The notes: generated by a model from the letters alone, not told the origin. Counted from the stretch's first letter, positions 1-64,000 are shown. The stretch: DNA of 64,000 nucleotides from Vulgatibacter incomptus (GCF_001263175.1 NZ_CP012332.1:924001-988000); one strand, 5' to 3'. Translations and numbers: made by a program.

Positions 1-288
1 GAGGCCGATCGGCGCGAGCAGCGGGCGGATCACCTGGGCGAACGCGGGCTCGCCGAGCCAGCCGAGTCCGAGGGAGGCGAGGGTGATGCCGAGCTGGGTC
101 GCGGACAGGTATTCGTCCAGCCGATCCACGACGCGCCTCGCGGCGGCGGCGCGACGGTTTCCCGCCTTCGCGAGCTCGTCCAGGCGGGTCCCGCGGATCT
201 TGACGATGGCGAATTCGGTGGCGACGAAGAAGCCGTTGGCGAAGACCAGGAAGAGCGCGGCTCCCAGCCCGAGCCATGGGGTTTCCAT
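1..288 (-). CDS. CNNM/HlyC-CorC family membrane protein, N-terminal 96 residues (cut by window edge)
   Basis: The reverse strand opens at the ATG at 288 and runs off the left edge without a stop, giving 96 residues. Residues about 6-29 form a hydrophobic helix ending in FFVATEFAIVK. That is the hallmark of the DUF21/CNNM domain of HlyC/CorC-type proteins, usually followed by CBS pairs and a CorC_HlyC domain that would lie outside the window. A second conserved segment, QLGITLASLGLGWLGEPA, sits near residues 64-81. Family members are inner-membrane proteins linked to Mg/Co efflux, so a transport role is inferred from family only. The gene is divergent from the lipoprotein gene at 529. Confidence 0.85.
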   Translation of the reverse strand, partial: METPWLGLGAALFLVFANGFFVATEFAIVKIRGTRLDELAKAGNRRAAAARRVVDRLDEYLSATQLGITLASLGLGWLGEPAFAQVIRPLLAPIGL

Positions 289-528
289 CGATTGCACGAT
301 CCTTCCGGCCGGCCGCCGTCGGAGGCGACCCGGCCAGGCTGCAGGCTACCTCGCCAACGAATCGTCATCCATCGGGACTTTTCCGCCGCTGTGAACGCGG
401 AGTGACGGATCCGGATCTGGAGTCCGGCGGGGGCGGCGCAGCCGAGCTTGGGTGTGATCCGGGCGAGATCGAGTCGTCCGAGCAGGCCTCGGGGTGTCAA
501 CTCGGCTCGATGGATACCCTTGCGAGTC

Positions 529-1371
529 GTGAGGGCCGTTTCCCTGCTGGCGATCGTGCTGTGCGCAGGCTGTGCGGCCCGCCCGCCGGTCGTGCCGGCG
601 GGGGTGACCATCGTCGAACCGGAGGAGCCGCCCCTCCCGCGGGGGCTCGTTGCGGAGGCCCAGCGTCGGCTACGCGAGCGCGGGATCTACATCGGACCCG
701 CCGACGGAACGCTGGGTGCGGCGACGAGGGCTGCCCTGGCACGGCTACAGCGGCAATCGGGGCTGCCGGTGACCGGGCGGCTCGACATGGCGACGCGGTC
801 GGCGCTCGGGCTTGGGCCGCTGCGGCGCGTCGCGGCTCCGACAGCCCCGGCGGGCCAGGCGCCCGAGGGGCTCCCTCCGCTCCCGGATGCCCGTACGCTC
901 CTCGAGGAGGCCTCGCCGCAGCCCTTGCCCCAGCCCCCTCCAGAGGCCCTCGCCGACGCGCGTGCATCCGTCGCAAGGCTCATGGCGATCGCCAAGGCTA
1001 GGGCCGAGGGCGAGCTCGCTCGTGCAGGGGCGGGCGTGGAGGAGGCCGAGGCGCTGCGGCCAGTGGAGGCGAGCCTGGGCGACGCCGCGGCAATCCTGGG
1101 GGACGCGAGGGCGGAGGCGTTTGGACTCCTCCTCGAGGCCCGAAGAGTGGGAGGCTGGGCGCTTCTGCCGACCGCGCTCATGGCTCGGCTGGAACAGGAG
1201 CTGGATCGGCGCGCGCTGCTCCTCCGCCCCGTCACCGGACGGCTCGGGCCCGACGACGAGGCGGCGATCCGATGGCTGGAGCGGTCGCTCGGGCTCGCGC
1301 CCACCGGCCAGCCGTCCCTACGCCTCCTCGAGGCGGTCGGGATCGACCCGGGGCCGATGTTCGAGGACTGA
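529..1371 (+). CDS. Peptidoglycan-binding-domain lipoprotein
   Basis: The protein is 280 aa if started at GTG 529; in-frame TTG 448, GTG 454 and TTG 520 are alternatives. GTG 529 gives a clean lipoprotein signal (MRAVSLLAIVLCAGC) with a somewhat unusual Cys at lipobox -3. There is no Shine-Dalgarno, but TACCCT at 515-520 ends 8 nt upstream, as in other presumed leaderless genes here. After the signal comes a PG_binding_1 domain (about residues 40-96, with GIYIGPADGTLG and a conserved LQRQSGLPVTGRLD stretch), then a Pro-rich linker, an Ala-rich helical middle and a second, weaker PG-binding-like repeat at the C-terminus (VTGRLGPDDEAAIRWLE). It is probably an outer-membrane lipoprotein contacting the cell wall. 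No catalytic domain is visible. Confidence 0.75.
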   Translation: MRAVSLLAIVLCAGCAARPPVVPAGVTIVEPEEPPLPRGLVAEAQRRLRERGIYIGPADGTLGAATRAALARLQRQSGLPVTGRLDMATRSALGLGPLRRVAAPTAPAGQAPEGLPPLPDARTLLEEASPQPLPQPPPEALADARASVARLMAIAKARAEGELARAGAGVEEAEALRPVEASLGDAAAILGDARAEAFGLLLEARRVGGWALLPTALMARLEQELDRRALLLRPVTGRLGPDDEAAIRWLERSLGLAPTGQPSLRLLEAVGIDPGPMFED

Positions 1372-1380
1372 CTCGACTTC

Positions 1381-1878
1381 TCAGCCCTCGTCGAAGAGGA
1401 GGCGCGACTCGATCTCGTCGAGCTGCATCTGCTCGACCAGGGCGTCGAGGAGAGAGCGGAGCCGGCTGACCTCTTCGGCCGGCATCACCTCCAGCGCCTT
1501 GGCGAGGTGCTTGCCCGGGCTGCGGCCCCGGTGGAGCAGCCGCTTCCCGGCGGTGGTGAGCCGGATCTCGACGGTGCGCCTGTCGTCGGTGCGGCGCTGC
1601 CGATCGATGAGGCCCTTGTCCTCGAGGCGCTGGACCACGCCGGTGATCGTGCTCGGATGGACCAGGAGCCGGTCCGCGAGCTCGCCGGCCGAGCAGGAGC
1701 CGATTTCGTCGATGGTCCGAAGCGCCTGGAGCTGGGGGCCGGTGACGCCGAACTCCCGATCCATGGCCTTCGAGAACTCGTGTGACGACTTCGTGATCCG
1801 ACGGAACGAAAGGAGAACCGCTTCAGAATCAGACGGAAACGACTGAGGGATCGCGGGCAACAGAGAGCTGAGGGCCAC
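1381..1878 (-). CDS. MarR-family transcriptional regulator
   Basis: The protein is 165 aa from GTG 1878, which has a perfect AGGAGG (1885-1890) 6 nt upstream; no ATG is well placed. It shows the winged-helix layout of MarR: a helical N-terminus, a helix-turn-helix around GELADRLLVHPSTITGVVQRLEDKG, a wing with the basic DDRR (RQRRTDDRRTVEIRLT) and a C-terminal dimerisation helix pair. The family usually represses its own gene and a divergent neighbour, often responding to small phenolic ligands. The divergent neighbour here is a GNAT acetyltransferase. A sigma-70-type promoter and an inverted repeat lie just upstream. The ligand cannot be predicted. Confidence 0.88.
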   Translation of the reverse strand: MALSSLLPAIPQSFPSDSEAVLLSFRRITKSSHEFSKAMDREFGVTGPQLQALRTIDEIGSCSAGELADRLLVHPSTITGVVQRLEDKGLIDRQRRTDDRRTVEIRLTTAGKRLLHRGRSPGKHLAKALEVMPAEEVSRLRSLLDALVEQMQLDEIESRLLFDEG

Positions 1879-1888
1879 CGGTAGCCTC

Positions 1889-1905
1889 CTGGCGATGTTT
1901 GCCAG
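1889..1905. promoter_or_regulatory. Candidate MarR operator
   Basis: Inverted repeat CTGGC-N7-GCCAG. It overlaps the expected transcription start (about 1902) of the marR promoter and abuts its ribosome-binding site. Position and size fit an autoregulatory MarR site; binding is inferred. Confidence 0.35.
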
Positions 1906-1908
1906 TCG

Positions 1909-1937
1909 AGTATCACTCTGTTGCGGGCACAGATCAA
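1909..1937 (-). promoter_or_regulatory. Sigma-70-type promoter of the marR gene
   Basis: On the minus strand TTGATC (1937-1932), a 17-nt spacer, then GATACT (1914-1909). Each hexamer matches four of six consensus bases, and the predicted start is about 24 nt before the GTG. Confidence 0.55.
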
Positions 1938-2034
1938 CGCCTGCTTGTCTACTCCGGGTAGAGTTTCGAAGTTGTCGGCGGTCGGACGCGGATCGCGCCT
2001 TCGGACGGACGGGGCTTTCGCCTACCCCCGCCTC

Positions 2035-2043
2035 TGGTATACA
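2035..2043 (+). promoter_or_regulatory. Extended -10 promoter of the GNAT gene
   Basis: TGG-TATACA gives an extended -10 element with no good -35. Transcription would start near 2050, just before the AGGAGG at 2055-2060. Confidence 0.45.
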
Positions 2044-2065
2044 GGCCGGGATCAAGGAGGTTCGC

Positions 2066-2572
2066 GTGGTTTCCCAGCCCGAGGTCGAGGTGCGAGTCGT
2101 GCCGGTCGACGGTCCCGGTGATTTCGCCGCCGCTCTGGCCATCCGCGAGGTGGTCTTCATCGAGGAGCAGCGCGTTCCCGAAGAGATCGAGCGCGACGAC
2201 GAGGATCCCACTGCCCACCACGTGCTCGCGATGGTGGGCGGCCACGCCATCGGCACCGGCCGGCTGGTGGAGCTCCGGTCTCCGCCCGAAGGGGAGACCG
2301 GCAAGTGGGGCCGCATCGGCCGTATGGCCGTGCTCGTCGCGCACCGGCACGGGCGCATCGGCTCGAAGCTCCTCGAGGAGCTGGAGGCCGAGGCGCGACG
2401 CCGCGGGCTCGAAGGGATCGTGCTCCACGCCCAGGTCTACGCCCACGGCTTCTACCAGCACGGCGGCTACGTGGACCACGGCGCCATCTTCGATGAGGCC
2501 GGGATCCCGCACGTTGAGATGCGCAAGCGGCTCTCGCCGACCTTGGCGCAGCAAGAGTCCCCCACCGATTGA
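2066..2572 (+). CDS. GNAT family N-acetyltransferase
   Basis: The protein is 168 aa from GTG 2066, chosen because AGGAGG (2055-2060) lies 5 nt upstream; longer in-frame starts lack a ribosome-binding site. It has the GNAT fold with an N-terminal part typical of YjcF/ElaA-like enzymes (REVVFIEEQRVPEEIERDDED) and an acetyl-CoA-binding motif region RMAVLVAHRHGRIGSKLLEELE around residues 89-110. The acceptor substrate is unknown. It is divergent from the MarR gene and may be its target, which is inference from position only. Confidence 0.85.
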   Translation: MVSQPEVEVRVVPVDGPGDFAAALAIREVVFIEEQRVPEEIERDDEDPTAHHVLAMVGGHAIGTGRLVELRSPPEGETGKWGRIGRMAVLVAHRHGRIGSKLLEELEAEARRRGLEGIVLHAQVYAHGFYQHGGYVDHGAIFDEAGIPHVEMRKRLSPTLAQQESPTD

Positions 2573-2602
2573 AGGGGGGCGCCTCTTGCGCACCTCGGGT
2601 GT

Positions 2603-5011
2603 TTAGAAATCTACGCCCGGTGAGACAGGGGGGAGCTCCTTCGCCAGTCGGAGCGGCACATCGCCGTACACGAGCCGGTAGACGGCGAGGTTCGAGACCA
2701 CCTTCTTGACGTAGCCGCGCGTCTCGCGGAACGGGATGGACTCGACGAACTCGTCCAGGGGCAGCGCGCGCCTGGCGGGATCCTCCATCCAGCGCACCAC
2801 CGCGAGCGGTCCTGCGTTGTAGGCGGCGGCGATCAGCGCGGGATTGCGGTCGAAGCGGGCCCCGAGGGCGGCGATGTAGGAGCCGCCCAGGAGGACGTTC
2901 ACGGCGGGATCGGCCAGCTTCTGCCCCTGCCCTGGCGGGAGGCCCATCAGGGCGGAGAGCTTCTCCGCCGTGCGCGGGAGCACCTGCATCAGCCCGACGG
3001 CGGAGGCCTGCGAACGGATGGCGGTGCGGAAGCCGCTCTCCTGCCGCATCACGGCCCAGAGCAGGGCGGGCTCGACCCCGAACCGCCGTCCGCTCGCCTC
3101 GACCTCTTCTGCGAACGCCCGGGGATAGGCGAGATCGGCCGCGCTCGTGAGGCCGCCCAGGCGCACGGTGCCGAGCTGCCAGGCGCGCCAGGCGTCGCCG
3201 CCGTCCCTGGCGACCCGGGCCGCTCTCGCGAGGATGGCCCGGTTTCGCTGCCCCGCCAGCGCCGCGTCGAGCTCTTCGCCGGCGGGCTGCGGAAGGCCCG
3301 CGGCGTAGAGGGCCTCGGCCCGGGCGAGGCGGGATCCGGCCGCTCCCTTCGGATCGGGGGTCTCGGATGGTGCCGCAAGCATCGCGAACGCAAACGTGGA
3401 TGCGGGGGCGGTTTCCCCGAGCCTCGCCTGTGCGAGGAGCCCGTACCAGTCGGTCGGCCACCGCCTCAGGACCTCGCGGAAGACGGCGGCGGCCTCGCGG
3501 CGATTGCCCGCGGCCTCCAGCGCCCGCCCCCGCCAATAGGTCGCCTGTGGGATCAGCGAGCTCTTGGGGTGCTCGCGGATCAGCTCGGAGAGGCCGGACG
3601 CCGCGGCAGCGTGCTTGCCCTGTCGATAGGCCGTCCACGCCACGTACCAGCGCCCTTCGTCGAGCCGATGGCCCTCGTGCTCGGCGACGAAGGCGCGAAA
3701 GCGAGCCTCCGCCTCTTCGAGGCGTCCGTGATCGTAGAGGAAGAAGGCCGCGAGGAAGGCCGCCTCGGCCGCGGTGCTCCCGCTCGCGGTGGCGTGGAGG
3801 CGATCGAGCCGTGCCACCGCCTCGTCGGTCGCGCCCCGGCGCATCGCCAGCCTCGCAGCGAGGGCGAGGAGGTCCGGATCGGAGCCCGCTTCGAGGGCCG
3901 GTACGAGGAGCGCTTCCGCCTCCTTCTTACGCTCGGTGTCCGAGAGGGAGCGTGCGCGCAGGAGCAGGAGCTTCGACGCGAGCGCGGCGCCGGGATTGCC
4001 GACGGCGTCGAGCTCCGCGGCGGCAGCCGCCGCCTCGCCGCGGGAGAGCAGGCGCTCGGCCCGGTCCAGCCGCTCCGCCGCCGTGGGCTCGGGGATCGCG
4101 ACGCCGGCCGAAGCCAGGGCGCGGAGTCTCTCTCCCGCCTCGTCGCCTGCGCGCTGGCCGGCGCTCTCCCTCCAGATCCGGCGGTAGAGGGCCACGGCCG
4201 CGCTCCGATCGCCGGCGGCCAAGGCTGCCCGCGCGAGGCCGAGGCGGAGCTCGATGACGTCCGAGGCGCGCCTCGCGATCAGCCCTTCGAGCCGCTTTCG
4301 GGCCTGGGCGGGCTGGCCCGATTCGATCAGCGCGAGAGCCTCGAGCCGGTCGGCCCGGAGGCCCAGGGGACCGGTCGGATCGGCCTTGCGCGCAGCCGCC
4401 AGCAGCGGGAGCGCGGCGGCGGCCTGGCCGGAGCCGGCGAGAGCCTCGCCGAGCAGGAGCGCCCCCCAGGGCTCCAGGATGCCGAGCTTGCCGGTCGCGG
4501 GGCGGAGCACCTCCGCGGCGCTCCGCGCCTCACCGAGATCGAGCTTCGCCCGGGCGGAGATCAGGCGGCAGGCGAGCGCGTCCGCGCCGCTCTTGGCGAT
4601 CTCGGGGGTACAGGCCGCTACGGCCTCGGCGGGATCGGCGGCTAGAAGGCGGGATGCCGCTCGGGCTCTCGCGCTCCTTCCCTTCTCGGAGACTGCGGCG
4701 GTCGCGCCCGCGCTCGTCCGTTCGGAGTCTGCGCCAGGGGCGTTCCCCGCGGCCGCTGGCCCGGTTTTGCCGGAGGCCGCGCCCGGTGTATCCTCTTCGT
4801 TTCGCTTGTCCTTCGCGGCGCCAGCAGAAGCGTCGGCAGCGGCGTCGTCTCGGGCCGAAACGGCCTCCCCGGGGGCAGCGGGCGACCGGGCCGGTAGGGA
4901 ATGGGGAGTCCCGCCCGGCCTGTTCGACGAAGCTGCCACGGAGGTGGGGGAGACGTGCGCGGTGAGCAGGAGCGCGAGGAGGACAGGGCGACCGGACATG
5001 GGTACGAACAC
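2603..5011 (-). CDS. slt: Soluble lytic murein transglycosylase (Slt70-like)
   Basis: The protein is 802 aa from GTG 5011 or 798 aa from ATG 4999. Neither start has a Shine-Dalgarno, and the promoter -10 ends 8 nt before the GTG, so I take 5011. It has a hydrophobic signal region, an Ala/Ser-rich low-complexity stretch (about 28-115), a long helical TPR-type superhelix, and a C-terminal family-1 transglycosylase domain. That domain has the catalytic Glu in MRQESGF near residue 657, then SAVGLMQVLP and AAYNAGP. The enzyme cleaves MurNAc-GlcNAc linkages with 1,6-anhydro product formation in the periplasm. It is longer than E. coli Slt (about 645 aa) because of the disordered N-terminal stretch and extra TPR-like repeats. 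It is convergent with the acetyltransferase gene and divergent from the mini-protein gene at 5253. Confidence 0.92.
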   Translation of the reverse strand: MFVPMSGRPVLLALLLTAHVSPTSVAASSNRPGGTPHSLPARSPAAPGEAVSARDDAAADASAGAAKDKRNEEDTPGAASGKTGPAAAGNAPGADSERTSAGATAAVSEKGRSARARAASRLLAADPAEAVAACTPEIAKSGADALACRLISARAKLDLGEARSAAEVLRPATGKLGILEPWGALLLGEALAGSGQAAAALPLLAAARKADPTGPLGLRADRLEALALIESGQPAQARKRLEGLIARRASDVIELRLGLARAALAAGDRSAAVALYRRIWRESAGQRAGDEAGERLRALASAGVAIPEPTAAERLDRAERLLSRGEAAAAAAELDAVGNPGAALASKLLLLRARSLSDTERKKEAEALLVPALEAGSDPDLLALAARLAMRRGATDEAVARLDRLHATASGSTAAEAAFLAAFFLYDHGRLEEAEARFRAFVAEHEGHRLDEGRWYVAWTAYRQGKHAAAASGLSELIREHPKSSLIPQATYWRGRALEAAGNRREAAAVFREVLRRWPTDWYGLLAQARLGETAPASTFAFAMLAAPSETPDPKGAAGSRLARAEALYAAGLPQPAGEELDAALAGQRNRAILARAARVARDGGDAWRAWQLGTVRLGGLTSAADLAYPRAFAEEVEASGRRFGVEPALLWAVMRQESGFRTAIRSQASAVGLMQVLPRTAEKLSALMGLPPGQGQKLADPAVNVLLGGSYIAALGARFDRNPALIAAAYNAGPLAVVRWMEDPARRALPLDEFVESIPFRETRGYVKKVVSNLAVYRLVYGDVPLRLAKELPPVSPGVDF

Positions 5012-5019
5012 GGTTTCCG

Positions 5020-5048
5020 ATTCTAACTAGCTGAAATTCCAGCCACAA
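5020..5048 (-). promoter_or_regulatory. Promoter of slt
   Basis: On the minus strand TTGTGG (5048-5043), a 17-nt spacer, then TAGAAT (5025-5020, five of six consensus). The predicted start (about 5013) falls almost on the GTG at 5011, which implies a leaderless or near-leaderless mRNA. Confidence 0.6.
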
Positions 5049-5080
5049 GCTGAGCATGACGCGACGCGCGGGAGGCCAGG

Positions 5081-5109
5081 TTGACAGCCGGAGGGGCCTC
5101 TCTTAGATT
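5081..5109 (+). promoter_or_regulatory. Strong sigma-70-type promoter of the four-cysteine mini-protein
   Basis: A perfect TTGACA (5081-5086), a 17-nt spacer and TAGATT (5104-5109). The predicted start near 5116 leaves a leader of about 137 nt before the ATG at 5253. Confidence 0.65.
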
Positions 5110-5252
5110 CCCCGCGCTTTCGGCCGCCCGCTTCCTCGCATGGTGCGAAGACGGCCGGAAATTCCACCGGGTTTTTCGCGCGAAGACGTGCGCACCAGAC
5201 CACCGAGGCGGACCGTCGAACGCGGGCCCGCCGTCGAGGTGACGAGCATTCT

Positions 5253-5501
5253 ATGAGCCATCTACTCAAGCCGTTTCCGACCGAGCTTTCGGCGCCGATC
5301 AACCCGGAGCCGGGCGGCAACCGCACCTCGGGTGTCGAGAGCCACCGCAACCTCTTCTGCGCCCACTACGACGACTGCCTCGACGAGGCGGTGAAGCGGG
5401 GCTGGAACAGCTTCACCTGCACCCGCTGCCCGCTCTTCCACCAGGCGGGTGACTACGAGGGCGGCGTGGAAGCCTACGCCACCCAGCGCCGCTTCGCCTA
5501 G
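5253..5501 (+). CDS. Four-cysteine mini-protein of unknown function
   Basis: The protein is 82 aa with no signal peptide or membrane segment, so it is probably cytoplasmic. Four cysteines are arranged as FCAHYDDC and, 16 residues further on, CTRC, with an HQ/HY context that could make a small metal site (Cys4 or Cys/His). I do not recognise a named family. The compact, aromatic-rich core (WNSFTCTRCPLF) looks conserved rather than random. It has the best promoter in this part of the window, a long GC-rich leader, and its own terminator-like hairpin downstream, so it appears to be a strongly expressed single gene. Confidence 0.8.
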   Translation: MSHLLKPFPTELSAPINPEPGGNRTSGVESHRNLFCAHYDDCLDEAVKRGWNSFTCTRCPLFHQAGDYEGGVEAYATQRRFA

Positions 5502-5524
5502 CGCGCTGCAAGGGGGCATCCAGG

Positions 5525-5559
5525 GAGCCGCGACCGGGGAGCGATCCTCGTCGCGGCTC
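5525..5559. terminator. Hairpin between convergent genes (likely bidirectional terminator)
   Basis: A perfect 10-bp stem (GAGCCGCGAC with GTCGCGGCTC) with a 15-nt loop, placed between the stops at 5501 (+) and 5597 (-). There is no clear U-run, so intrinsic termination is only likely. Confidence 0.5.
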
Positions 5560-5596
5560 TCCTGCGTTTGTAGACCGGATCTTCCTCGTTGGACGA

Positions 5597-6910
5597 TCAG
5601 TCCCGCGGCACGGCGAAGATCTGCACCACGGTCACCTGCGGCATGCCGCCGACGCCCTCCGAGATCGCCACGCCGAAGCCGGCCTCGCGCCAGGCGGGAT
5701 CGACGATCACCCCGAGGTGTCCCGGGCTCCCGAGCAGCGAGCGGTGCGCCTCGCGGACCGTCGGGGCCTGGGCGAGGTTCTCGCCAGCGCGGGCCGCTAC
5801 GTATCGGGCGGCCCTCAAGCGATCGCCGACGTCGCCGCTGCGATCCGATCGATGCGCGAAGCGGCCCGTGTCGCGCAGCTCCTCGGCGTACGAGCGGGCG
5901 ACCTTCGAGAGGACGGGATCGACCAGGATCGGGCCGAGGCCGCGCGACGCCCGGAAGCGATTCACCTCGTCGGCCAGCACGCGCTCCTTGCCGCTCGCGT
6001 CTGGAGGCTCCGGGCGGGCTTCGGTCCGCTGCGCCTTCGACGGGAGCGCGACGCCCGCGTAGACGGGCAGGATCGCCGCGACCTCGGGACCGTGGGTCCC
6101 GGAGCCGACGATCTCGACCTGGTAGCGGCCCGGACTGGGGAAAGCGACCACCGCCCGGAGCGCGTCGCCCTCGAGGCGGAGCTTCTGCGGGCTGCCGCTC
6201 GGGGGCGTGACGTAGACTTCGGGGTTTCGTAGCGGCGCCCGGAGCCGGCCCTGCAGGATCGCGGTCGATCCCGTCGAGACCGTGGCGGGGAAGGGCTCGA
6301 GCTCGACGCCGGACATCGCGAGGAGGAGCACCACGGAGGTGGCCCCCTGGCCCGCAACGGATCCGACGCCGAAGGATGTGAAGCGAGATAGATCTCTGGG
6401 TGACAGAGCCCGAACGCGCTCGGCCAGCGTCTGGATCGCGAGCTCGGCGGTGGTCGCCCGCGCCACGATCGGAAGGAAGCCGGCGGCGATCGCACCCGAC
6501 CGTGCCTGGGCGATCCGGACCTCGTCCTGGTCGATCGCGGCCTGCGCGCGCCCTTCCTGCTCCACCCTCGAGGCGAGCTCCCGCGCGGCGCGGGAGAGGG
6601 CGGAGTCGCGGCGGGCCTTGCTCCCGGCCGCGGACAGCGTGCGCGCCAGCTTGGCAGCGGCGGCGCCGTCTCCTTCCTCAGCGGGCAGCGCGGCGCCGTA
6701 GGTGGGACCGGCGGCCCGAGCCGACGAGCGGTTCCGGGCTTCGCCACCGGTGGCCTCGGTTCGCGACGGGAGACCCTCGGCCCGGTTCGGATGCGCGCCA
6801 CGGGATCCCGCCGAGGCGCACGAGATCAGCGCGAAGGCGAGCAAGCCCGCCAACCCGAGCCGGATGGGCCCTTCGCGGGCGATTCGGCAGGTGGGGCTGA
6901 CAGGGCCCAT
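5597..6910 (-). CDS. CAP-domain (SCP/PR1-like) lipoprotein
   Basis: The protein is 437 aa from ATG 6910, which has GGAG 7 nt upstream. It has a lipoprotein signal with lipobox LISC at about residues 31-34, an Ala-rich helical segment, an extracellular beta-rich middle domain (about 190-310), then a C-terminal CAP domain (about 325-437). CAP hallmarks visible are NRFRASRGL, the conserved His of FAHRS, GENLA and SPGHLGVIVDPAWREAGFGV. Bacterial CAP proteins are secreted or lipid-anchored, and their biochemical role is poorly defined. The middle domain may be an immunoglobulin-like surface module; I do not recognise it. It is divergent from pgi. Confidence 0.85.
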   Translation of the reverse strand: MGPVSPTCRIAREGPIRLGLAGLLAFALISCASAGSRGAHPNRAEGLPSRTEATGGEARNRSSARAAGPTYGAALPAEEGDGAAAAKLARTLSAAGSKARRDSALSRAARELASRVEQEGRAQAAIDQDEVRIAQARSGAIAAGFLPIVARATTAELAIQTLAERVRALSPRDLSRFTSFGVGSVAGQGATSVVLLLAMSGVELEPFPATVSTGSTAILQGRLRAPLRNPEVYVTPPSGSPQKLRLEGDALRAVVAFPSPGRYQVEIVGSGTHGPEVAAILPVYAGVALPSKAQRTEARPEPPDASGKERVLADEVNRFRASRGLGPILVDPVLSKVARSYAEELRDTGRFAHRSDRSGDVGDRLRAARYVAARAGENLAQAPTVREAHRSLLGSPGHLGVIVDPAWREAGFGVAISEGVGGMPQVTVVQIFAVPRD

Positions 6911-7136
6911 CGGCGACTCCGGAAGCAGCGGCCGCCGTCCGGGTGTGGGCGACGGCGGCGAAGCGACCGCGGGAGGGTAGGAGGTGGCAGCGAAGCGGTC
7001 AACGCCGGACGGCCGACCGCCTGGTCGTCGCCGATCGTCGCGGGGACGACGCTCCCAGAACGCCGGGATGGACACCGGCGGTGGGGCGCGTACAACGAAG
7101 GGTACGATTTTTCTCCACCGGCTCGCGGAGTCCATC

Positions 7137-8506
7137 ATGCCCAGCTCGCGCCTCGTCCTGGATGCAAGCCTCGCGCTCGAAGGACAGATCGGCGTTCACG
7201 GCCTGTCGGCCGGAGACTTCACTTCGCTGGAGGAGGCGGCGGAGTCGGCCCACCGGAAGCTCTGGGAGCTCCGCGGTAGCGGGGCGCTCGGCTTTTGGAG
7301 CCTGCCGGACGACGCCGCGATCCGAGATCCCGCGCTGGAGCTGGGCGAAGAGCTCGCGCGGCGATTCGAGAACGTGGTCGTCCTGGGGATCGGCGGATCC
7401 TCGCTCGGCGCGAAGGCGGTGATCTCGGCCCTTGGCGACCGCTTCGGCGACCTGCTCCCCAGGTCCCGGCGGAGCGGGGCGCGGGTCTTCTTCCCCGACA
7501 ACTCCGACCCCGCCACCTTCACCGCCCTCCTCGAGAGGCTCGATCTCGGGTCCACCTGCTTCCTCGTGATCACGAAGTCGGGCTCCACCGCCGAGACCCT
7601 CTCCCAGCTCCTGGTGGTGCGCGAGAGGCTCGGCTCGTCGAAGCTCATTCAGCAGACGGTGGCGATCACCGATCCGGAGGAGGGTCCCCTGCGGCGGATC
7701 GTCCGCGAGGAGGGCTGGCGATCGCTGCCCATCCCGCCATCGGTGGGCGGCCGCTTCTCCGTCCTCACCGCCGCCGGCCTCGTCCCGATCGCGGCGGCAG
7801 GCGTCGACGCCCGTTCGCTGTGCAAGGGCGCGGCGGAGATGAGGGAGCGCTGCGAGGCGCCGTCGCTCCGCAAGAACCCGGCCTATCTCCTCGGGGGAAT
7901 CCACCGTCTGTTCGACAGGCGTGGCAGGAACATCCACGTGCTCTTCCCGTACGCGGACGCGCTCCGCGACGTGGGCGACTGGTTCGTGCAGCTCTGGGCC
8001 GAGTCGCTCGGAAAGAGCGAGACCGTCGGTCCGACGCCGCTCCGGGCGGTAGGGGCGACGGACCAGCACTCCCTGTTGCAGCTCCTCGCACAGGGTCCAC
8101 AGGACAAGCTCGTGTCCTTCATCGGAGTCGAGGAGCCCGCCACCGACCTCGAGATCCCGCGGGCGTGGACGGAGCACGAGGCCTTCGCCTACCTCGGCGG
8201 CAAGACCCTGGGCCGCCTTCTCGACGCCGAGCGGCAGGGAACGGCGGCGGCGCTGGCGGAAGGGGGCCGGCCTTCCGTGACCATCCGCCTCCCCCGCGTG
8301 GACGCCAGGAGCGTCGGCGAGCTCCTCTTCCTCTGGGAGGCCGCCACCGCCTTCGCCGGCTTCCTCTACGGAGTCGATCCCTTCAACCAGCCCGGCGTGG
8401 AGGCGTCCAAGCAGCTCACGCAGGCCCTCCTCGGCCGCCCCGGCTCCGAGGCCCACGCGAAGCGGCTCGCGGCTCGCCCGTCGCCCGATCCGGCCTTCGT
8501 CCTCGA

Positions 8507-8510
<4 letters not shown>
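7137..8510 (+). CDS. pgi: Glucose-6-phosphate isomerase
   Basis: The protein is 457 aa from ATG 7137 with GGAG six nt upstream. It interconverts glucose-6-phosphate and fructose-6-phosphate in the cytoplasm. The sugar-isomerase signature is clear: VVLGIGGSSLGAKAV for phosphate binding, KSGSTAETLSQL, and the PGI signature VGGRFSVLTAAG. Its length fits the short bacterial PGI type rather than the 550-aa enterobacterial one. It stands alone; its stop overlaps the convergent acyltransferase stop by 3 nt. The glycolytic partner pfk lies 14 kb away. Confidence 0.95.
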
Positions 8511-9706
<1,196 letters not shown>

Positions 9707-9708
9707 TC

Positions 9709-10722
9709 CTACTCCCTGCCCGATCGCGTCTCGGACGAGGCCATCGCGAGCACCGCGTCGCGGGTGGTGTGGCGAGGGACGAAGCCGACCTCCCGCTCGA
9801 AGCGCGACGAGTCGGTCACGAAGGGATAGCGCAGGTAGTCGAGCATCGCGGCGGGGAGGGCGATCCCGAAGCCCGCGCCGCGCGCGCTCTGCAGCAGCGT
9901 CTCCGCGAGCCGGTAGGGCATCGGCAGCGCCTTCGTGCCACAGAGCCGCAGCGCCGCCGAGATCGGGATCACGCCGCGGCCTGCCACGTTGAAGATCCCG
10001 CGGGGTGCCTTGAAGACGGCCGCCTCCAGGGCCTCGACGGCGTCGTCCACGTGGATCGCCTGCATCAGCGGGTCGAAGCCGGCGAGGGTGGGGGCGACCG
10101 TGCGCTGCAGGTACCGCTGGAAGACGTTGTGCACCGACGGCCCGAGGATGGGCGCGAGGCGCAGGATCGAGACGGCCACCTCGGGATGATCGGCGGCGTA
10201 CTCGCGGACCTGGCGCTCCGCCTCGAGCTTGTCGCTGACGAAGCCGGAGCGCGGCGCGCCGCGGACGCGGTGCTCCTCGCGCAGGAGGCTCGGGTTCTTG
10301 GGGTGGGCGCCATAGACCGCGGTGGAGGAGCGGACCACCAGTCTGCCGAGCTTCGCCGCCGTGGCCGCGGTGAGCACGTGGAGCGTGCCGATCACCTCGA
10401 GCTCGTGGGCGTAGGCGGCGTCCGGCACCGGGGCGCCGAAGTAGGCGAGGTGGACGAGGGTGTCGACCTCCTCCACCAGGAGGATGTCGGCGATCTCCTG
10501 ATCGGCCGAAGGCCTGGTGAGATCGAGCCGCTGGAAGTGGACCTTCGGCAGGATCGTCTCGGGCGGCCGCAGGTCGATCGCGACGATCCGCTCGATGGAC
10601 GGATGAACGCAGAGCCGTGCGACCAGGCCCCTGCCCAGGGCGCTCTGCGAGCCCACCACGGCGACGACCCGCGGCGGCGCCTGCGTTTCTTTTCGCGGCG
10701 TCGTCTCCCGCTCCTTGGCCAT
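9709..10722 (-). CDS. NAD-dependent epimerase/dehydratase (extended SDR)
   Basis: The protein is 337 aa from ATG 10722. It has a Rossmann fold with VAVVGSQSALGRGL near residues 21-34 (a degenerate TGxxGxxG), DLRP for the cofactor ribose and LVHLAYFG. The catalytic triad looks altered: STAVYG is present, but the YxxxK motif reads FVSDKLEAE, with Phe at the usual Tyr. That suggests a binding or atypical-reductase role. The following gene is an acyltransferase 2 nt away, so a lipid or cell-envelope substrate is plausible but unproven. The gene is expressed from a leaderless-type promoter. Confidence 0.82.
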   Translation of the reverse strand: MAKERETTPRKETQAPPRVVAVVGSQSALGRGLVARLCVHPSIERIVAIDLRPPETILPKVHFQRLDLTRPSADQEIADILLVEEVDTLVHLAYFGAPVPDAAYAHELEVIGTLHVLTAATAAKLGRLVVRSSTAVYGAHPKNPSLLREEHRVRGAPRSGFVSDKLEAERQVREYAADHPEVAVSILRLAPILGPSVHNVFQRYLQRTVAPTLAGFDPLMQAIHVDDAVEALEAAVFKAPRGIFNVAGRGVIPISAALRLCGTKALPMPYRLAETLLQSARGAGFGIALPAAMLDYLRYPFVTDSSRFEREVGFVPRHTTRDAVLAMASSETRSGRE

Positions 10723-10728
10723 ACACCG

Positions 10729-10757
10729 TTTGTAGGAGCCCGGAGATCGGGGGTCAA
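10729..10757 (-). promoter_or_regulatory. Promoter of the epimerase-acyltransferase operon
   Basis: TTGACC (10757-10752), a 17-nt spacer and TACAAA (10734-10729). Six nt separate the -10 from the ATG at 10722, placing the start site on or next to the start codon. Confidence 0.6.
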
Positions 10758-10791
10758 GAACGCTGACAGGGCTCCGGCTCCGCGAAAGGTC

Positions 10792-10800
10792 TGGTACCCT
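10792..10800 (+). promoter_or_regulatory. Extended -10 element of mutL
   Basis: TGG-TACCCT ends 7 nt before the GTG start codon. There is no Shine-Dalgarno at normal spacing, which implies a leaderless transcript. Confidence 0.4.
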
Positions 10801-10807
10801 CCCGGCC

Positions 10808-12697
10808 GTGAGCCGGATCCGCCCGCTTCCCTCCGACGTCATCAACAAGATCGCAGCCGGCGAGGTGGTCGAGCGCCCCGCCTCGGTGGTGAAGGAGCTG
10901 GTCGAGAACTCCCTCGACGCCGGCGCCACGCGGATCGAGGTCGACCTCGACGGCGGCGGCCGCGATCGGATCCAGGTGGTCGACGACGGCCGCGGGATGG
11001 ATCGGGAAGACGCGCTGGCCTGCATCGAGCGCCACGCCACCTCCAAGCTTCGGGACGCCGAGGGGCTCTTCCACCTGGCGAGCTTCGGCTTCCGCGGCGA
11101 GGCGATCCCGGCCATCGCCTCCGTCTCGCGAATGGTCCTCACTACCCGCGAGCCCGAGGCCCTCGAGGGGATGCGGATCGAGATCGAAGGCGGGGTTGTG
11201 CGCTCGGCCGAGGCCTGCGGCGCGCCTCGCGGCACCTCCTTCACGATCCGGGACCTCTTCTACGCGACCCCGGCCCGGCGAAAGTTCCTGAAGCGCCCGG
11301 AGACCGAGGCCTCCCATTCGACGGAGACCTTGATCCGCCTCGCCCTCGGCAGGCCGGACGTGGCGTTCACGCTGCGATCGGGCGGGCGCGTCGCCTTCCA
11401 ATCCGGCGCCAGCCCCGATCTGCGTGAGCGGATCGCGGCGGCTCTCGGAAAGGAGATCCACCCGCATCTGGTCCCGGTGGAGCACGTTCGGGGCACGGTG
11501 GCGGTTCGGGGCCACGTGGCCTCTCCGGCGTGGTCGGCGGCGACCGCGCGGGCGGTCTACACCTTCGTGAACGGACGGTGCATCCGCGATCGCCAGCTCA
11601 TGCACGCGATCCAGCGGGCCTACGAGGGGCTGCTGCCCCAGGGGCGGATGCCGGGAGGGGTCCTCTTCCTCGAGATCCCGCCCCACGAGGTGGACGTGAA
11701 CGTCCACCCGCAGAAGCTCGAGGTCCGGTTCGCGGAGCCCCGCGGGGTCTACGACGCCCTCCTGCGCGCGGTGTCGGACGCCCTGGGCAGGAGCAAGTGG
11801 CTCGGCGCCGCTGCTCCGGATCCCGCGCCGGAGGCCGCGGGAAAGGCCTACGCCGTGCCCGCCTCGCCGCAGCCGAGCTTCGACTGGCAGACCGCCGCCC
11901 GCTACCGGCCACAGGCCCAGCCCCAGTTCCAGCAACAGGGCGCTGGGATCCGGGAGGCGGCGCAGGCGCTCTGGCCGAGGGAGGGCGACCCTGCGCTTCT
12001 GGCCGGTGCGCTCCTGGCCGGCGCGGTCCCGAGCGCAAAGGGCCCGGAGGAGCTCTCGGGCCTTCGCTTCATCGGCCAGCTCGGTCCGGCCTTCCTCCTC
12101 TGCGAATCGGCCTCTGGCGGGCTGGCGGTCATGGATCTCCACGCCTGCCGGGAGCGGATCGCCTGGTCGCGCCTCCGCCGCCAGGTCGACGAAGGGCAGG
12201 TGGCGGGCAAGCCCTTCCTCTTCCCGATGATCGTCGATCTCCCGGCTCCGGACGCCAGGCTGCTCGCGGCGACGCTCGAGAGGGCCCGCGAGCTCGGCTT
12301 CGACCTGGAGCCCTTCGGCGGCACCACCTTCGCGCTGAAGGCGGCGCCTTCCCTCATGGCGGGGGCCGATTGGGATCGCCTCCTCGCCGACCTCGCAAGG
12401 GCGCTGGACGGCCGCGATCGGCCTGAGGCCCTAGCCGCCGGCCTCTCCGTGATCGCCTGCCAGGCGGCGATGCTCGATCAGAAGGCGTTGTCGGAGGACG
12501 AGGCGCGTGCGCTCCTCGACGAGCTCGCCTCCGGCGATCCGGAGCCGCGCTGCCTCCATGGCAAGCCGGTGGTGCTGGAGGTGTCCCTCACGGAGCTCGC
12601 CCGGCGCGCGGGCTGGCTCCAGCCGGATCAGCTCGCTTCGGGAGCGAGCGCTTCGGCGGCGCCCGGGCGGCCGAGGAGCGAGAGCCCCCAGGCGTAG
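10808..12697 (+). CDS. mutL: DNA mismatch repair protein MutL
   Basis: The protein is 629 aa from GTG 10808. The N-terminal GHKL ATPase is intact: INKIAAGEVVERPASVVKEL, ENSLDAGA, DDGRGMD, ATSKL and GFRGEA. A transducer domain follows, with VNVHPQKLEVRF. After a Pro/Gln-rich linker comes the C-terminal dimerisation domain. There the nuclease motif DQHA(x)2E(x)4E is altered to D443-LHA-CRE with Ser at the last Glu position, and the CPHGRP motif reads CLHGKP (582-587). MutL couples MutS mismatch recognition to strand incision. The altered motif leaves its own endonuclease activity in doubt. The 3' end overlaps the convergent membrane-protein gene by 70 nt. Confidence 0.95.
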   Translation: MSRIRPLPSDVINKIAAGEVVERPASVVKELVENSLDAGATRIEVDLDGGGRDRIQVVDDGRGMDREDALACIERHATSKLRDAEGLFHLASFGFRGEAIPAIASVSRMVLTTREPEALEGMRIEIEGGVVRSAEACGAPRGTSFTIRDLFYATPARRKFLKRPETEASHSTETLIRLALGRPDVAFTLRSGGRVAFQSGASPDLRERIAAALGKEIHPHLVPVEHVRGTVAVRGHVASPAWSAATARAVYTFVNGRCIRDRQLMHAIQRAYEGLLPQGRMPGGVLFLEIPPHEVDVNVHPQKLEVRFAEPRGVYDALLRAVSDALGRSKWLGAAAPDPAPEAAGKAYAVPASPQPSFDWQTAARYRPQAQPQFQQQGAGIREAAQALWPREGDPALLAGALLAGAVPSAKGPEELSGLRFIGQLGPAFLLCESASGGLAVMDLHACRERIAWSRLRRQVDEGQVAGKPFLFPMIVDLPAPDARLLAATLERARELGFDLEPFGGTTFALKAAPSLMAGADWDRLLADLARALDGRDRPEALAAGLSVIACQAAMLDQKALSEDEARALLDELASGDPEPRCLHGKPVVLEVSLTELARRAGWLQPDQLASGASASAAPGRPRSESPQA

Positions 12698-13338
12698 AAG
12701 CCGAGCTGCCCTAGACCGAGGAGGAGGGTCACCCCCACGCTACCGATCTGGGCGACCAACATCGCGAAGGCGAGGGTGGAGGCGGTCCCTCCCTCGGCGG
12801 CGAGGGGTGCGAAGAGGCCCCGATGCCCGGTCCAGAGGCCATACTGCACCCAGGCCTGCACGGCGAGTGCGAGGACCGCATACGCCTGGGAGAGAACCAG
12901 CCCGGTCCGCAGCGAGCGGGCGCCCCAAGGCCGCCGGGCGCGGGCGGCCAGCGCGCCGAAGAGGAGGGCGACGGAGGAGACGAGATTGGTTCCCGCGAGG
13001 GCGGTAATCGCGGGTCGGCTCTCCTTGAGCACCGCCTCGTAGGTCTCCGGCACCTTCTCCAGCACGGTCTCGAGCTTCTGCCAGGCCTCCTCGTCGCCAG
13101 CCGGGGCGTCGGGGAGGCGGATCGTCGGCATCTCGGCGACGGGCTCCTGCCACGCGAGGACGCCGCCCAGCCCGACCACCGAGCCGACCGTGCCCAGCAT
13201 GGCGCAGACCGTGATCAGCAGCGGAAGGCGATGGATCCCGCCCTTCTTTCCGAAGAAGCGACGCTTCGAGGGGGGCGGCGTCGCCGTCTCGGCGGACTCG
13301 TGCGTCGTTTCGGTTGGCTCGTGGTTCGGATCGTTCAT
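12628..13338 (-). CDS. Multi-spanning membrane protein of unknown function
   Basis: The protein is 236 aa from ATG 13338 (ATG 13353 is an alternative). The N-terminus is an acidic, Thr/Glu-rich cytoplasmic tail. It is followed by a basic stretch (SKRRFFGKKGG) and four or so hydrophobic helices at about 45-70, 118-140, 150-175 and 195-225. A hydrophilic helical loop (about 75-115) sits between the first two. No family is recognised. Its last 70 nt overlap the end of mutL in antisense, and the good GC3 pattern supports it as a real gene. Confidence 0.75.
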   Translation of the reverse strand: MNDPNHEPTETTHESAETATPPPSKRRFFGKKGGIHRLPLLITVCAMLGTVGSVVGLGGVLAWQEPVAEMPTIRLPDAPAGDEEAWQKLETVLEKVPETYEAVLKESRPAITALAGTNLVSSVALLFGALAARARRPWGARSLRTGLVLSQAYAVLALAVQAWVQYGLWTGHRGLFAPLAAEGGTASTLAFAMLVAQIGSVGVTLLLGLGQLGFYAWGLSLLGRPGAAEALAPEAS

Positions 13339-13454
13339 CTCGGCTCGCCTCATACCTGATCGAAGGACGGGGAACACGCGTGGTTTGCCGCAGATGCCCG
13401 GCCGGTGGTGCCACTTGACCCCACGCCCCCCTCCGGTGCACCCTCCCGCGTCAA

Positions 13455-13883
13455 ATGGCGTCCGATTCGAAGAACGATCGGCCGGGAGAGCACGTTCCGG
13501 CCGCCTACGCCGAGAAGGCGATGAGCTCTCTGCTCCGGCTCCACGACGAGCTCGTGGAGGAGAAGGAGCGGAGGATCGATCTCTACCGCCGGCTGATGGA
13601 CCGGGAGCAGCAGCTCGCCGAGCTACGCGCCTACGTCCAGCTCCTGGAGGCCGAGGCCTCGAGGCAGGCCAGCGTCCCCCGCCTGCCCGCGCCGGAGGCC
13701 CCGGCTTCTCCGCGTCGGCTGGAAGCGCCCGCTCCCGTCCGCGCTTTGGCAGACGAGGCCCCGGCGGAGGTCGCCGAGGCGGCCGATTCCCGCGAGCCCG
13801 AGCCTGCGCCCGTTCCTGGCGGTCCGGCCCCCACTGTCGCCTGGATTCCCGCGAACGCGGGCAGGGGCCGAGGGGCGCGCTGA
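13455..13883 (+). CDS. Coiled-coil protein of unknown function
   Basis: The protein is 142 aa. Residues about 20-70 are predicted coiled coil rich in Glu/Arg/Leu (DELVEEKERRIDLYRRLMD); the rest is Pro/Ala-rich and disordered. It has no signal peptide or membrane helix. The region upstream has TTGACC (13415-13420) and CACCCT (13439-13444), a weak promoter candidate. Its TGA shares one base with the next ATG, so it is the first gene of a four-gene unit that may work at the envelope. Function unknown. Confidence 0.7.
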   Translation: MASDSKNDRPGEHVPAAYAEKAMSSLLRLHDELVEEKERRIDLYRRLMDREQQLAELRAYVQLLEAEASRQASVPRLPAPEAPASPRRLEAPAPVRALADEAPAEVAEAADSREPEPAPVPGGPAPTVAWIPANAGRGRGAR

Positions 13884-14482
13884 TGCATCCAGGCGCCCGG
13901 ACGGGCGCACTCCTCCTCGCGCTCACGCTGGCGTGGCTGCCGCTCTCGGCCGGCGCCGAGGCCCGGGAGCGCGAGGGCACGGTGGCGATCCTCCCGGCTG
14001 CGCGCCTGGCCCGCGGTCCTGCGGGCGTCGAGAACGGCGGCGCCGCGCCTGCGATGGTCCTCGCCTTCGGCTTCAAGCCGACCGCCTCTTCCGAGGTCGG
14101 CATCGACGTCGGCGCCACCGCCCTCGGAGTCCGGGCGAACGACGGCCGATACGACGTGGTGGGCGTGCCGATCTTGCTCCGAGGGAGCTGGAGCCCGGCG
14201 CCTCGATGGGACGTCCGGCCCGTCTTGCACGCCGGTCTGGGCAAGGAGCTCGTCCTGGTCTACGGTCCGGGCGATGTCTACCGGGAGCACACGCCGCTCG
14301 CGTTGATGGCGGCAGCGGGGATCGCCGCCGATCTCTCCAACGAGATCGGGCTCTCCGCGGATCTGGGATATCTCTACGGCCGGGCTGACGATCCCGGGCT
14401 CGGCCGGCTCGATGGCGGCGGGGGGTTCATACGGGCCGGCGTATATTTTCGTTGGGATCCCGTTCAGCGACTGGGACGGTAG
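13883..14482 (+). CDS. Exported outer-membrane beta-barrel-like protein
   Basis: The protein is 199 aa from an ATG overlapping the preceding stop by one base. It has a signal peptide cleaved near residue 25 (LPLSAGAEA). The mature part alternates polar and hydrophobic residues in short strands, with Gly/Tyr and a C-terminal aromatic pattern (FIRAGVYFRWDP), as in small OmpW/OmpA-like barrels. I assign no specific family. Context suggests an envelope unit with the coiled-coil protein before it and the TPR membrane protein after it. Confidence 0.7.
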   Translation: MHPGARTGALLLALTLAWLPLSAGAEAREREGTVAILPAARLARGPAGVENGGAAPAMVLAFGFKPTASSEVGIDVGATALGVRANDGRYDVVGVPILLRGSWSPAPRWDVRPVLHAGLGKELVLVYGPGDVYREHTPLALMAAAGIAADLSNEIGLSADLGYLYGRADDPGLGRLDGGGGFIRAGVYFRWDPVQRLGR

Positions 14483-14524
14483 AGCACGCGCTGGCGCGTG
14501 TGGACCGAGCAGGGAAAGGTAGCG

Positions 14525-15394
14525 ATGGAGAAGGAACTCGCGGAGATTCGTAAGGAGATCATCGAGGCGCGAAACCTCGTGATCAAGAACGACAATCTCC
14601 TGAAGAACCTCGGCGCCGACATCAAGGCGTTCGGAAAGAAGCAGGACGGCTTCGAGCGGAAGCAGCTCCTCTCGGCAGCGGCCGCCTATCTGGCCATCGC
14701 GGTCCTCGCTTCCGGCGGCGCGTTCTTCGCGGCCAAGGGCTACGTGGCGAAGGCGGAGAACGAGGCGGCCTCTCTGACCACCAAGGCGGCCGAAGCGACC
14801 GAGGCCGCCCGCCAGGCTCGCGAGGAGCTCGTCGCGTCCCGCGAGGCGTCCAAGGCGGCCCTCACCGCCTACCAGAAGCTCGAAGGCGGCAGCCCCGCCG
14901 AGCGCGAGGCCGCGGTGGTGGCGCTGCAGGCCGTGGATCGGAGCCGCATCTCCCGCCTCGAGGCCAACGCCCTCGACGACCGCGGCCGCAACGTGATCCA
15001 GCAGCTCGCCAACGAGAAGCTCGAGTCCGGCAAGAACGCCTACCGCCGCAACGACTTCAAGACCGCGGTGGCCGATCTCACCAAGGCCGCGCAGATCTGG
15101 CCCGACCATCCGGCGATGGACGAGCACGCGTTCTTCCTCGGCTCTGCCGCCCTGGAGACCCGCAACTTCGCCGTGGCCGCCGAGAATCTCCAGCGGTACC
15201 TGGATCAGTTCAAGGGCCGGACGAACAAGGACTACGCCCACCTGCTCCTTGGCCAGGCCTACGAGGCCCTCGGCAACAAGGACAAGGCCGAGGCGACCCT
15301 GCGCGCCGGGATGGACGGCTATCCGTCGAGCCAGTTCTACAACAACATGAGGCGCCGCCTCTCCGCCCTGCGCAAGCCCGCCGGCGCGGAATGA
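14525..15394 (+). CDS. Membrane-anchored TPR protein
   Basis: The protein is 289 aa from ATG 14525; an in-frame GTG at 14498 would add nine residues. The N-terminus is a charged cytoplasmic helix (KELAEIRKEIIEARNLVIKN). It is followed by one transmembrane helix (about 48-70), a long Ala/Glu-rich coiled coil (about 75-135) and TPR repeats at the C-terminus (GKNAYRRNDFKTAVADLTKA, LGQAYEALGNKDKAEATLRAG). The topology puts the TPRs in the periplasm. Such proteins scaffold complexes; the partner is unknown but may be encoded in the same unit. Confidence 0.75.
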   Translation: MEKELAEIRKEIIEARNLVIKNDNLLKNLGADIKAFGKKQDGFERKQLLSAAAAYLAIAVLASGGAFFAAKGYVAKAENEAASLTTKAAEATEAARQAREELVASREASKAALTAYQKLEGGSPAEREAAVVALQAVDRSRISRLEANALDDRGRNVIQQLANEKLESGKNAYRRNDFKTAVADLTKAAQIWPDHPAMDEHAFFLGSAALETRNFAVAAENLQRYLDQFKGRTNKDYAHLLLGQAYEALGNKDKAEATLRAGMDGYPSSQFYNNMRRRLSALRKPAGAE

Positions 15395-15413
15395 AAGACA
15401 CGGGCTACGCGCC

Positions 15414-15896
15414 ATGTCCTCGAGTTCGCGCGATCCGCGCGGCCGCTTCCTCCGTATCGTCTTCCTCGCGGTCCACGTCTCGATAGCGGCGGTCTTCAGC
15501 CTGCTGCTGATCGCCGGTGTGTGGCGGGGCCTCGCGGAGGTCCGACCGCCTCGCGCCAAGCCGGCCCTGGACGTCGACTCCTGCTCCGAGGAGCTCACGC
15601 GCTTGCGGGCCGAGCTCCTCGCCCGCATCGCGGCCTTCTCGAGCTCGGCCTCCGCCGCCGCCGAAGGTCGCACCTACGAGGGCTGGGTCGTGCGCTTCCG
15701 AGGCCGCGTCGACGGCGCCCGCCAGCGCTGTGCGCCGCCCGAGGGCGCGAGCCTCGAGAAGGCCAAGGCGGTCGGCGTCGCCTTCGACGCGCTGGTCCGC
15801 GCGATCGATCTCTCGGAGATCCACGCCACGCATTGGTCGCGGCACCTGGGCCCCGCGCTGGACGAATCCGCCGCAGCCATCGACGCGGTCCGCTGA
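15414..15896 (+). CDS. Small bitopic membrane protein of unknown function
   Basis: The protein is 160 aa, 19 nt after the TPR gene and the last member of the unit. It has one transmembrane helix (about 13-38) followed by a periplasmic helical domain with two cysteines (Cys57 and Cys106), which could form a disulfide. No family is recognised. Its stop is 25 nt from the end of the convergent lipoprotein gene. Confidence 0.7.
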   Translation: MSSSSRDPRGRFLRIVFLAVHVSIAAVFSLLLIAGVWRGLAEVRPPRAKPALDVDSCSEELTRLRAELLARIAAFSSSASAAAEGRTYEGWVVRFRGRVDGARQRCAPPEGASLEKAKAVGVAFDALVRAIDLSEIHATHWSRHLGPALDESAAAIDAVR

Positions 15897-15921
15897 GGAT
15901 CGTTCGGCCTCGGGCGCGGTT

Positions 15922-17513
15922 TCAGTCCGCGGCGAGCACGAGCGAGAAGGTGCCGTCGACGTCGGTGACGGCCTCGCCCACTGTGGCGGAGCCGCCCTCG
16001 GCGTCGAGCCGGATGGCGCGGACGAGGGCGCGGGCGAGCGGGGCCGCATCGGCGGTCCGCACCGTGCCCACGACGAGGGCGGGCGTGGAGAGCATGAGAT
16101 CTTCCCTGCGCTCGTCACCAGGAAAGAGGCGCTCGCGCAGGCGCTGCCTGTGCCAGGGCGCTGCCTGGGACGCGGGGATCACGACGAGGTCGTAGTCGCC
16201 GGCGTCCAGGGCGAGCTCGAAAAAGCCCAACTGGTTCGCGACGGTGCTGGCCATCCGGCCATCGGAGCCCTGGATCGGCAGGGCCCGAATCTCGGATCCG
16301 CCCCCGTTGGCCGGGGACTTCGGGATGACCGTCCCCAGCACGACGGCCTTCGGCGGCAGCTCCATCTGCAGATCGTTGCGCAATCCGGGACCGATCTCGG
16401 CGTCGGGGTAGCAGCCGATGTTCTGGAGGCCGACGCAGATGGCGACGCCGACAGGAGCGGTCGGCGGCGGCGCGGCACGGAAGGCATAGTGGCCCGGCAG
16501 GAGCCATAGCTCGTAGAGCCCGGCCTCGAGCTCTACGGCCGGGGCCGAGCGGAACCATCCCGACGTCTCGGGGTCGCTCGCGGGCAGCGGCTCGGTGCTC
16601 GATGCGGTGAGCTCGACGCCGGAGACGGCGCTCCCGGAGGCGTCGGCGATCCGAACGGTGACCCGCTCGAGGGTGGAGCCGCCAGGGCTCACGGCGAGGG
16701 GGCCGAGCTCGAGGGGATCGTCGATGAGCGCCACCGTGAGCTCCTGTTCGGGCGAGCTCGGATGGCTGGCGTTCAGGTCGCCGATCCGGACCTTGACCTC
16801 GCCGGCGGCCTCCGGAGGCCGAAACGCGAGCTCGAGAAGCTCGTCCTCGCAAACGCCGTTCGGGGGGAGCGCCGCTCCAGGCGCTGGGACAGCGGCTCAC
16901 CGGAGACCGAGAGGATCCGGACCCAGGCGCCGCATCGCGGCCGCGGATCGCGAAGTGGGTCGACGACCAGGCGCAGGCGCGCGGTCCGGACGTCAGGGAT
17001 CGCCTCGATCGGAGAGAGACGAAGCGACTCGCAGGGGGCGAGCTTGACCTCCTTGACGATGGGCGGCGAGCGGGTGGGATCGGCGAGGGGATAGAAGGTG
17101 AGCCGCCACGATCCGGCTGCGAGCGGGAGGGTGAAGGTTTCGCCGACGACGAGCTCCTGCCGCTCGGGGACGCCCGGCAGCGACTCGAGCGCGCCGCTCA
17201 CCACGAGCCGCGCGCGGCCTTTGAAGTCGAGCGAGCCGCTGATCGACGACGCGCAGAGCGAGAGATCGAGCGGACCGTCCTGCCCCGGAAAAGCGGCGGG
17301 CAGGAGGCCGGAGGCGGCGGGGGGGATCACATACCAGGCGATCGTGCCCGAGGGCTTGCCGAGCTCCTGGCAGGTGGCGGCGAAACAGGTGAGGCCCAAC
17401 GCGCAGTCGTCGGAGCTCTTGCAGTCCGCGCCCGGCTTGCCGCCGCGGCAGGCGGAGAGGGCCAGCACCGAGGCGAGGGCGCACAACGTCGCGACGGCGA
17501 TGCGGCCCCTCAC
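15922..17513 (-). pseudogene. Lipoprotein gene interrupted by a frameshift in a C-run
   Basis: The reading frame opens at GTG 17513, whose last two bases form part of the upstream gene's TGA (GTGA overlap). It begins with a lipoprotein signal (LALSAC) and a Cys-rich motif (CKSSDDCALGLTCFAATC), common in myxobacterial surface lipoproteins. The frame reads well to about 16862, then falls into poor codons and stops at 16773. Coding resumes in the -1 frame (LPPNGVCEDELLELAFRPPEAAG) and runs to 15922. The switch sits exactly at six G (16862-16867 on the plus strand). One extra base there restores a single protein of about 530 aa with beta-rich repeats. It could be a genuine disabling mutation, but a homopolymer error is likelier. 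It is the sixth gene of the pfk operon. Confidence 0.75.
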
Positions 17514-18025
17514 TGCAGGCACTCTGCGACGTCCTCGACGTAGATCGTCCAGCTCGCCTGGTCGAAATCCTTCCCCTTCCGAACGGCGCGCCAGGCCGGC
17601 GCCTCCTCGGTGTCGGGGTCGAAGCCGTCGGAGACCACGGCCTCCACCACCACCACCTTGCCGCGGTAGAGATTGAGCTTGAGCGCGTACTCGTCTCCCG
17701 CCGGAGAGCGGATCCCTTCCTGGAGGCGAAAGCCGGCGGGGATGATCTTGGTGCGGTCCGGTTTCTGGTTCCCGGGCTCCTCGTAGTTGATGAACCACCG
17801 CACTTCGAGCTGATCGTCCGGGTCGAGATCCCGGATGGTCGGGATCTCCAGCCGCAAGGGCTGGCAGCCACCTTGCGTGCGGATCACGGAGGTCGACGGT
17901 CGCCGCGAGAGAATCCGCGGGGGATCGTTGGCGAAGGGATCCTCCGGTCTCTCCTCCTCGTAGGGCTGGGCCACCAGGCAGCCGGAGAAGAGGGCGAGGG
18001 CGAGGGCCGCAGGGATCAATCGCAT
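17510..18025 (-). CDS. Lipoprotein of unknown function
   Basis: The protein is 171 aa with a short lipoprotein signal (lipobox FSGC at residues 13-16) and then an acidic, Pro-rich linker. The mature domain is beta-rich and contains conserved-looking DLDPDDQLEVRWFINYEEPG and RGKVVVVEAVVSDGF, resembling an Ig- or fibronectin-like fold. Its start lies only 5 nt after the stop of the sigma-54 activator gene and its TGA overlaps the next GTG, so it is clearly cotranscribed. Function is unknown; an outer-membrane site is likely. Confidence 0.8.
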   Translation of the reverse strand: MRLIPAALALALFSGCLVAQPYEEERPEDPFANDPPRILSRRPSTSVIRTQGGCQPLRLEIPTIRDLDPDDQLEVRWFINYEEPGNQKPDRTKIIPAGFRLQEGIRSPAGDEYALKLNLYRGKVVVVEAVVSDGFDPDTEEAPAWRAVRKGKDFDQASWTIYVEDVAECLQ

Positions 18026-18030
18026 CCTGG

Positions 18031-19815
18031 CTATTCCTCCCCGCCGTCGCCGCGCTCGGCCTCGAGGTGGCGGAAGATCGTCCGAGGGTCGACGCCGAGC
18101 TCCCGCGCGGTCTTCGTGCGGTTGCCCCCGTTCCGCTCGAGGATCCGGTTGATGTACTCGCGCTGGAAGGCCTCTTTCGCCTCCGTGAGGGGCAGCACCG
18201 GCTCGGCGCTCCCTGTGTCCAGCTCGAGATCCTCGGGGGAGAGGAGAGCCCTGTCGGCGAGCACGACGGCCTTCTTGACCCGGTTCTCCAGCTCACGGAC
18301 GTTCCCCGGCCAGCCGTGGCGCTTCAGCGCGACCGCCGCCGCAGGCGAGAAGCCGCGGACCCGCGAGCCGAGCTCCTTCGTGAATCGGGAGAGGAAATAG
18401 CGGGCGAGGACCAGCACGTCGTCTCCGCGCTCGCGAAGGGGAGGCAGACCGAGGGAGACCACCGCCAGGCGGTAGTAGAGATCGTCACGGAAGGTGCCGC
18501 GACCGATCGCGGCCTGGACGTCCTGGTTGGTGGCGGCGATCACCCGGATGTCGACGGCCTCGGCGCGGTTTTCGCCGACCTTGGTCACCACCCGCTCCTG
18601 GAGCGCCCGCAGGATCTTCACCTGGAGGTGCGGCGGCATCTCGCCGATCTCGTCCAGGAAGAGCGTGCCCCCGTGTGCCGCCTGGAACTTGCCGATCCGG
18701 GTCTGGATGGCGCCTGTGAATGCACCTTTCACATGGCCGAAGAGGTCGCTCTCGAGGAGCTCGCCCGGGATGGCGCCGCAGTTGATCGCGACGAAGGGGC
18801 CGTCGCGGCGGGACGAGCGCCGGTGGATCTCCCGGGCGATCACCTCCTTGCCCGTGCCGGTCTCGCCGGTGATCAGGACCGAGACGTCCGCCGGCGCGAC
18901 CTTCTCGATCTTCCGGTAGATCTCGCGCATCGCGGTGCAGGCGCCGAGGATCTCGCCGTAGCGGCTGGTCTCCAGCTCCTTGCGCAGCGCTTCGTTGCCG
19001 GCGCGGAGCTCGTTGAGGAGGAGCGCGTTCCGGAGGAGGAGCGAGGCCTGGGCGGCGAAGATCTCCAGGAGCTCGAGGCTCTCCTCCCGGAAGAGATGGG
19101 CGACCCGATCGTTGCCCAGATAGAGGAGGCCGAAGAGCTCGCCCTTCTCCAGGAGGGGCGCGCACATCACGCTCGAGAGCTTGAGGTCCACCACGCTCTC
19201 GGCGGCGGCGAACTCGCGGTCGTGGAGCGCGTCCGAGACGATGAGCGCCCGCTTCTCCCGCACGACCTTGGCGACGATGGAGTCGGAGAGGCGCTCGATC
19301 GCGTGATCGATGGCCTTTCGCTCCAGGTTGCGAGCGACCTTCACCTGGAGTGAGTCCCCCTCGGCGAGGATCAGGAACCCTTTGTCCGCGCCGGTGATCT
19401 CGATCACCTCGTCCATCAGCCTCTCGAGGAGGTGATCGATGGGGTGGTTCGCCATCAGCGACGACGAGAAATCGTGGAGCTTTCGCAGCGCGTCCAAAGG
19501 CGCGAGCGACGGCTCGGCGCCGCTCGGCTTCGCCACCGCCGCGCCCAGGCGCAGCTCCGTTCCGCCGAGGGTGATCACGTCCTGGCCGGAGAGGCGGGCC
19601 TCGTTCCGCTTCTTTCCGTTGTGGAGGAAGGCCGCGTCGAGCGCCACTGCGTGGAGATCGTCGCCGTCGAGGCGCAGGTGGAGCGCGCTGGGCGCCACGG
19701 CGGCGTCGCCCACGACGATGTCGTTGTCCGTCGACCGGCCCACGGTGGTCAGCCGCTTGACCAGGGGGACGTGGCGGGTGGTTCCGTCGGAGAGGCGCAA
19801 ATGGAGCGAGGCCAT
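18031..19815 (-). CDS. FHA-GAF-AAA+ sigma-54-dependent transcriptional activator
   Basis: The protein is 594 aa. An FHA domain (about 1-95, with VGRSTDNDIVV) should read phosphothreonine. A GAF domain spans about 110-265. The AAA+ domain carries Walker A GETGTGKE (317-324), the sigma-54 contact loop GAFTGA (364-369) and Walker B GGTLFLDE (382-389). A Fis-type helix-turn-helix ends the protein (NRTKTARELGVDPRTIFRHL). It therefore activates sigma-54 promoters, with the FHA domain replacing the usual receiver domain. A Ser/Thr kinase is encoded two genes upstream in the same operon, which makes kinase-to-FHA control a reasonable inference. Target promoters are not visible here. Confidence 0.95.
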   Translation of the reverse strand: MASLHLRLSDGTTRHVPLVKRLTTVGRSTDNDIVVGDAAVAPSALHLRLDGDDLHAVALDAAFLHNGKKRNEARLSGQDVITLGGTELRLGAAVAKPSGAEPSLAPLDALRKLHDFSSSLMANHPIDHLLERLMDEVIEITGADKGFLILAEGDSLQVKVARNLERKAIDHAIERLSDSIVAKVVREKRALIVSDALHDREFAAAESVVDLKLSSVMCAPLLEKGELFGLLYLGNDRVAHLFREESLELLEIFAAQASLLLRNALLLNELRAGNEALRKELETSRYGEILGACTAMREIYRKIEKVAPADVSVLITGETGTGKEVIAREIHRRSSRRDGPFVAINCGAIPGELLESDLFGHVKGAFTGAIQTRIGKFQAAHGGTLFLDEIGEMPPHLQVKILRALQERVVTKVGENRAEAVDIRVIAATNQDVQAAIGRGTFRDDLYYRLAVVSLGLPPLRERGDDVLVLARYFLSRFTKELGSRVRGFSPAAAVALKRHGWPGNVRELENRVKKAVVLADRALLSPEDLELDTGSAEPVLPLTEAKEAFQREYINRILERNGGNRTKTARELGVDPRTIFRHLEAERGDGGEE

Positions 19816-19829
19816 CGTGTCGTCCTTCG

Positions 19830-20756
19830 TCAGAACTGCAGGGCCAGGCCCAGCGAGGCACCGTCGGGACCGGCTTCGAGGATCGGGACCGCCATGGGCG
19901 CCCGGGCGCCGGCACGGAGGTCCGGCGAGCCCGGCGAGCCCGGCGCGGAGCCGCGGCGCTCAGGCTCGAAGCGGCTCCAGGCGTCCGCGATCCCTGCGGC
20001 CCAGGAGAGGTAGAAGATCGCGGCGGAGGTCCACTTCACGGTGTCGAGAGTGCGGGCGAGGGGGAGGTCCCTGCGCGCCACCTTGCCGCCCGACGCGACG
20101 TTGTTGAGGGCGAGGAAGGTCGCGGCGCTGGTGGCCCCTGCGGCGAGCTGGATCGACCCGAGGATGTAGCCGGCGGTGGTGTCGCCGTTCTGGAACTGGC
20201 CGGCGCCGAAGGGCAGGAAGACCAGCGCGAGGTTGCGAGGCGCCGGCGTGAGCCCCGAGGCGCCGGACTCGCTGCCGGCCCGGGCCTGCGCGTCGAGGAA
20301 GCGGCGACGGGCCTCCTCTTCGGCTCGGCGCGCCTCCTTCGCGCGCCGCCGTTGTTCGCGGATCGGCGCCAGGTCCTCCTCGTGCTCGGTGCGCACCAGG
20401 TCGAAGAACGCCACCGCGGCCGGGGTCGTGAAGAAGGGATCCAGCCGGTACTCGGGCTCGATCGAGAGGAGCTGCAGGAAGAAGCGCTCCGCTTTCTCCT
20501 TACGGTCGGGAGCCTGGTCGTAGAACCACGCGAGGGCGACGATCCGGTTGGCGTCGACGAGCTGCTCGTCGCTGGCGAGGACGTTCCGATCGAGCAGGGA
20601 CGCAGCGAGATCCCGGGCCTGGGCGTAGTCTCCGTACTCGAATAAGTCCCTCGCGCGGCGCAGGTCGTCGTCGGCCGCGGCGAGGGCAGCAACCGGCGCC
20701 AGCGCGAGGAGCAGCGCAGGGAGGAGGCGTCGAAACCATCGGCCCCAGGCCTTCAA
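19830..20756 (-). CDS. Exported protein with TPR-like N-terminus and C-terminal membrane segments
   Basis: The protein is 308 aa. The start codon is TTG 20756, overlapping the kinase stop as TTGA. It has a signal sequence (ALLLALAPVAALA). A TPR-like helical domain follows (about 28-120), then a charged Arg/Glu-rich coiled coil (about 125-155). Hydrophobic segments come next (ALVFLPFGAGQFQNGD, GYILGSIQLAAGATSAATFLAL, SAAIFYLSWAAGIADAW). The combination resembles uncharacterised myxobacterial envelope proteins. It lies between the kinase and the FHA activator and may belong to the same signalling unit; function unknown. Confidence 0.75.
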   Translation of the reverse strand: MKAWGRWFRRLLPALLLALAPVAALAAADDDLRRARDLFEYGDYAQARDLAASLLDRNVLASDEQLVDANRIVALAWFYDQAPDRKEKAERFFLQLLSIEPEYRLDPFFTTPAAVAFFDLVRTEHEEDLAPIREQRRRAKEARRAEEEARRRFLDAQARAGSESGASGLTPAPRNLALVFLPFGAGQFQNGDTTAGYILGSIQLAAGATSAATFLALNNVASGGKVARRDLPLARTLDTVKWTSAAIFYLSWAAGIADAWSRFEPERRGSAPGSPGSPDLRAGARAPMAVPILEAGPDGASLGLALQF

Positions 20757-22762
20757 CGATCGCCTCCCGCAGGAGGCAGCGCGAAGCGCAGCGGCGCGGA
20801 GCGGGCGTGCTCGCCGGCCCGCACGGTGGCCTCGCCGCGAAGGGAGCCGGCGATCCCCGAGCCGCTCGGCGGGAAGAGCTCGAAGCGGATGGACTTCACG
20901 TAGCGCTCCTGCCCGGCGTCGTTCCGGGAGAAGGCCACCGCGACCCCTCCTCGCCGATTCACGTCGGCAACCGTACCCTTGTAGGTCCCGTCGAGCCAGA
21001 CCTCAGCGTCGGGGAGGTCGGAATCGATCGTGAACCAGCCGCTCTCGAGGGGCGCGAGGACGATGCTCCGCTGGACCGGCTCGGCTCCTTCGGCGATCTC
21101 GAGGGTCTCCTCCCAGGCTTCGCAGCAGCCGGAGTGGGTGAGGGAGAGGGTGTGGTGGCCGGCGGAGAGCTCACCGGACCAGGAGGGAGCCACCGTGTCG
21201 ACGGCGGCGCCGTCGATGGAGAGGGTCGCGCCCTGCGGCACCCACCGAAGCTGGACCATTCGCTTGGACCGAGTCGGCCGCTCGTTGGCTTCCGGCGCTG
21301 CGGCCCGGGCTGAATCCCGGTTGCGTCCGGGTGCCGTCTCGGGGGAGGCCTTCGCCTCGCGGTCGAGGCCTGCCGGGGCCCCTTCCCCTGGCTCGGCTCG
21401 AGCGCCCCGGTCCGACACGGGGCGATCGGACACGGGTCGGTCGGACGCGGGTCGATCGGGCGTGGCAGGCGACGTCGGCCCCGCTGAGGCCTCCGGGCGC
21501 GGCGCCGTCGGGTCGGCTTCCGCGCTCGTGCGTTCTCGGGGGAGGCTGCCGGGCGATTCGCTCGGGCGGTCCCGCGGAGGGTCCTCGGACGGTGGAGCAA
21601 CGCCCGACGGAGCCTCGGGGCGGTTCATCCAACTCCAGAGCCCGAATCCGCCCCCGGCGACCAGGACCGCGGAGCCCAGCACGATGGCGCCTTTCGCGAG
21701 CCGCCGCCGGAGCATCCGGCCCCGTCCCATCCGCTCGAGAAGCGCCTTCGCTCGCTCGTTTCCGGGATCGAGGGCGAGCACGCGATCGAGGACGGCCACC
21801 GCGCGGGCAGGGCGCCTCGCCGCCATCGCCGCGTGGCCCTCGGCGAGGAGCTTCGCCAGCAGCCGGAGACGGAGCGCCTCGCGGAAACCCTGCGGATCCC
21901 CGAAGAAGGCCCGGAGCTCCGCGTCTCCGGCGGAGAGGCCGCTCGCCGCCAGGACCTCGAGGAGCGCGGCCCGAAGCGCCCCCATGCTCGCGTAGCGCGT
22001 GTCCGGCTCGCGCCGGAGGCACGTGGCGATCACCTCGGCGAGCTCGTCCGAGCAGGCGGGAGCGGCGAGGCGGGGATCGGGATAGTCGGCCTCGAGGATC
22101 CGCCGCAGGGTCTGGGTGGTGTTGTTCCCCTCGAAGGCCATCCGGCCGGTGACCATCCAGTAGAGGATCGTCCCCAGGGAGAAGAGGTCGGCCGCGACCC
22201 CGATCTCGCCGCCCTCGATGACCTCCGGAGCCATGTGGAGCGGCGAGCCGACGAGCGCGCCCGTCATGGTCATCCGCTCGTCCTTGCCGATCATCCGGGC
22301 GATGCCGAAGTCCATCAGCTTCAGCTCGCCGTCGTCGCCGACCATCACGTTTTCGGGCTTGAGATCGCGATGGATCACGCCGGCGGCGTGGGCGTGCTCG
22401 AGGGCCTCGGCCAGCCTCTCGGCCAGCAGGGCGCCGACCTCGGGGAGCCCGATGCCGATCTCCTGGGCGAAGGCGAGGAGGGTGCGTCCCTTCACGTACT
22501 CCGTGACGATGAAGCTCTCCGCCGCGTCGTCGCCGGAGAAGTCGAAGATCTCGACGATGTTCGGGTGGCGCAGCCGCGCAACGGCCCGCGCTTCACGAGA
22601 GAACCGGCGCCGGCTCTCCTCGCGGCCGGCGAGGTGCGGGTGCATCACCTTGACCGCGACGTCGCGCTCGAGGGCGGCGTCGTGGGCCTTGTAGACCACG
22701 GCCATGCCGCCGCTTCCGATCTCCTCGAGGAGCCGGTATCGATCGAGCTGGCGCCCGATCAC
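20753..22762 (-). CDS. pkn4: Membrane Ser/Thr protein kinase with PEGA-type sensor (Pkn4-like)
   Basis: The protein is 669 aa from GTG 22762, overlapping the pfk stop as GTGA. The Hanks-type kinase is complete: GSGGMAVVYKA, Lys38, HRDLKPEN (131-138), DFG (151-153) and APE (178-180). After a helical segment comes one transmembrane helix (about 356-378), a Pro/Ser/Asp-rich linker with RPVSD repeats, and an extracytoplasmic part with PEGA-like beta repeats. In Myxococcus xanthus, Pkn4 is encoded next to pfk and phosphorylates and activates phosphofructokinase. The overlap here supports the same pairing. Orthology is inferred from context and architecture, so the symbol is tentative. Confidence 0.88.
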   Translation of the reverse strand: MIGRQLDRYRLLEEIGSGGMAVVYKAHDAALERDVAVKVMHPHLAGREESRRRFSREARAVARLRHPNIVEIFDFSGDDAAESFIVTEYVKGRTLLAFAQEIGIGLPEVGALLAERLAEALEHAHAAGVIHRDLKPENVMVGDDGELKLMDFGIARMIGKDERMTMTGALVGSPLHMAPEVIEGGEIGVAADLFSLGTILYWMVTGRMAFEGNNTTQTLRRILEADYPDPRLAAPACSDELAEVIATCLRREPDTRYASMGALRAALLEVLAASGLSAGDAELRAFFGDPQGFREALRLRLLAKLLAEGHAAMAARRPARAVAVLDRVLALDPGNERAKALLERMGRGRMLRRRLAKGAIVLGSAVLVAGGGFGLWSWMNRPEAPSGVAPPSEDPPRDRPSESPGSLPRERTSAEADPTAPRPEASAGPTSPATPDRPASDRPVSDRPVSDRGARAEPGEGAPAGLDREAKASPETAPGRNRDSARAAAPEANERPTRSKRMVQLRWVPQGATLSIDGAAVDTVAPSWSGELSAGHHTLSLTHSGCCEAWEETLEIAEGAEPVQRSIVLAPLESGWFTIDSDLPDAEVWLDGTYKGTVADVNRRGGVAVAFSRNDAGQERYVKSIRFELFPPSGSGIAGSLRGEATVRAGEHARSAPLRFALPPAGGDR
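21411..21458 (-). repeat. 15-bp tandem repeat coding for RPVSD units
   Basis: Three imperfect 15-bp copies within the kinase gene give the periplasmic linker its DRPxS periodicity. Likely slippage-prone linker DNA. Confidence 0.6.
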
Positions 22763-23868
22763 CGCCCCTCCGCCTCGTCGCCGAAGGTGAGGCCGAGCTG
22801 CCGGCCGAAGCGGACGAGCTCTCCGTCCGCGTCCACGAGGCGGGTCTTCGAGGCGTGCGACAGCGGCACCGCCTCGATCTCGCTCCCCTTCAGCGCCACC
22901 ATGTGATCGAAGACGCCATCCTCCACGAGCTCCACGGCGCGGCAGCCGAACCTCGAGCCGAGGAGGCGATCGTACGCGGTGGGAGTCCCGCCCCGGGCCA
23001 GGTGCCCGAGGACCGTCACCCGGATCTCGTGCTCGGTGATCCGCTCGGCCAGGAGGTCCGCCGCCACGCGGCCGGCGCCGCCCAGGCGGACCACGCCCCG
23101 GCCCGGAGTGGCCGTCTCCGATTCCGCCACGGAGGGCGCGCCTCCCTTCGGCGCGGCCCCCTCGGCGACGACGATGATCGAGAAGCTCTGGCCGGCCTTG
23201 GCCCGCTCGCGGACCATGCGCACCAGCGGCTCGACCTCGTAGGGGATCTCCGGGATCAGCACCGCGTTGGCGCCGCCGGCGATGGCGGCGTGGAGCGCGA
23301 GGTGGCCGGCGGTCCGGCCCATCACCTCGAGGAGCATCACGCGGTCGTGGGACTCGGCCGTGGTGTGGAGCCTGCCCACTGCCTCGGTGGCGGTGGAGCG
23401 GGCGGTGTCGAAGCCGAAGGTGACGTCGGTGTCGGAGAGGTCGTTGTCGATGGTCTTGGGGCAGCCGACCACCGGGAGCCCCTTCTTGGCGAGGCCGTGG
23501 GCGATCTGCAGGGTCCCGTCGCCGCCGATGCAGATCAGCGCGTCGAAGCCGAGTCGGCGCAGCCGCTCGATCACCTCGTCGGAGCGATCCTCCTCCACCC
23601 ACGAGTCGCCGTTCCGGCGCGGGTAGCGGAAGGGGTTCGCCTTGTTCGAGGTCCCGAGGATCGTTCCGCCGCGATCGAGGATCCCCCGCACCTCGTCGAA
23701 GCCGAGCGGGATCGGCGGGATCGGCTCGACCACGCCGAAGAAGCCGTCCTCGAAGCCGAAGACCTCCCACCCACGTCCGACGGCGCTCTTGACCACCGCG
23801 CGGATCACCGCGTTGAGCCCCGGGCAGTCCCCGCCGCCGGTCAGCACCCCGATTCGCTTCGTCGACAT
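22759..23868 (-). CDS. pfkA: ATP-type 6-phosphofructokinase
   Basis: The protein is 369 aa from ATG 23868 (an in-frame GTG at 23874 is possible). It phosphorylates fructose-6-phosphate to fructose-1,6-bisphosphate. Motifs are GGGDCPGLNAVIRAV, GGDGT (Gly at the position where pyrophosphate enzymes have Asp, arguing for ATP), PKTIDND and LEVMGRTAGHLAL. The Lys in PKTIDND is shared with the longer group III enzymes. It is the first gene of a six-gene operon and overlaps the kinase gene by 4 nt, as expected for the Pfk-Pkn4 pair. Its control by phosphorylation is inferred from M. xanthus. Confidence 0.93.
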   Translation of the reverse strand: MSTKRIGVLTGGGDCPGLNAVIRAVVKSAVGRGWEVFGFEDGFFGVVEPIPPIPLGFDEVRGILDRGGTILGTSNKANPFRYPRRNGDSWVEEDRSDEVIERLRRLGFDALICIGGDGTLQIAHGLAKKGLPVVGCPKTIDNDLSDTDVTFGFDTARSTATEAVGRLHTTAESHDRVMLLEVMGRTAGHLALHAAIAGGANAVLIPEIPYEVEPLVRMVRERAKAGQSFSIIVVAEGAAPKGGAPSVAESETATPGRGVVRLGGAGRVAADLLAERITEHEIRVTVLGHLARGGTPTAYDRLLGSRFGCRAVELVEDGVFDHMVALKGSEIEAVPLSHASKTRLVDADGELVRFGRQLGLTFGDEAEGR

Positions 23869-23944
23869 GGCCACGATCCCGAGCCGAAGACCCGCGCAAG
23901 GGCCGGCACCACACCCCTCGAAACCAAAGCCGGCCGAATCCGCG

Positions 23945-23973
23945 CGATTCTAGGCGCGTGAAGGTGGACGGGC
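23945..23973 (-). promoter_or_regulatory. Promoter of the pfk operon
   Basis: TTGCCC (23973-23968), a 17-nt spacer and TAGAAT (23950-23945). Transcription would start near 23938, leaving a leader of about 70 nt. Confidence 0.6.
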
Positions 23974-24056
23974 AACGCCAACGTGCCAGGTCTCGGCACG
24001 ACGGGACCGCTCCTCGGTCTCGTCCGTCGCGGACGCTTACGGCATGGAAAGGCCTC

Positions 24057-24065
24057 TGCTATACC
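24057..24065 (+). promoter_or_regulatory. Extended -10 element of polA
   Basis: TGC-TATACC ends 6 nt before the ATG; a poor -35 (TTACGG, 24037-24042) lies 17 nt upstream. With no Shine-Dalgarno, the start site should fall on the start codon. Confidence 0.5.
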
Positions 24066-24071
24066 CTCCGA

Positions 24072-26798
24072 ATGTCGACCGAGCGCCAGACCCTCACCCT
24101 GATCGACGGATCCGCCTACATCTTCCGCGCGTACCACGCGATCCGCTCCGAGCTGACAACGTCGAAGGGCCTGCCGACCCGCGCGGTCTTCGGCTTCGCG
24201 CGGATGATGCTCAAGTCGCTGCGCGAGGCGTCGCCCACCCACGTGGCCGTAGTCTGGGACAAGGATGGCCGCGCGCTGCGCCAGAAGATCGACCCCGAGT
24301 ACAAGGCCCACCGCCCCTCGACGCCCGAGGATCTGAAGGTCCAGTTCCCCTACATCCGGCAGGTGGTCGACGCCCTCGCGGTCCCCAGCGTGGAGAAGGA
24401 AGGCTGGGAGGCCGACGACCTGATCGCCACGCTGTCGAAGGAAGCGGTGGCGGCGGGCTTCGACGTGGTGATCGTCACCGGCGACAAGGACTTCTCCCAG
24501 ATCGTGGGCCCCCACGTGCGGCTCTACGACGGGATGATGGACAAGTGGACCGGCCCGGCGGAGGTCGAGGCGAAGTGGGGGGTGCCTCCCGAGCGGTTCC
24601 TCGAGCTCCAGGCCCTCCTCGGCGACTCGGTGGACAACATCCCCGGGATCCCGGGCGTCGGCGAAAAGACGGCGGCAGAGCTGGTGGCGCGGTTCGGCGA
24701 CGCGCAGAGCGTGATCGCGGCCTGCGAGCGCGGCGAGGTGTCGAAGAAGAAGGTCGCTGCCTCCATCGTGGAGGGGCGCGAGCGGATCGCCACGAACCGG
24801 GAGCTCGCGAGGCTGCGGGACGACGTCGAGCTGCCGATGACCCCGGCGGAGCTCGTCAGGCGGCAGCCCGATCCCGCCGCCGTCCAGCAGCTCTTCCGGG
24901 AGCTCGAGTTCTTCGCCCTCCTGCGGGAGCTGCCGGGCCTGCTCGCCGAGCTGCCTCCGGGAGAGGCCGCCGCCGTAGCACCCACGGTGATGGCCGCCCC
25001 GACTTTCGAGCCGCCTCCCACGCTCCTGGTGACGGATTCGGACGCGCTCGCCTCGCTGGTCGCGCGGATCCGGGAGGCGGAGAGCGTCGGGCTCCGGGCG
25101 GCGGCGCCGGACGAAGCCGTCCACGACGGGGCCTTCGCCGGACTCGCCGTGGCGATCCCTGGCGGTCCCAGCGCGTATCTCCCGCTGGCGCATCGGGGGA
25201 TCTTCGCAGGGCCGCAGCTTCCCCGCGACGTGGTCCTGCGCGCGATCGGCGACGCCCTCGCCGGAAAGCGGTGGACCGGCACCGAGACCGGCCGCGACCT
25301 GGCGCTCCTCCTTGGCACGGGCCTCACCGTCGATGGACCCGCGGGTGACGCCGCGATCGCCTCCTATCTGCTGAACCCGGCGCGTCGCACCTTCGCGGTG
25401 ACGGATCTCAGCAGGGAGAAGCTGGGCTTCGACCTCGCAGAGCCCGCGTCGTTCGTCGGAACGGGGAAAGACCGCAAGGCCTTCGCCGACCTCGAGCCCG
25501 CGGTGGTCGGTCAGTGGATGGGCGCCGCCGCGGCGTGTGCCATCGAGATCGAGGCGGCCCTGGCGAAGGAGCTCGGCCCCCTCGAGACGATCTACCGCGA
25601 GCTGGAGCTGCCGCTGGTGCCGATCCTCGCCCGGATGGAGGCCGCTGGGGTGCGGCTCGACATCGAGCTGCTCCGGTCGCTGGACCGCGAGCTCGAGGGC
25701 ATGCTCGCGAAGCGGCTCGCCGAGTGCTTCGCGGCGGCAGGCCACGAGTTCAACGTCGCCTCGCCCAAGCAGCTCGCCCAGGTCCTCTTCGAGGAGCTGA
25801 AGCTGCCGGTGCAGAAGCGGACCAAGACGGGGCCGTCCACCGATCACGAGGTGCTCGAGAAGCTCTCCGAGCAGCACCCGCTCCCGGGCCTGATCCTCGA
25901 GCACCGCTCGCTCGCCAAGCTCAAGGGCACCTACGTGGAGGCGCTGCCGCGGTTGGTCGGGCGCGACGGGCGCCTCCACACCACCTTCGATCAGACGAAC
26001 ACGGCCACCGGGCGGCTCGCCTCCCTCGAGCCGAACCTGATGAACATCCCGATCCGCACCGAGCTCGGGAAGCGGATCCGCGAGGCCTTCGTCGCAGACG
26101 AGGGCTCCGCGCTGATCTCTGCGGACTACTCGCAGATCGAGCTGCGGATTCTCGCCCACGTCACCGGGGATCCGGGCCTGGTGGAGGCGCTGCGGGCCGG
26201 GGCGGACGTCCACCGCCGCACGGCCGCCGAGGTCTTCGGCGTGGACGAGGGCGCGGTCACGTCCGATCAGCGCCGGATCGCGAAGATGATCAACTACGCG
26301 GTGGCCTACGGCCTCTCCGCGTTCGGCCTCTCCACCCGGCTGGACATCCCGCCCGGCGAGGCCTCGGCGATCATCCAGCGCTACTTCGAGAAATACGCCG
26401 GCGTGAAGGCGTGGATCGATCGGATCGTCGCCGAGGCGAAGGTCAACGGCTTCGTCTCCACGCTGGACGGCCGGCGCCGCTTCCTGCCCGACCTCCAGTC
26501 GCGAAACCCGGCGCTGCGGCAGGCGGCGGAGCGCGCGGCGATCAACATGCCGATCCAGGGCACCGCCGCAGACATCATCAAGCGCGCGATGATCGTGCTG
26601 GACGCCGAGCTGCGACGCTCGTCGGGCGGGGCGCGGCTCCTGCTGCAGGTGCACGACGAGCTCGTGCTCGAGGTGCCCGAAGCGGAGGTCGCGGACGTGA
26701 GCGAGCTAGTCCGCCGGACGATGGAGGGCGCCGCCTCCCTCGCCGTGCCCCTCGTCGTCGACGTCTCCCACGGCCCGAACTGGGCCGCCGCTCACTGA
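24072..26798 (+). CDS. polA: DNA polymerase I
   Basis: The protein is 908 aa from ATG 24072. The N-terminal 5'-nuclease has IDGSAYIFRAYHAI, GWEADDLIAT, TGDKDFSQ and GDSVDNIPGIPGVGEKTA. The C-terminal polymerase has motif A SADYSQIELRILAH, motif B RRIAKMINYAVAYGLSAFG and motif C LQVHDELVLEV. The middle 3'-5' exonuclease-like domain has lost the acidic residues of the FDTET motif (here LRAAA), so proofreading is probably absent, as in Taq polymerase. Its role is Okazaki-fragment maturation and repair. The last 93 nt overlap a convergent protease gene. Confidence 0.97.
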   Translation: MSTERQTLTLIDGSAYIFRAYHAIRSELTTSKGLPTRAVFGFARMMLKSLREASPTHVAVVWDKDGRALRQKIDPEYKAHRPSTPEDLKVQFPYIRQVVDALAVPSVEKEGWEADDLIATLSKEAVAAGFDVVIVTGDKDFSQIVGPHVRLYDGMMDKWTGPAEVEAKWGVPPERFLELQALLGDSVDNIPGIPGVGEKTAAELVARFGDAQSVIAACERGEVSKKKVAASIVEGRERIATNRELARLRDDVELPMTPAELVRRQPDPAAVQQLFRELEFFALLRELPGLLAELPPGEAAAVAPTVMAAPTFEPPPTLLVTDSDALASLVARIREAESVGLRAAAPDEAVHDGAFAGLAVAIPGGPSAYLPLAHRGIFAGPQLPRDVVLRAIGDALAGKRWTGTETGRDLALLLGTGLTVDGPAGDAAIASYLLNPARRTFAVTDLSREKLGFDLAEPASFVGTGKDRKAFADLEPAVVGQWMGAAAACAIEIEAALAKELGPLETIYRELELPLVPILARMEAAGVRLDIELLRSLDRELEGMLAKRLAECFAAAGHEFNVASPKQLAQVLFEELKLPVQKRTKTGPSTDHEVLEKLSEQHPLPGLILEHRSLAKLKGTYVEALPRLVGRDGRLHTTFDQTNTATGRLASLEPNLMNIPIRTELGKRIREAFVADEGSALISADYSQIELRILAHVTGDPGLVEALRAGADVHRRTAAEVFGVDEGAVTSDQRRIAKMINYAVAYGLSAFGLSTRLDIPPGEASAIIQRYFEKYAGVKAWIDRIVAEAKVNGFVSTLDGRRRFLPDLQSRNPALRQAAERAAINMPIQGTAADIIKRAMIVLDAELRRSSGGARLLLQVHDELVLEVPEAEVADVSELVRRTMEGAASLAVPLVVDVSHGPNWAAAH

Positions 26799-27848
26799 CG
26801 TCGCGTCTTCCCCGGGCGATGACGGGACGGTGGCCTCGAGCTCCAGGTCGGGGCCGTCCTCCATGGCCTCGATCCGGCGCCTGGTGCGCCGGCGGACGCG
26901 CCACGCCCCGATCATGAGGACGACCGCGGCCCAGCCCCACAGCAGCTCGTGATCGAGGAAGAGCGGGAGCCAGGCGTAGCGGGCGCGGAGGGTCTTCTTC
27001 CAGGCGATCTCCTGGACGAGGAGCGGCTGGCCGTAGGCCTCGATCACGGCGTCGTCCATGGCCGTGCCCCTGGTGAGGCTCGCGATCAGCGCGCGAAACG
27101 GTCGTCCGCCCTCCGCGGAGGCGAGGTAGGCGACGATGGACGCGCTCTGGGCGTAGGCGAGGTCCACGTCGGATGGAGAGCGGGGCCACGAGCGGTCGAT
27201 CTCCTCGAGCGGGATCAGGGCCCTGGCGGCCGACGCGCGGGCGAGCACCGTGCTCCGGGAGAGGGTCCACTCGTCGGCGTAGAGGAGGGCGAATCCCTCG
27301 GTGAGCCAGTGCGGGATCCTCCCGCGGACGACGCGCGCGAGGGCCACGTGGGCGAGCTCGTGGCGAAGCACGGAGCGGACGTCGCCGCTGCGGCTCGAGG
27401 CCTGGGTGTCCAGCACGACGAGGCCGAGGTCGGGATACGCGACGCCGGCGGCCCATCCCGGAGCGGGCCTCGTACCGGGCTGGAGCGCCCGGAACTCTTC
27501 GCGGCCGTGGCCCACGCGGATCTCTACGGGGCCGCCGTCGGGGAGGCCGATGAGCCGCTCCAGCGCCTCGCGCTCGCCGGCAAGTCCGCCGGCGAAGTCG
27601 CGGGCGATCGCCTCGGCGACCCCTGGCGCGGCGAGGAGGGTGGTCGAGGCCGAGCCCGGGGTCTCGATCGAGCGGACGGCGATCCTCGGCGCGTCGGCGA
27701 CCGGGTCGAGGAGGCGCGGGGCGGGTGCTCCCGGGGCCGGCTCGTCCTGGGGCGCGGCGATCGCCGACGAGGGCAGGGCGCTCGCGATCGCGGCGAACGC
27801 GACCAGCGCCGCGCGAAATCTCCTCCAGAATCCGTCGGCGTGTCTCAT
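26706..27848 (-). CDS. Membrane-anchored gluzincin-type metalloprotease (peptidase MA-like)
   Basis: The protein is 380 aa from ATG 27848, overlapping the DUF167 stop as ATGA. It has a signal peptide (about 1-31). The zinc motif HELAH (163-167) is followed by the third ligand Glu184 in WLTEGFA, the spacing of the peptidase MA/gluzincin clan. One transmembrane helix near 300-317 is followed by a basic stop-transfer (RVRRRTRRR), so the catalytic domain is periplasmic with a cytoplasmic tail. The tail is encoded antisense to the end of polA and may not be conserved. Substrate unknown. Confidence 0.85.
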   Translation of the reverse strand: MRHADGFWRRFRAALVAFAAIASALPSSAIAAPQDEPAPGAPAPRLLDPVADAPRIAVRSIETPGSASTTLLAAPGVAEAIARDFAGGLAGEREALERLIGLPDGGPVEIRVGHGREEFRALQPGTRPAPGWAAGVAYPDLGLVVLDTQASSRSGDVRSVLRHELAHVALARVVRGRIPHWLTEGFALLYADEWTLSRSTVLARASAARALIPLEEIDRSWPRSPSDVDLAYAQSASIVAYLASAEGGRPFRALIASLTRGTAMDDAVIEAYGQPLLVQEIAWKKTLRARYAWLPLFLDHELLWGWAAVVLMIGAWRVRRRTRRRIEAMEDGPDLELEATVPSSPGEDATSVSGGPVRAVGDVDDEGHGEGGGALHRPAD

Positions 27849-28144
27849 GACGCCTCGGGAGAGAGAGCCGCCTCGACGAGCTCCACCTTGGCGCCCGTGA
27901 GCCGGAGGGTCTTCCGCCTGCCCGTGCTCCCGGCGGAGATCTCCACGGCGCGGCGCGGAATCCCCACCAGGTCGGAGATCAGCTCGATCAAGGCGGCGTT
28001 CGCTTCGCCGTCCACGGGCGGCGCCGTGAGCTGCACCTTCAATCGTCCATCGTGCTCGCCGACGACCCGGGATCGCGAGGCCCGAGGCTGGACCACCACC
28101 TCGACCAGGACCGAATCGGCGGAGACGCGAAGCCATGGGGCCAT
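27845..28144 (-). CDS. DUF167/YggU family protein
   Basis: The protein is 99 aa from ATG 28144 with GGAGG six nt upstream. It shows the YggU pattern: VVVQPRASRSRVVGEHDGRLKVQLTAPPVDGEANAAL, then a C-terminal SAGSTGRRKTLRLTG. The family is a small cytoplasmic alpha/beta fold of unknown biochemistry, often encoded next to YggT-type or septation genes. Here it begins a two-gene operon with the membrane protease. Confidence 0.9.
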   Translation of the reverse strand: MAPWLRVSADSVLVEVVVQPRASRSRVVGEHDGRLKVQLTAPPVDGEANAALIELISDLVGIPRRAVEISAGSTGRRKTLRLTGAKVELVEAALSPEAS

Positions 28145-28355
28145 GAGCTTCCTCCGGCGCCCACCCTAACCACCGATCCCGGGGTCGCAAGCGACGACGG
28201 GCCTTGTGGTCGAACCTCTCACCTGTAGGCGGAGTTTTTGCCGTCTTTCGGAATTTGGAATAATGTCCGCTCGAACCCGATCAGCCGAACCGGATCCGAG
28301 GAGCGGCAGGTCTGCACGCAGCGGCGACCCGGAACCGGTTCGAGAGGAGCGATCG

Positions 28356-30068
28356 ATGAGAAGTCTGCATAGATGTCTGTTCGTATTCGCGGCGGTGGCC
28401 GCCCTGTCGGCGTGTGGCTCGACCGGTGGCGGGAGCTCATCCGGTGACGGAGGATCCGGCGGCTCGCTTCCGGGGACGGGCGGCACCGGAGGCACCGCAG
28501 GAAGCGGCGGCACGTCGCAGCCCGGCGGAACGGGAGGCGGCGGAGGCGCTGCCGGCGGAACCGGGGGCTCGTCGGCGTGCGTGGCGGATGGAGAGTCCTG
28601 CCAGCTCGATTCCGGCCGTCCCTGCTGCTCGGGCAACTGCGACGGGTCCGTCTGCCGTCCGGCAGTCTTCTGCCGCGGGGTCGGCGACGAATGCGCGTCG
28701 GGATCGGATTGCTGCTCGAACCTCTGCGATCAGAGCCTCGCCGTCCCGAAGTGCAAGGACGGTCGATGCAAGGGGGTCGGCGAGGCTTGCGCGGCCGGCG
28801 CCGAGTGCTGCACGGCGACGTGCACGAACAACCAGTGTGCCCCGGTCCCCGGAGGGCCCGGCTGCGGCGTCCTTGGCGAGAGTTGCACGTCCGGGGCCGA
28901 CTGCTGCTCGACGAACTGCAAGGGGAACATCTGCGTCCGCGCGTACACCTGCCAGGCCACGGGCGATCTCTGCTTCAAGGACTCCGAGTGCTGCGGCAAC
29001 GCCTGCTCGAAGCACGACGGAACACCTGGTGTGTGTCTGCATATCACTGGTGGCGGCGCGACCGGCTGTGTCCAGGACGGTAACCCCTGCTCCGGCGGCA
29101 CCACCTGCTGCTCGAGGATCTGCGCCGACCCCGGCTCCGGAGCCACCGTTTGCCAGCCCGCAGGCGGCTGCAGGCTCACGGGCAACTCGTGCGGGACCGC
29201 CGACGACTGCTGCGGCGGCGGCGTGAACCCCAACGGCACGGTGCAGTGCGCCGGAGGCCGGTGCGACAACGGCCAGGCCTGCAACCCGGTGGGCAACATC
29301 TGCGGCGCCCCGGTGCTGCCGGGCGGCGGGAGCATCAACGCCTCGCAGGACTGCTGCGACGGCAAGAAGGCGGTGTGCAAGCTCGACGGCGCGGGAATCC
29401 CGCGCTGCTTCGGCGGCAAGTCGCCCGAGTGTCCCGAGGGCTACACGGGCCAGGCGCCCTGCTGCATCGAAGCGGGCGAGACCTGCCAGTTCCGCGATCA
29501 GTGCTGCGGGGGCGCGCCCTGCATCCCGGGCCCCAACGGCGGCTTCGTCTGCGCCGAGCAGACCTGCGTCCCCGCGGGAGACACCTGTGATCCGGCGGCC
29601 GACACCTGCTGCGACGGAGCGCGCTGCCTCCCGGCCGGGGAGTTCGGGCACGTCTGCCGATACGATTCCGGCGGGACCGGCGGAACGGGCGGTGGCGGGT
29701 CCGGCGGATCGGGCGGTACGGGTGGCTCGGGCGGGACCGGTGGCAACCCGTGTGCGCCCAACGGCCAGCACTGCAGCAACGGAACCGACTGCTGCTCGGG
29801 GATCTGCGACAACGGGGTTTGCACGGCCCAGCGGATTTGCCAGCAGAAGGACGACGTCTGCACGTCGAGCGGGGACTGCTGTCTGGGTCTCACCTGCATC
29901 ATCTCGGCAGGGAGCATCTCGGGCACCTGCCAGCAGGGCGAGAGCTGCGGCATGCCCGGCCAGACGTGCACCAACAACGCGGGCTGCTGCCAGGGGCTGC
30001 GGTGCCTCGACGACGCCGGCCTCTCTTGCACCGGCGGTTCCTGCGCCTGTGCGGTCGTCCTCGGCTGA
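28356..30068 (+). CDS. Lipoprotein with 13 tandem cystine-knot-like modules
   Basis: The protein is 570 aa from ATG 28356 with GAGAGGAG upstream. It has a lipoprotein signal (lipobox LSAC), then a Gly/Thr/Ser-rich linker. Thirteen modules follow on the scheme C-x6-C-xn-CC-x3/4-C-xn-C, interrupted by a second Gly-rich linker near residues 440-465. By my count 84 cysteines and 14 CC pairs occur. The first gap is exactly six residues in every module, with Gly in its fourth position in all but one. That cysteine order is the one seen in inhibitor-cystine-knot peptides such as framework VI/VII conotoxins. Disulfide topology is inferred. It is probably a rigid, protease-resistant surface stalk or an array of binding modules. 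An AT-rich promoter region with AATAAT (28259-28264) lies upstream. Confidence 0.9.
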   Translation: MRSLHRCLFVFAAVAALSACGSTGGGSSSGDGGSGGSLPGTGGTGGTAGSGGTSQPGGTGGGGGAAGGTGGSSACVADGESCQLDSGRPCCSGNCDGSVCRPAVFCRGVGDECASGSDCCSNLCDQSLAVPKCKDGRCKGVGEACAAGAECCTATCTNNQCAPVPGGPGCGVLGESCTSGADCCSTNCKGNICVRAYTCQATGDLCFKDSECCGNACSKHDGTPGVCLHITGGGATGCVQDGNPCSGGTTCCSRICADPGSGATVCQPAGGCRLTGNSCGTADDCCGGGVNPNGTVQCAGGRCDNGQACNPVGNICGAPVLPGGGSINASQDCCDGKKAVCKLDGAGIPRCFGGKSPECPEGYTGQAPCCIEAGETCQFRDQCCGGAPCIPGPNGGFVCAEQTCVPAGDTCDPAADTCCDGARCLPAGEFGHVCRYDSGGTGGTGGGGSGGSGGTGGSGGTGGNPCAPNGQHCSNGTDCCSGICDNGVCTAQRICQQKDDVCTSSGDCCLGLTCIISAGSISGTCQQGESCGMPGQTCTNNAGCCQGLRCLDDAGLSCTGGSCACAVVLG

Positions 30069-30124
30069 CCCGTCGACGCGAGCGCTGCTTGACCGGCGCA
30101 GCGCCCGGGGGCACCGTCGCCCCC

Positions 30125-30535
30125 ATGGTGCGCGCCGGGTTTCTCCTGTCGATCTTCCTCTCGATGGCTCTCGTTCCTGCCTCAGCCCGGGCCAGCGATC
30201 CCGACCCGTGGTTCGGGCACGACAAGTTCCTGCACTTCTCGGTGAGCAACGGCCTCGCCGCCGGTGGCTACGCGGTGAGCTCGCTCTTCTGGGAGGGGCG
30301 GACGGAGAGGCTGATCGCTGGCGGGAGCTTCTCGCTCGCCCTGGGGGCCGCCAAGGAGCTCTACGACATGACCGGTCGCGGCGATCCGTCGTGGCGGGAT
30401 TTCACCTGGGACGTGATCGGAACGGCGACGGGCCTGGCGCTTGCCTGGGGGATCGACGAGCTCTTCTTCCGGTCGGATGCCCGCAAGCCGGTCGAGGCCG
30501 CCGCCACCCCCGGCGGGCTCGCCATTCGCTGGTAG
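30125..30535 (+). CDS. Small exported protein, YfiM/DUF2279-like
   Basis: The protein is 136 aa with a signal peptide (cleavage after SARA). The mature part has DPWFGHDKFLHFSVSNGLA and, later, FSLALGAAKELYDMTGRGDPSWRDFTWDVIGTATGLALAW. This is the pattern of YfiM-type proteins with repeated HF/D-W motifs and two hydrophobic helices. Family members are small envelope proteins of unknown activity. The start lacks a clear ribosome-binding site. It lies 56 nt after the cystine-knot gene and may be read from it. Confidence 0.75.
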   Translation: MVRAGFLLSIFLSMALVPASARASDPDPWFGHDKFLHFSVSNGLAAGGYAVSSLFWEGRTERLIAGGSFSLALGAAKELYDMTGRGDPSWRDFTWDVIGTATGLALAWGIDELFFRSDARKPVEAAATPGGLAIRW

Positions 30536-30550
30536 CGCAGCTCGCGCCAT

Positions 30551-30587
30551 GAGGCCGGCGGACGAAGGAATTCGTCTCACCGGCCTC
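30551..30587. terminator. Compound hairpin between convergent genes
   Basis: An outer stem GAGGCCGG/CCGGCCTC encloses an inner 6-bp stem GACGAA/TTCGTC capped by a GGAA (GNRA) tetraloop. It lies between stops at 30535 (+) and 30602 (-). There is no U-run, but position and stability suggest a bidirectional terminator. Confidence 0.6.
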
Positions 30588-30601
30588 GGTGGAGCGACCT
30601 G

Positions 30602-31339
30602 CTACTCCAGCGCGTAGCGGACCTGCACGGAGGCCCGAACCTGGATCTCGCCGGGCTCGACGGAGGTGGAGGCGCCCCTCATGTCCATCGCCATCGACTT
30701 CATCATCATCGGCTGCGGGGGCCCGATCTCGGCGCCAGCCTCGTGGGCCTCGCGCAGCGCGCCGAGCTTGGCGCCGAGCGAGGAGGCGATGGCGGTGGCC
30801 TTGGCGCGGGCGTTCGCCGACGCGAGGCGAAGGGCCTCGATCCGCTGCGGCGTGTCGTCAGCGATCTCGAAGGAGACGCCGTCCACGGAGTTCGCTCCAC
30901 CCGCGAGCGCGGCGTCGAGCACCGAGCCCACCGTGGGCCCCTTGGCGTCGAGGGCCAGCTCGACGCGGAGGGTGTTCGTGGCGCGGAAGCCGATCACCTT
31001 GGGGTCGTGATCGTACTCACCCGGCTTCGGCTGGGCGTAGACCGGGTAGAGGTTGATCCGGTCGGTGGCGATCTTGTTCGCCGGGACGCCGAGCTTGCGC
31101 AGGGAGGCCATCACCTTCTCCATCACGGCGTTGACGGCGGCCTGGGCCTTCTGCGCGGTCGGCGCCTGCTGCTGCACGCCGAAGCGCACCACGGCGAGGT
31201 CGGGGGCGGCGTGCACGACGCCTACGCCTTCGGCGGCGACCATCGGCGGGGGCATCATGGCGCCCTTCTCCGCATCCGCGGCCCGTGCAGCGAGGGGAGC
31301 GGAGAGGAGGAGGAGGGGGAGGATCAGGGATCGACGCAT
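30602..31339 (-). CDS. SIMPL-domain (DUF541) exported protein
   Basis: The protein is 245 aa from ATG 31339, with GGAG upstream and a signal peptide (LAARA). It shows the SIMPL/DUF541 pattern: a start strand EGVGVVHAAPDLAVVRFGVQ, a helical VNAVMEKVMASLRKLGVPANKIATDRINLYPVY, and a second half ALRLASANARAKATAIASSLG. Family members (for example YggE) are periplasmic and are linked to oxidative-stress tolerance, with no known catalysis. Convergent to the previous gene; single gene. Confidence 0.88.
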   Translation of the reverse strand: MRRSLILPLLLLSAPLAARAADAEKGAMMPPPMVAAEGVGVVHAAPDLAVVRFGVQQQAPTAQKAQAAVNAVMEKVMASLRKLGVPANKIATDRINLYPVYAQPKPGEYDHDPKVIGFRATNTLRVELALDAKGPTVGSVLDAALAGGANSVDGVSFEIADDTPQRIEALRLASANARAKATAIASSLGAKLGALREAHEAGAEIGPPQPMMMKSMAMDMRGASTSVEPGEIQVRASVQVRYALE

Positions 31340-31485
31340 CGTTCGTCTCCAGGGTTGACGCAGCAAGCTTCGCCCGGCGCGCCCACGTGTGAGGCGGCCC
31401 GACGCTCGGTACTTGTAGGTCCGACGATCTCCGGCCGCCGGGAATTCACCCGAATCCGCACGAAATCCGAGCGCGGGTGAAGCCC

Positions 31486-33012
31486 TCAGCCGATGATGAA
31501 GTCCTCGACGATGAGCTTGCCCGTGCGGAAGCGCTCCAGGGTGAAGCGGTCGAAGATCTCGTCCTTGGCGCCGCCGGCCATCCACGTGGCCATGGCCTCG
31601 GTGACGGCGGGGGCCATCATGAAGCCGTGGCCCACGAAGCCGTTGAGCTGGAGGAGGTTGGGCAGCTCCGGGGTCTCGCCGAGGATCGGGTTGTTGTCGG
31701 GCGTGTGGTCGTAGCAGCCCGCCCACTGGCGGATGACCTTCACGTCGCGCAAGGAGGGCACGCAGTCGATGATGGCCTTCGAGTAGCGCGCCAGGAAGCG
31801 CAGGGTGGAGCCCATCTCGAGGCCGGCGGGCTCGTTGGGATCGCCCATGCCGCCGACGATCTCGCCGCGCATCGACTGGCTGAAGTAGAGGCCGCTGTGC
31901 CCGATGATCGAGACGAGGGGCCCGAGCCACGGCTTGAGGGGCTCGCTGCTGCAGATCTCGTGGCGGTGCGGCTCGTTGGGGAGCTCGACGCCGGCGAGCC
32001 GCGCGACGCCGGGAGACCACGCGCCGGCGGCGTTGACGAGGACGTTGCAGCGCACGGTGCCGCGGTCGGTGCGGACGCCGAGGACCTTGCCGCCGCCGGT
32101 CTCGATGTCGAGCACCTTGGTGAAGGTCTCGACCCGGACGCCGAGCTTCCGGGCGCCGTTGGCGTAGCCCCAGAGGAAGGGCCAGGGGAAGACCACGCCG
32201 TCGTCGGGGTTGAAGGCCGCCGCGACGAACTTGCCGCCGTCGAGCTGGGGGACGATCTCCTTGGCGCCGCCAGGCGAGAGCATGCGCGTGGGGACGCCGA
32301 GGCTGTTGTGGAGGCGGGTGTTCTGCTCGAGGCGATCGGCCTGCTCCGCGTCCGGCGCGAGGAAGAGGTAGCCGCCCTGGCGGAACCAGACGTTGATGCC
32401 GAACTCCCGCGCGAACGAGCGGCAGAGCTCGATGGAGCGCTTCGCGAGGCGGACGTTGGTGGCGGTGGACCACTGGGCGCGGACGCCGCCGCCGTTGCGG
32501 CCGGAGGCGCCGCTGCAGAGGTAGCCCTCCTCGAGGACCAGGACGTCCTTGCGCCCGAGGCGGGCGAGGTTCCAGGCCAGCGAGAGGCCCATGATGCCGC
32601 CGCCGACGATCACGACGTCGGCGTGGGCCGGGAGCGGCTCGGTGGGCCGAAGGGGGTGGGACTCCGCCTTCGGGAAGCCGTCGGCCTCCACCTGGTCGTA
32701 GGGCTCGATCGGCGGGGGAACTCCGGGCCCGGGGACCTCGGTCGGATCCACCGGCCAGGTCGCGAGCTCGCCGTAGGAGACGAGGCGCGTGGGCGGGCGC
32801 GGCGTGAAGGGGAGGAGGGCGGAGTGGGGAACCTTGGCCTCCGCCTCCAGGATCCGGGCGACCGCAGCGGTGCAGCTCTTTCCCTGGCAGAGGCCGGTCC
32901 CGAAGCCGGTGAAGCGCTTGACCGACTCGATGTCGCGGAAGCCCTTGGCGATCGCGTGGCGCACGTCGTCGACGGTCACGTCCTCGCAGGTGCAGACGAA
33001 AGCCTTGCTCAT
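31486..33012 (-). CDS. BFD-type [2Fe-2S] domain fused to DAO-family FAD dehydrogenase (beta subunit)
   Basis: The protein is 508 aa. The N-terminus is a BFD-like [2Fe-2S] module with Cys7, Cys9, Cys42 and Cys47 (CTCED...LCQGKSC). After a Pro-rich linker comes a D-amino-acid-oxidase-type domain with ADVVIVGGGIMGLSLAWNLA (FAD site 137-142) and SGRNGGGVRAQW. It resembles HcnC, sarcosine oxidase beta and hydroxyproline dehydrogenase subunits. Its start overlaps the stop of the alpha gene (ATGA). In HcnB-type systems the BFD module sits on the other flavoprotein; here it has moved to this subunit. Substrate probably an amine or imino acid, not determined. Confidence 0.88.
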   Translation of the reverse strand: MSKAFVCTCEDVTVDDVRHAIAKGFRDIESVKRFTGFGTGLCQGKSCTAAVARILEAEAKVPHSALLPFTPRPPTRLVSYGELATWPVDPTEVPGPGVPPPIEPYDQVEADGFPKAESHPLRPTEPLPAHADVVIVGGGIMGLSLAWNLARLGRKDVLVLEEGYLCSGASGRNGGGVRAQWSTATNVRLAKRSIELCRSFAREFGINVWFRQGGYLFLAPDAEQADRLEQNTRLHNSLGVPTRMLSPGGAKEIVPQLDGGKFVAAAFNPDDGVVFPWPFLWGYANGARKLGVRVETFTKVLDIETGGGKVLGVRTDRGTVRCNVLVNAAGAWSPGVARLAGVELPNEPHRHEICSSEPLKPWLGPLVSIIGHSGLYFSQSMRGEIVGGMGDPNEPAGLEMGSTLRFLARYSKAIIDCVPSLRDVKVIRQWAGCYDHTPDNNPILGETPELPNLLQLNGFVGHGFMMAPAVTEAMATWMAGGAKDEIFDRFTLERFRTGKLIVEDFIIG

Positions 33013-34337
33013 CCTTCACCTCGAACCGCGAGGAGGGCGACCGCCGTGCGGCCGGCGCCGTCGCCCTGGCGGCGGCTCTCAATTGGCGTACAGGTTCCGG
33101 TCATCTCGCCGCAGGCGAGGACCCCCGGGACGCCGGTGGAGAAGCGCTCGTCCACGCGGACGGCGAAGCCCCCGTCGCGCCAATCGACGTGGGCGCCTGC
33201 GTGCCTCGCGAGGTCCAGGAAGGCCGACGTCTCGCCGGCCACGGCGATGAGGTCGCATCCCACCTTCATCGGCCGGCCCGGACCGTTCGCGATCACCGCG
33301 CCGGCGACCTTCGACCGACCCACGGCCCGCAGGAGCTGGCCCTCGGGGCAGCCTCGCAACCCGACCACCGCGCGGAGCTCGGCGCCTGCGTCGACGAGGA
33401 GCTTCGCGAGGGCGTCCCGCTCGGGTCCGTGGCCCGCGACCACCACCTCGCGGCCCGGCAGGATCCCGTCGCGGGTCACGAGGCGCGCCAGCGCCCGCCC
33501 CGCGAAGACACCCGGGAGCTCGTTGTTCCCGAACGGAGCCAGGAGCTCGGTGGCGCCGGCGGCGAGGATCACGACCTTCGGACGGATCACGAGGAGGCGC
33601 CTGCCGGGAGCCTTCGCCGCCACGAGGATCCCGTCCTCGCGGTAGAGGCCGAAGGCGAAGGTCCGCGTGAACAGGTGTACGCCCGCCTGGCGCAGGGCCG
33701 CCTCGGAGCCGTTCCTCTCGTCGGAATAGAGGCCCGTTTGCAGCCTCCCGCCGGTCGTGCCCTGCTCGTCGACGAGGGTCACCGCCGCCCCGCCGACCTT
33801 GGCGGCGGCGAGGGCCGCGGCGGTCCCCGCGCTCCCGCCTCCGACAACGAGGATGTCGGTCCGGTGCTCGAGGAAGCTCGCGCCTTCCCGCCTCGCCTCG
33901 TCCGGCAGCAGGCCCAGGCCCGCCATCTGCCGGGCCACCGTGGCAACCACCTTCTCCACCAGGGGCACGCCGGCGAAGAGGGTGTGATGGTCGAGGCCCT
34001 TCGGGTACATCCAGTCGATGGTCCGGAAGACGTCGCGGTCCACGCCGGGGAAGGCGTTCTGGCGCTCGATCTTGCAGCCCTCGCGCGCCGGCGTGATGCA
34101 GGTGTAGACGTTGGGCTCGCCGTCGACCCGCATGACGCAGTGGGAGCAGCGGCCCGAGAGGCAGTAGGGCCCCCTCGCCCGGTGGTACTTCACCGCGCGG
34201 GAGAAGACCTCTACGCCGGCAGCCAGGAGCGAGGCGGCGATCGGCTCGCCCTCCTTGGCCGGAATGGGCTCGCCCTCGAACTCGAGCCGGATCTCCCGAC
34301 CGGCGGGACCGCCCGAAAGCCTCTCAGCCTTTGCCAT
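33009..34337 (-). CDS. [2Fe-2S] ferredoxin plus FAD/NAD(P) oxidoreductase (alpha subunit)
   Basis: The protein is 442 aa. The N-terminal Fer2_4 plant-type ferredoxin fold has Cys59, Cys64, Cys67 and Cys80 (YCLSGRCSHC...YTC), as in HcnA and the N-terminus of sarcosine oxidase alpha. The second half is a pyridine-nucleotide-disulfide-type flavoprotein with DILVVGGGSAGTAAALAAAK and a second nucleotide motif EVVVAGHGPERD. It ends with GVLACGEMTG and lacks the aminomethyltransferase domain of sarcosine oxidase alpha. With the next gene it forms a two-subunit flavin/iron-sulfur dehydrogenase that likely passes electrons to the respiratory chain. A role in HCN synthesis is possible but not shown. 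Confidence 0.88.
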   Translation of the reverse strand: MAKAERLSGGPAGREIRLEFEGEPIPAKEGEPIAASLLAAGVEVFSRAVKYHRARGPYCLSGRCSHCVMRVDGEPNVYTCITPAREGCKIERQNAFPGVDRDVFRTIDWMYPKGLDHHTLFAGVPLVEKVVATVARQMAGLGLLPDEARREGASFLEHRTDILVVGGGSAGTAAALAAAKVGGAAVTLVDEQGTTGGRLQTGLYSDERNGSEAALRQAGVHLFTRTFAFGLYREDGILVAAKAPGRRLLVIRPKVVILAAGATELLAPFGNNELPGVFAGRALARLVTRDGILPGREVVVAGHGPERDALAKLLVDAGAELRAVVGLRGCPEGQLLRAVGRSKVAGAVIANGPGRPMKVGCDLIAVAGETSAFLDLARHAGAHVDWRDGGFAVRVDERFSTGVPGVLACGEMTGTCTPIESRRQGDGAGRTAVALLAVRGEG

Positions 34338-34392
34338 GAACGCGCCTCTCGGCTCGGCGGGAGTTCAGGTCGACCGCCGGAAAATCGCCGGC

Positions 34393-34401
34393 TCTATAGC
34401 A
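34393..34401 (-). promoter_or_regulatory. Extended -10 promoter of the dehydrogenase operon
   Basis: TGC-TATAGA on the minus strand; no good -35. It leaves a leader of about 49 nt before the ATG at 34337. Confidence 0.45.
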
Positions 34402-34507
34402 CGAAACGCGGGCGCTCCGAGCGCCTCGACAGGCCCCTGGAGCGCGCCTCTCGCTGCCTTCGCGATCCATGCCGTCGGGACGGCCATCCTTTCGGGCGAG
34501 CAACCCC

Positions 34508-34535
34508 TTGACGCCATGCATAGTCCGCGCATAAA
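34508..34535 (+). promoter_or_regulatory. Promoter of the arginine operon
   Basis: TTGACG (34508-34513), a 16-nt spacer and CATAAA (34530-34535). The start site would lie within a few bases of the argC ATG (34546). The spacer holds a GCATA direct repeat that could be part of an ArgR site, but no ARG-box consensus is evident. Confidence 0.5.
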
Positions 34536-34545
34536 GATGCGCGCC

Positions 34546-35583
34546 ATGAATGAGCGGGTCGGAGTCATCGGCGCGTCGGGCTACTCGGGGATCGAGCTGA
34601 CGCGCATCCTGGCGGGTCATCCCGGCGTTCGCCTGATCCTGGCGTCGAGCGATCGCTGGGCGGGCGAGCGCGTGGAAGAGGCCTCCCGGATCGCCGGGCG
34701 GGAGCTCCGCTACGTGGATCTGGCCCAGGCCGAGCGCCTCGCCGCCGAGTGCGACGTGCTCTTCCTCGCCACGCCGGCGGACGCGTCCCTGCGGCTCGCC
34801 CCCGCGCTCCTCGAGCAGGGCTGCCGGGTGATCGACCTCTCCGGCGCGTTCCGCATCGATGATTCGGCGGCCTTCGAGCGCTTCTACGGCCTCACCGCTT
34901 CGAACCTCCAGTCCAGCGCCGTCTACGGCCTCCCCGAGCTCTTCCGCAACCGGGTCCACGGCGCGCGCCTGGTGGCGAACCCCGGCTGCTATCCCACCGC
35001 GGCCTCCCTCGCCCTGGCGCCGCTCCTCCGCGAGGAGCTCCTCGAGCCCGACCTGATCGTGAACGCCGCCTCCGGCGTGACCGGCGCGGGGCGGACGGCG
35101 AAGGAGGATTTCAGCTTCGCCGAGGTCGCGGAGGACTTCCGCGCCTACAAGGTCCTGCGCCACCAGCACACGCCCGAGATCGAGCAGACGCTGTCGGGCT
35201 GCGCCGGCAGCGCGGTGAACGTCACCTTCACGCCGCACCTCCTCCCGATCCGCCGCGGGATCCTCTGCACCTCCTACGGCCGCCTCCGGCGCAAGGCCAC
35301 CTCGGAAGAGCTCCGCGCGCTCCTCGAAGAGGCCTGGCACGACGAGCCCTTCGTCGACGTGGCTCCTTCGCCGGACCAGGTCTCGCTCCACCGCGTGGTC
35401 GGCACCAACCGCTGCCTCGTCGGCGTCGCCTGCGAGCCCGAGGTCGGCGGCAGGGTGGTGGTCGTCTCCGCCATCGACAACCTCGTGAAGGGCGCCGCCG
35501 GCCAGGCGGTCCAGAACCTCAACCTCCTCCTCGGCTTCGACGAATCGACGGGCCTGTCCGGCCTTCGAGGCTTCCACCCATGA
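34546..35583 (+). CDS. argC: N-acetyl-gamma-glutamyl-phosphate reductase
   Basis: The protein is 345 aa from ATG 34546 (in-frame ATGs at 34516 and 34537 are upstream alternatives; none has a Shine-Dalgarno). It reduces N-acetylglutamyl phosphate with NADPH, the third step of arginine synthesis. Visible are the nucleotide motif GASGYSGIELTR, the catalytic cysteine in NPGCYPTA, and SGVTGAGR. It is the first gene of the arginine operon. Its TGA overlaps the ATG of the fused argJB gene (ATGA), implying translational coupling. Confidence 0.96.
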   Translation: MNERVGVIGASGYSGIELTRILAGHPGVRLILASSDRWAGERVEEASRIAGRELRYVDLAQAERLAAECDVLFLATPADASLRLAPALLEQGCRVIDLSGAFRIDDSAAFERFYGLTASNLQSSAVYGLPELFRNRVHGARLVANPGCYPTAASLALAPLLREELLEPDLIVNAASGVTGAGRTAKEDFSFAEVAEDFRAYKVLRHQHTPEIEQTLSGCAGSAVNVTFTPHLLPIRRGILCTSYGRLRRKATSEELRALLEEAWHDEPFVDVAPSPDQVSLHRVVGTNRCLVGVACEPEVGGRVVVVSAIDNLVKGAAGQAVQNLNLLLGFDESTGLSGLRGFHP

Positions 35584-37697
35584 ATCTCCCCCTCGGTTTC
35601 ACGTTCTCCGGCGTCCCCTGCGGCATCAAGCCCCACCGCCGGGACCTCGCCCTCGTGGCGAGCGACGTCCCATGCGCCGCCGCCGGCGTCTTCACCGTGA
35701 ACAAGGCGAAGGCCGCTCCCGTGCTCGACGCCGAGGCGAGGCTCCCCTCCGCCGGCGTTCGCGCCGTGGTGATCAACGCCGGCAACGCCAACGCCCTCAC
35801 CGGCAGCGCGGGCCCCGCCGCCGTGGCGCAGGTGCACGCTGCCATCGCCGAGGCGCTCGGCGTCTCTCCGGAGGCCGTGCTCTCCGCCTCCACCGGCGTC
35901 ATCGGCGTGCCGCTCCCCGCGCAGAAGATCGTCGCCGCCGCCCCGGCCCTCGTCGCCGATCTCAAGGCCGACGCCCAGCCCGCGGCCGAGGCGATCATGA
36001 CCACCGACACCCGGAAGAAGCTCGCTTCGCGGGTGGTGCACCTGGGCGGCGCCGAGGTCACGATCGCGGCGATCTGCAAGGGCTCGGGGATGATCGCCCC
36101 CCAGCTCGCGACCATGATCTCGGTGATCACCACCGACTGCGCGATCGCGCCCGAGCTCCTCGCCGGCGCGCTGCGGACGGCGGTGAAGCCGACGTTCAAC
36201 CGGCTCACCGTCGACGACGACATGAGCACCAACGACGCCGTCTTCGCCATGGCGAACGGCATGGCGGGCAACGCGCCCCTCGAGGCGGGGAGCGCGGACC
36301 TCGCGCTCTTCACCGAGGCCCTCTCGTCGCTCTGCGAGGAGCTCGCCAAAGAGATCGCCGCGGACGGCGAGGGCGCCACCAAGCGCCTCGAGATCCGTGT
36401 GAACGGCGCGCCCGACGAGGCGATCGCCGAGGACGTAGCCAAGGCGATCGCGGGCTCCTCCCTGGTGAAGGCGGCGATCTTCGGCGCCGATCCCAACTGG
36501 GGCCGCATCCTCTCCACCGTCGGCGCCCGCGCGGGCTCCCAGGGCTTCGCGATCGATCCCTACGGCGCGAGCGTGAAGATCCAGGACCTCGTCGTGTACG
36601 ACGGCGCCCCCGCCGACGCGGACAAGACGATCCTCAAGGCGCGGATGCGCGAGCCCGAGGTGAAGGTCGACGTCGAGCTCCGCGCCGGCGCCGCCTCCGC
36701 CACCGCCTGGGGCTGCGACCTCTCCTACGACTACGTGAAGATCAACGCGGACTACACCTCGCTGATCGTGCAGACCCCCACCGGCGGCGTGGCCAAGGAC
36801 GAGCGGCTCTCCAACTACAGCCCCGCGTTCAAGGTCTCCCTCCTCGTGGAGGCCCTCGGCTACATCTCGCGCTTCAAGGGCCAGCGCTGCGTCATCAAGT
36901 ACGGCGGCGCGGCCATGACCCGCGAGTCGCTGAAGCGCTCCTTCTGCGAGGACATCCTCCTCCTGCGCTCCGTCGGCCTCTGCCCGATCGTGGTGCACGG
37001 CGGCGGCCCCGACATCACCCGCGCTCTCGAGAAGATGGGCGGCACCGCCGAGTTCATCGACGGCCAGCGCGTCACCCATGCCTCGGATCTCAAGGTTGTG
37101 GAGATGGTGCTCACCGGCTCCATCAACACCGAGCTCGTGACGCTCCTCAACCAGCGCGGCGCAAACGCCGTGGGCCTCTCCGGCAAGGACGCGGCGCTCC
37201 TCGAGGCCAAGAAGCTCGTGCGCGAGGACGGCAAGGACCTGGGGCAGGTGGGCGAGCTCACCAAGGTGAACGCGAACCTCCTCGAGCTGTTGCTGCAGCG
37301 GGACTACGTGCCCGTGATCTCGCCGGTGGGCCTGGGCGAGGGCGGCCACGGCTACAACCTCAACGCCGACGTGGTGGCCGCAGGCGTCGCCGCCGCGGTG
37401 GGCGCGAGCAAGCTCATCTACCTGAGCGACGTGCCGGGGATCCTGGACGGCGGCGAGCTCGTCAGCGAGCTGAACGCCCGCACCCTCCGCGAGGAGCTGA
37501 ATTCCGGCAAGATCTCCGGCGGGATGACCGTGAAGGCGCGCTCGATTCTGCGCGCGCTAGAGGGCGGCGTCAGCGACGTCCACGTGATCGACGGGCGCAC
37601 GCCCCACAGCGTGATCGCCGAGCTCTTCACCGAGCACGGCGTGGGTACGCTCATCCGCGCGGGGGAGGGTGACCCCTCCTTGAAACAGGTGGGCTGA
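35580..37697 (+). CDS. argJB: Fused glutamate N-acetyltransferase / acetylglutamate kinase (ArgJ-ArgB)
   Basis: The protein is 705 aa in one uninterrupted frame. Residues about 1-394 are ArgJ: INAGNANA, TRKK, the self-cleavage site around Thr178 (MIAPQLATMI), and the C-terminal DLSYDYVKINADYT. Residues about 416-705 are ArgB: CVIKYGGAAMTRE, VVHGGGPDI, GTAEFIDGQRVT, and the kinase C-terminus KARSILRALEGGVSDVHVIDG. Only about 20 residues separate them. ArgJ recycles the acetyl group from acetylornithine to glutamate and ArgB phosphorylates the product, which ArgC then reduces. The fusion may channel N-acetylglutamate. ArgJ normally self-cleaves at the Thr, so the mature form should be an ArgJ-alpha chain plus an ArgJ-beta-ArgB chain. 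A 14-nt gap leads to argR. Confidence 0.95.
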   Translation: MNLPLGFTFSGVPCGIKPHRRDLALVASDVPCAAAGVFTVNKAKAAPVLDAEARLPSAGVRAVVINAGNANALTGSAGPAAVAQVHAAIAEALGVSPEAVLSASTGVIGVPLPAQKIVAAAPALVADLKADAQPAAEAIMTTDTRKKLASRVVHLGGAEVTIAAICKGSGMIAPQLATMISVITTDCAIAPELLAGALRTAVKPTFNRLTVDDDMSTNDAVFAMANGMAGNAPLEAGSADLALFTEALSSLCEELAKEIAADGEGATKRLEIRVNGAPDEAIAEDVAKAIAGSSLVKAAIFGADPNWGRILSTVGARAGSQGFAIDPYGASVKIQDLVVYDGAPADADKTILKARMREPEVKVDVELRAGAASATAWGCDLSYDYVKINADYTSLIVQTPTGGVAKDERLSNYSPAFKVSLLVEALGYISRFKGQRCVIKYGGAAMTRESLKRSFCEDILLLRSVGLCPIVVHGGGPDITRALEKMGGTAEFIDGQRVTHASDLKVVEMVLTGSINTELVTLLNQRGANAVGLSGKDAALLEAKKLVREDGKDLGQVGELTKVNANLLELLLQRDYVPVISPVGLGEGGHGYNLNADVVAAGVAAAVGASKLIYLSDVPGILDGGELVSELNARTLREELNSGKISGGMTVKARSILRALEGGVSDVHVIDGRTPHSVIAELFTEHGVGTLIRAGEGDPSLKQVG

Positions 37698-37711
37698 ACC
37701 TAGGAGGACGA

Positions 37712-38179
37712 ATGGCCGAGGCAGGACTCGAGGCGCGCAGGAGCGCCATCCGCCACATCATCCGCACCCAGCGGGTCGGGACCCAGGAGGAGCTGCGGCA
37801 GCTCCTCGTCGAGAGCGGCTACGACGTGACCCAGGCCACGCTCTCGCGGGACCTGGCGCGGCTCAAGGCGCGGCGGGTCTCGCTGCCGGAGGGCGGCGGG
37901 ATCTACGAGCTCGACGAGCTGCGGGCCCCCGACGATCCCGAGGAGCTCGTACAGGCGGGAGAGTTCGTCAACGGCCTCGACTCCAACGAATTCCTCGTCG
38001 TGGTCCACACCCGGCCCGGCGCCGCCTCGGCGGTGGCCCTCGCCCTCGACAAGGCCCGGCTCCCCCTCCTGCTCGGGACCATCGCCGGCGACGACACGAT
38101 CTTCCTCGCTCCGGCCCGGCGCATCCGGGCCGAGAAACTCCTGCAGCACCTCGCGTCTCTTTGGAAGAAAGGCAGTTAG
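37712..38179 (+). CDS. argR: Arginine repressor ArgR
   Basis: The protein is 155 aa with a perfect AGGAGG at 37702-37707. It has an N-terminal winged helix (VTQATLSRDLARLKARRV) and a C-terminal arginine-binding hexamerisation domain (GTIAGDDTIFLAP, with the paired Asp that bind arginine). ArgR hexamers with arginine repress biosynthesis genes by binding ARG boxes. The gene lies inside the operon it should control, so autoregulation is expected. argG starts 2 nt downstream. Confidence 0.95.
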   Translation: MAEAGLEARRSAIRHIIRTQRVGTQEELRQLLVESGYDVTQATLSRDLARLKARRVSLPEGGGIYELDELRAPDDPEELVQAGEFVNGLDSNEFLVVVHTRPGAASAVALALDKARLPLLLGTIAGDDTIFLAPARRIRAEKLLQHLASLWKKGS

Positions 38180-38181
38180 CA

Positions 38182-39381
38182 ATGGCAAAGCAGAAGATCG
38201 TCCTCGCGTACTCGGGCGGCCTCGACACCTCGGTGCTCGTGCGGATCCTGGGCGAGGAATATGGATACGACGTGATCGCCTGCCACGTGGACGTGGGCGA
38301 GGCGCGCGACAAGGACCTGGTGATCGCGCGGGCGAAGAAGGCCGGCGCCGTCGCCGTCGAGGTCGCCGCGGCGCAGGACGAGTTCGCTCGGGACTTCTGC
38401 TTCCCGGCCCTCCAGGCCAACGCGATGTACGAGGGGATCTACCCCCTCTCCGCCGCTCTCTCGCGGCCGCTGATCTCCAAGCACCTCGTGGCCGCCGCCC
38501 GCAAGCACGGCGCCACCGCCGTCGCCCACGGCTCCACCGGCAAGGGCAACGATCAGGTCCGCTTCGACCTCGCGGTGAAGGGCCTCGCTCCCGACCTCAA
38601 GATCGTGGCGCCCCAGCGCGAGCGGAACATCACCCGCGACGCCGCGATCGAGTACGCCGCGAAGCACGACATCGAGATCCCCGCCACCAAGAAGAGCCCC
38701 TTCAGCGTCGACGAGAACCTCTGGGGCCGCAGCATCGAGGGCGGCGTCCTCGAGGATCCGAACCAGGAGCCTCCCGAGGAGGCCTTTGCCTGGACCAAGA
38801 GCTGGAAGGACGCGCCGAACGAGCCCGCCTATCTGGAGATCGGCTTCGAGGCCGGCAAGCCGGTGAGCGTGAACGGCCAGGCCATGGGCCCCGCCGCCCT
38901 CATCCATGAGGTTGGCCGGGTAGCCGGCGAGAACGGCGTCGGCCGCATCGACCTCATGGAGAACCGCGTCGTCGGCATCAAGAGCCGCGAGCTCTACGAG
39001 TGCCCGGCCGCGGTGGTGCTCATCGCCGCCCACAAGGACCTCGAGCGCTTCACCACCCTGGGCATGTCGCACCGGGTGAAGGCGATGCTCGACACCAAGT
39101 TCGCCGAGCTCATCTACGAGGGCTTCTGGTTCTCGCCGTACCGCGATGCGCTCCAGGCCTTCAACGACGCCCACGATCGCACCGTCACCGGCACCGTGCG
39201 CGTGCGCCTCTTCAAGGGCCACTGCCAGGTGGTCGGCCGCAAGTCGGAGAACGGCATCTACAACCACGCCCTCTCCACCTACGGCGTAGACGACGCCTTC
39301 GATCACCGCGCGGCGGAGGGCTTCATCAAGCTCGTGGGGCTCCAGCTCCAGGAGTACAGCCGCCTCCACTCCGAGAAGTAA
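38182..39381 (+). CDS. argG: Argininosuccinate synthase
   Basis: The protein is 399 aa from ATG 38182 (an upstream in-frame start at 38161 is inside argR and unlikely). It condenses citrulline and aspartate with ATP. Motifs are IVLAYSGGLDTSVL (PP-loop), HGSTGKGNDQVRF and the middle PFSVDENLWGRSIEGG. Its 400-aa length is typical. It is coupled to argR (2-nt gap); a 100-nt gap without a clear regulatory site leads to argH. Confidence 0.97.
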   Translation: MAKQKIVLAYSGGLDTSVLVRILGEEYGYDVIACHVDVGEARDKDLVIARAKKAGAVAVEVAAAQDEFARDFCFPALQANAMYEGIYPLSAALSRPLISKHLVAAARKHGATAVAHGSTGKGNDQVRFDLAVKGLAPDLKIVAPQRERNITRDAAIEYAAKHDIEIPATKKSPFSVDENLWGRSIEGGVLEDPNQEPPEEAFAWTKSWKDAPNEPAYLEIGFEAGKPVSVNGQAMGPAALIHEVGRVAGENGVGRIDLMENRVVGIKSRELYECPAAVVLIAAHKDLERFTTLGMSHRVKAMLDTKFAELIYEGFWFSPYRDALQAFNDAHDRTVTGTVRVRLFKGHCQVVGRKSENGIYNHALSTYGVDDAFDHRAAEGFIKLVGLQLQEYSRLHSEK

Positions 39382-39481
39382 CCAGTCTCACTCGTGCCGG
39401 GCGTCGCCGAGAGCGGCGCCTGGTTCGCGGCCTCGGCGCTTCCCCGCGCCGGGGCTCGCTGAAGTCGATTTGAGGAAGCAC

Positions 39482-40924
39482 ATGATCGCCAAGACCGCCG
39501 CCGCAGGGGGCCCCGGCCTCCACCCGGAGATGCTCGCCTTCTCGAGCTCCCTCGACCTCGACATCGCGCTGCTGCGCGAGGACCTCCTGGGGAGCCTCGC
39601 CCACCTGACGATGCTGTCGCGCTGCGGGATCATCCCGCGCGAAGCGGCTGCCGAGCTCAAGGCCGGTCTCCTCTCCATCCGCCGCGCCGCGGACGACGGC
39701 ACCCTCGAGCTCCCCGCCGAGGAAGACGTCCACATGGCCGTCGAGGCCTGGCTCCACGCCAACGTCGGCGCCGCCGCGGGCCTCCTCCACACCGGCCGCT
39801 CCCGCAACGATCAGGTCGCCGTCGACCTCAAGCTCCACGTTCGCGAGCAGGTCCTCGTCATCCGCGAGGCGCTGGCCAGGCTCGTCCTCCTGCTCGTCGA
39901 GCGCGCCGAGGGCGGCCTCGAGACGCTGCTGCCCGCCTACACCCACCGGCAGCGCGCCCAGCCCGTCAGCCTCGCGTACTGGTACGCCTCCTACGCGGCC
40001 ATGGTCGTCCGCGACCTCGACGCCTTCGCCTTCGTGCAGGATCAGGTCGACTCCATGCCCCTCGGCGTCGGCGCAATCGCTGGCACCACGCTCCCGAACG
40101 ATCGCGAGATCCTCCGCGGGCTCCTGGGCTTTACGCGGATCACGGTGAACGGTCTCGACACCGTGGGTGACCGCGACTTCGCCCTCGACTACGCCTACGC
40201 CGCCGCGCGCTTCCTCCTGCACGCCAGCCGCCTCTCCACCGACCTCGTCGACTTCACCTCCGCCGAGTTCGGCTTCGCCAAGCTCGACGACGAGATCGCC
40301 TGCGGCTCCAGCATGATGCCGCAGAAGAAGAACCCCGACGCCTTCGAGCTCGTCCGCGGCAAGAGCGGCAAGGCCGTCGGCAACCTCGTCAACCTCCTCG
40401 TCACGGTCAAGGGCCTCCCCGGCGGCTACAACCGCGACCTGCAGGAGGATCGCGGCCCCCTCCTCGAGACCGGCAAGCTCGTCCGCGGCGTCGCCTCGAT
40501 CCTCCAGCTCGCGCTCCCGCGCGTTCACTTCCAGCCCGAGCGCTGCCTCGCCGCCCTCGAGGCCGACGCCACCCAGGCCACCGATCTCGCGGAGGCGCTC
40601 GTGAAGAAGGGCCTTCCCTTCCGCACCGCCTACCAGGCCGTGGGCAAGCTCGTCCGCGCCTGCCAGGAGCGCGGCCTGCCCCTCGGCAGCGCCACCCCCG
40701 AGCTCGCCGCCAGCGTCGACCCCGTCTTCGACGCGGCCACCCTCGAGGCCGCGAGCATCAAGGGCGCACTCGCCCGCAAGCAGAGCGCCGGAAGCACCGG
40801 CCTCGAGCCCGTGCGGGCCCAGCTCGCCCAGCTCCGTGCCCGCGCCGACGCCGAGCTCGGCGCCGTTGCGAAGCTGCCGCGCCTCGACGCGCTCTTCGCG
40901 TCGCTCGAAGCCGCGGCGCTCTGA
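39482..40924 (+). CDS. argH: Argininosuccinate lyase
   Basis: The protein is 480 aa from ATG 39482 with GAGGAAG closely upstream. It splits argininosuccinate into arginine and fumarate. The fumarase/aspartase superfamily signature GSSMMPQKKNPD is intact, as are HTGRSRNDQV and the YTHRQRAQPVS segment. It ends the operon. argA/argD/argF-type genes are not in the window and must lie elsewhere. The gene is extremely C-rich at third positions. Confidence 0.97.
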   Translation: MIAKTAAAGGPGLHPEMLAFSSSLDLDIALLREDLLGSLAHLTMLSRCGIIPREAAAELKAGLLSIRRAADDGTLELPAEEDVHMAVEAWLHANVGAAAGLLHTGRSRNDQVAVDLKLHVREQVLVIREALARLVLLLVERAEGGLETLLPAYTHRQRAQPVSLAYWYASYAAMVVRDLDAFAFVQDQVDSMPLGVGAIAGTTLPNDREILRGLLGFTRITVNGLDTVGDRDFALDYAYAAARFLLHASRLSTDLVDFTSAEFGFAKLDDEIACGSSMMPQKKNPDAFELVRGKSGKAVGNLVNLLVTVKGLPGGYNRDLQEDRGPLLETGKLVRGVASILQLALPRVHFQPERCLAALEADATQATDLAEALVKKGLPFRTAYQAVGKLVRACQERGLPLGSATPELAASVDPVFDAATLEAASIKGALARKQSAGSTGLEPVRAQLAQLRARADAELGAVAKLPRLDALFASLEAAAL

Positions 40925-41058
40925 GAGTCGGTTCGCAGTGCCGAATGGCGGATCCTCCTCCTGCGACGGTCGATTGCCTCCAGGTCGCCGAGCCCCCCGG
41001 GATTGCAGACCGATCCGATGTGATAGCCTGAGGCGAATATCCGAAAGGGGGCTCGGAG

Positions 41059-41733
41059 ATGAGGATTGCAACCGTTGCCTTGGTAGGAGTCGTGGCGAGC
41101 GCGGGGTGCGTGGGGAATCTCTTCGGAGATGACACGAACCACCAGTGCTACAAGCGCTACACGCTGACACAGCCGCTGGCTGCCTGCGAGGCTGGCGTCG
41201 AACAGAGCCTCCCGAACGTCGCCCTGGGTTTCGACAAGCGCTTCTTCGAGCGGGACCCGCAGGCCGCAGTCGTTGCATCCGTCTCGGGGAGCTCGATGGT
41301 CGTGGAAGGTCCCTGGAACACGCCCTACACGTTCACCTGGTTCGAGTCGCTGGAGGACATGTTCCAGCCCGGCGACGAGATCGACGTGTCCGGCGATCTG
41401 GAATGGCACGTAGTCGTCGGCCCGCGGTTTACGGTCGCCCAGTCGAGCATCGGCGCCTTCTCACCGCAGACGCCCGGTCGCCCTGTCGAGGACGGACCCG
41501 AGGTCGATTACGTCCCGACGTGTCAGACCAGCAGCTCCGATCCGGTGTGGGGGGTCGAGGCGACGCTGGGAGACGATCGCGTCGACGTCGCCCAGGGCAC
41601 GCGCGGCTCCATCGGTGAGTGGGAGATCCTCTTCCACGGCGCGATCTCTTCGCCCGGCTCGAGCACAGCCTGCTTGGTCGCGGAGGGCAACTTCCAGGCG
41701 ATGGTGTCCGCGTGGCGGGCGAACGATCCGTAG
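41059..41733 (+). CDS. Lipoprotein of unknown function
   Basis: The protein is 224 aa with AAAGGGGG about 7 nt before the ATG. It has a lipoprotein signal with lipobox SAGC. The mature domain holds four cysteines and beta-strand-like segments. GC is a little lower than in the neighbours, and the codon use is less biased than in the arginine operon, as is common for lineage-specific surface proteins. No family is recognised. Single gene, convergent with the membrane-protein gene at 41776. Confidence 0.75.
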   Translation: MRIATVALVGVVASAGCVGNLFGDDTNHQCYKRYTLTQPLAACEAGVEQSLPNVALGFDKRFFERDPQAAVVASVSGSSMVVEGPWNTPYTFTWFESLEDMFQPGDEIDVSGDLEWHVVVGPRFTVAQSSIGAFSPQTPGRPVEDGPEVDYVPTCQTSSSDPVWGVEATLGDDRVDVAQGTRGSIGEWEILFHGAISSPGSSTACLVAEGNFQAMVSAWRANDP

Positions 41734-41775
41734 CTGCTGGACTCGAACCGCGGGGATGAAGCTCTCGGCGGGCGA

Positions 41776-42249
41776 TCAGCGCTGGGGCGCGAGTCCCGGC
41801 GCCTGACCGGGAGCATTCGCGCGGGCCGACGCCTGTTGCTTGCGCACCGCGCCGACCACCAGCAATGCCGAAATCAGCGTCGCCATCACGCCCGGGCCCG
41901 CGAAGAAGTACTTCCAGCTCAGGAGCGCATTGGCAGCCTGGCTTCCAACGAGCGCCCAGGCGATGCCCGACACCACGGGCCAGCTCTCCGGCTTAACGCC
42001 ATCGAGCTTCCAGGCGGTGAACGCGGAGAAGAGCAGGAACACCGACGTCAGGATCCCGAAGCCGAACCAGAAGCCGTACCAGGTGGCGTCCGAGCCGTTG
42101 AAGTCGAAGTGAACGGTCTTCATAGAGCCGAAGACCGCATCCGCCTCCGGACCCATGCTCGCCTCGGAGAACATGCCGCCGACCGTGTGTCCGGTGAAGA
42201 AGAGCACGAGCAGAACGGAGGCGGCGCGGAACCAGGTGATGTGTTTCAT
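41776..42249 (-). CDS. Four-helix integral membrane protein
   Basis: The protein is 157 aa with four transmembrane helices at about 8-28, 58-80, 90-112 and 117-138. It has a conserved-looking HTVGGMF in the first loop and HFDFNGSDATWYGFWFGFG before helix two. The layout resembles small uncharacterised membrane families of about 150 aa. No catalytic motif is seen. It follows the methyltransferase gene by 15 nt and is probably cotranscribed with it. Confidence 0.75.
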   Translation of the reverse strand: MKHITWFRAASVLLVLFFTGHTVGGMFSEASMGPEADAVFGSMKTVHFDFNGSDATWYGFWFGFGILTSVFLLFSAFTAWKLDGVKPESWPVVSGIAWALVGSQAANALLSWKYFFAGPGVMATLISALLVVGAVRKQQASARANAPGQAPGLAPQR

Positions 42250-42264
42250 CGTTTTCCCTCTTGC

Positions 42265-42888
42265 TCAGCTCGCCCGCACGAAGCGGTAGCCGATACCCCG
42301 GACGACAGGTCCGAACGGCAGCGGCGTCTCGAAGTCGACCACCTCGGTGTGCGTCGGAATCAGCTCCGGGGCGAAGATCTTCCGGATGGTCGCCTCGGAG
42401 CGGCGACGGGGCCCGATGGGGCGCCAGTCGAACGCGTGCCGCTTTCCCCAATGGCCGAGGACGAGCTCACCGCCCGGTGCGAGCCATCGGAGCACCTGTC
42501 GCTTGTAGACGGCGACGCTGCCCCCGACCAGCGAGTGGAGGCATCCGGAGTCGAGCACTACGTCGAAGGGGCGCTCCGGCGCGTAGTCGAAGAGGTCGGC
42601 GCAGACGAACTCGACCGCCACGCCCTTCTTCGCGGCCAGCGCCCGGCCCATATCGAGGGCCTCGGGGAAGAGGTCGAGCGCCGTGACCTCCATGCCCCTC
42701 TCCGCCATCCAGACCGCGAAGGCGCCGGTTCCGCAGCCGACGTCCAGCACGCGGCCTCGTCCGTTCCGCGCCTCGATGGCGTCGATCAGGACGCCCTCTG
42801 GCTCGTCCCGATGCCAAGGGACGAGCTCCGGCCGGCCATTCGCCTGCCGGTAAAATTTTTGCATCACGAGCTTCGCCATTGCGCTCAT
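42265..42888 (-). CDS. Class I SAM-dependent methyltransferase
   Basis: The protein is 207 aa from ATG 42888; AAAGGAG sits about 8 nt upstream, and ATG 42879 is an in-frame alternative. The Rossmann-like methyltransferase fold has motif I VLDVGCGTGAFAVWMAE, an acidic end of strand two (ALDLFPEAL), motif FVCADLFDY and motif IV DVVLDSGCLHSL. Its size and the HxL after motif IV resemble thiopurine/tellurite-type methyltransferases. Substrate unknown. It heads a two-gene operon with the membrane protein. Confidence 0.88.
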   Translation of the reverse strand: MSAMAKLVMQKFYRQANGRPELVPWHRDEPEGVLIDAIEARNGRGRVLDVGCGTGAFAVWMAERGMEVTALDLFPEALDMGRALAAKKGVAVEFVCADLFDYAPERPFDVVLDSGCLHSLVGGSVAVYKRQVLRWLAPGGELVLGHWGKRHAFDWRPIGPRRRSEATIRKIFAPELIPTHTEVVDFETPLPFGPVVRGIGYRFVRAS

Positions 42889-43215
42889 GTCGAACTCCTT
42901 TGGAGCGCGAAGTGAAACACGTGCGAGCGGTGATTCGCAACGTCGATGGTGCCCGGCCGCAAAACCGAAGGAGGGGGGAACTTGGGGTGCCGGGCTTTCA
43001 AGTTCTTCCCGGGGAACGGCTTCGCGACAGATCTGTCATCAATTCGGACCTGTGAGGAACTGACTTACACTCATGGTTATCAATGAATTGCATGCGCGAT
43101 GTCGCGTGTTGAGCGCTGTGCCTCTGCGATGGAGCCCCTCGAGTTTGCGCATCGGTAGGGGTGGACGAGAGCATGGGGACGCCCCCGACGGTCGGGGGCT
43201 AGGAGGAATGCCCCC
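42889..43215. other. Intergenic region with lower-GC segment and structured Kazal leader
   Basis: 327 nt between the divergent methyltransferase and Kazal genes. The segment around 43030-43110 is clearly more A/T-rich than the surroundings and probably holds the Kazal promoter, though I cannot fix -35/-10 hexamers. The last 45 nt carry the leader hairpins described separately. No small gene is supported. Confidence 0.5.
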
Positions 43216-43218
43216 ATG
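43172..43218 (+). promoter_or_regulatory. Structured leader able to mask the Kazal start codon
   Basis: Three alternative pairings are visible. First, a 9-bp hairpin GCCCCCGAC/GTCGGGGGC (43181-43199). Second, GGGGGC (43194-43199) with GCCCCC (43210-43215), leaving the AGGAGG in a 10-nt loop. Third, CATGGGG (43172-43178) with CCCCATG (43212-43218), which includes the start codon. The first two are mutually exclusive. Translational control is inferred. Confidence 0.45.
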
Positions 43219-43587
43219 AAGTGGCTCACTTTTCTCGCGGTTGCGTTCACCTTCGCGTTGTCCGCGCCGAGCTCCGCCGCCGCCAGCACTTGCGTCATCG
43301 ACTCGAAGAACGCCCGCTGCATCTGCCCGATGCACTACGACCCCGTCTGCGGCATGGATGGCAGGACGTACGGCAACTCCTGCGATGCGGGTTGCGAATG
43401 CATGAGCATCGCCTACGCCGGAGAGTGCGACGACGCGTGTACGAAGTCGTGTGACGGCACTGCCTACGAGCCCGTCTGCGGCGTGGATGGCAAGACCTAC
43501 GGAAACGACTGCTACGCCGAGTGCCTCGAAGTGAAGGTCGAGTACGAAGGCGCGTGCCAGGTGGCCTCACCGCTTCCGCACGGCTGA
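43216..43587 (+). CDS. Secreted double-Kazal serine protease inhibitor
   Basis: The protein is 123 aa from ATG 43216 with AGGAGG at 43201-43206. It has a signal peptide cleaved near Ala23. Two Kazal domains follow (about 26-71 and 75-114) with YDPVCGMDGRTYGNSC and YEPVCGVDGKTYGNDC; 14 cysteines are present in the mature part. In the first domain the residue at the canonical P1 position is Met, which suits chymotrypsin-, elastase- or subtilisin-like targets. In the second domain the loop is one residue longer, with Gly/Thr there. It is exported and not lipidated. It could protect against the cell's own or a competitor's proteases; the target is inferred. Confidence 0.9.
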   Translation: MKWLTFLAVAFTFALSAPSSAAASTCVIDSKNARCICPMHYDPVCGMDGRTYGNSCDAGCECMSIAYAGECDDACTKSCDGTAYEPVCGVDGKTYGNDCYAECLEVKVEYEGACQVASPLPHG

Positions 43588-43607
43588 TCCTCGATCGGCC
43601 GGCTTCG

Positions 43608-43640
43608 TCGACCCGCTACACTCAGGGTGTGGCGGGTCGA
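43608..43640. terminator. Hairpin between convergent genes
   Basis: A 14-bp stem with one T-G wobble (TCGACCCGCTACAC with GTGTGGCGGGTCGA) and a 5-nt loop, between stops at 43587 (+) and 43658 (-). Likely a bidirectional terminator, without a strong U-run. Confidence 0.6.
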
Positions 43641-43657
43641 GGTGCTGCTGGTCGGCA

Positions 43658-44164
43658 TTAGACCCTGGCGCGATAGACGAAGACGCGCCCGTCGAGGTCG
43701 TTCTCCTCTCCCACGCGCTGCAAGCCCACCTTCTCCAGGATTCGAATCGAACCGAGGTTCTCGATGCGGCTCCGCCCTTCGACCAGCTTTCCGGGAAATC
43801 GTTTCGAGAACCAGGTCATGCACGCAGCCGCCGCCTCGGTCCCGAGACCTCTGCCCCAAAACGCCTCGAAGAATCGGTAGCCGAGGTCGTAGACGCCGGT
43901 CTCGGGCATGAACTTGAATCCGCACCAGCCGATGAACGAGCCATCGGCCTTCTGCTCCACAGCCCAGCGACCGACACCGTGGAGGCGGTACTGCGGGAAG
44001 ATCCTGTCCCGGAGGATCGCCGATGCCTCCTCGTCGTCGGCGAGAGGGCCATCGCCGGTGTAGCGGTACACGTTGAGGTTCTCGTTCAGCAACCGCAGCT
44101 GACGCGCGTCGCTTGCTTCGAGCTCCCGGAGGACGAGGCGGTCGGTCTCTAGGATGAGGGACAT
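43658..44164 (-). CDS. RimJ/RimL-type GNAT acetyltransferase
   Basis: The protein is 168 aa from ATG 44164; upstream in-frame starts lack any signal. It begins with LETDRLVLRELEASDARQL and has the acetyl-CoA loop FWGRGLGTEAAAACMTW followed by NLGSIRILEKVGLQRVG, all classic for the RimJ/RimL/Acetyltransf_3 group. Members acetylate protein N-termini or small molecules; the substrate is not predictable. There is no Shine-Dalgarno, and a TATACT element ends 6 nt before the ATG. Confidence 0.88.
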   Translation of the reverse strand: MSLILETDRLVLRELEASDARQLRLLNENLNVYRYTGDGPLADDEEASAILRDRIFPQYRLHGVGRWAVEQKADGSFIGWCGFKFMPETGVYDLGYRFFEAFWGRGLGTEAAAACMTWFSKRFPGKLVEGRSRIENLGSIRILEKVGLQRVGEENDLDGRVFVYRARV

Positions 44165-44170
44165 GGGTCG

Positions 44171-44176
44171 AGTATA
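44171..44176 (-). promoter_or_regulatory. -10 element of the RimJ/RimL-type gene
   Basis: TATACT ends 6 nt before the ATG, and AAAGG lies 7 nt before the TATACT. polA has the same AAAGG-N7-TATACY-N6-ATG layout. Leaderless start inferred. Confidence 0.5.
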
Positions 44177-44295
44177 CCGCCGGCCTTTGGCGATCCGGCG
44201 GGCGACGATCTTCACGGCCTCCGGCTCTCGAGAACCGTGGCCGCTCCCGACGTGACCCACCTCTTCTTCGAGAAGAGCTGAGTCCGAGCGGGCCG

Positions 44296-45831
44296 CTACT
44301 CCTTCGCGGCCCGCGCCTTCTTCTTCACGGGCTTTTTCACCGCGGTCTTCTTTGCGGCGTCTCGCTGGGCCTCTTTGCGGGCCTCGGAGGCGACGCGGGC
44401 CTCGGCCTTGGCGGCCTTCTTGAGGCGCTGCTGCTCGCGGAAGCCCAGCTTGGCGGGCTTGGGCGTCGGCGCCTTCGGCTCACCAGCGGGCGCACCGGCC
44501 GCGGAGGCGGGGGCGGGCGACGCGGCCGTGGCCGTGGCTGTGGCGGCCTTGGGGCGCTTGGGCTTGGGCGCGAGCTCCAAAGACGGACCGCCGTAGGCCT
44601 GCGAGAGCATCTCGAGGGCGATGGGGTGGAGCTCGCCGCCGTGCTCCCGCGCCTCCTCCTCGAGCATCGCGAACCAGAAAAGCCGCTTGGTGACGAGGGT
44701 CGCGTAGGCGCCGGGAGGAAGCGTGAATGCCACGTTCACCCGGAGTCGACCGCGGTTCATCTCGTCGGGCCTGGGCTCCGACACGACGAGCTTGCCCGGG
44801 TAGATGATCAGCGGGCGCTCCTCGTGCTTGAAGAACATCCCGGGGAGGCGGGTGAGCTCGAGGTCCCGGAGGGAGAGCCGCTCGCGCTGGAGCGTCTCCT
44901 CCACCGCGTGCCGCGTCTCCTCGTCGTCGTACTCGGAGTCCGGCGCAAGGAGGGGGAAGTCACGGTCGCGCAGGTCGCGGAGGACGTCGCCCCCGATCTC
45001 GCGCGGGAAGAGGAGACGTCCCGCCTGGTAGCGGAGGGAGATCAGCTCGCGCTCGTCGATGAGCCCCTGGAGGAGCCGCCGGACGCCCTCGTTCCAGAGC
45101 CAGCTCTGGTACTCGAAGAGGAGGAGCGCGCGGTATCGCGGCTCGATCTCCAGGAAGGCGCCCGCCCAGTCGTCGGGGTACTCACGGAGGTGGACGAGCA
45201 CGTTGCGGTAACGGGCCACGGCCTTGTGCGGGCAGTGGCGGTCCCAGTCGCCCCAGTGCTCGGCCCAGAACTTCTTCACCTTCGCGTCTTCGCTCTGGTC
45301 GAGCGGCGAGGGCTTGGCCATGTAGTTGTAGAGCGCGTGCTCGGTGTTGCCGCGGATGAGGTCCTTGGCGATGAAGCCCTGGCCGTGCTTGAGGGCGCCG
45401 AACCGCTGGGAGTCGAAGTAGTTGACCACGCCCACCCGGCGCACGTCGGCCACCGACGCGGCGAGCCGGGCCACGTCCTCCTCGGAGAGATCCCGGACGG
45501 TGATCGCGAAGCGGTTGGCCGTGAGGTGGCGGGCGGAGAGGGGCTCGGCGATGCGCCCCAGGTACTTCAGGCGCAGGTCGGGCTCCTGCATCTCCGCGTC
45601 CTTACCGCGGACCGCGACGAGCTGCTCGGTGCGGCCCTGCTTGTCCTTGAGGCCGCAGAAGCTGATCGCCTTCTGGGGCACGCGCATCCGCGTGGCAATC
45701 CGCTGGACCGCCTCGAAGGTCGAGAGCTTCTGCTTGTCCATCAGGTAGACGCGGTGGGGGCCCTTGGGATCGAAATCGATCCGGTAGGCCTCGCGGACCA
45801 CGAAGTCCTCGGGCCGCTGTTTCAGCTTCAT
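44296..45831 (-). CDS. truD: tRNA pseudouridine(13) synthase TruD
   Basis: The protein is 511 aa from ATG 45831. The first 420 residues or so form TruD. It has the N-terminal MKLKQRPEDFVVRE, the catalytic Asp in CGLKDKQGRTEQL near residue 64-76, NYFDSQRFG and LPGMFFKHEERP in the RNA-binding half. The enzyme isomerises U13 in tRNA. From about residue 425 on, an Ala/Pro/Lys-rich, highly basic tail (KKTAVKKPVKKKARAAKE at the end) is added that E. coli TruD (about 349 aa) lacks. It may aid RNA binding. The promoter is not clear. Confidence 0.93.
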   Translation of the reverse strand: MKLKQRPEDFVVREAYRIDFDPKGPHRVYLMDKQKLSTFEAVQRIATRMRVPQKAISFCGLKDKQGRTEQLVAVRGKDAEMQEPDLRLKYLGRIAEPLSARHLTANRFAITVRDLSEEDVARLAASVADVRRVGVVNYFDSQRFGALKHGQGFIAKDLIRGNTEHALYNYMAKPSPLDQSEDAKVKKFWAEHWGDWDRHCPHKAVARYRNVLVHLREYPDDWAGAFLEIEPRYRALLLFEYQSWLWNEGVRRLLQGLIDERELISLRYQAGRLLFPREIGGDVLRDLRDRDFPLLAPDSEYDDEETRHAVEETLQRERLSLRDLELTRLPGMFFKHEERPLIIYPGKLVVSEPRPDEMNRGRLRVNVAFTLPPGAYATLVTKRLFWFAMLEEEAREHGGELHPIALEMLSQAYGGPSLELAPKPKRPKAATATATAASPAPASAAGAPAGEPKAPTPKPAKLGFREQQRLKKAAKAEARVASEARKEAQRDAAKKTAVKKPVKKKARAAKE

Positions 45832-46244
45832 CTCTCGAACCTCTCGTCCCGGCCGGCGCCGGGCGCGCGGCAGCGGGGAAACGGCCGCTTCTACCACAGG
45901 CAGGAAAAGTCGACCGGGGATCATCGAAAACGCGGACGGGGGCGGGGGCCTTCCCGAAAGCGGGGGTTGGCCCTGGCGAGGCCGCTCAAACGCAGGAACC
46001 TGGCCGAATCCGGTCCTTCGGGGATGGCGGGTCGGGAGTCGACCGGGCCACCCCAAGGCCCATGAAAGCGAGTGTCAGGGGTGCTTGGTCCGCTCGATTT
46101 CATGGAATCGAGGGCGCGAGGGAGGGCGCCGCCTCCCTCGATGACGACGTCCACGTTTCCGCGGAAACGTCCCGGCGTCTGACCTGTGACGCTCCTCTCG
46201 TTCCGGTGACAGTGGGCGCCCTCATACTGCGCCCCGTGGCCGAC
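45832..46244. other. 413-nt intergenic region with three stem-loops
   Basis: The region lies between truD (start) and the UbiD-type gene (end), both on the minus strand. Three inverted repeats occur within 80 nt: an 18-bp perfect palindrome ACGTTTCCGCGGAAACGT (46153-46170), a 9-bp stem CGAGGGAGG/CCTCCCTCG (46117-46140) and a 7-bp stem CTCGATT/AATCGAG (46093-46112). They could terminate the upstream gene, form a structured RNA, or serve as an operator. I see no protein-coding gene here. Confidence 0.45.
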
Positions 46245-48083
46245 TCAGATGATGCCGTGCAGCGGGCCGCCCTTGGCGCCGAGGGCGTCGACGCGCCTCT
46301 CGACCTCGGGAACTTCCACGAGCGGCGGGGCGTGGTGGGGCTTGGACCTCGCGTCGATGACGAGCGGCCCCCTGCAGCCCCAGTGCTTGTGCTCGACGAC
46401 GCTCCCGACGCCGTGGAGGTCGTGGGACGGGTTGCTCCTGGTGAAGGCGACCCAGAGGAGGTTGTCGAGGTGCTTGGCGCAGAACTCGGCGTCGTCGCAG
46501 AGCACGATGAGCGGGAGGCCGTCGAGCTTCTTGCCCTCGAGCTCACGGGTCCAGGCGCCGAGCTCCTCCTCTGCGGTCTCGTAGCTGGAGAATGCCTTTC
46601 CCTCGACGGCGAGGACGCCGGGCTGCGCGAGCCTGGCGGCCTGGAACGGGCGGGGCAGCTCGAAGCCCGCAGGGAGCTCGGTCCAGAGCTCCCTTCGCTT
46701 CCGGCCGGCGGCGGCGACGACGACCTTGGAGCCGGAGTTGAGGCCGCTCCCGGAGTAGTCGAGGGTGTCGATGGTGGTGCGGGTCTGGAAGTGGAGGTCG
46801 TGGCTCCAGTCGGCGCGTTCCAGCATGTGCCGGAAGAAGGCAGCGATGTCATTCACGTCCAGCGAGGAGTCGTCCTCCCTGGCGGCGATCCAGAGGTACT
46901 TGGTCAGTGAGAGCTGGTTGGTGCCGAGCACGTGGTTGGCGATGGTCAGGATCTCCTGAGGCCGCTGCTCGGCGAGATACGGGGTGTAGCGCTCGTGGCC
47001 GATGGCGAGGCACAGAGGGTGGACGCCCGCCACGTCGACGGCATGCACGGAGTCGAGGCCGGGCACCTCCCGCGGGATGGCGTCGCCGGTCAGCTCGTGG
47101 ACGAGGGCGCCGAACGAGGTGTCCTCCTGCGGGGGCCTGCCGACGGCGGTGAAGGGCCAGATGGCGCCCTTGCGGTGGTGGACCCGCTTCACCCGGAGCA
47201 CGGGATAGGGGTGGGTGAGGCTGTAGTAGCCGAGGTGGTCGCCGAAGGGACCCTCCGGCTTGAGCACGCCGTCGAGGATCTCTCCCGTGATCACGAAGTC
47301 GGCGTCACCGGAGAGGCAGTGGCCCTCCTCGTCGTAAAAGTAGCGGAAGCGCCTGCCGCCCAGGAGGCCGGCGAAGGTCGCCTCCGAGAGGCCCTCCGGC
47401 AGGGGCATCACGGCGGCGAAGGTGTGGGACGGGGGGCCGCCGACGAAGATGCTGACCTTGAGCGGCTTGCCCGCCGCCACAGCCCGGGACTGGTGGACGC
47501 CGATCCCCCGGTGGATCTGGTAGTGCAGGCCCACCTCCTGATTGGGAACGTAGTCGTTGCCGGCGAGCTGGACGCGATACATGCCGAGGTTCGCGTTCAT
47601 GATCCCGGGACGGAGCGGGTCCTCGGTGTAGACCTGCGGGAGGAGGACAAAGGGGCCGCCGTCGTCGGGCCAGCTCACGATCTGCGGGAGTGAGTCGAGG
47701 GTGGTCTGACCGTGGAGGATCGGCGCGCCGAGGCGGGATCGCTTGGGCAGGGCCGTGAGCGCGGCGGCGGCAGCCGGGATGTTCCGGGCGGGATCCTTCA
47801 GCGCCGAAGCAGGGTCGAACTTGAGCCCGATCAGGGTCCGGACCCGCTCCAGGGTGTCCCGGAACAGGAAGCGCGACCGCTCGATGGTGCCGAAGAGGTT
47901 CGAGACGGCCGGGAAGGGGGACCCCTTGACCCTCTCGAAGAGCAGCGCCGGGCCGCCGTGGGCGTAGACCCGGCGGTGGATGGCCGCCATCTCGAGGTGG
48001 GGATCGACCTCGGTGGAGATCCGGATCAGCTCTCCATGGGCCTCGAGGTCGCGAACGGCTTCGCTCAGGCTACGGTATCCCAT
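46245..48083 (-). CDS. ubiD: UbiD-family prenylated-FMN decarboxylase
   Basis: The protein is 612 aa from ATG 48083. It follows UbiD throughout: YRSLSEAVRDLEAHGELIRI, NLFGTIERSRFLF, NANLGMYRVQLAGND, VGLHYQIHRGIGVH and EGPFGDHLGYYSLTHPYPV. The enzyme class removes a carboxyl group from aromatic acids using prenylated FMN, typically in quinone biosynthesis. At 612 residues it exceeds E. coli UbiD (497), the extra length lying in the C-terminal third (EFCAKHLDNLLWVAFTRSNP). No UbiX flavin prenyltransferase is in the window. Whether it acts on ubiquinone or menaquinone precursors is unknown, so the symbol denotes the family. Confidence 0.9.
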   Translation of the reverse strand: MGYRSLSEAVRDLEAHGELIRISTEVDPHLEMAAIHRRVYAHGGPALLFERVKGSPFPAVSNLFGTIERSRFLFRDTLERVRTLIGLKFDPASALKDPARNIPAAAAALTALPKRSRLGAPILHGQTTLDSLPQIVSWPDDGGPFVLLPQVYTEDPLRPGIMNANLGMYRVQLAGNDYVPNQEVGLHYQIHRGIGVHQSRAVAAGKPLKVSIFVGGPPSHTFAAVMPLPEGLSEATFAGLLGGRRFRYFYDEEGHCLSGDADFVITGEILDGVLKPEGPFGDHLGYYSLTHPYPVLRVKRVHHRKGAIWPFTAVGRPPQEDTSFGALVHELTGDAIPREVPGLDSVHAVDVAGVHPLCLAIGHERYTPYLAEQRPQEILTIANHVLGTNQLSLTKYLWIAAREDDSSLDVNDIAAFFRHMLERADWSHDLHFQTRTTIDTLDYSGSGLNSGSKVVVAAAGRKRRELWTELPAGFELPRPFQAARLAQPGVLAVEGKAFSSYETAEEELGAWTRELEGKKLDGLPLIVLCDDAEFCAKHLDNLLWVAFTRSNPSHDLHGVGSVVEHKHWGCRGPLVIDARSKPHHAPPLVEVPEVERRVDALGAKGGPLHGII

Positions 48084-48205
48084 GTCGCTCGGGGCTCTCC
48101 TCGGCGGGGCGCAGGCCCCAAAGGGGCGGCGCAGTCGAGGAGGCTTCTACCCGATCTTCCGGGGGCGTGCAGGAGGAGCGCCGTCATGGCGCGCGGGCAT
48201 GGAGC

Positions 48206-49399
48206 TCAGGGCGCCGGCGGCCCGCCGAGGAGTCGAGCGGCCTCCTCGCCCATGAGGCGCTGGCCGATGACGCTGGGATGGACGCCGTCCTCGCGGGAGC
48301 CGTCGATCCAGCCGTCGGGGTCCTCGTCGCGCCTCAGGAGCGCGTCGAAGTCGAGGATCCCGGCGACGCCGGGCTCGCGGCGGATCCAGTCGTTGAGGCC
48401 TTTCCGCAGCGTCTTCACCCTCGGGTCCATGCCCGCCGGATCCTTCGGCGGCAAGGTGCCCAGCCAGATCCGGCAGAACGGGGCCAGCTTCGCGGTGAAG
48501 GTGCGGAGGATCGCCTCCATGCCGGCCTCGTCGTGGTCCCAGAGGTTGTTGGTGCCGATGAGGACGAGGCAGTCGGTGATGCCGGGGAGGGAGAAGACCT
48601 CGTCAGCGAGGCCCGCCTGGGCCTCGAGCACGCCCTGTCCGGACACGCTGGCGTTGGCGACCGGCAGGCCGAGGAGATCCTCGGCGACGGCGGGCCAGGC
48701 GTTTCGGTAATCGTCGGTGCCGGAGACGTAGGCTTCCGAAATGCTGTCGCCGATCGCGACGAACGCGCGGGTGCGCGCTCCCTCCACTCCAACGGAAGCG
48801 AGGCCAATCGCGCGGGGGAAGGGAGCGCCGTCGAAGTCGGGGTCGGCAGCGTGGGCTCCCGGCTGGGCGAAGCTCCCGGGGAGGAGGTCGATGGCGCCGG
48901 CGGCGAGCTCGCCCTCCGCCTCGAAGGAGACGTAGAGCTCCTGGCGGAACGAGACCCGAAAGGGGAGGGGATCGCTTCTTACGAGGGCTCTGGGGGCGAT
49001 GGAGACGCGGGAGCTCCCGTTGAACTCGACGTTCAGCGGCTCGCTCCCGAGCGCACCCACTCCGTCCTCGTCGGCCAGCGCGACGGTGACGACGTGGAGC
49101 TTGGCCGGCCGTTCCCCGCCTCGGAACGTGAGACGGATGCGGTCGCCGGCGCGACCCAAAGGGATACGGATTCGGAACGTGGTGCGCGACGGGATCGCGT
49201 AGGACCAGCGAAGGGCCTGGTGGTAGCCGGGCTGGAAGATGGGCGGGTCCTCGGTGACCTTGCCCGGATCGTTCGGGTCCGGATCGTTCGGGTCCGGATC
49301 GGTCCCTGGGTCGACCAGGGGCTTGTCGTTGGGCGTGTGGGGCTGCGGTTCGGCGGCGCATCCCCAAAGGAGCAGGAGGGCGAAGGCGGTCGGCTTCAT
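48206..49399 (-). CDS. SGNH/GDSL hydrolase lipoprotein
   Basis: The protein is 397 aa with a lipoprotein signal (lipobox LWGC) and a flexible Asp/Pro repeat linker (DPDPNDPDPNDP). A beta-rich N-terminal domain follows (about 50-210). The C-terminal SGNH hydrolase has block I AIGDSISEA, block III GTNNLWDH and block V with the catalytic Asp/His in DGVHPS. Such enzymes are esterases or acetylhydrolases, often acting on carbohydrate or peptidoglycan acetyl groups. Outer-membrane surface location is likely; substrate not determined. Confidence 0.88.
   Translation of the reverse strand: MKPTAFALLLLWGCAAEPQPHTPNDKPLVDPGTDPDPNDPDPNDPGKVTEDPPIFQPGYHQALRWSYAIPSRTTFRIRIPLGRAGDRIRLTFRGGERPAKLHVVTVALADEDGVGALGSEPLNVEFNGSSRVSIAPRALVRSDPLPFRVSFRQELYVSFEAEGELAAGAIDLLPGSFAQPGAHAADPDFDGAPFPRAIGLASVGVEGARTRAFVAIGDSISEAYVSGTDDYRNAWPAVAEDLLGLPVANASVSGQGVLEAQAGLADEVFSLPGITDCLVLIGTNNLWDHDEAGMEAILRTFTAKLAPFCRIWLGTLPPKDPAGMDPRVKTLRKGLNDWIRREPGVAGILDFDALLRRDEDPDGWIDGSREDGVHPSVIGQRLMGEEAARLLGGPPAP
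49266..49305 (-). repeat. 15-bp tandem repeat in the SGNH lipoprotein linker
   Basis: Two exact copies plus a partial copy of GGATCGTTCGGGTCC (plus strand). They encode the Asp-Pro-Asn linker right after the lipid anchor. Confidence 0.75.
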
Positions 49400-49487
49400 C
49401 GAACCCCTTTCGCCATGGAATCTGTGGCGGCCACGCGAGAGGCGAAGCCCCCGCTAAGCAGACTCGCGGGCACCGGACCCGCGCCGG

Positions 49488-50417
49488 TCAGGGGAGCTCG
49501 AGGGTGAGCGACGCCGCGGCCCCTCCGGGGAGTGGCGCGACGGAGAGGCGCGCGGTGTCGGTCCGCTGGTGGAGCCAGGGGATCCCGAGGCCGATGGCGG
49601 TCCCCGCGACGGCGCCGACGATCACGTCGGAGGGGAAGTGCGCGCTGGTGGCCACGCGGAGCGCGCCGACGGCGCTTCCGCCCAGGAGGGCGCCGCCGAA
49701 GACGACGTACCGCATGGGCGAATCCGGGTGCCGGAGCGCGTAGGTGTAGGCGTAGCTCATGCCCGCGGCGAAGGCCGCCGAGGTGTGGCCGGAGTAGAAG
49801 GAGGTGTAGGAGTCGGGGCTGGAGAGCCCGGGGTCGTTCGCAGCGAGGCCGTAGGCCCAGGGCCTGGGGCGCTGGACGCCGACCTTGAACAGCTCGTTGA
49901 CGGCGCCGTTCACGACGATGGCCTGCAGCATGACGGCGGCGTCTGAAGCGAAATCGCCGGCTCCTCCGCCGGTGTGGGCGACGTCCAAGGCGTCGAGGAG
50001 GAAGGGCGCCGAGAGCATCAGGCCCGCGCCCCAGTCGCTGGCGGTTCCCGCCAAGGCCGAGCGATGCCCTATGGCGAGGCGCTCGAAGCCGGAGAGCGAC
50101 GACGAATCGCAGGGGCAGGTGGGCTCGATGAGCTTCGACTTGTAGAAGTTCGGGACCAGCCACGCGGCGCCCGCGGCGCCGAAGATCGGGAGATCCCACG
50201 CGAGGTCGAGCTGATAGGGGCTGCGACCCGCCGCCGAATCTCCAGAGGTGCGAGCGCCTGGCACTATAGGAATGGGAGTCTCTTCGTTCGCTCGCGCCGG
50301 GCGGGCGAGGAGGAGGAAGAACAAAACGACGGCGCCAGGAATCGGACGATGGAGGACTCGCAGATGCGGACCCGTTCGCGTGGGCGGCGTCGGCAATCGA
50401 CGCGGCCAGACGGGCAC
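49488..50417 (-). CDS. PAP2-superfamily membrane phosphatase
   Basis: The protein is 309 aa from GTG 50417; the true start is uncertain, since residues 1-25 do not look like a normal signal region. A cleavable signal (VVLFFLLLARPARA) precedes the mature domain. The three PAP2 motifs are present: KVGVQRPRP, SFYSGHTS and RVATSAHFPSDVIVG, giving the His-His-Asp catalytic set. The family dephosphorylates undecaprenyl pyrophosphate or phosphatidate on the periplasmic side. Single gene, divergent from the Cys-rich lipoprotein. Confidence 0.88.
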   Translation of the reverse strand: MPVWPRRLPTPPTRTGPHLRVLHRPIPGAVVLFFLLLARPARANEETPIPIVPGARTSGDSAAGRSPYQLDLAWDLPIFGAAGAAWLVPNFYKSKLIEPTCPCDSSSLSGFERLAIGHRSALAGTASDWGAGLMLSAPFLLDALDVAHTGGGAGDFASDAAVMLQAIVVNGAVNELFKVGVQRPRPWAYGLAANDPGLSSPDSYTSFYSGHTSAAFAAGMSYAYTYALRHPDSPMRYVVFGGALLGGSAVGALRVATSAHFPSDVIVGAVAGTAIGLGIPWLHQRTDTARLSVAPLPGGAAASLTLELP

Positions 50418-50537
50418 CTTCCTCTCGCCCGTCCATGACAGGAGCGTCGCGCGCCTCGGATCGCGCTGTCAATCGCGCGCGCAACGCTTGCCTGGTCGCC
50501 CGGTCGTGCGATCATGGGCGGCTTGGGAGGAGGACGC

Positions 50538-51482
50538 ATGCGGTACGCCTGGATGGCGTTTTTCGCGATTGGCGCGCTCGTGGCCGGTTGCGGAGGCGGG
50601 AAGACCTGTTCGGACGGGGGTGATTGCGCCCACGGGGAGGTCTGCGCCGACTCTCCTGAATGCGGCGAGCCGATGTGCGTGACTCCTTGTGAGGGCAAGT
50701 GGGGATGTTCCGACGGCCTCGTTTGCGACGCGACCCACTGCGGCGGAGATTTCCCCATCTGCGTGACGCTGGATGACCTGCCTTGTCCGGCCTACCCTTG
50801 CGGGAGCTGCCAGGAGTGCGGTGCCTCGGGGCGGTGCGAGCCCTATTACTGCGCGGACGGGTATGCGTGCAGCCCCGAGACCCAGCACTGCGAGCCGACC
50901 TGCACTTCGGACGCCGATTGCAGCGACGACGAGAAGTGCGTCACCGTCGCGGGAATCAAGCAGTGTTGGAAGCACGAGCCGTCGAAGGGGGGCTGCCTCT
51001 TCCACGAAGAGTGTTGGCTCTCCGGGGGCTATTGCAGTGAGTTTATGGGGAATACCTTCTGCGTTCCGATGGAGTGCGGCGCTGAGAGCAATCGGTGTCC
51101 CGCGTGCGAGCTTGGGCCAACACGAAGTGATTCTGGCCCACTCATTTTCTATACGTCTCAACACTGGCTCGCGCCTGGCAAACGCTGCGATGTGTCCGAC
51201 AGGTGTCCGGACGACGCGCCCTACGCCTGCGAATGGTCGTTCGCAGTGTTCCGGCCAGGGCAAGCGCTGATTCCACCCAAGCGAGAGCAGCTCGGAATCT
51301 TCACGAGCAGCCGCACCTCGGTGCCGCCGTTGGACGTGCGGTCATATCGCTCCGAGGGCCTGGACCGGATTGGGTTCGTCTCCTGTCACGAGGCGATCGG
51401 CATCGACATCGATTTCGCGGTGGCGTACGTCGACACGTGGAGCCGATCCTCCAACACGCTCTGTTATTACGGGCAGCCGTAG
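50538..51482 (+). CDS. Cys-rich lipoprotein
   Basis: The protein is 314 aa from ATG 50538, with GGAGGA at normal spacing. It has a lipoprotein signal (lipobox VAGC). The first 190 residues hold many cysteines in EGF- or dickerin-like spacing ([26 protein letters not shown]), with frequent Asp/Glu between them. The last 110 residues are a beta-rich domain without close relatives that I recognise. It ends 7 nt before the copper ATPase gene, so the two are probably cotranscribed. A metal-related surface role is possible but speculative. Confidence 0.8.
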
Positions 51483-51489
51483 ACGGCAC

Positions 51490-53640
51490 ATGGGGAGAGG
51501 CGACGGGTCGGCGGAGGAAGGGCGGGCCGAGTGGACCTGTCCGATGCATCCCGAGGTCGTGAGCGATCGGCCCGGGGCCTGTCCGAAGTGCGGCATGGCC
51601 CTGGAGCCCAGGGTCGCAGCGGACAAAGAGAAGGAGAACCCGGAGCTCCGCGCGATGAGCCGGAGGTTCTGGCTCTCGCTGGCGCTGACCGTCCCGGTGC
51701 TCGTTGTCGCGATGGGCGACATGCTCCCGGGTGCGCCGATCTCGCGGCTCCTCGGGGGCGGCGCACGGAACTGGGTCGAGCTCGGGCTCGCGATCCCGGT
51801 CTGCACCTGGGGTGCATGGCCGTTCTACGTCCGCGCCGTCCAGTCGGTGAAGAGCGGCCACCTCAACATGTTCACCCTGATCGGCCTCGGCGTCTTCGCT
51901 GCCTTCGCCTACAGCCTGGTCGCGGCGATCCTCCCCGGGATCTTTCCCGCGGCCTTCCGCGAGCCCTCCGGTGGGGTCGGCGTCTATTTCGAAGCGGCGA
52001 CGGTGGTCGTCACCCTGGTCCTCCTGGGGCAGGTCCTGGAGCTTCGGGCACGTGGGCGGACCGGCGAGGCGATCCGGTCGCTGCTGGGCCTCGCGCCGAA
52101 GACCGCCCGCCGGATCCGGGGCGACGGGACGGACGAGGACGTGCCCCTCGTGGAAGTGAACGTCGGCGACCGCCTGCGCATCCGCCCCGGCGAGAAGGTG
52201 CCTGTCGACGGGATCGTCCTCGAGGGGGAGAGCCACGTCGACGAGTCGATGGTCTCGGGAGAGCCCATTCCCGTCACCAAGACGCCCGGCGATCGAGTCG
52301 TGGGTGCCACGGTGAACGGCAGCGGCGCCCTGGTGATGCGCGCGGAGAAGATCGGCGCCGACACCCTGCTCGCGCGGATCATGGCGATGGTCGCCGAGGC
52401 CCAGCGCAGCCGGGCGCCGATCCAGAAGCTCGCCGACGCGGTCGCCGGCTGGTTCGTCCCCATCGTCGTCGGCGTGGCGGTCGTCACCTTCGTGGTCTGG
52501 TCGTGGATCGGCCCGGAGCCGAGGATGGCCCACGGCCTGATCAACGCGGTCGCCGTGCTGATCATCGCGTGCCCATGTGCGTTGGGCCTCGCGACGCCGA
52601 TGGCGATCAAGGTCGCGACGGGGAAGGCCGCGTCGATGGGCGTCCTCTTCCGGAACGCGGAGTCGATCGAGACCCTGCGGAAGGTCGATACACTCGTTGT
52701 AGACAAGACGGGTACGTTGACGGAGGGGAGGCCTCGGCTCCTCTCGGTCGTTCCGGCTGGCGGCTTCGGGGAGGAAGAGCTCGTCGCGCTGGCGGCGAGC
52801 GTGGAGCGCGCCAGCGAGCATCCCCTCGCGGAGGCGATCGTCGCCGGCGCCAAGGAGCGCGGACTCGCGCTCGGGAAGGTCGAGGCCTTCGACAGCGTCG
52901 CGGGGAAGGGCGTCCGCGCGAAGGTCTCGGGCCGGGACGTCGCGATCGGCAACCGGGCGATGATGGCCGACCTCGACATCGATCTCAGCGCGATCTCCGA
53001 CGACGCGGAAGAGCTGCGCGGCGAGGGACAGACCGTGATGTTCGCCGCGGTGGATGGCGGGCTCGCCGGTCTCTTCGGCGTCGCCGATCCGATCAAGGCT
53101 GGCAGCGCCGAGGCGATCGCTCAGCTCCACGCCGACGGCCTGCGCATCGTCATGGTCACGGGCGACAGCCGGACTACCGGCCTCGCGGTGGCGCGGCGGC
53201 TGGGCATCGACGAGGTGATCGCCGAGGTCCTGCCCGAGCGGAAGGTCCGGGAGGTCGAGGAGCTCCAGGCGCAGGGCCGGATCGTGGCCATGGCGGGCGA
53301 CGGCATCAACGACGCGCCGGCGCTGGCCCGGGCGCAGGTCGGGATCGCCATGGGCACCGGGACCGACGTCGCCATGGAGAGCGCTCCCGTGACGCTGGTC
53401 CAGGGCGATCTGCGCGGCATCGTCCGGGCGCTGCGGCTGAGCCGGGCCACGGTGAAGAACGTCCGGCAGAACCTCTTTTTCGCCTTCGTCTACAACGCGA
53501 TCGGCGTCCCCGTCGCGGCGGGCGTGCTCTTCCCGGTGTTCGGCCTGCTGCTCAGCCCGATGATCGCCGCGGCGGCGATGAGCTTCAGCTCGGTCTCCGT
53601 GATCGCGAACTCGCTGCGGCTTCGCCGGGTGCGGGTGTAG
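51490..53640 (+). CDS. copA: Copper-type P1B ATPase
   Basis: The protein is 716 aa from ATG 51490. The N-terminus carries a heavy-metal-binding domain of the YHS-like type ([21 protein letters not shown], 16-36) instead of the usual HMA domain. Then come the P-type elements: SGEP (256-259), the metal-site CPC (361-363), phosphorylation DKTGT (405-409), [14 protein letters not shown] and the C-terminal [15 protein letters not shown]. The CPC motif and the MxxSS last helix fit monovalent copper or silver (P1B-1) export. It is coupled to the Cys-rich lipoprotein gene. A copper-responsive regulator is not in the window. Confidence 0.92.
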
Positions 53641-53655
53641 CTCGGGGCTGCGCTC

Positions 53656-53786
53656 AGAGCGTGTGAAGAAATCGGTCCCGCAGAAGCGGGCCCGACTTCT
53701 TCAGCCGCGCTCCGCGCGAAAACGCTCTTCTTTTCGTCTGCTCCGCCTTCGGCTTCGCGAGAGCTTGTGAATTCTTCACAAGCTCT
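53656..53786. repeat. Non-coding element with 15-bp terminal inverted repeats
   Basis: 131 nt between convergent copA and hemerythrin genes. The ends AGAGCGTGTGAAGAA (53656-53670) and its reverse complement at 53772-53786 match at 14 of 15 bases. Inside are a 17-bp hairpin with two mismatches (53665-53702) and a perfect 13-bp terminator-like hairpin at the right end (53759-53787). It looks like a MITE- or REP-type unit that may also serve as a bidirectional terminator. No transposase or clear target duplication is visible. Confidence 0.5.
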
Positions 53787-53787
53787 C
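53759..53787. terminator. Perfect 13-bp hairpin between copA and the hemerythrin gene
   Basis: GAGAGCTTGTGAA and TTCACAAGCTCTC separated by TTC. It covers the hemerythrin stop and should terminate transcription from copA. Confidence 0.55.
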
Positions 53788-54280
53788 AGGCCTTGGAGCC
53801 CTTGGCGGCATACGCGAGCGCGCTCGCCGCCGTGAAGTGCGCGCGCGGCCCGTCGTAGTGCTTGGCGAGCGGCACCTCGGGCGCCTGCATCGCGCGCTCG
53901 AGGAGCGAGGCCGCCTCGTCGCCGGCCAGCGTCTCGCACATCGCGTAGAGGCCCTCGGGCCCCTCCTCGCGCGGGTTGTGCTGCTCGAGGATCGAGCGGA
54001 TCTCCCCCAGGAGCGCGTGGGTCGGCGTGGGCACGAGGAGAAGGGCGATGGCGCTGTGCTCCACGCGGATCGCGTGGAACATCGGCAGAGGCTCGCCGCC
54101 GCGCCTTCGCTTCGCATCCGGCATCAGGATCTTCTCCTCGATGCCGATGTGTCGGAGGATCCCTTCGCGGAAGGCCTCGTAGGCCTCGAGGTCGAGGGCC
54201 TCGGGATCGCGGACGGCTCGCACCATCAGGGCTTCGAGGCGCTCGTGATCCCGGGTCAGGTAGTCCGTCAGCGCTCCCAT
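53786..54280 (-). CDS. Hemerythrin-domain protein
   Basis: The protein is 164 aa. The hemerythrin HHE pattern is recognisable: LTRDHERLEALM, GILRHIGIEEKILMP, FHAIRVEHSAIALLL and a later His-rich KHYDGPRAHFTAA. It should form a four-helix bundle with a di-iron site that senses or carries O2, NO or iron in the cytoplasm. The intervening region carries the terminator-like element shared with copA. Single gene; the next gene is an RNA helicase 46 nt upstream on the same strand. Confidence 0.82.
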   Translation of the reverse strand: MGALTDYLTRDHERLEALMVRAVRDPEALDLEAYEAFREGILRHIGIEEKILMPDAKRRRGGEPLPMFHAIRVEHSAIALLLVPTPTHALLGEIRSILEQHNPREEGPEGLYAMCETLAGDEAASLLERAMQAPEVPLAKHYDGPRAHFTAASALAYAAKGSKA

Positions 54281-54326
54281 GGACGAAGCCTAACGCGCCA
54301 GTGAAGGCGCGTCGACGGAGAGTGCG

Positions 54327-55760
<1,434 letters not shown>

Positions 55761-56070
55761 ATCGTTGTCTTTTCGGGCAACGGGCGCGGGATCGCGCCCA
55801 TTCCACCCGACGGTCGAAACGACCGCGCAGGCGGCTGCGCGGGGCACCTACTACACCGGGTGGCGCCCTTCGTCGCCCAAAAAGCGCAGGCCGCCCGCCC
55901 GGTTGGGAGGCGGGGCCCTTCCAGCGGGAACGAGCTGGATCGCCGCCTCACCCAGCCCGCAAACGCCGTCGCATGGCCAGGAATCGGGTTCAGCGCAGCG
56001 GAACGCGACGCGATTTCCGCGATGCCCCCGGGGTTCGACCACCTCGAGCCCCGAGGGCCATGATCGCGGA
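55761..56070. other. Helicase leader and flanking intergenic region
   Basis: 310 nt upstream of the helicase. A weak promoter (TTGGGC at 55880-55875, 19-nt spacer, TGTAGT at 55855-55850) would start transcription near 55843, leaving the hairpin leader described separately. The remainder (about 55885-56070) shows nothing I can interpret. Confidence 0.4.
55763..55841 (-). promoter_or_regulatory. Four-hairpin 5' leader of the DEAD-box helicase
   Basis: On the minus strand: CGCGCAG/CTGCGCG (55824-55841), CGGTCG/CGACCG with a 3-nt loop (55811-55825), GGGCGCG/CGCGCCC (55782-55799) and CGTTG/CAACG (55763-55782). The last loop holds the only ribosome-binding-site-like bases, GAAAAGA. Neighbouring hairpins share or nearly share their ends. 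Autoregulation or cold control is inferred. Confidence 0.5.
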
Positions 56071-56162
56071 TCAGTGGGTCCGGCGGCCTCCGATCGGCTC
56101 GGCGGTGGCGGGCTTGAGCTTGGAGATGGCCTCGCCCGGGTAGGCGCGGGCGTCATCGAGGC

Positions 56163-57617
56163 TCAGCCGGGAGTCTTTCGGGCAGATGAGCTGGAGCTCG
56201 GGGGCAGCGCGATCGCGTGGGTGGACATTGCGGGCGCTCCCAGGACCAGCGTGCCGGCGAGGAAGTCCTGGAGGACCTTCACGCGGTGCGGGAGGAAGAC
56301 CTCCTCGAGTGCGTCGGAGAGCGGGAACCTTCCGTTCGTCGGGTTCTCCTCGTCCACGTGGGTGAACTTGGGGAAGGGGATCTCGACCCCGTCGCCGAGA
56401 TCCGTCGGGGCGAGGCCGTGGCAACCCGCGCAGGAGAGCGAGAGGGCGCGGGCAACGATGTCCTCCGCCGTGAGGGAAGAACGCAGCCGGATCAGCTCGT
56501 CGTTGATCGCCCGGCGGAAGGTGTCGTTGGGACCGTTCCTCGAGAACCTCTCGAGGTAGTCGCTGGTACGGAATGGGATGCTCGCGTCGTTGGCCGCGTT
56601 CTGGCTCTCGGCGGCGTTCACGCGATTCGGGGGCGTCCAGGCGAAGCGGTTGGCGTCGTTCTTGGCGAGCGACGCGACGCTCGAGATGAACGCGGCCCGG
56701 AGGTCCGGCGCCAGAGGCTCGGTGGACGCGGAGCGGAAGAGCTCGCCGTAGGGATTGTCGGCCACCGGCGCCGGGACCATCACGAGCCGGCAGGGGCCGC
56801 AGCGGCAGTCCTTGGTGAGCGCGAACTGACGCAGGGTCCACTCGTCCTGCATGAACTGGTTGGAGCGAATCTGCCCGGTGGCTACGCCCTTGCCGTCCGC
56901 GCCGAGCTGCATGCCGTAGTGGTCGACGTGGACCACGGGCTCGAAGCCTGGGAGGCCGCTGAAGTAGAAGGAGTCCAGCTTCGCGGAGACCGTCGCGTCG
57001 CTCGCGATCGTGGAGAGGTTCGCCCAGAAATCGGCGACGGGGCGGCAGCCCTCCAGACCCAGCCGAGGGTTGGGGTTCGGAAGGACCGCCTCGAAGATCA
57101 CCAGGTTGCGCCGCGCGCTCGGCGTGCTGTTGTCGCGGGCGAACTCGATGCGATATTCGCCGCAGTTGGAGCCGTCGGCGGGCGCGAGATCGAAGCGATT
57201 GAAGAGGCCCACCGGCTTGTACGGCAGCCCTCGGCCGAGGGAGGGACCCAGGTCTGCCTGGCGGCCTTCCTCCCGCGGGCATTCCCACGGAAAGCCGTTG
57301 AGCCCCGAGACACCGGACCGTGTGGTCTGATCGTCGCAGTGCACGCCGGTGCCGAAGCCGGGCGCTTCGTTCTCGATGTCCCACCACTGGGCGTAGAGGC
57401 CATGTGCGGTGAGACCCAGGACGCCGCTCTGGCTGACGAGCTGGCTGAGCACGCGTTCCAGGGTGAAGGGGGCGAGGATCGACTGGTCGGTCACCGCCAG
57501 CGAGCGATGCGGGTCGAGCCGCGGGGGAATGACGACGCCGGACGACGATCCTGGCGCGGCCGAGCTTCCGCTCGCGATGACGAGCAGCGCGCAGACGATT
57601 GTGAGACGTGCTTTCAC
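56163..57617 (-). CDS. Secreted protein with a CxxCH heme-type motif (3' end frameshifted)
   Basis: The protein reads as 484 aa from GTG 57617, with GGAGG upstream and a signal peptide. The central region has many Asn/Asp/Trp positions and a cluster CDDQTTRSGVSG. Near the C-terminus SLSCAGCHGLAPTDLGDG gives a c-type heme motif. The displayed frame ends in a Ser run at 56163. In the neighbouring frame, strongly coding codons (APELQLICPKDSRLSLDDAR) continue to 56071. Adding one base to five G at 56200-56204 joins them into one protein of about 514 aa. It is probably a cytochrome c-like exported protein; the electron partner is unknown. Confidence 0.75.
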   Translation of the reverse strand: MKARLTIVCALLVIASGSSAAPGSSSGVVIPPRLDPHRSLAVTDQSILAPFTLERVLSQLVSQSGVLGLTAHGLYAQWWDIENEAPGFGTGVHCDDQTTRSGVSGLNGFPWECPREEGRQADLGPSLGRGLPYKPVGLFNRFDLAPADGSNCGEYRIEFARDNSTPSARRNLVIFEAVLPNPNPRLGLEGCRPVADFWANLSTIASDATVSAKLDSFYFSGLPGFEPVVHVDHYGMQLGADGKGVATGQIRSNQFMQDEWTLRQFALTKDCRCGPCRLVMVPAPVADNPYGELFRSASTEPLAPDLRAAFISSVASLAKNDANRFAWTPPNRVNAAESQNAANDASIPFRTSDYLERFSRNGPNDTFRRAINDELIRLRSSLTAEDIVARALSLSCAGCHGLAPTDLGDGVEIPFPKFTHVDEENPTNGRFPLSDALEEVFLPHRVKVLQDFLAGTLVLGAPAMSTHAIALPPSSSSSARKTPG

Positions 57618-57820
57618 TGGAAACCTCCGGGGTTGGCGGACGGCTCCAGGCTCGACCGCTTCTCAGCCGAGCGTCAAACGAAGTGTTCGAGTAATTTACT
57701 TTACGTGTCCGGCGTCGAACATCTGTGTGCTTCGAAGTGTGTCGACTTCCTACACCCTGAAGCAACACGCAGTGTGGCGGCCGTCGCCGAGCGCGGCGTA
57801 GCGGCAGCCTCGTCGTCGAG

Positions 57821-58270
57821 TCATTCGCCCGGGGTCAGCTTGATGGCGGCGTCGCCGGCCATCGCGTGGCCGCAGCCCTTGCCCCACGGCTCGCTGACCT
57901 CGTAGGTGGGGCGAGCCGGACCCTCGAACGTGAAGGCGCCGCCGTTGATCGAGAGCGATAGGTCGATGGTGCTCGGCCTCTTCGAAGCGTCGAGGCGGAT
58001 CGAGACGACCGAATCGTACAGCCCACAAACGCCGTCATAGGCACCTCGATCGGGAGTCTCGCAGTGGAACTCGTAGGTCTTGCCGTCGACGACGGCGTGG
58101 CCCTCCGCGGAGGTCAACTCGACGCCTTCCGGGAGATCGAGGTGCGCGGCGAGACCCTCGAAGGGCAAGATGTCATTGCAGGCGAGACCCTCACAGGCCT
58201 GGAGGAGGGCGGCGCCGGCCAGACTGGCGAGAGCGGCAAAGAGCAGCGAGAGCAGCTTGTGCAGACGCAT
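57821..58270 (-). CDS. Lipoprotein of unknown function
   Basis: The protein is 149 aa from ATG 58270 with AGGAGG 8 nt upstream (58279-58284 on the plus strand). It has a lipoprotein signal (lipobox LQAC). The mature domain is beta-rich, with five cysteines after the lipidated one (CNDIL, FHCETP, VCGLYDS, KGCGHAMAG) that probably form disulfides. No family is recognised. Between it and the secreted protein gene lies an AT-rich stretch (about 57680-57780), the likely promoter region of that gene. Confidence 0.75.
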   Translation of the reverse strand: MRLHKLLSLLFAALASLAGAALLQACEGLACNDILPFEGLAAHLDLPEGVELTSAEGHAVVDGKTYEFHCETPDRGAYDGVCGLYDSVVSIRLDASKRPSTIDLSLSINGGAFTFEGPARPTYEVSEPWGKGCGHAMAGDAAIKLTPGE

Positions 58271-58397
58271 CGGGTGAACCTCCTGATAGTGGTCCGCCAG
58301 AGAACGCAAGACTCGTGCCGCGCAAAAAAGCTAGGCATTTCGCCGCATCCCATCGCCGCAAGATGCCGCGGCCATGACACGGAAGTCGCGGAGCGTG

Positions 58398-59408
58398 CTA
58401 CGCCGCGAAGTGACACGCGGCGTGTCGGCCGTCGCCGAGCACCCTGAGCACGGGCTCCTCGCCTCGGCACCTGGCCTGCTGGGCGGAGTCGAGGCGCTTG
58501 AAGGTCGGACACCTCGGGTGAAAACTGCACCCACTCGGTGGGGCGAGCGGGGAGGGCACGTCGCCTTCGAGGACGATCCGCTGGCGCTGGGACTCGGCCG
58601 CTGGGTCGGGGATGGGGACCGCGGAGATCAGCGCCTGCGTGTAGGGGTGGGCGGGCCGCCGGTAGATCTCGTCGGCGGGGCTGAGCTCGACGATCCGGCC
58701 CAGGTACATCACCGCGATGCGGTCGGAGAGGTGGCGGACGGCGGCGAGGTCGTGGGCGATGAAGAGGTAGGTGAGCGAGAGCTCGCGCTGGAGCTTCACG
58801 AGCAGGTTGAGGACCTGGGCGCGGATCGAGACGTCGAGGGCGGAGACGGGCTCGTCGCAGACGACGAAGGAGGGCCGCAGAGCGAGGGCGCGGGCGATGG
58901 CGACGCGCTGGCGCTGGCCGCCGGAGAACTCGTGGGGGTAACGCCGGATGAAGCGGGCGTTGAGACCGCAGAGCTCGAGGATCTCCTGAACGCGCGCTGT
59001 GAGCTCGCTCCCTCTCCCGCCGAGCCCGTGGGCGCGCAGCGGCTCGGCCACGATGTCGAGGACGGTCATCCGAGGGTTCAGCGAGCCGTACGGATCCTGG
59101 AAGATCATCTGGAAGTCGCGGCGCCTGCGGCGGAGCGCCTCGCCCTGCAGTGCGAGGAGGTCCTCGCCGCCGAGCTCGACGCTGCCGGCGGTGGCCTCGA
59201 CGAGGCGCATCAGGGCGCGGCCGGTGGTGCTCTTGCCGCAGCCGGATTCGCCCACCAGGCCCAGGGTCTCGCCCTTCCGGACCTCGAACGAGACGCCGTC
59301 GACGGCGCGGACGGCGCCCGACCGGCGCTTGAAGAAAGAGCCTTTGTAGACGGGGAAGTGGACCTTCAGCCCGTCGACGCGAACGAGTGGCTTCACGCCG
59401 CCCAGCAT
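58398..59408 (-). CDS. oppF: Oligopeptide ABC transporter ATPase (OppF-type)
   Basis: The protein is 336 aa; its start overlaps the oppD stop by 16 nt (GTG 59396 is an alternative). The ABC motifs are Walker A GESGCGKS, signature SGGQRQRV, Walker [13 protein letters not shown] and the switch His in AHDLAAV. The C-terminal oligopeptide extension ([10 protein letters not shown]) has the Cys pair found in OppD/DppD-type subunits. It hydrolyses ATP to power import of peptides bound by OppA, and is the last gene of the oppABCDF operon. Confidence 0.95.
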
Positions 59409-60361
59409 GCGACCTCCCTCCCTTCACCCACGGTGCGCACCTCCGGGTAGGCCTGGGCACAGCGATCGCTGGCCCTGTCGCATCGCGAGCGGAAGGGGCA
59501 GCCGGACGGGAGCCGCGTAGGATCGGGCGGCTGACCGGCGATGGGGACGAGGAGCTCCTTCTGCGCGGCGTCGAGGCGAGGCACGCTGGCGAGGAGCCCT
59601 TGCGTGTACGGGTGCCGGGGATCCCGGAAGATCTCCTCGGCGGTTCCGCGCTCGACCACGCGGCCGGCGTACATCACGGCGACGTAGTCGGCGTTCCCGG
59701 CCACCACGCCGAGGTCGTGGGTGATGAGGATCGTCGAGCTCCCGAGCTCGGCCTGGAGGGTCCGCAGGAGCTCGAGGATCTGCGCCTGGATCGTCACGTC
59801 GAGGGCGGTGGTCGGCTCGTCTGCCACGAGGAGCGCCGGGCGGCAGAGCAGGGCCATGGCGATCATCACCCGCTGGCGCATGCCGCCGGAGAACTGGTGC
59901 GGATACTGGTCGATCCGCCTCTCGGGATCCGGGATCCCCACCCGACGGAGCATGTCGAGGGCCTCGCCGCGGGCGGCCTTGCGGCTCACGCCCTTGTGGA
60001 CCTCGAGGACCTCGGTGAGCTGGCGCTCCACGGTGAGGAAGGGGTTCAGCGCGGTCATCGGATCCTGGAAGATCATCGCGATCCGATCGCCGCGGAGCGC
60101 GCGGAGCCGCTTCTCGCTGGCCGTCAGGAGGTCCTCTCCCTCGAACCAGGCGCCGTCGCCGAAGACCTTGCCGGGAGGCCGGGGCACGAGGCCCAGGATG
60201 CCGTACATCGTCTGGCTCTTTCCCGAGCCGGACTCGCCCACCACGGCCAGCGTCTTGCCGCGGGGCAGCTCGAGGCTGACGCCGTCCACCGCCTTCGCGA
60301 CGCCGCCGTCCACCGCGTATTGGACGTGTAGATTCTTCACCCGGAGTACGAGGTCGCTCAC
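59393..60361 (-). CDS. oppD: Oligopeptide ABC transporter ATPase (OppD-type)
   Basis: The protein is 322 aa from GTG 60361, overlapping the oppC stop as GTGA. Motifs are [31 protein letters not shown] and ITHDLGVV, with the oligopeptide C-terminal motif SGCPFRSRC. It is the second nucleotide-binding subunit, pairing with OppF under the OppBC channel. Confidence 0.95.
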
Positions 60362-61257
60362 GTGCGCATCCGGGGATCGAGGGCGTCGCGCAGACCGTCG
60401 CCGAGGAAGTTGAGCGCGAAGAGCGTCACCGTGAGGATCGCGCCGGGGAAGAGGAGCATGTGCGGGAAGAAGGTCATGGCGTTGGCGCCGTCGGAGACCA
60501 GGAGGCCCCACGAAGCCATGGGCGGCTGCACGCCCAGGCCCAGGTAGGAGAGGAAGGCCTCCTCGAGCATCACGCGGGGGATCGTCAGCGTCGTGTAGAT
60601 GATGATGGGTCCGAGGGCGTTGGGGACCAGGTGGCGGAAGATGATCCCGCCGTGGCCGACGCCGCTCGCCCGAGCCGCCTCGACGAACTCGCTCTGCTTG
60701 AGCGAGAGCACCTGGCCTCGCACGATCCGCGCCATGGTGAGCCAGGAGACGGCGCCGAGGGCGACGAAGAGCATCACCATCGATCGGCCGAAGAGCACCA
60801 GGAAGAGGATCACCACGAACATGAAGGGGATGGTGTAGAGCACGTCCACCGCCCGCATCATGGCCGCGTCGAGGCGGCCGCCGAAGTAGCCGCTGACGGC
60901 GCCATAGGCGACGCCGATGGTGAGCGAGACGGCCGTGGCGCAGAGGCCCACGAGGAGCGAGATCCGGCCGCCGTACATCGAGCGGACGAGGAGATCCCGC
61001 CCGTGGAGGTCGGTGCCGAACCAGTGCCCCCAGCTCGCGCCCTGCGCACCGTAGGCGAGGTCCTGCTCCTCGAAGCCGTAGCCGACGAGCCAGGGGCCCA
61101 CGACGCAGAAGAGGATCACGACGGCGAGCACGCCGGCGGATGCGACCGCCATGCGATTCTTCTTCAGCCGCTTCCAGGCGTCCTGCCAGAGGGAGGTCCC
61201 CTCGACGGTCTCGGCGGCCTCGTCTGAGAACCGGACAGCGTTTGCGGTGGACGTCAT
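60358..61257 (-). CDS. oppC: Oligopeptide ABC transporter permease (OppC-type)
   Basis: The protein is 299 aa from ATG 61257; that ATG overlaps the oppB stop as ATGA. Six transmembrane helices are predicted. An N-terminal cytoplasmic helix (DAWKRLKKNRMAVASAG) precedes the first of them. The EAA loop EAARASGVGHGGIIFRHLVPN contacts the ATPases. A C-terminal GLLVSDGANAMTFFPHMLLFPG segment completes the fold. Confidence 0.95.
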   Translation of the reverse strand: MTSTANAVRFSDEAAETVEGTSLWQDAWKRLKKNRMAVASAGVLAVVILFCVVGPWLVGYGFEEQDLAYGAQGASWGHWFGTDLHGRDLLVRSMYGGRISLLVGLCATAVSLTIGVAYGAVSGYFGGRLDAAMMRAVDVLYTIPFMFVVILFLVLFGRSMVMLFVALGAVSWLTMARIVRGQVLSLKQSEFVEAARASGVGHGGIIFRHLVPNALGPIIIYTTLTIPRVMLEEAFLSYLGLGVQPPMASWGLLVSDGANAMTFFPHMLLFPGAILTVTLFALNFLGDGLRDALDPRMRT

Positions 61258-62285
61258 TCGTACCTCACCCGGGGATCGAGCAGGCCGAGCACCACGTCCA
61301 CGACGAGGTTCGCCACCAGCAGGAAGACCGCGTCCACCACGACGACGGCCATCGCCAGCGTGATGTCCCGGTTGAGGGCGGCGTCCACGAAGTAGCGACC
61401 CATGCCGGGGATGTTGAAGATCCGCTCGATCACGATCGAGCCCGTGAAGAGGCCGGCCATCGCCGGGCCCAGATAGGAGACCACCGGCAGCAGGCCCCCG
61501 CGCACCGCGTGACGGAGGATCACCAGCCGCTCGGAGAGGCCCTTGGCCCGGGCCGTGCGGATGTAGTCCTGGCGCACCACCTCGAGCATTCCACCCCGGG
61601 TGAGGCGCGCGATGTACGCCGCGTAGACGCTGCCCAGGGTGAAGCCCGGCAGGATCATGTATTGCCAGCCGTCCCACCGAGCCGGCGGCAGCCAGAAGAG
61701 GGTGAGCGAGAAGACGAAGATCAGCACCGGGCCGAGAACGAAGTTCGGGATCGAGATCCCGAGGAGCGCGGCGCCCATGGCGGCGTGGTCCTGCCAGAGG
61801 TTCTGCTTCATCGCCGAGATGAGGCCGGCGCCCAGGCCGATGAGGAGCGCGAAGACCACGGCCACCAGGCCGAGGCGGATCGTGATCGGCAGCCCCGACG
61901 CGATGAACTCGTTCACGCTCCGGTCCTTGTATTTGTAGGACGGACCGAAGTCGCCGCGGACGTAGTTGGACAGCAGCCAGCCGTATTGGAAGGCGCCGGT
62001 GCAGAGCTGCTCGAGCCTCGAGGCGCCGGCGGATTCGGCGCGGATCGCGCGCTCGGCGTCGGCGGAGAGGGCCGGCTGCTGGAGAGCGGGCAGGAAGCGC
62101 GCCTCGCACCACGGCTCGCGCAGGTGATACTGGCGCTCGAGGTTGCGCTTCACCTCGGCGGGAACGGGCTTCTCGGCGTCGAACGGCCCGCCGGGCGCGG
62201 CGCGCATCAGCACGAAGCTCAAGGTGAAGATCACCAGGAGCACCGGGACGATCCCGAGGATCCGGCGCAGGAGGTAGCGGCCCAT
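61254..62285 (-). CDS. oppB: Oligopeptide ABC transporter permease (OppB-type)
   Basis: The protein is 343 aa. The N-terminal MGRYLLRRILGIVPVLLVIF and the EAA loop YIRTARAKGLSERLVILRHAVRGG are typical. Between helices one and two the periplasmic loop is unusually long (about residues 28-115, with a Gln/Ala-rich stretch). E. coli OppB is 306 aa and lacks it. The oppA stop abuts the oppB ATG with no gap. Confidence 0.93.
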   Translation of the reverse strand: MGRYLLRRILGIVPVLLVIFTLSFVLMRAAPGGPFDAEKPVPAEVKRNLERQYHLREPWCEARFLPALQQPALSADAERAIRAESAGASRLEQLCTGAFQYGWLLSNYVRGDFGPSYKYKDRSVNEFIASGLPITIRLGLVAVVFALLIGLGAGLISAMKQNLWQDHAAMGAALLGISIPNFVLGPVLIFVFSLTLFWLPPARWDGWQYMILPGFTLGSVYAAYIARLTRGGMLEVVRQDYIRTARAKGLSERLVILRHAVRGGLLPVVSYLGPAMAGLFTGSIVIERIFNIPGMGRYFVDAALNRDITLAMAVVVVDAVFLLVANLVVDVVLGLLDPRVRYE

Positions 62286-63947
62286 CTACTTGGACTCCAG
62301 CCAGATGTCGCGCAGCGGGTGGATGTCCTGGGCGTTCGGGTACCACCCCTTCACCCAGGAGCCCTGCAGCGTCTTCTGCGAGTAGAAGTAGACCGGCAGC
62401 ACCGGCAGCTCGTCGACCAGGATCGCCTCGGCCTTCGCGTAGAGCTCGTAGCGCGACTTCGTGTCCAGGCGGGTGAGGGCCTCGTCGATCAGGCGGTCGT
62501 ACTCGGCGTTGCTCCACCTCGCCTCGTTCATCTCCGCGCCGGTCACGAACATCGAGAGGAACGAGTAGGGATCCTGGAAGTCGCCTGTCCAGCCGGCCCG
62601 GGCGATCTGGAAATAGCCCTCGGTCCGGTTGTTCATGTAGACCTTCCACTCCTGGTTCACGATCTCCACGTCGATCCCGAGCTCCTTCTTCCACATCTGC
62701 TGGAGCGCCTCGGCCACCATCCGATGCCCTTCGTGGGTGTTGTAGATGAGCTCGATGGGCGGCATGCGCTTGCCTCCGGGGCCGTAGCCCGCAGCGGCGA
62801 GGAGCTTGCGCGCTCCCTCCGGATCGTAGGGGTTCCCGGGAGGCGGCACGTAGCCCTCGTCCACGAAGAGGTCGGGCACCACGGTGCCGGCGGGCCGCTC
62901 TCCTCCCCTCATGACGAACTTCACGATCGACTCCTTGTCGATCGACATGTCGAGGGCCTTGCGGACTCTCTTGTCCTTCAGCGCCGAGGCGGGCGAGTCG
63001 TCCCGCAGGTTGAACCAATAGAAATACGTCGTGAGATCGCGGCTCGTGCGGTAGTCGCTCCGGGTCGCCAGGTAGTCGAGATACTCCTGGGGCGGCTTGG
63101 TGTCGGAGCCGATCCAGTCGAGCTCGCCGGTGCGGTAGAGGCGCATCATCGCGTAGTTGTCGTCGGAGACGACGAACACCGCCTTGTCGAGCCTCACCTC
63201 GTCGCGTCCCCAATAGGTGAGGCTCTTGCCAAGCTCGATCTCGTAGTTGATCACCCACTTCGAGAGCACGAACGGACCGTTGGTCACGATGTGCTCGGGG
63301 CGCGTCCACTCGATGCCCCACTTCTCGACGATCTCGCGCGGGACCGGCGTGAACGGGCCGAACGAGAGCAGCTCCACGAACCACGGAATCGGCCTCTCGA
63401 GCTTCACCTCGAGGGTGCGATCGTCGAGGGCCTTCAGGCCCACCGCGTCCGCCGGCCCGATGCCGTCGGCGAAGGCCTTTCCGCCCTCGAGATCCCAGAG
63501 CAGCGCCGCGTACTGGGCGCCGGTCTCCGGGGCGAGCACGCGCTTCCACGACCACTCGAAGTCGGCCGCCGTGACGGGCCTCCCGTTCGACCACTTCGCG
63601 TCGGGGCGCAAATGAAACAAGAAGTGCTTTCCGTCTTCACTCTCCTCGTAGCGATCCGCGACGCCGGGCAGCGGCTTCAGCGTGCGCGGGTCGTAGCGCA
63701 TCAGGCCTTCGAAGAGGTTGCGCGAGACGTTGAAGCCCGGTGAGTCGTACGCTTTTCCGGGATCGATCGACTCCGGCTCGGCGCCGCCCCCCAGGTAGAA
63801 GACGTTCTCGTGGCGCGGGCGGCTCGCGGGGCCATAGGTCGCGCCGTCCCGCTTGCACGACGGCAGGAGGAGGGCGATCGACAGACACGACAGCAGGAGG
63901 CGCGGAATCAAGGTCGGTGGGTCTCGGTCGAGCGCGGCTGCGCGCAT
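62286..63947 (-). CDS. oppA: Oligopeptide-binding lipoprotein (OppA-type)
   Basis: The protein is 553 aa from ATG 63947 (an in-frame TTG at residue 13 gives a tidier signal). The lipobox is LPSC. The mature part follows SBP_bac_5: AEPESIDPGKAYD, FEGLMRYDP, WSNGRPVTAADFEWSWKRVLAPETGAQYA and a C-terminal VLPVYFYSQK. It captures peptides at the membrane for OppBCDF. It starts the five-gene operon. A TTGACG at 63977-63972 exists upstream, but no good -10 is visible. Confidence 0.92.
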   Translation of the reverse strand: MRAAALDRDPPTLIPRLLLSCLSIALLLPSCKRDGATYGPASRPRHENVFYLGGGAEPESIDPGKAYDSPGFNVSRNLFEGLMRYDPRTLKPLPGVADRYEESEDGKHFLFHLRPDAKWSNGRPVTAADFEWSWKRVLAPETGAQYAALLWDLEGGKAFADGIGPADAVGLKALDDRTLEVKLERPIPWFVELLSFGPFTPVPREIVEKWGIEWTRPEHIVTNGPFVLSKWVINYEIELGKSLTYWGRDEVRLDKAVFVVSDDNYAMMRLYRTGELDWIGSDTKPPQEYLDYLATRSDYRTSRDLTTYFYWFNLRDDSPASALKDKRVRKALDMSIDKESIVKFVMRGGERPAGTVVPDLFVDEGYVPPPGNPYDPEGARKLLAAAGYGPGGKRMPPIELIYNTHEGHRMVAEALQQMWKKELGIDVEIVNQEWKVYMNNRTEGYFQIARAGWTGDFQDPYSFLSMFVTGAEMNEARWSNAEYDRLIDEALTRLDTKSRYELYAKAEAILVDELPVLPVYFYSQKTLQGSWVKGWYPNAQDIHPLRDIWLESK

Positions 63948-64000
63948 GTGTCAAACGGTCCCGGGGTCGGCCGTCAACCGGCCGGGCGTGGGGAACCTTC

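Follow-up and report, generated by a model that had tools for sequence, protein, structure and literature searches.

The fused ArgJ–ArgB protein of Myxococcota keeps its arginine site and recurrently loses kinase residues

Introduction

In Vulgatibacter incomptus, ArgJ and the NAG kinase ArgB are encoded together in one open frame, argJB, which raises the question of what the ArgB half does behind ArgJ. An initial annotation had treated the fusion as a local case and had proposed that it could hand N-acetylglutamate from ArgJ to ArgB and affect feedback inhibition by arginine. Here we describe the locus, its relatives and the residues that have been kept or lost in each half.

Results

A single-frame fusion within an arginine operon

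The window, the whole 64,000-nt stretch of V. incomptus DNA that was analysed (NZ_CP012332.1:924001-988000), holds argJB as one open frame of 705 aa at 35580-37697 on the + strand (protein P0001). The gene, its parts and its neighbours are as follows.

34508..34541, +: putative argC promoter (inferred; TTGACG at 34508-34513) and ARG-box-like palindrome (34528-34541)
34546..35583, +: argC, N-acetyl-gamma-glutamyl-phosphate reductase (TIGR01850, 384.8 bits)
35580..37697, +: argJB, fused ArgJ–ArgB, 705 aa (domain profiles; 144 fused loci)
35580..36110, +: predicted ArgJ alpha chain, residues 1-177 (homology to 1vra_A and 3it4_A, alignment through residue 177)
36111..36761, +: ArgJ beta part, residues 178-394, starting with the nucleophile Thr178 (homology; invariant or nearly invariant columns)
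36762..36824, +: interdomain spacer, residues 395-415, 21 aa (same length in all fused homologues; low AF2 confidence)
36822..36869, +: ArgB N-helix, residues 415-430, with Tyr428 equivalent to TmNAGK Tyr15 (AF2 helix; TmNAGK alignment)
36825..37694, +: ArgB (NAG kinase) domain, residues 416-705 (catalytic set intact; argB profile)
37620..37649, +: arginine-site motif ELFTEHGVGT, residues 681-690, which fits E-(L/I)-(F/M)-(T/S)-x-x-G-x-G-T (PMC4490483, PMC3236213)
37712..38179, +: argR, arginine repressor (PF02863, PF01316; TIGR01529 at 125.6 bits, slightly below the cut-off of 130.45)
38182..39381, +: argG, argininosuccinate synthase (TIGR00032, 482 bits)
about 39482..40924, +: argH, argininosuccinate lyase (TIGR00838, 441.7 bits; start at ATG 39482 or TTG 39470)

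Pfam placed ArgJ (PF01960) at residues 9-394 of P0001 with 453 bits and AA_kinase at 436-671, and both halves exceeded curated NCBIfam cut-offs (ArgJ NF003802, 452 bits against 351; argB TIGR00761, 241.3 bits against 151.3). The gene is the sole ArgJ match in the finished V. incomptus genome of 4,350,553 bp. The single-frame fusion seen in the initial annotation is thus borne out, as are its domain limits (ArgJ 9-394, ArgB 416-705), with the "about 20" residues between them being exactly 21, and its setting in the order argC-argJB-argR-argG-argH, to which the neighbours' profile matches attest. The 3' end of argC shares 4 nt (ATGA) with the start of argJB. A sequencing error at the junction that hides a stop codon or frameshift is effectively excluded, because the junction recurs, with an identical spacer length, in 144 fused open frames. 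An internal start yielding free ArgB was rejected: the junction has no conserved start, with no ATG, mixed GTG/GTC at V404 and no SD-like run.

Thr178 aligned with the first residue of the solved ArgJ beta chains 1vra_B and 3it4_B. Like stand-alone ArgJ (1vz6, 3it4), argJB has the whole ArgJ domain, the cleavage site and the conserved active-site columns, among which T105, G106, K167, E264 and N389 are invariant. Asn389-Ser394 aligned with the C-terminal end of the solved beta chains; those chains stop at the position that matches 393-394, just where the argJB spacer starts. Homology thus predicts, as proposed before, that cleavage at Thr178 would leave ArgB on the ArgJ beta chain. In one clade (L037-L041 and L076-L085; genera g19, g28, g34, g41 and g42) the nucleophile is Ser (LASTIA) and ArgJ has an insertion of ~20 residues near 345; a separate second ArgJ, ~41% identical, is present in most genomes of this clade.

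Elsewhere in the window, inspection by eye identified a small protein that looks secreted and carries two Kazal-like repeats (PVCGxDGxTYGNxC) at 43216-43587 (+) and, divergent from argC, two overlapping frames resembling subunits of a sarcosine/hydroxyproline-type FAD oxidoreductase at 31486-34337 (-).

Pathway setting and control by ArgR

Profile searches of the V. incomptus genome found ArgF and no ArgE above cut-off, and classical ArgA exceeded its cut-off in 1 of 145 genomes of the order. ArgJ is therefore likely to be both the entry and the recycling enzyme on the route to ornithine, and probably leads to new N-acetylglutamate; the scarcity of classical ArgA suggests a bifunctional ArgJ that uses acetyl-CoA. 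The single genome with classical ArgA above cut-off (L187, G128:C149) also has a degenerate ArgJB.

Clusters of the argCJBDFRGH type in Corynebacterium and Mycobacterium have the order argC-J-B-R-G-H with argR inside, as here; in V. incomptus, however, argJ and argB are fused, and argD and argF lie outside the cluster. An ARG-box-like palindrome, CGCATAAAGATGCG, lies at 34528-34541, 14 nt downstream of TTGACG and a few bases 5' of the argC ATG. Its pattern has a single match in the 64 kb (0.01 expected), and YGCATN4ATGCR occurs upstream of argC in 54 of 87 relatives with fused loci (0.02 expected by base shuffling). We take the TGCAT-N4-ATGCA shape to resemble the E. coli ARG box. With this candidate operator at the argC promoter and its counterparts in relatives, argR probably controls the operon in which it lies, an earlier suggestion that gains support here; such control is ordinary for clusters of this kind.

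The fusion is widespread in Myxococcota

A search of relatives, which the initial annotation had called for, yielded 144 fused loci encoding 100 distinct proteins, all in Myxococcota, so that what had been regarded as a local case extends over a large part of the phylum. Searching 145 genomes of the same order and retrieving loci from the results yielded 78 fused frames; further loci were added from a phylum-level search and a linker scan. The linker scan covered 84,980 species genomes with a single peptide pattern, which would miss unlike linkers elsewhere; every record that it matched was either named as a myxobacterium or carried a former deltaproteobacterial or proteobacterial label, as holds for all named records among the fused loci. 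The fused gene is absent from some genera of the order, which have stand-alone ArgB matches only. Nearly all fused genes are adjoined by argC and/or argR.

Stand-alone ArgJ fell outside the fused clade in the ArgJ tree (SH-aLRT 99) and stand-alone ArgB did so in the ArgB tree (SH-aLRT 97), both being quick trees without bootstrap. With both halves monophyletic, one fusion event would be the simplest reading.

Two further candidates were rejected. Matches in a plasmid collection that spanned both halves pointed to fusions in other phyla, but both loci fetched (Acetoanaerobium, Paenibacillus) proved to be separate frames. Open frames of ~1040-1060 aa in several relatives resembled a triple ArgC–ArgJ–ArgB fusion, but these are just GC-rich open frames, because argC lies in another frame. 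One genome carries a second, more degenerate argJB beside the usual copy (L042, G074:C66), with no adjoining argC or argR match, and in another (L033, G040) the argJB frame breaks within ArgB, through either assembly error or real decay.

The arginine site persists where catalytic residues are lost

The arginine site of NAG kinases comprises a Tyr of the N-helix, a Lys of the central sheet and the motif E-(L/I)-(F/M)-(T/S)-x-x-G-x-G-T (PMC4490483, PMC3236213). P0001 has all three, as Y428, K611 (TmNAGK K196) and residues 681-690, and by these features its ArgB half is classed with the arginine-sensitive, N-helix type. Hexameric arginine-sensitive NAG kinases (TmNAGK, 2bty; PaNAGK, 2buf) share the N-helix and arginine-site residues with the fused ArgB at 44-48% identity; they stand alone, whereas the fused ArgB sits behind ArgJ and is catalytically degenerate in many relatives. 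Y428, K611, H668, E681, F683, T684, G687 and G689 are invariant in all untruncated in-frame fused copies, a count that leaves aside the frame-broken L033 and L040, which is cut by a contig end.

The catalytic residues K8, G44, G45, R66, N158, D162 and K217 of EcNAGK, with roles taken from PMC3236213, correspond to K440, G475, G476, R497, N593, D597 and K652 of P0001. The complete set, KGGRNDK, is present in the window copy, the f2 family and G138. The Anaeromyxobacter-like family has KGARSDK, and its copies with N158S/G45A may retain kinase activity. Other fused lineages have RGGLDDR, KES-PDK, REG-ADK, GAV-HEL, YIA-ADK and more; YIA-ADK belongs to G144, the only other genome of the window organism's family. 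At least seven changes of state between intact and degenerate are needed on the ArgJ tree. Two degenerate relatives scored 118.5 and 112.7 bits with NCBIfam argB, short of its cut-off of 151.3. Degeneration is not an assembly effect, because single-contig genomes (G043, G047, G048 and G075) are among those with degenerate copies, as is the isolate Archangium lansinium.

Eighty-one ArgB columns are invariant in intact copies. In the 40 strongly degenerate copies, all 8 arginine-site columns are kept, none of the 7 catalytic columns is, and 19 of the 66 others are; with relatedness ignored, the hypergeometric probability is 7e-5. The invariance could partly reflect needs of the fold or oligomer. 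The 27 formerly invariant columns that survive in degenerate proteins, glycines and N-helix positions included, are possible fold or hexamer contacts and would suit an ArgB half that acts as an oligomer or stability domain for ArgJ without arginine signalling. We nevertheless consider a purely structural part unlikely, as none of the known arginine-contact positions tested (K611, E681, Y428 and the loop) is missing from the surviving set, whereas decay falls on the active site. The window copy has its catalytic residues in place, and its ArgB half probably works as a NAG kinase that arginine inhibits.

A spacer of fixed length

ArgJ residue 394 and ArgB residue 416 are separated by 21 residues in every fused frame, even in those with just 41-46% ArgJ identity; the consensus of the region is IVxxPDGGVAKDDRLxNYSPxFK. 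A flexible tether, by contrast, would be expected to vary in length.

AF2 models of the window protein and a degenerate relative had mean pLDDT values of 83.6 and 82.3, respectively. The best PDB match of the ArgJ half was ornithine acetyltransferase 1vz8 in both proteins, and the fold of the ArgB half was closest, again in both, to arginine-bound TmNAGK (2bty) and PaNAGK (2buf). A helix at 415-430 precedes the kinase core, with Tyr428 aligned to TmNAGK Tyr15. Confidence in the window model is confined to the individual domains, being low over 383-422 with a spacer pLDDT <50 and a pTM of 0.57; we set aside its domain arrangement, the linker falling below pLDDT 50.

These results bear on the proposal of channelling, in which N-acetylglutamate is handed from the ArgJ to the ArgB active site, the two being held near each other by the fusion. 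ArgJ and ArgB are consecutive in the acetyl cycle, and no catalytic residue is missing from either half in the window copy, the f2 genomes or G138. However, a tether for channelling need not have one fixed length, and the fusion and its exact spacer outlast the kinase residues, so that many relatives probably lack a working kinase that could receive the product. Channelling is therefore quite unlikely to be why the fusion exists; it is possible in the window copy, because the kinase residues there are intact.

A second kinase, ArgB2

V. incomptus has a second ArgB, ArgB2, at 3184439-3185287, adjoining argC2 (the pair at G000:C1:3184439-3186424; L086:6437-8424, - strand). ArgB2 shares 35% identity with the fused ArgB and occurs widely in the order. 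Its homologues begin right at the kinase core, without the N-helix and without the ELFTxxGxGT motif, so by sequence ArgB2 is of the arginine-insensitive type. It scored 201.8 bits against NCBIfam argB, above the cut-off of 151.3; an assignment as a LysW-type kinase was rejected, the LysZ-type cut-offs not being reached. Near the argC2-argB2 pair lie an AstA-like arginine/ornithine succinyltransferase gene (L086:1209-2450, +) and, beside it, a gene for an ArgE/DapE-like deacylase (L086:2-1396, +), both below the specific cut-offs.

In genomes with a second ArgB match, 65 of 74 fused proteins are degenerate and 9 intact; in those without, 8 of 21 are degenerate and 13 intact. Five of these eight come from genomes <90% complete with genus or family mates that have ArgB2; the other three are G051 (98% complete, 7% contaminated), G093 and L131. 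A pairs test of ArgB2 presence against kinase decay gave three supported independent comparisons and was not significant with relatedness considered. With only these three comparisons, the association is a pattern, not proof, and ArgB2 is possibly the main kinase where the fused ArgB has decayed.

It is improbable that the degenerate ArgB halves remain kinases that act through a rebuilt active site or on another substrate. The KES-PDK group keeps K440, D597 and K652, and the K-to-R changes of the RGGLDDR group are conservative, but in many copies the R66 loop is shortened or gone, HGGG has become HGES, and N158 and the D181 equivalent (D617) are changed, at sites that in EcNAGK bind ATP phosphates or NAG (PMC3236213). 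Equally improbable is a fusion without special role, fixed once through stop loss between operon neighbours and inherited vertically: argJ and argB adjoin in many arginine operons and the monophyly of both halves fits one event, but spacer length should then vary and a useless domain be lost, neither of which is seen among 100 distinct proteins.

Discussion

We consider it probable, from the conservation described above, that of the two jobs of the fused ArgB, kinase and arginine sensor, it is the sensor, feeding back on ArgJ, that is always kept. The argJB polypeptide would cleave itself before Thr178 into an alpha chain (1-177) and a beta–ArgB chain (178-705), and the family-wide job of the fused ArgB would be to bind arginine and signal to the ArgJ active site. 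In NAG kinase and NAG synthase, the N-helix shifts when arginine binds (PMC4490483, PMC3329491); in argJB, a lever running from Asn389-Ser394 through the fixed 21-residue segment to the N-helix (415-430) could carry the arginine signal. Cleavage, arginine binding, the effect on ArgJ and the lever are all steps that we infer. In the window organism, the ArgB half would be both kinase and sensor, and arginine would control the first two steps together; in lineages with ArgB2, catalysis could pass to ArgB2, the fused ArgB surviving as a sensor only. That Myxococcota captured ArgB as a C-terminal sensor of ArgJ, which in several lineages became a pseudokinase after ArgB2 took over catalysis, is a history that we favour slightly. 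The earlier proposal that the fusion could affect arginine feedback gains support.

A close parallel is ArgA (AAK and GNAT; N. gonorrhoeae, P. aeruginosa), which likewise joins an N-acetylglutamate-making enzyme to an arginine-binding NAG-kinase-like domain and conserves E-(L/I)-(F/M)-(T/S)-x-x-G-x-G-T (PMC4490483). In ArgA an N-terminal AAK domain is joined to a GNAT enzyme; in argJB the AAK domain is C-terminal and the enzyme is ArgJ, a self-cleaving protein of the Ntn type. ArgA pairs a dead NAG-kinase domain with an acetyltransferase, and here a parallel design is built on ArgJ; the two designs are convergent, because their acetyltransferase parts are unrelated. The argJB protein may work in an ArgA-like manner, yet it is not an ArgA, because profile searches found no GNAT domain in P0001. 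For ArgA, PMC4490483 indicates that linker length matters for inhibition, a longer linker abolishing it (citing its ref. 41); the argJB spacer is fixed at 21 residues. The bifunctional NAGS/K of Maricaulis and Xanthomonas and the yeast NAGK/NAGS metabolon have a GNAT/DUF619 acetyltransferase part where argJB has ArgJ. The argH(A) fusion of marine gammaproteobacteria (PMC1382215) also links an N-acetylglutamate-making part to another arginine-pathway enzyme, but with other enzymes on both sides and no AAK sensor domain.

The ArgJ and ArgB families and acetyltransferase–AAK fusions have been described before; a fusion built on ArgJ, with recurrent kinase decay, seems to be absent from the literature searched. 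That search, which lay largely outside subscription journals, found no report of an ArgJ–ArgB fusion and no description of an ornithine acetyltransferase allosterically controlled by a built-in amino-acid-kinase sensor.

If the sensor model is true, argJB would be the ArgA design invented a second time, independently and with an unrelated enzyme, and one phylum would hold living intermediates (intact, N158S/G45A and strongly degenerate) in the passage of a catalytic domain to a regulatory one. It would predict that arginine inhibits ArgJ enzymes of the fused type. In many myxobacteria it would also be a mistake to annotate the fused genes as NAG kinases.
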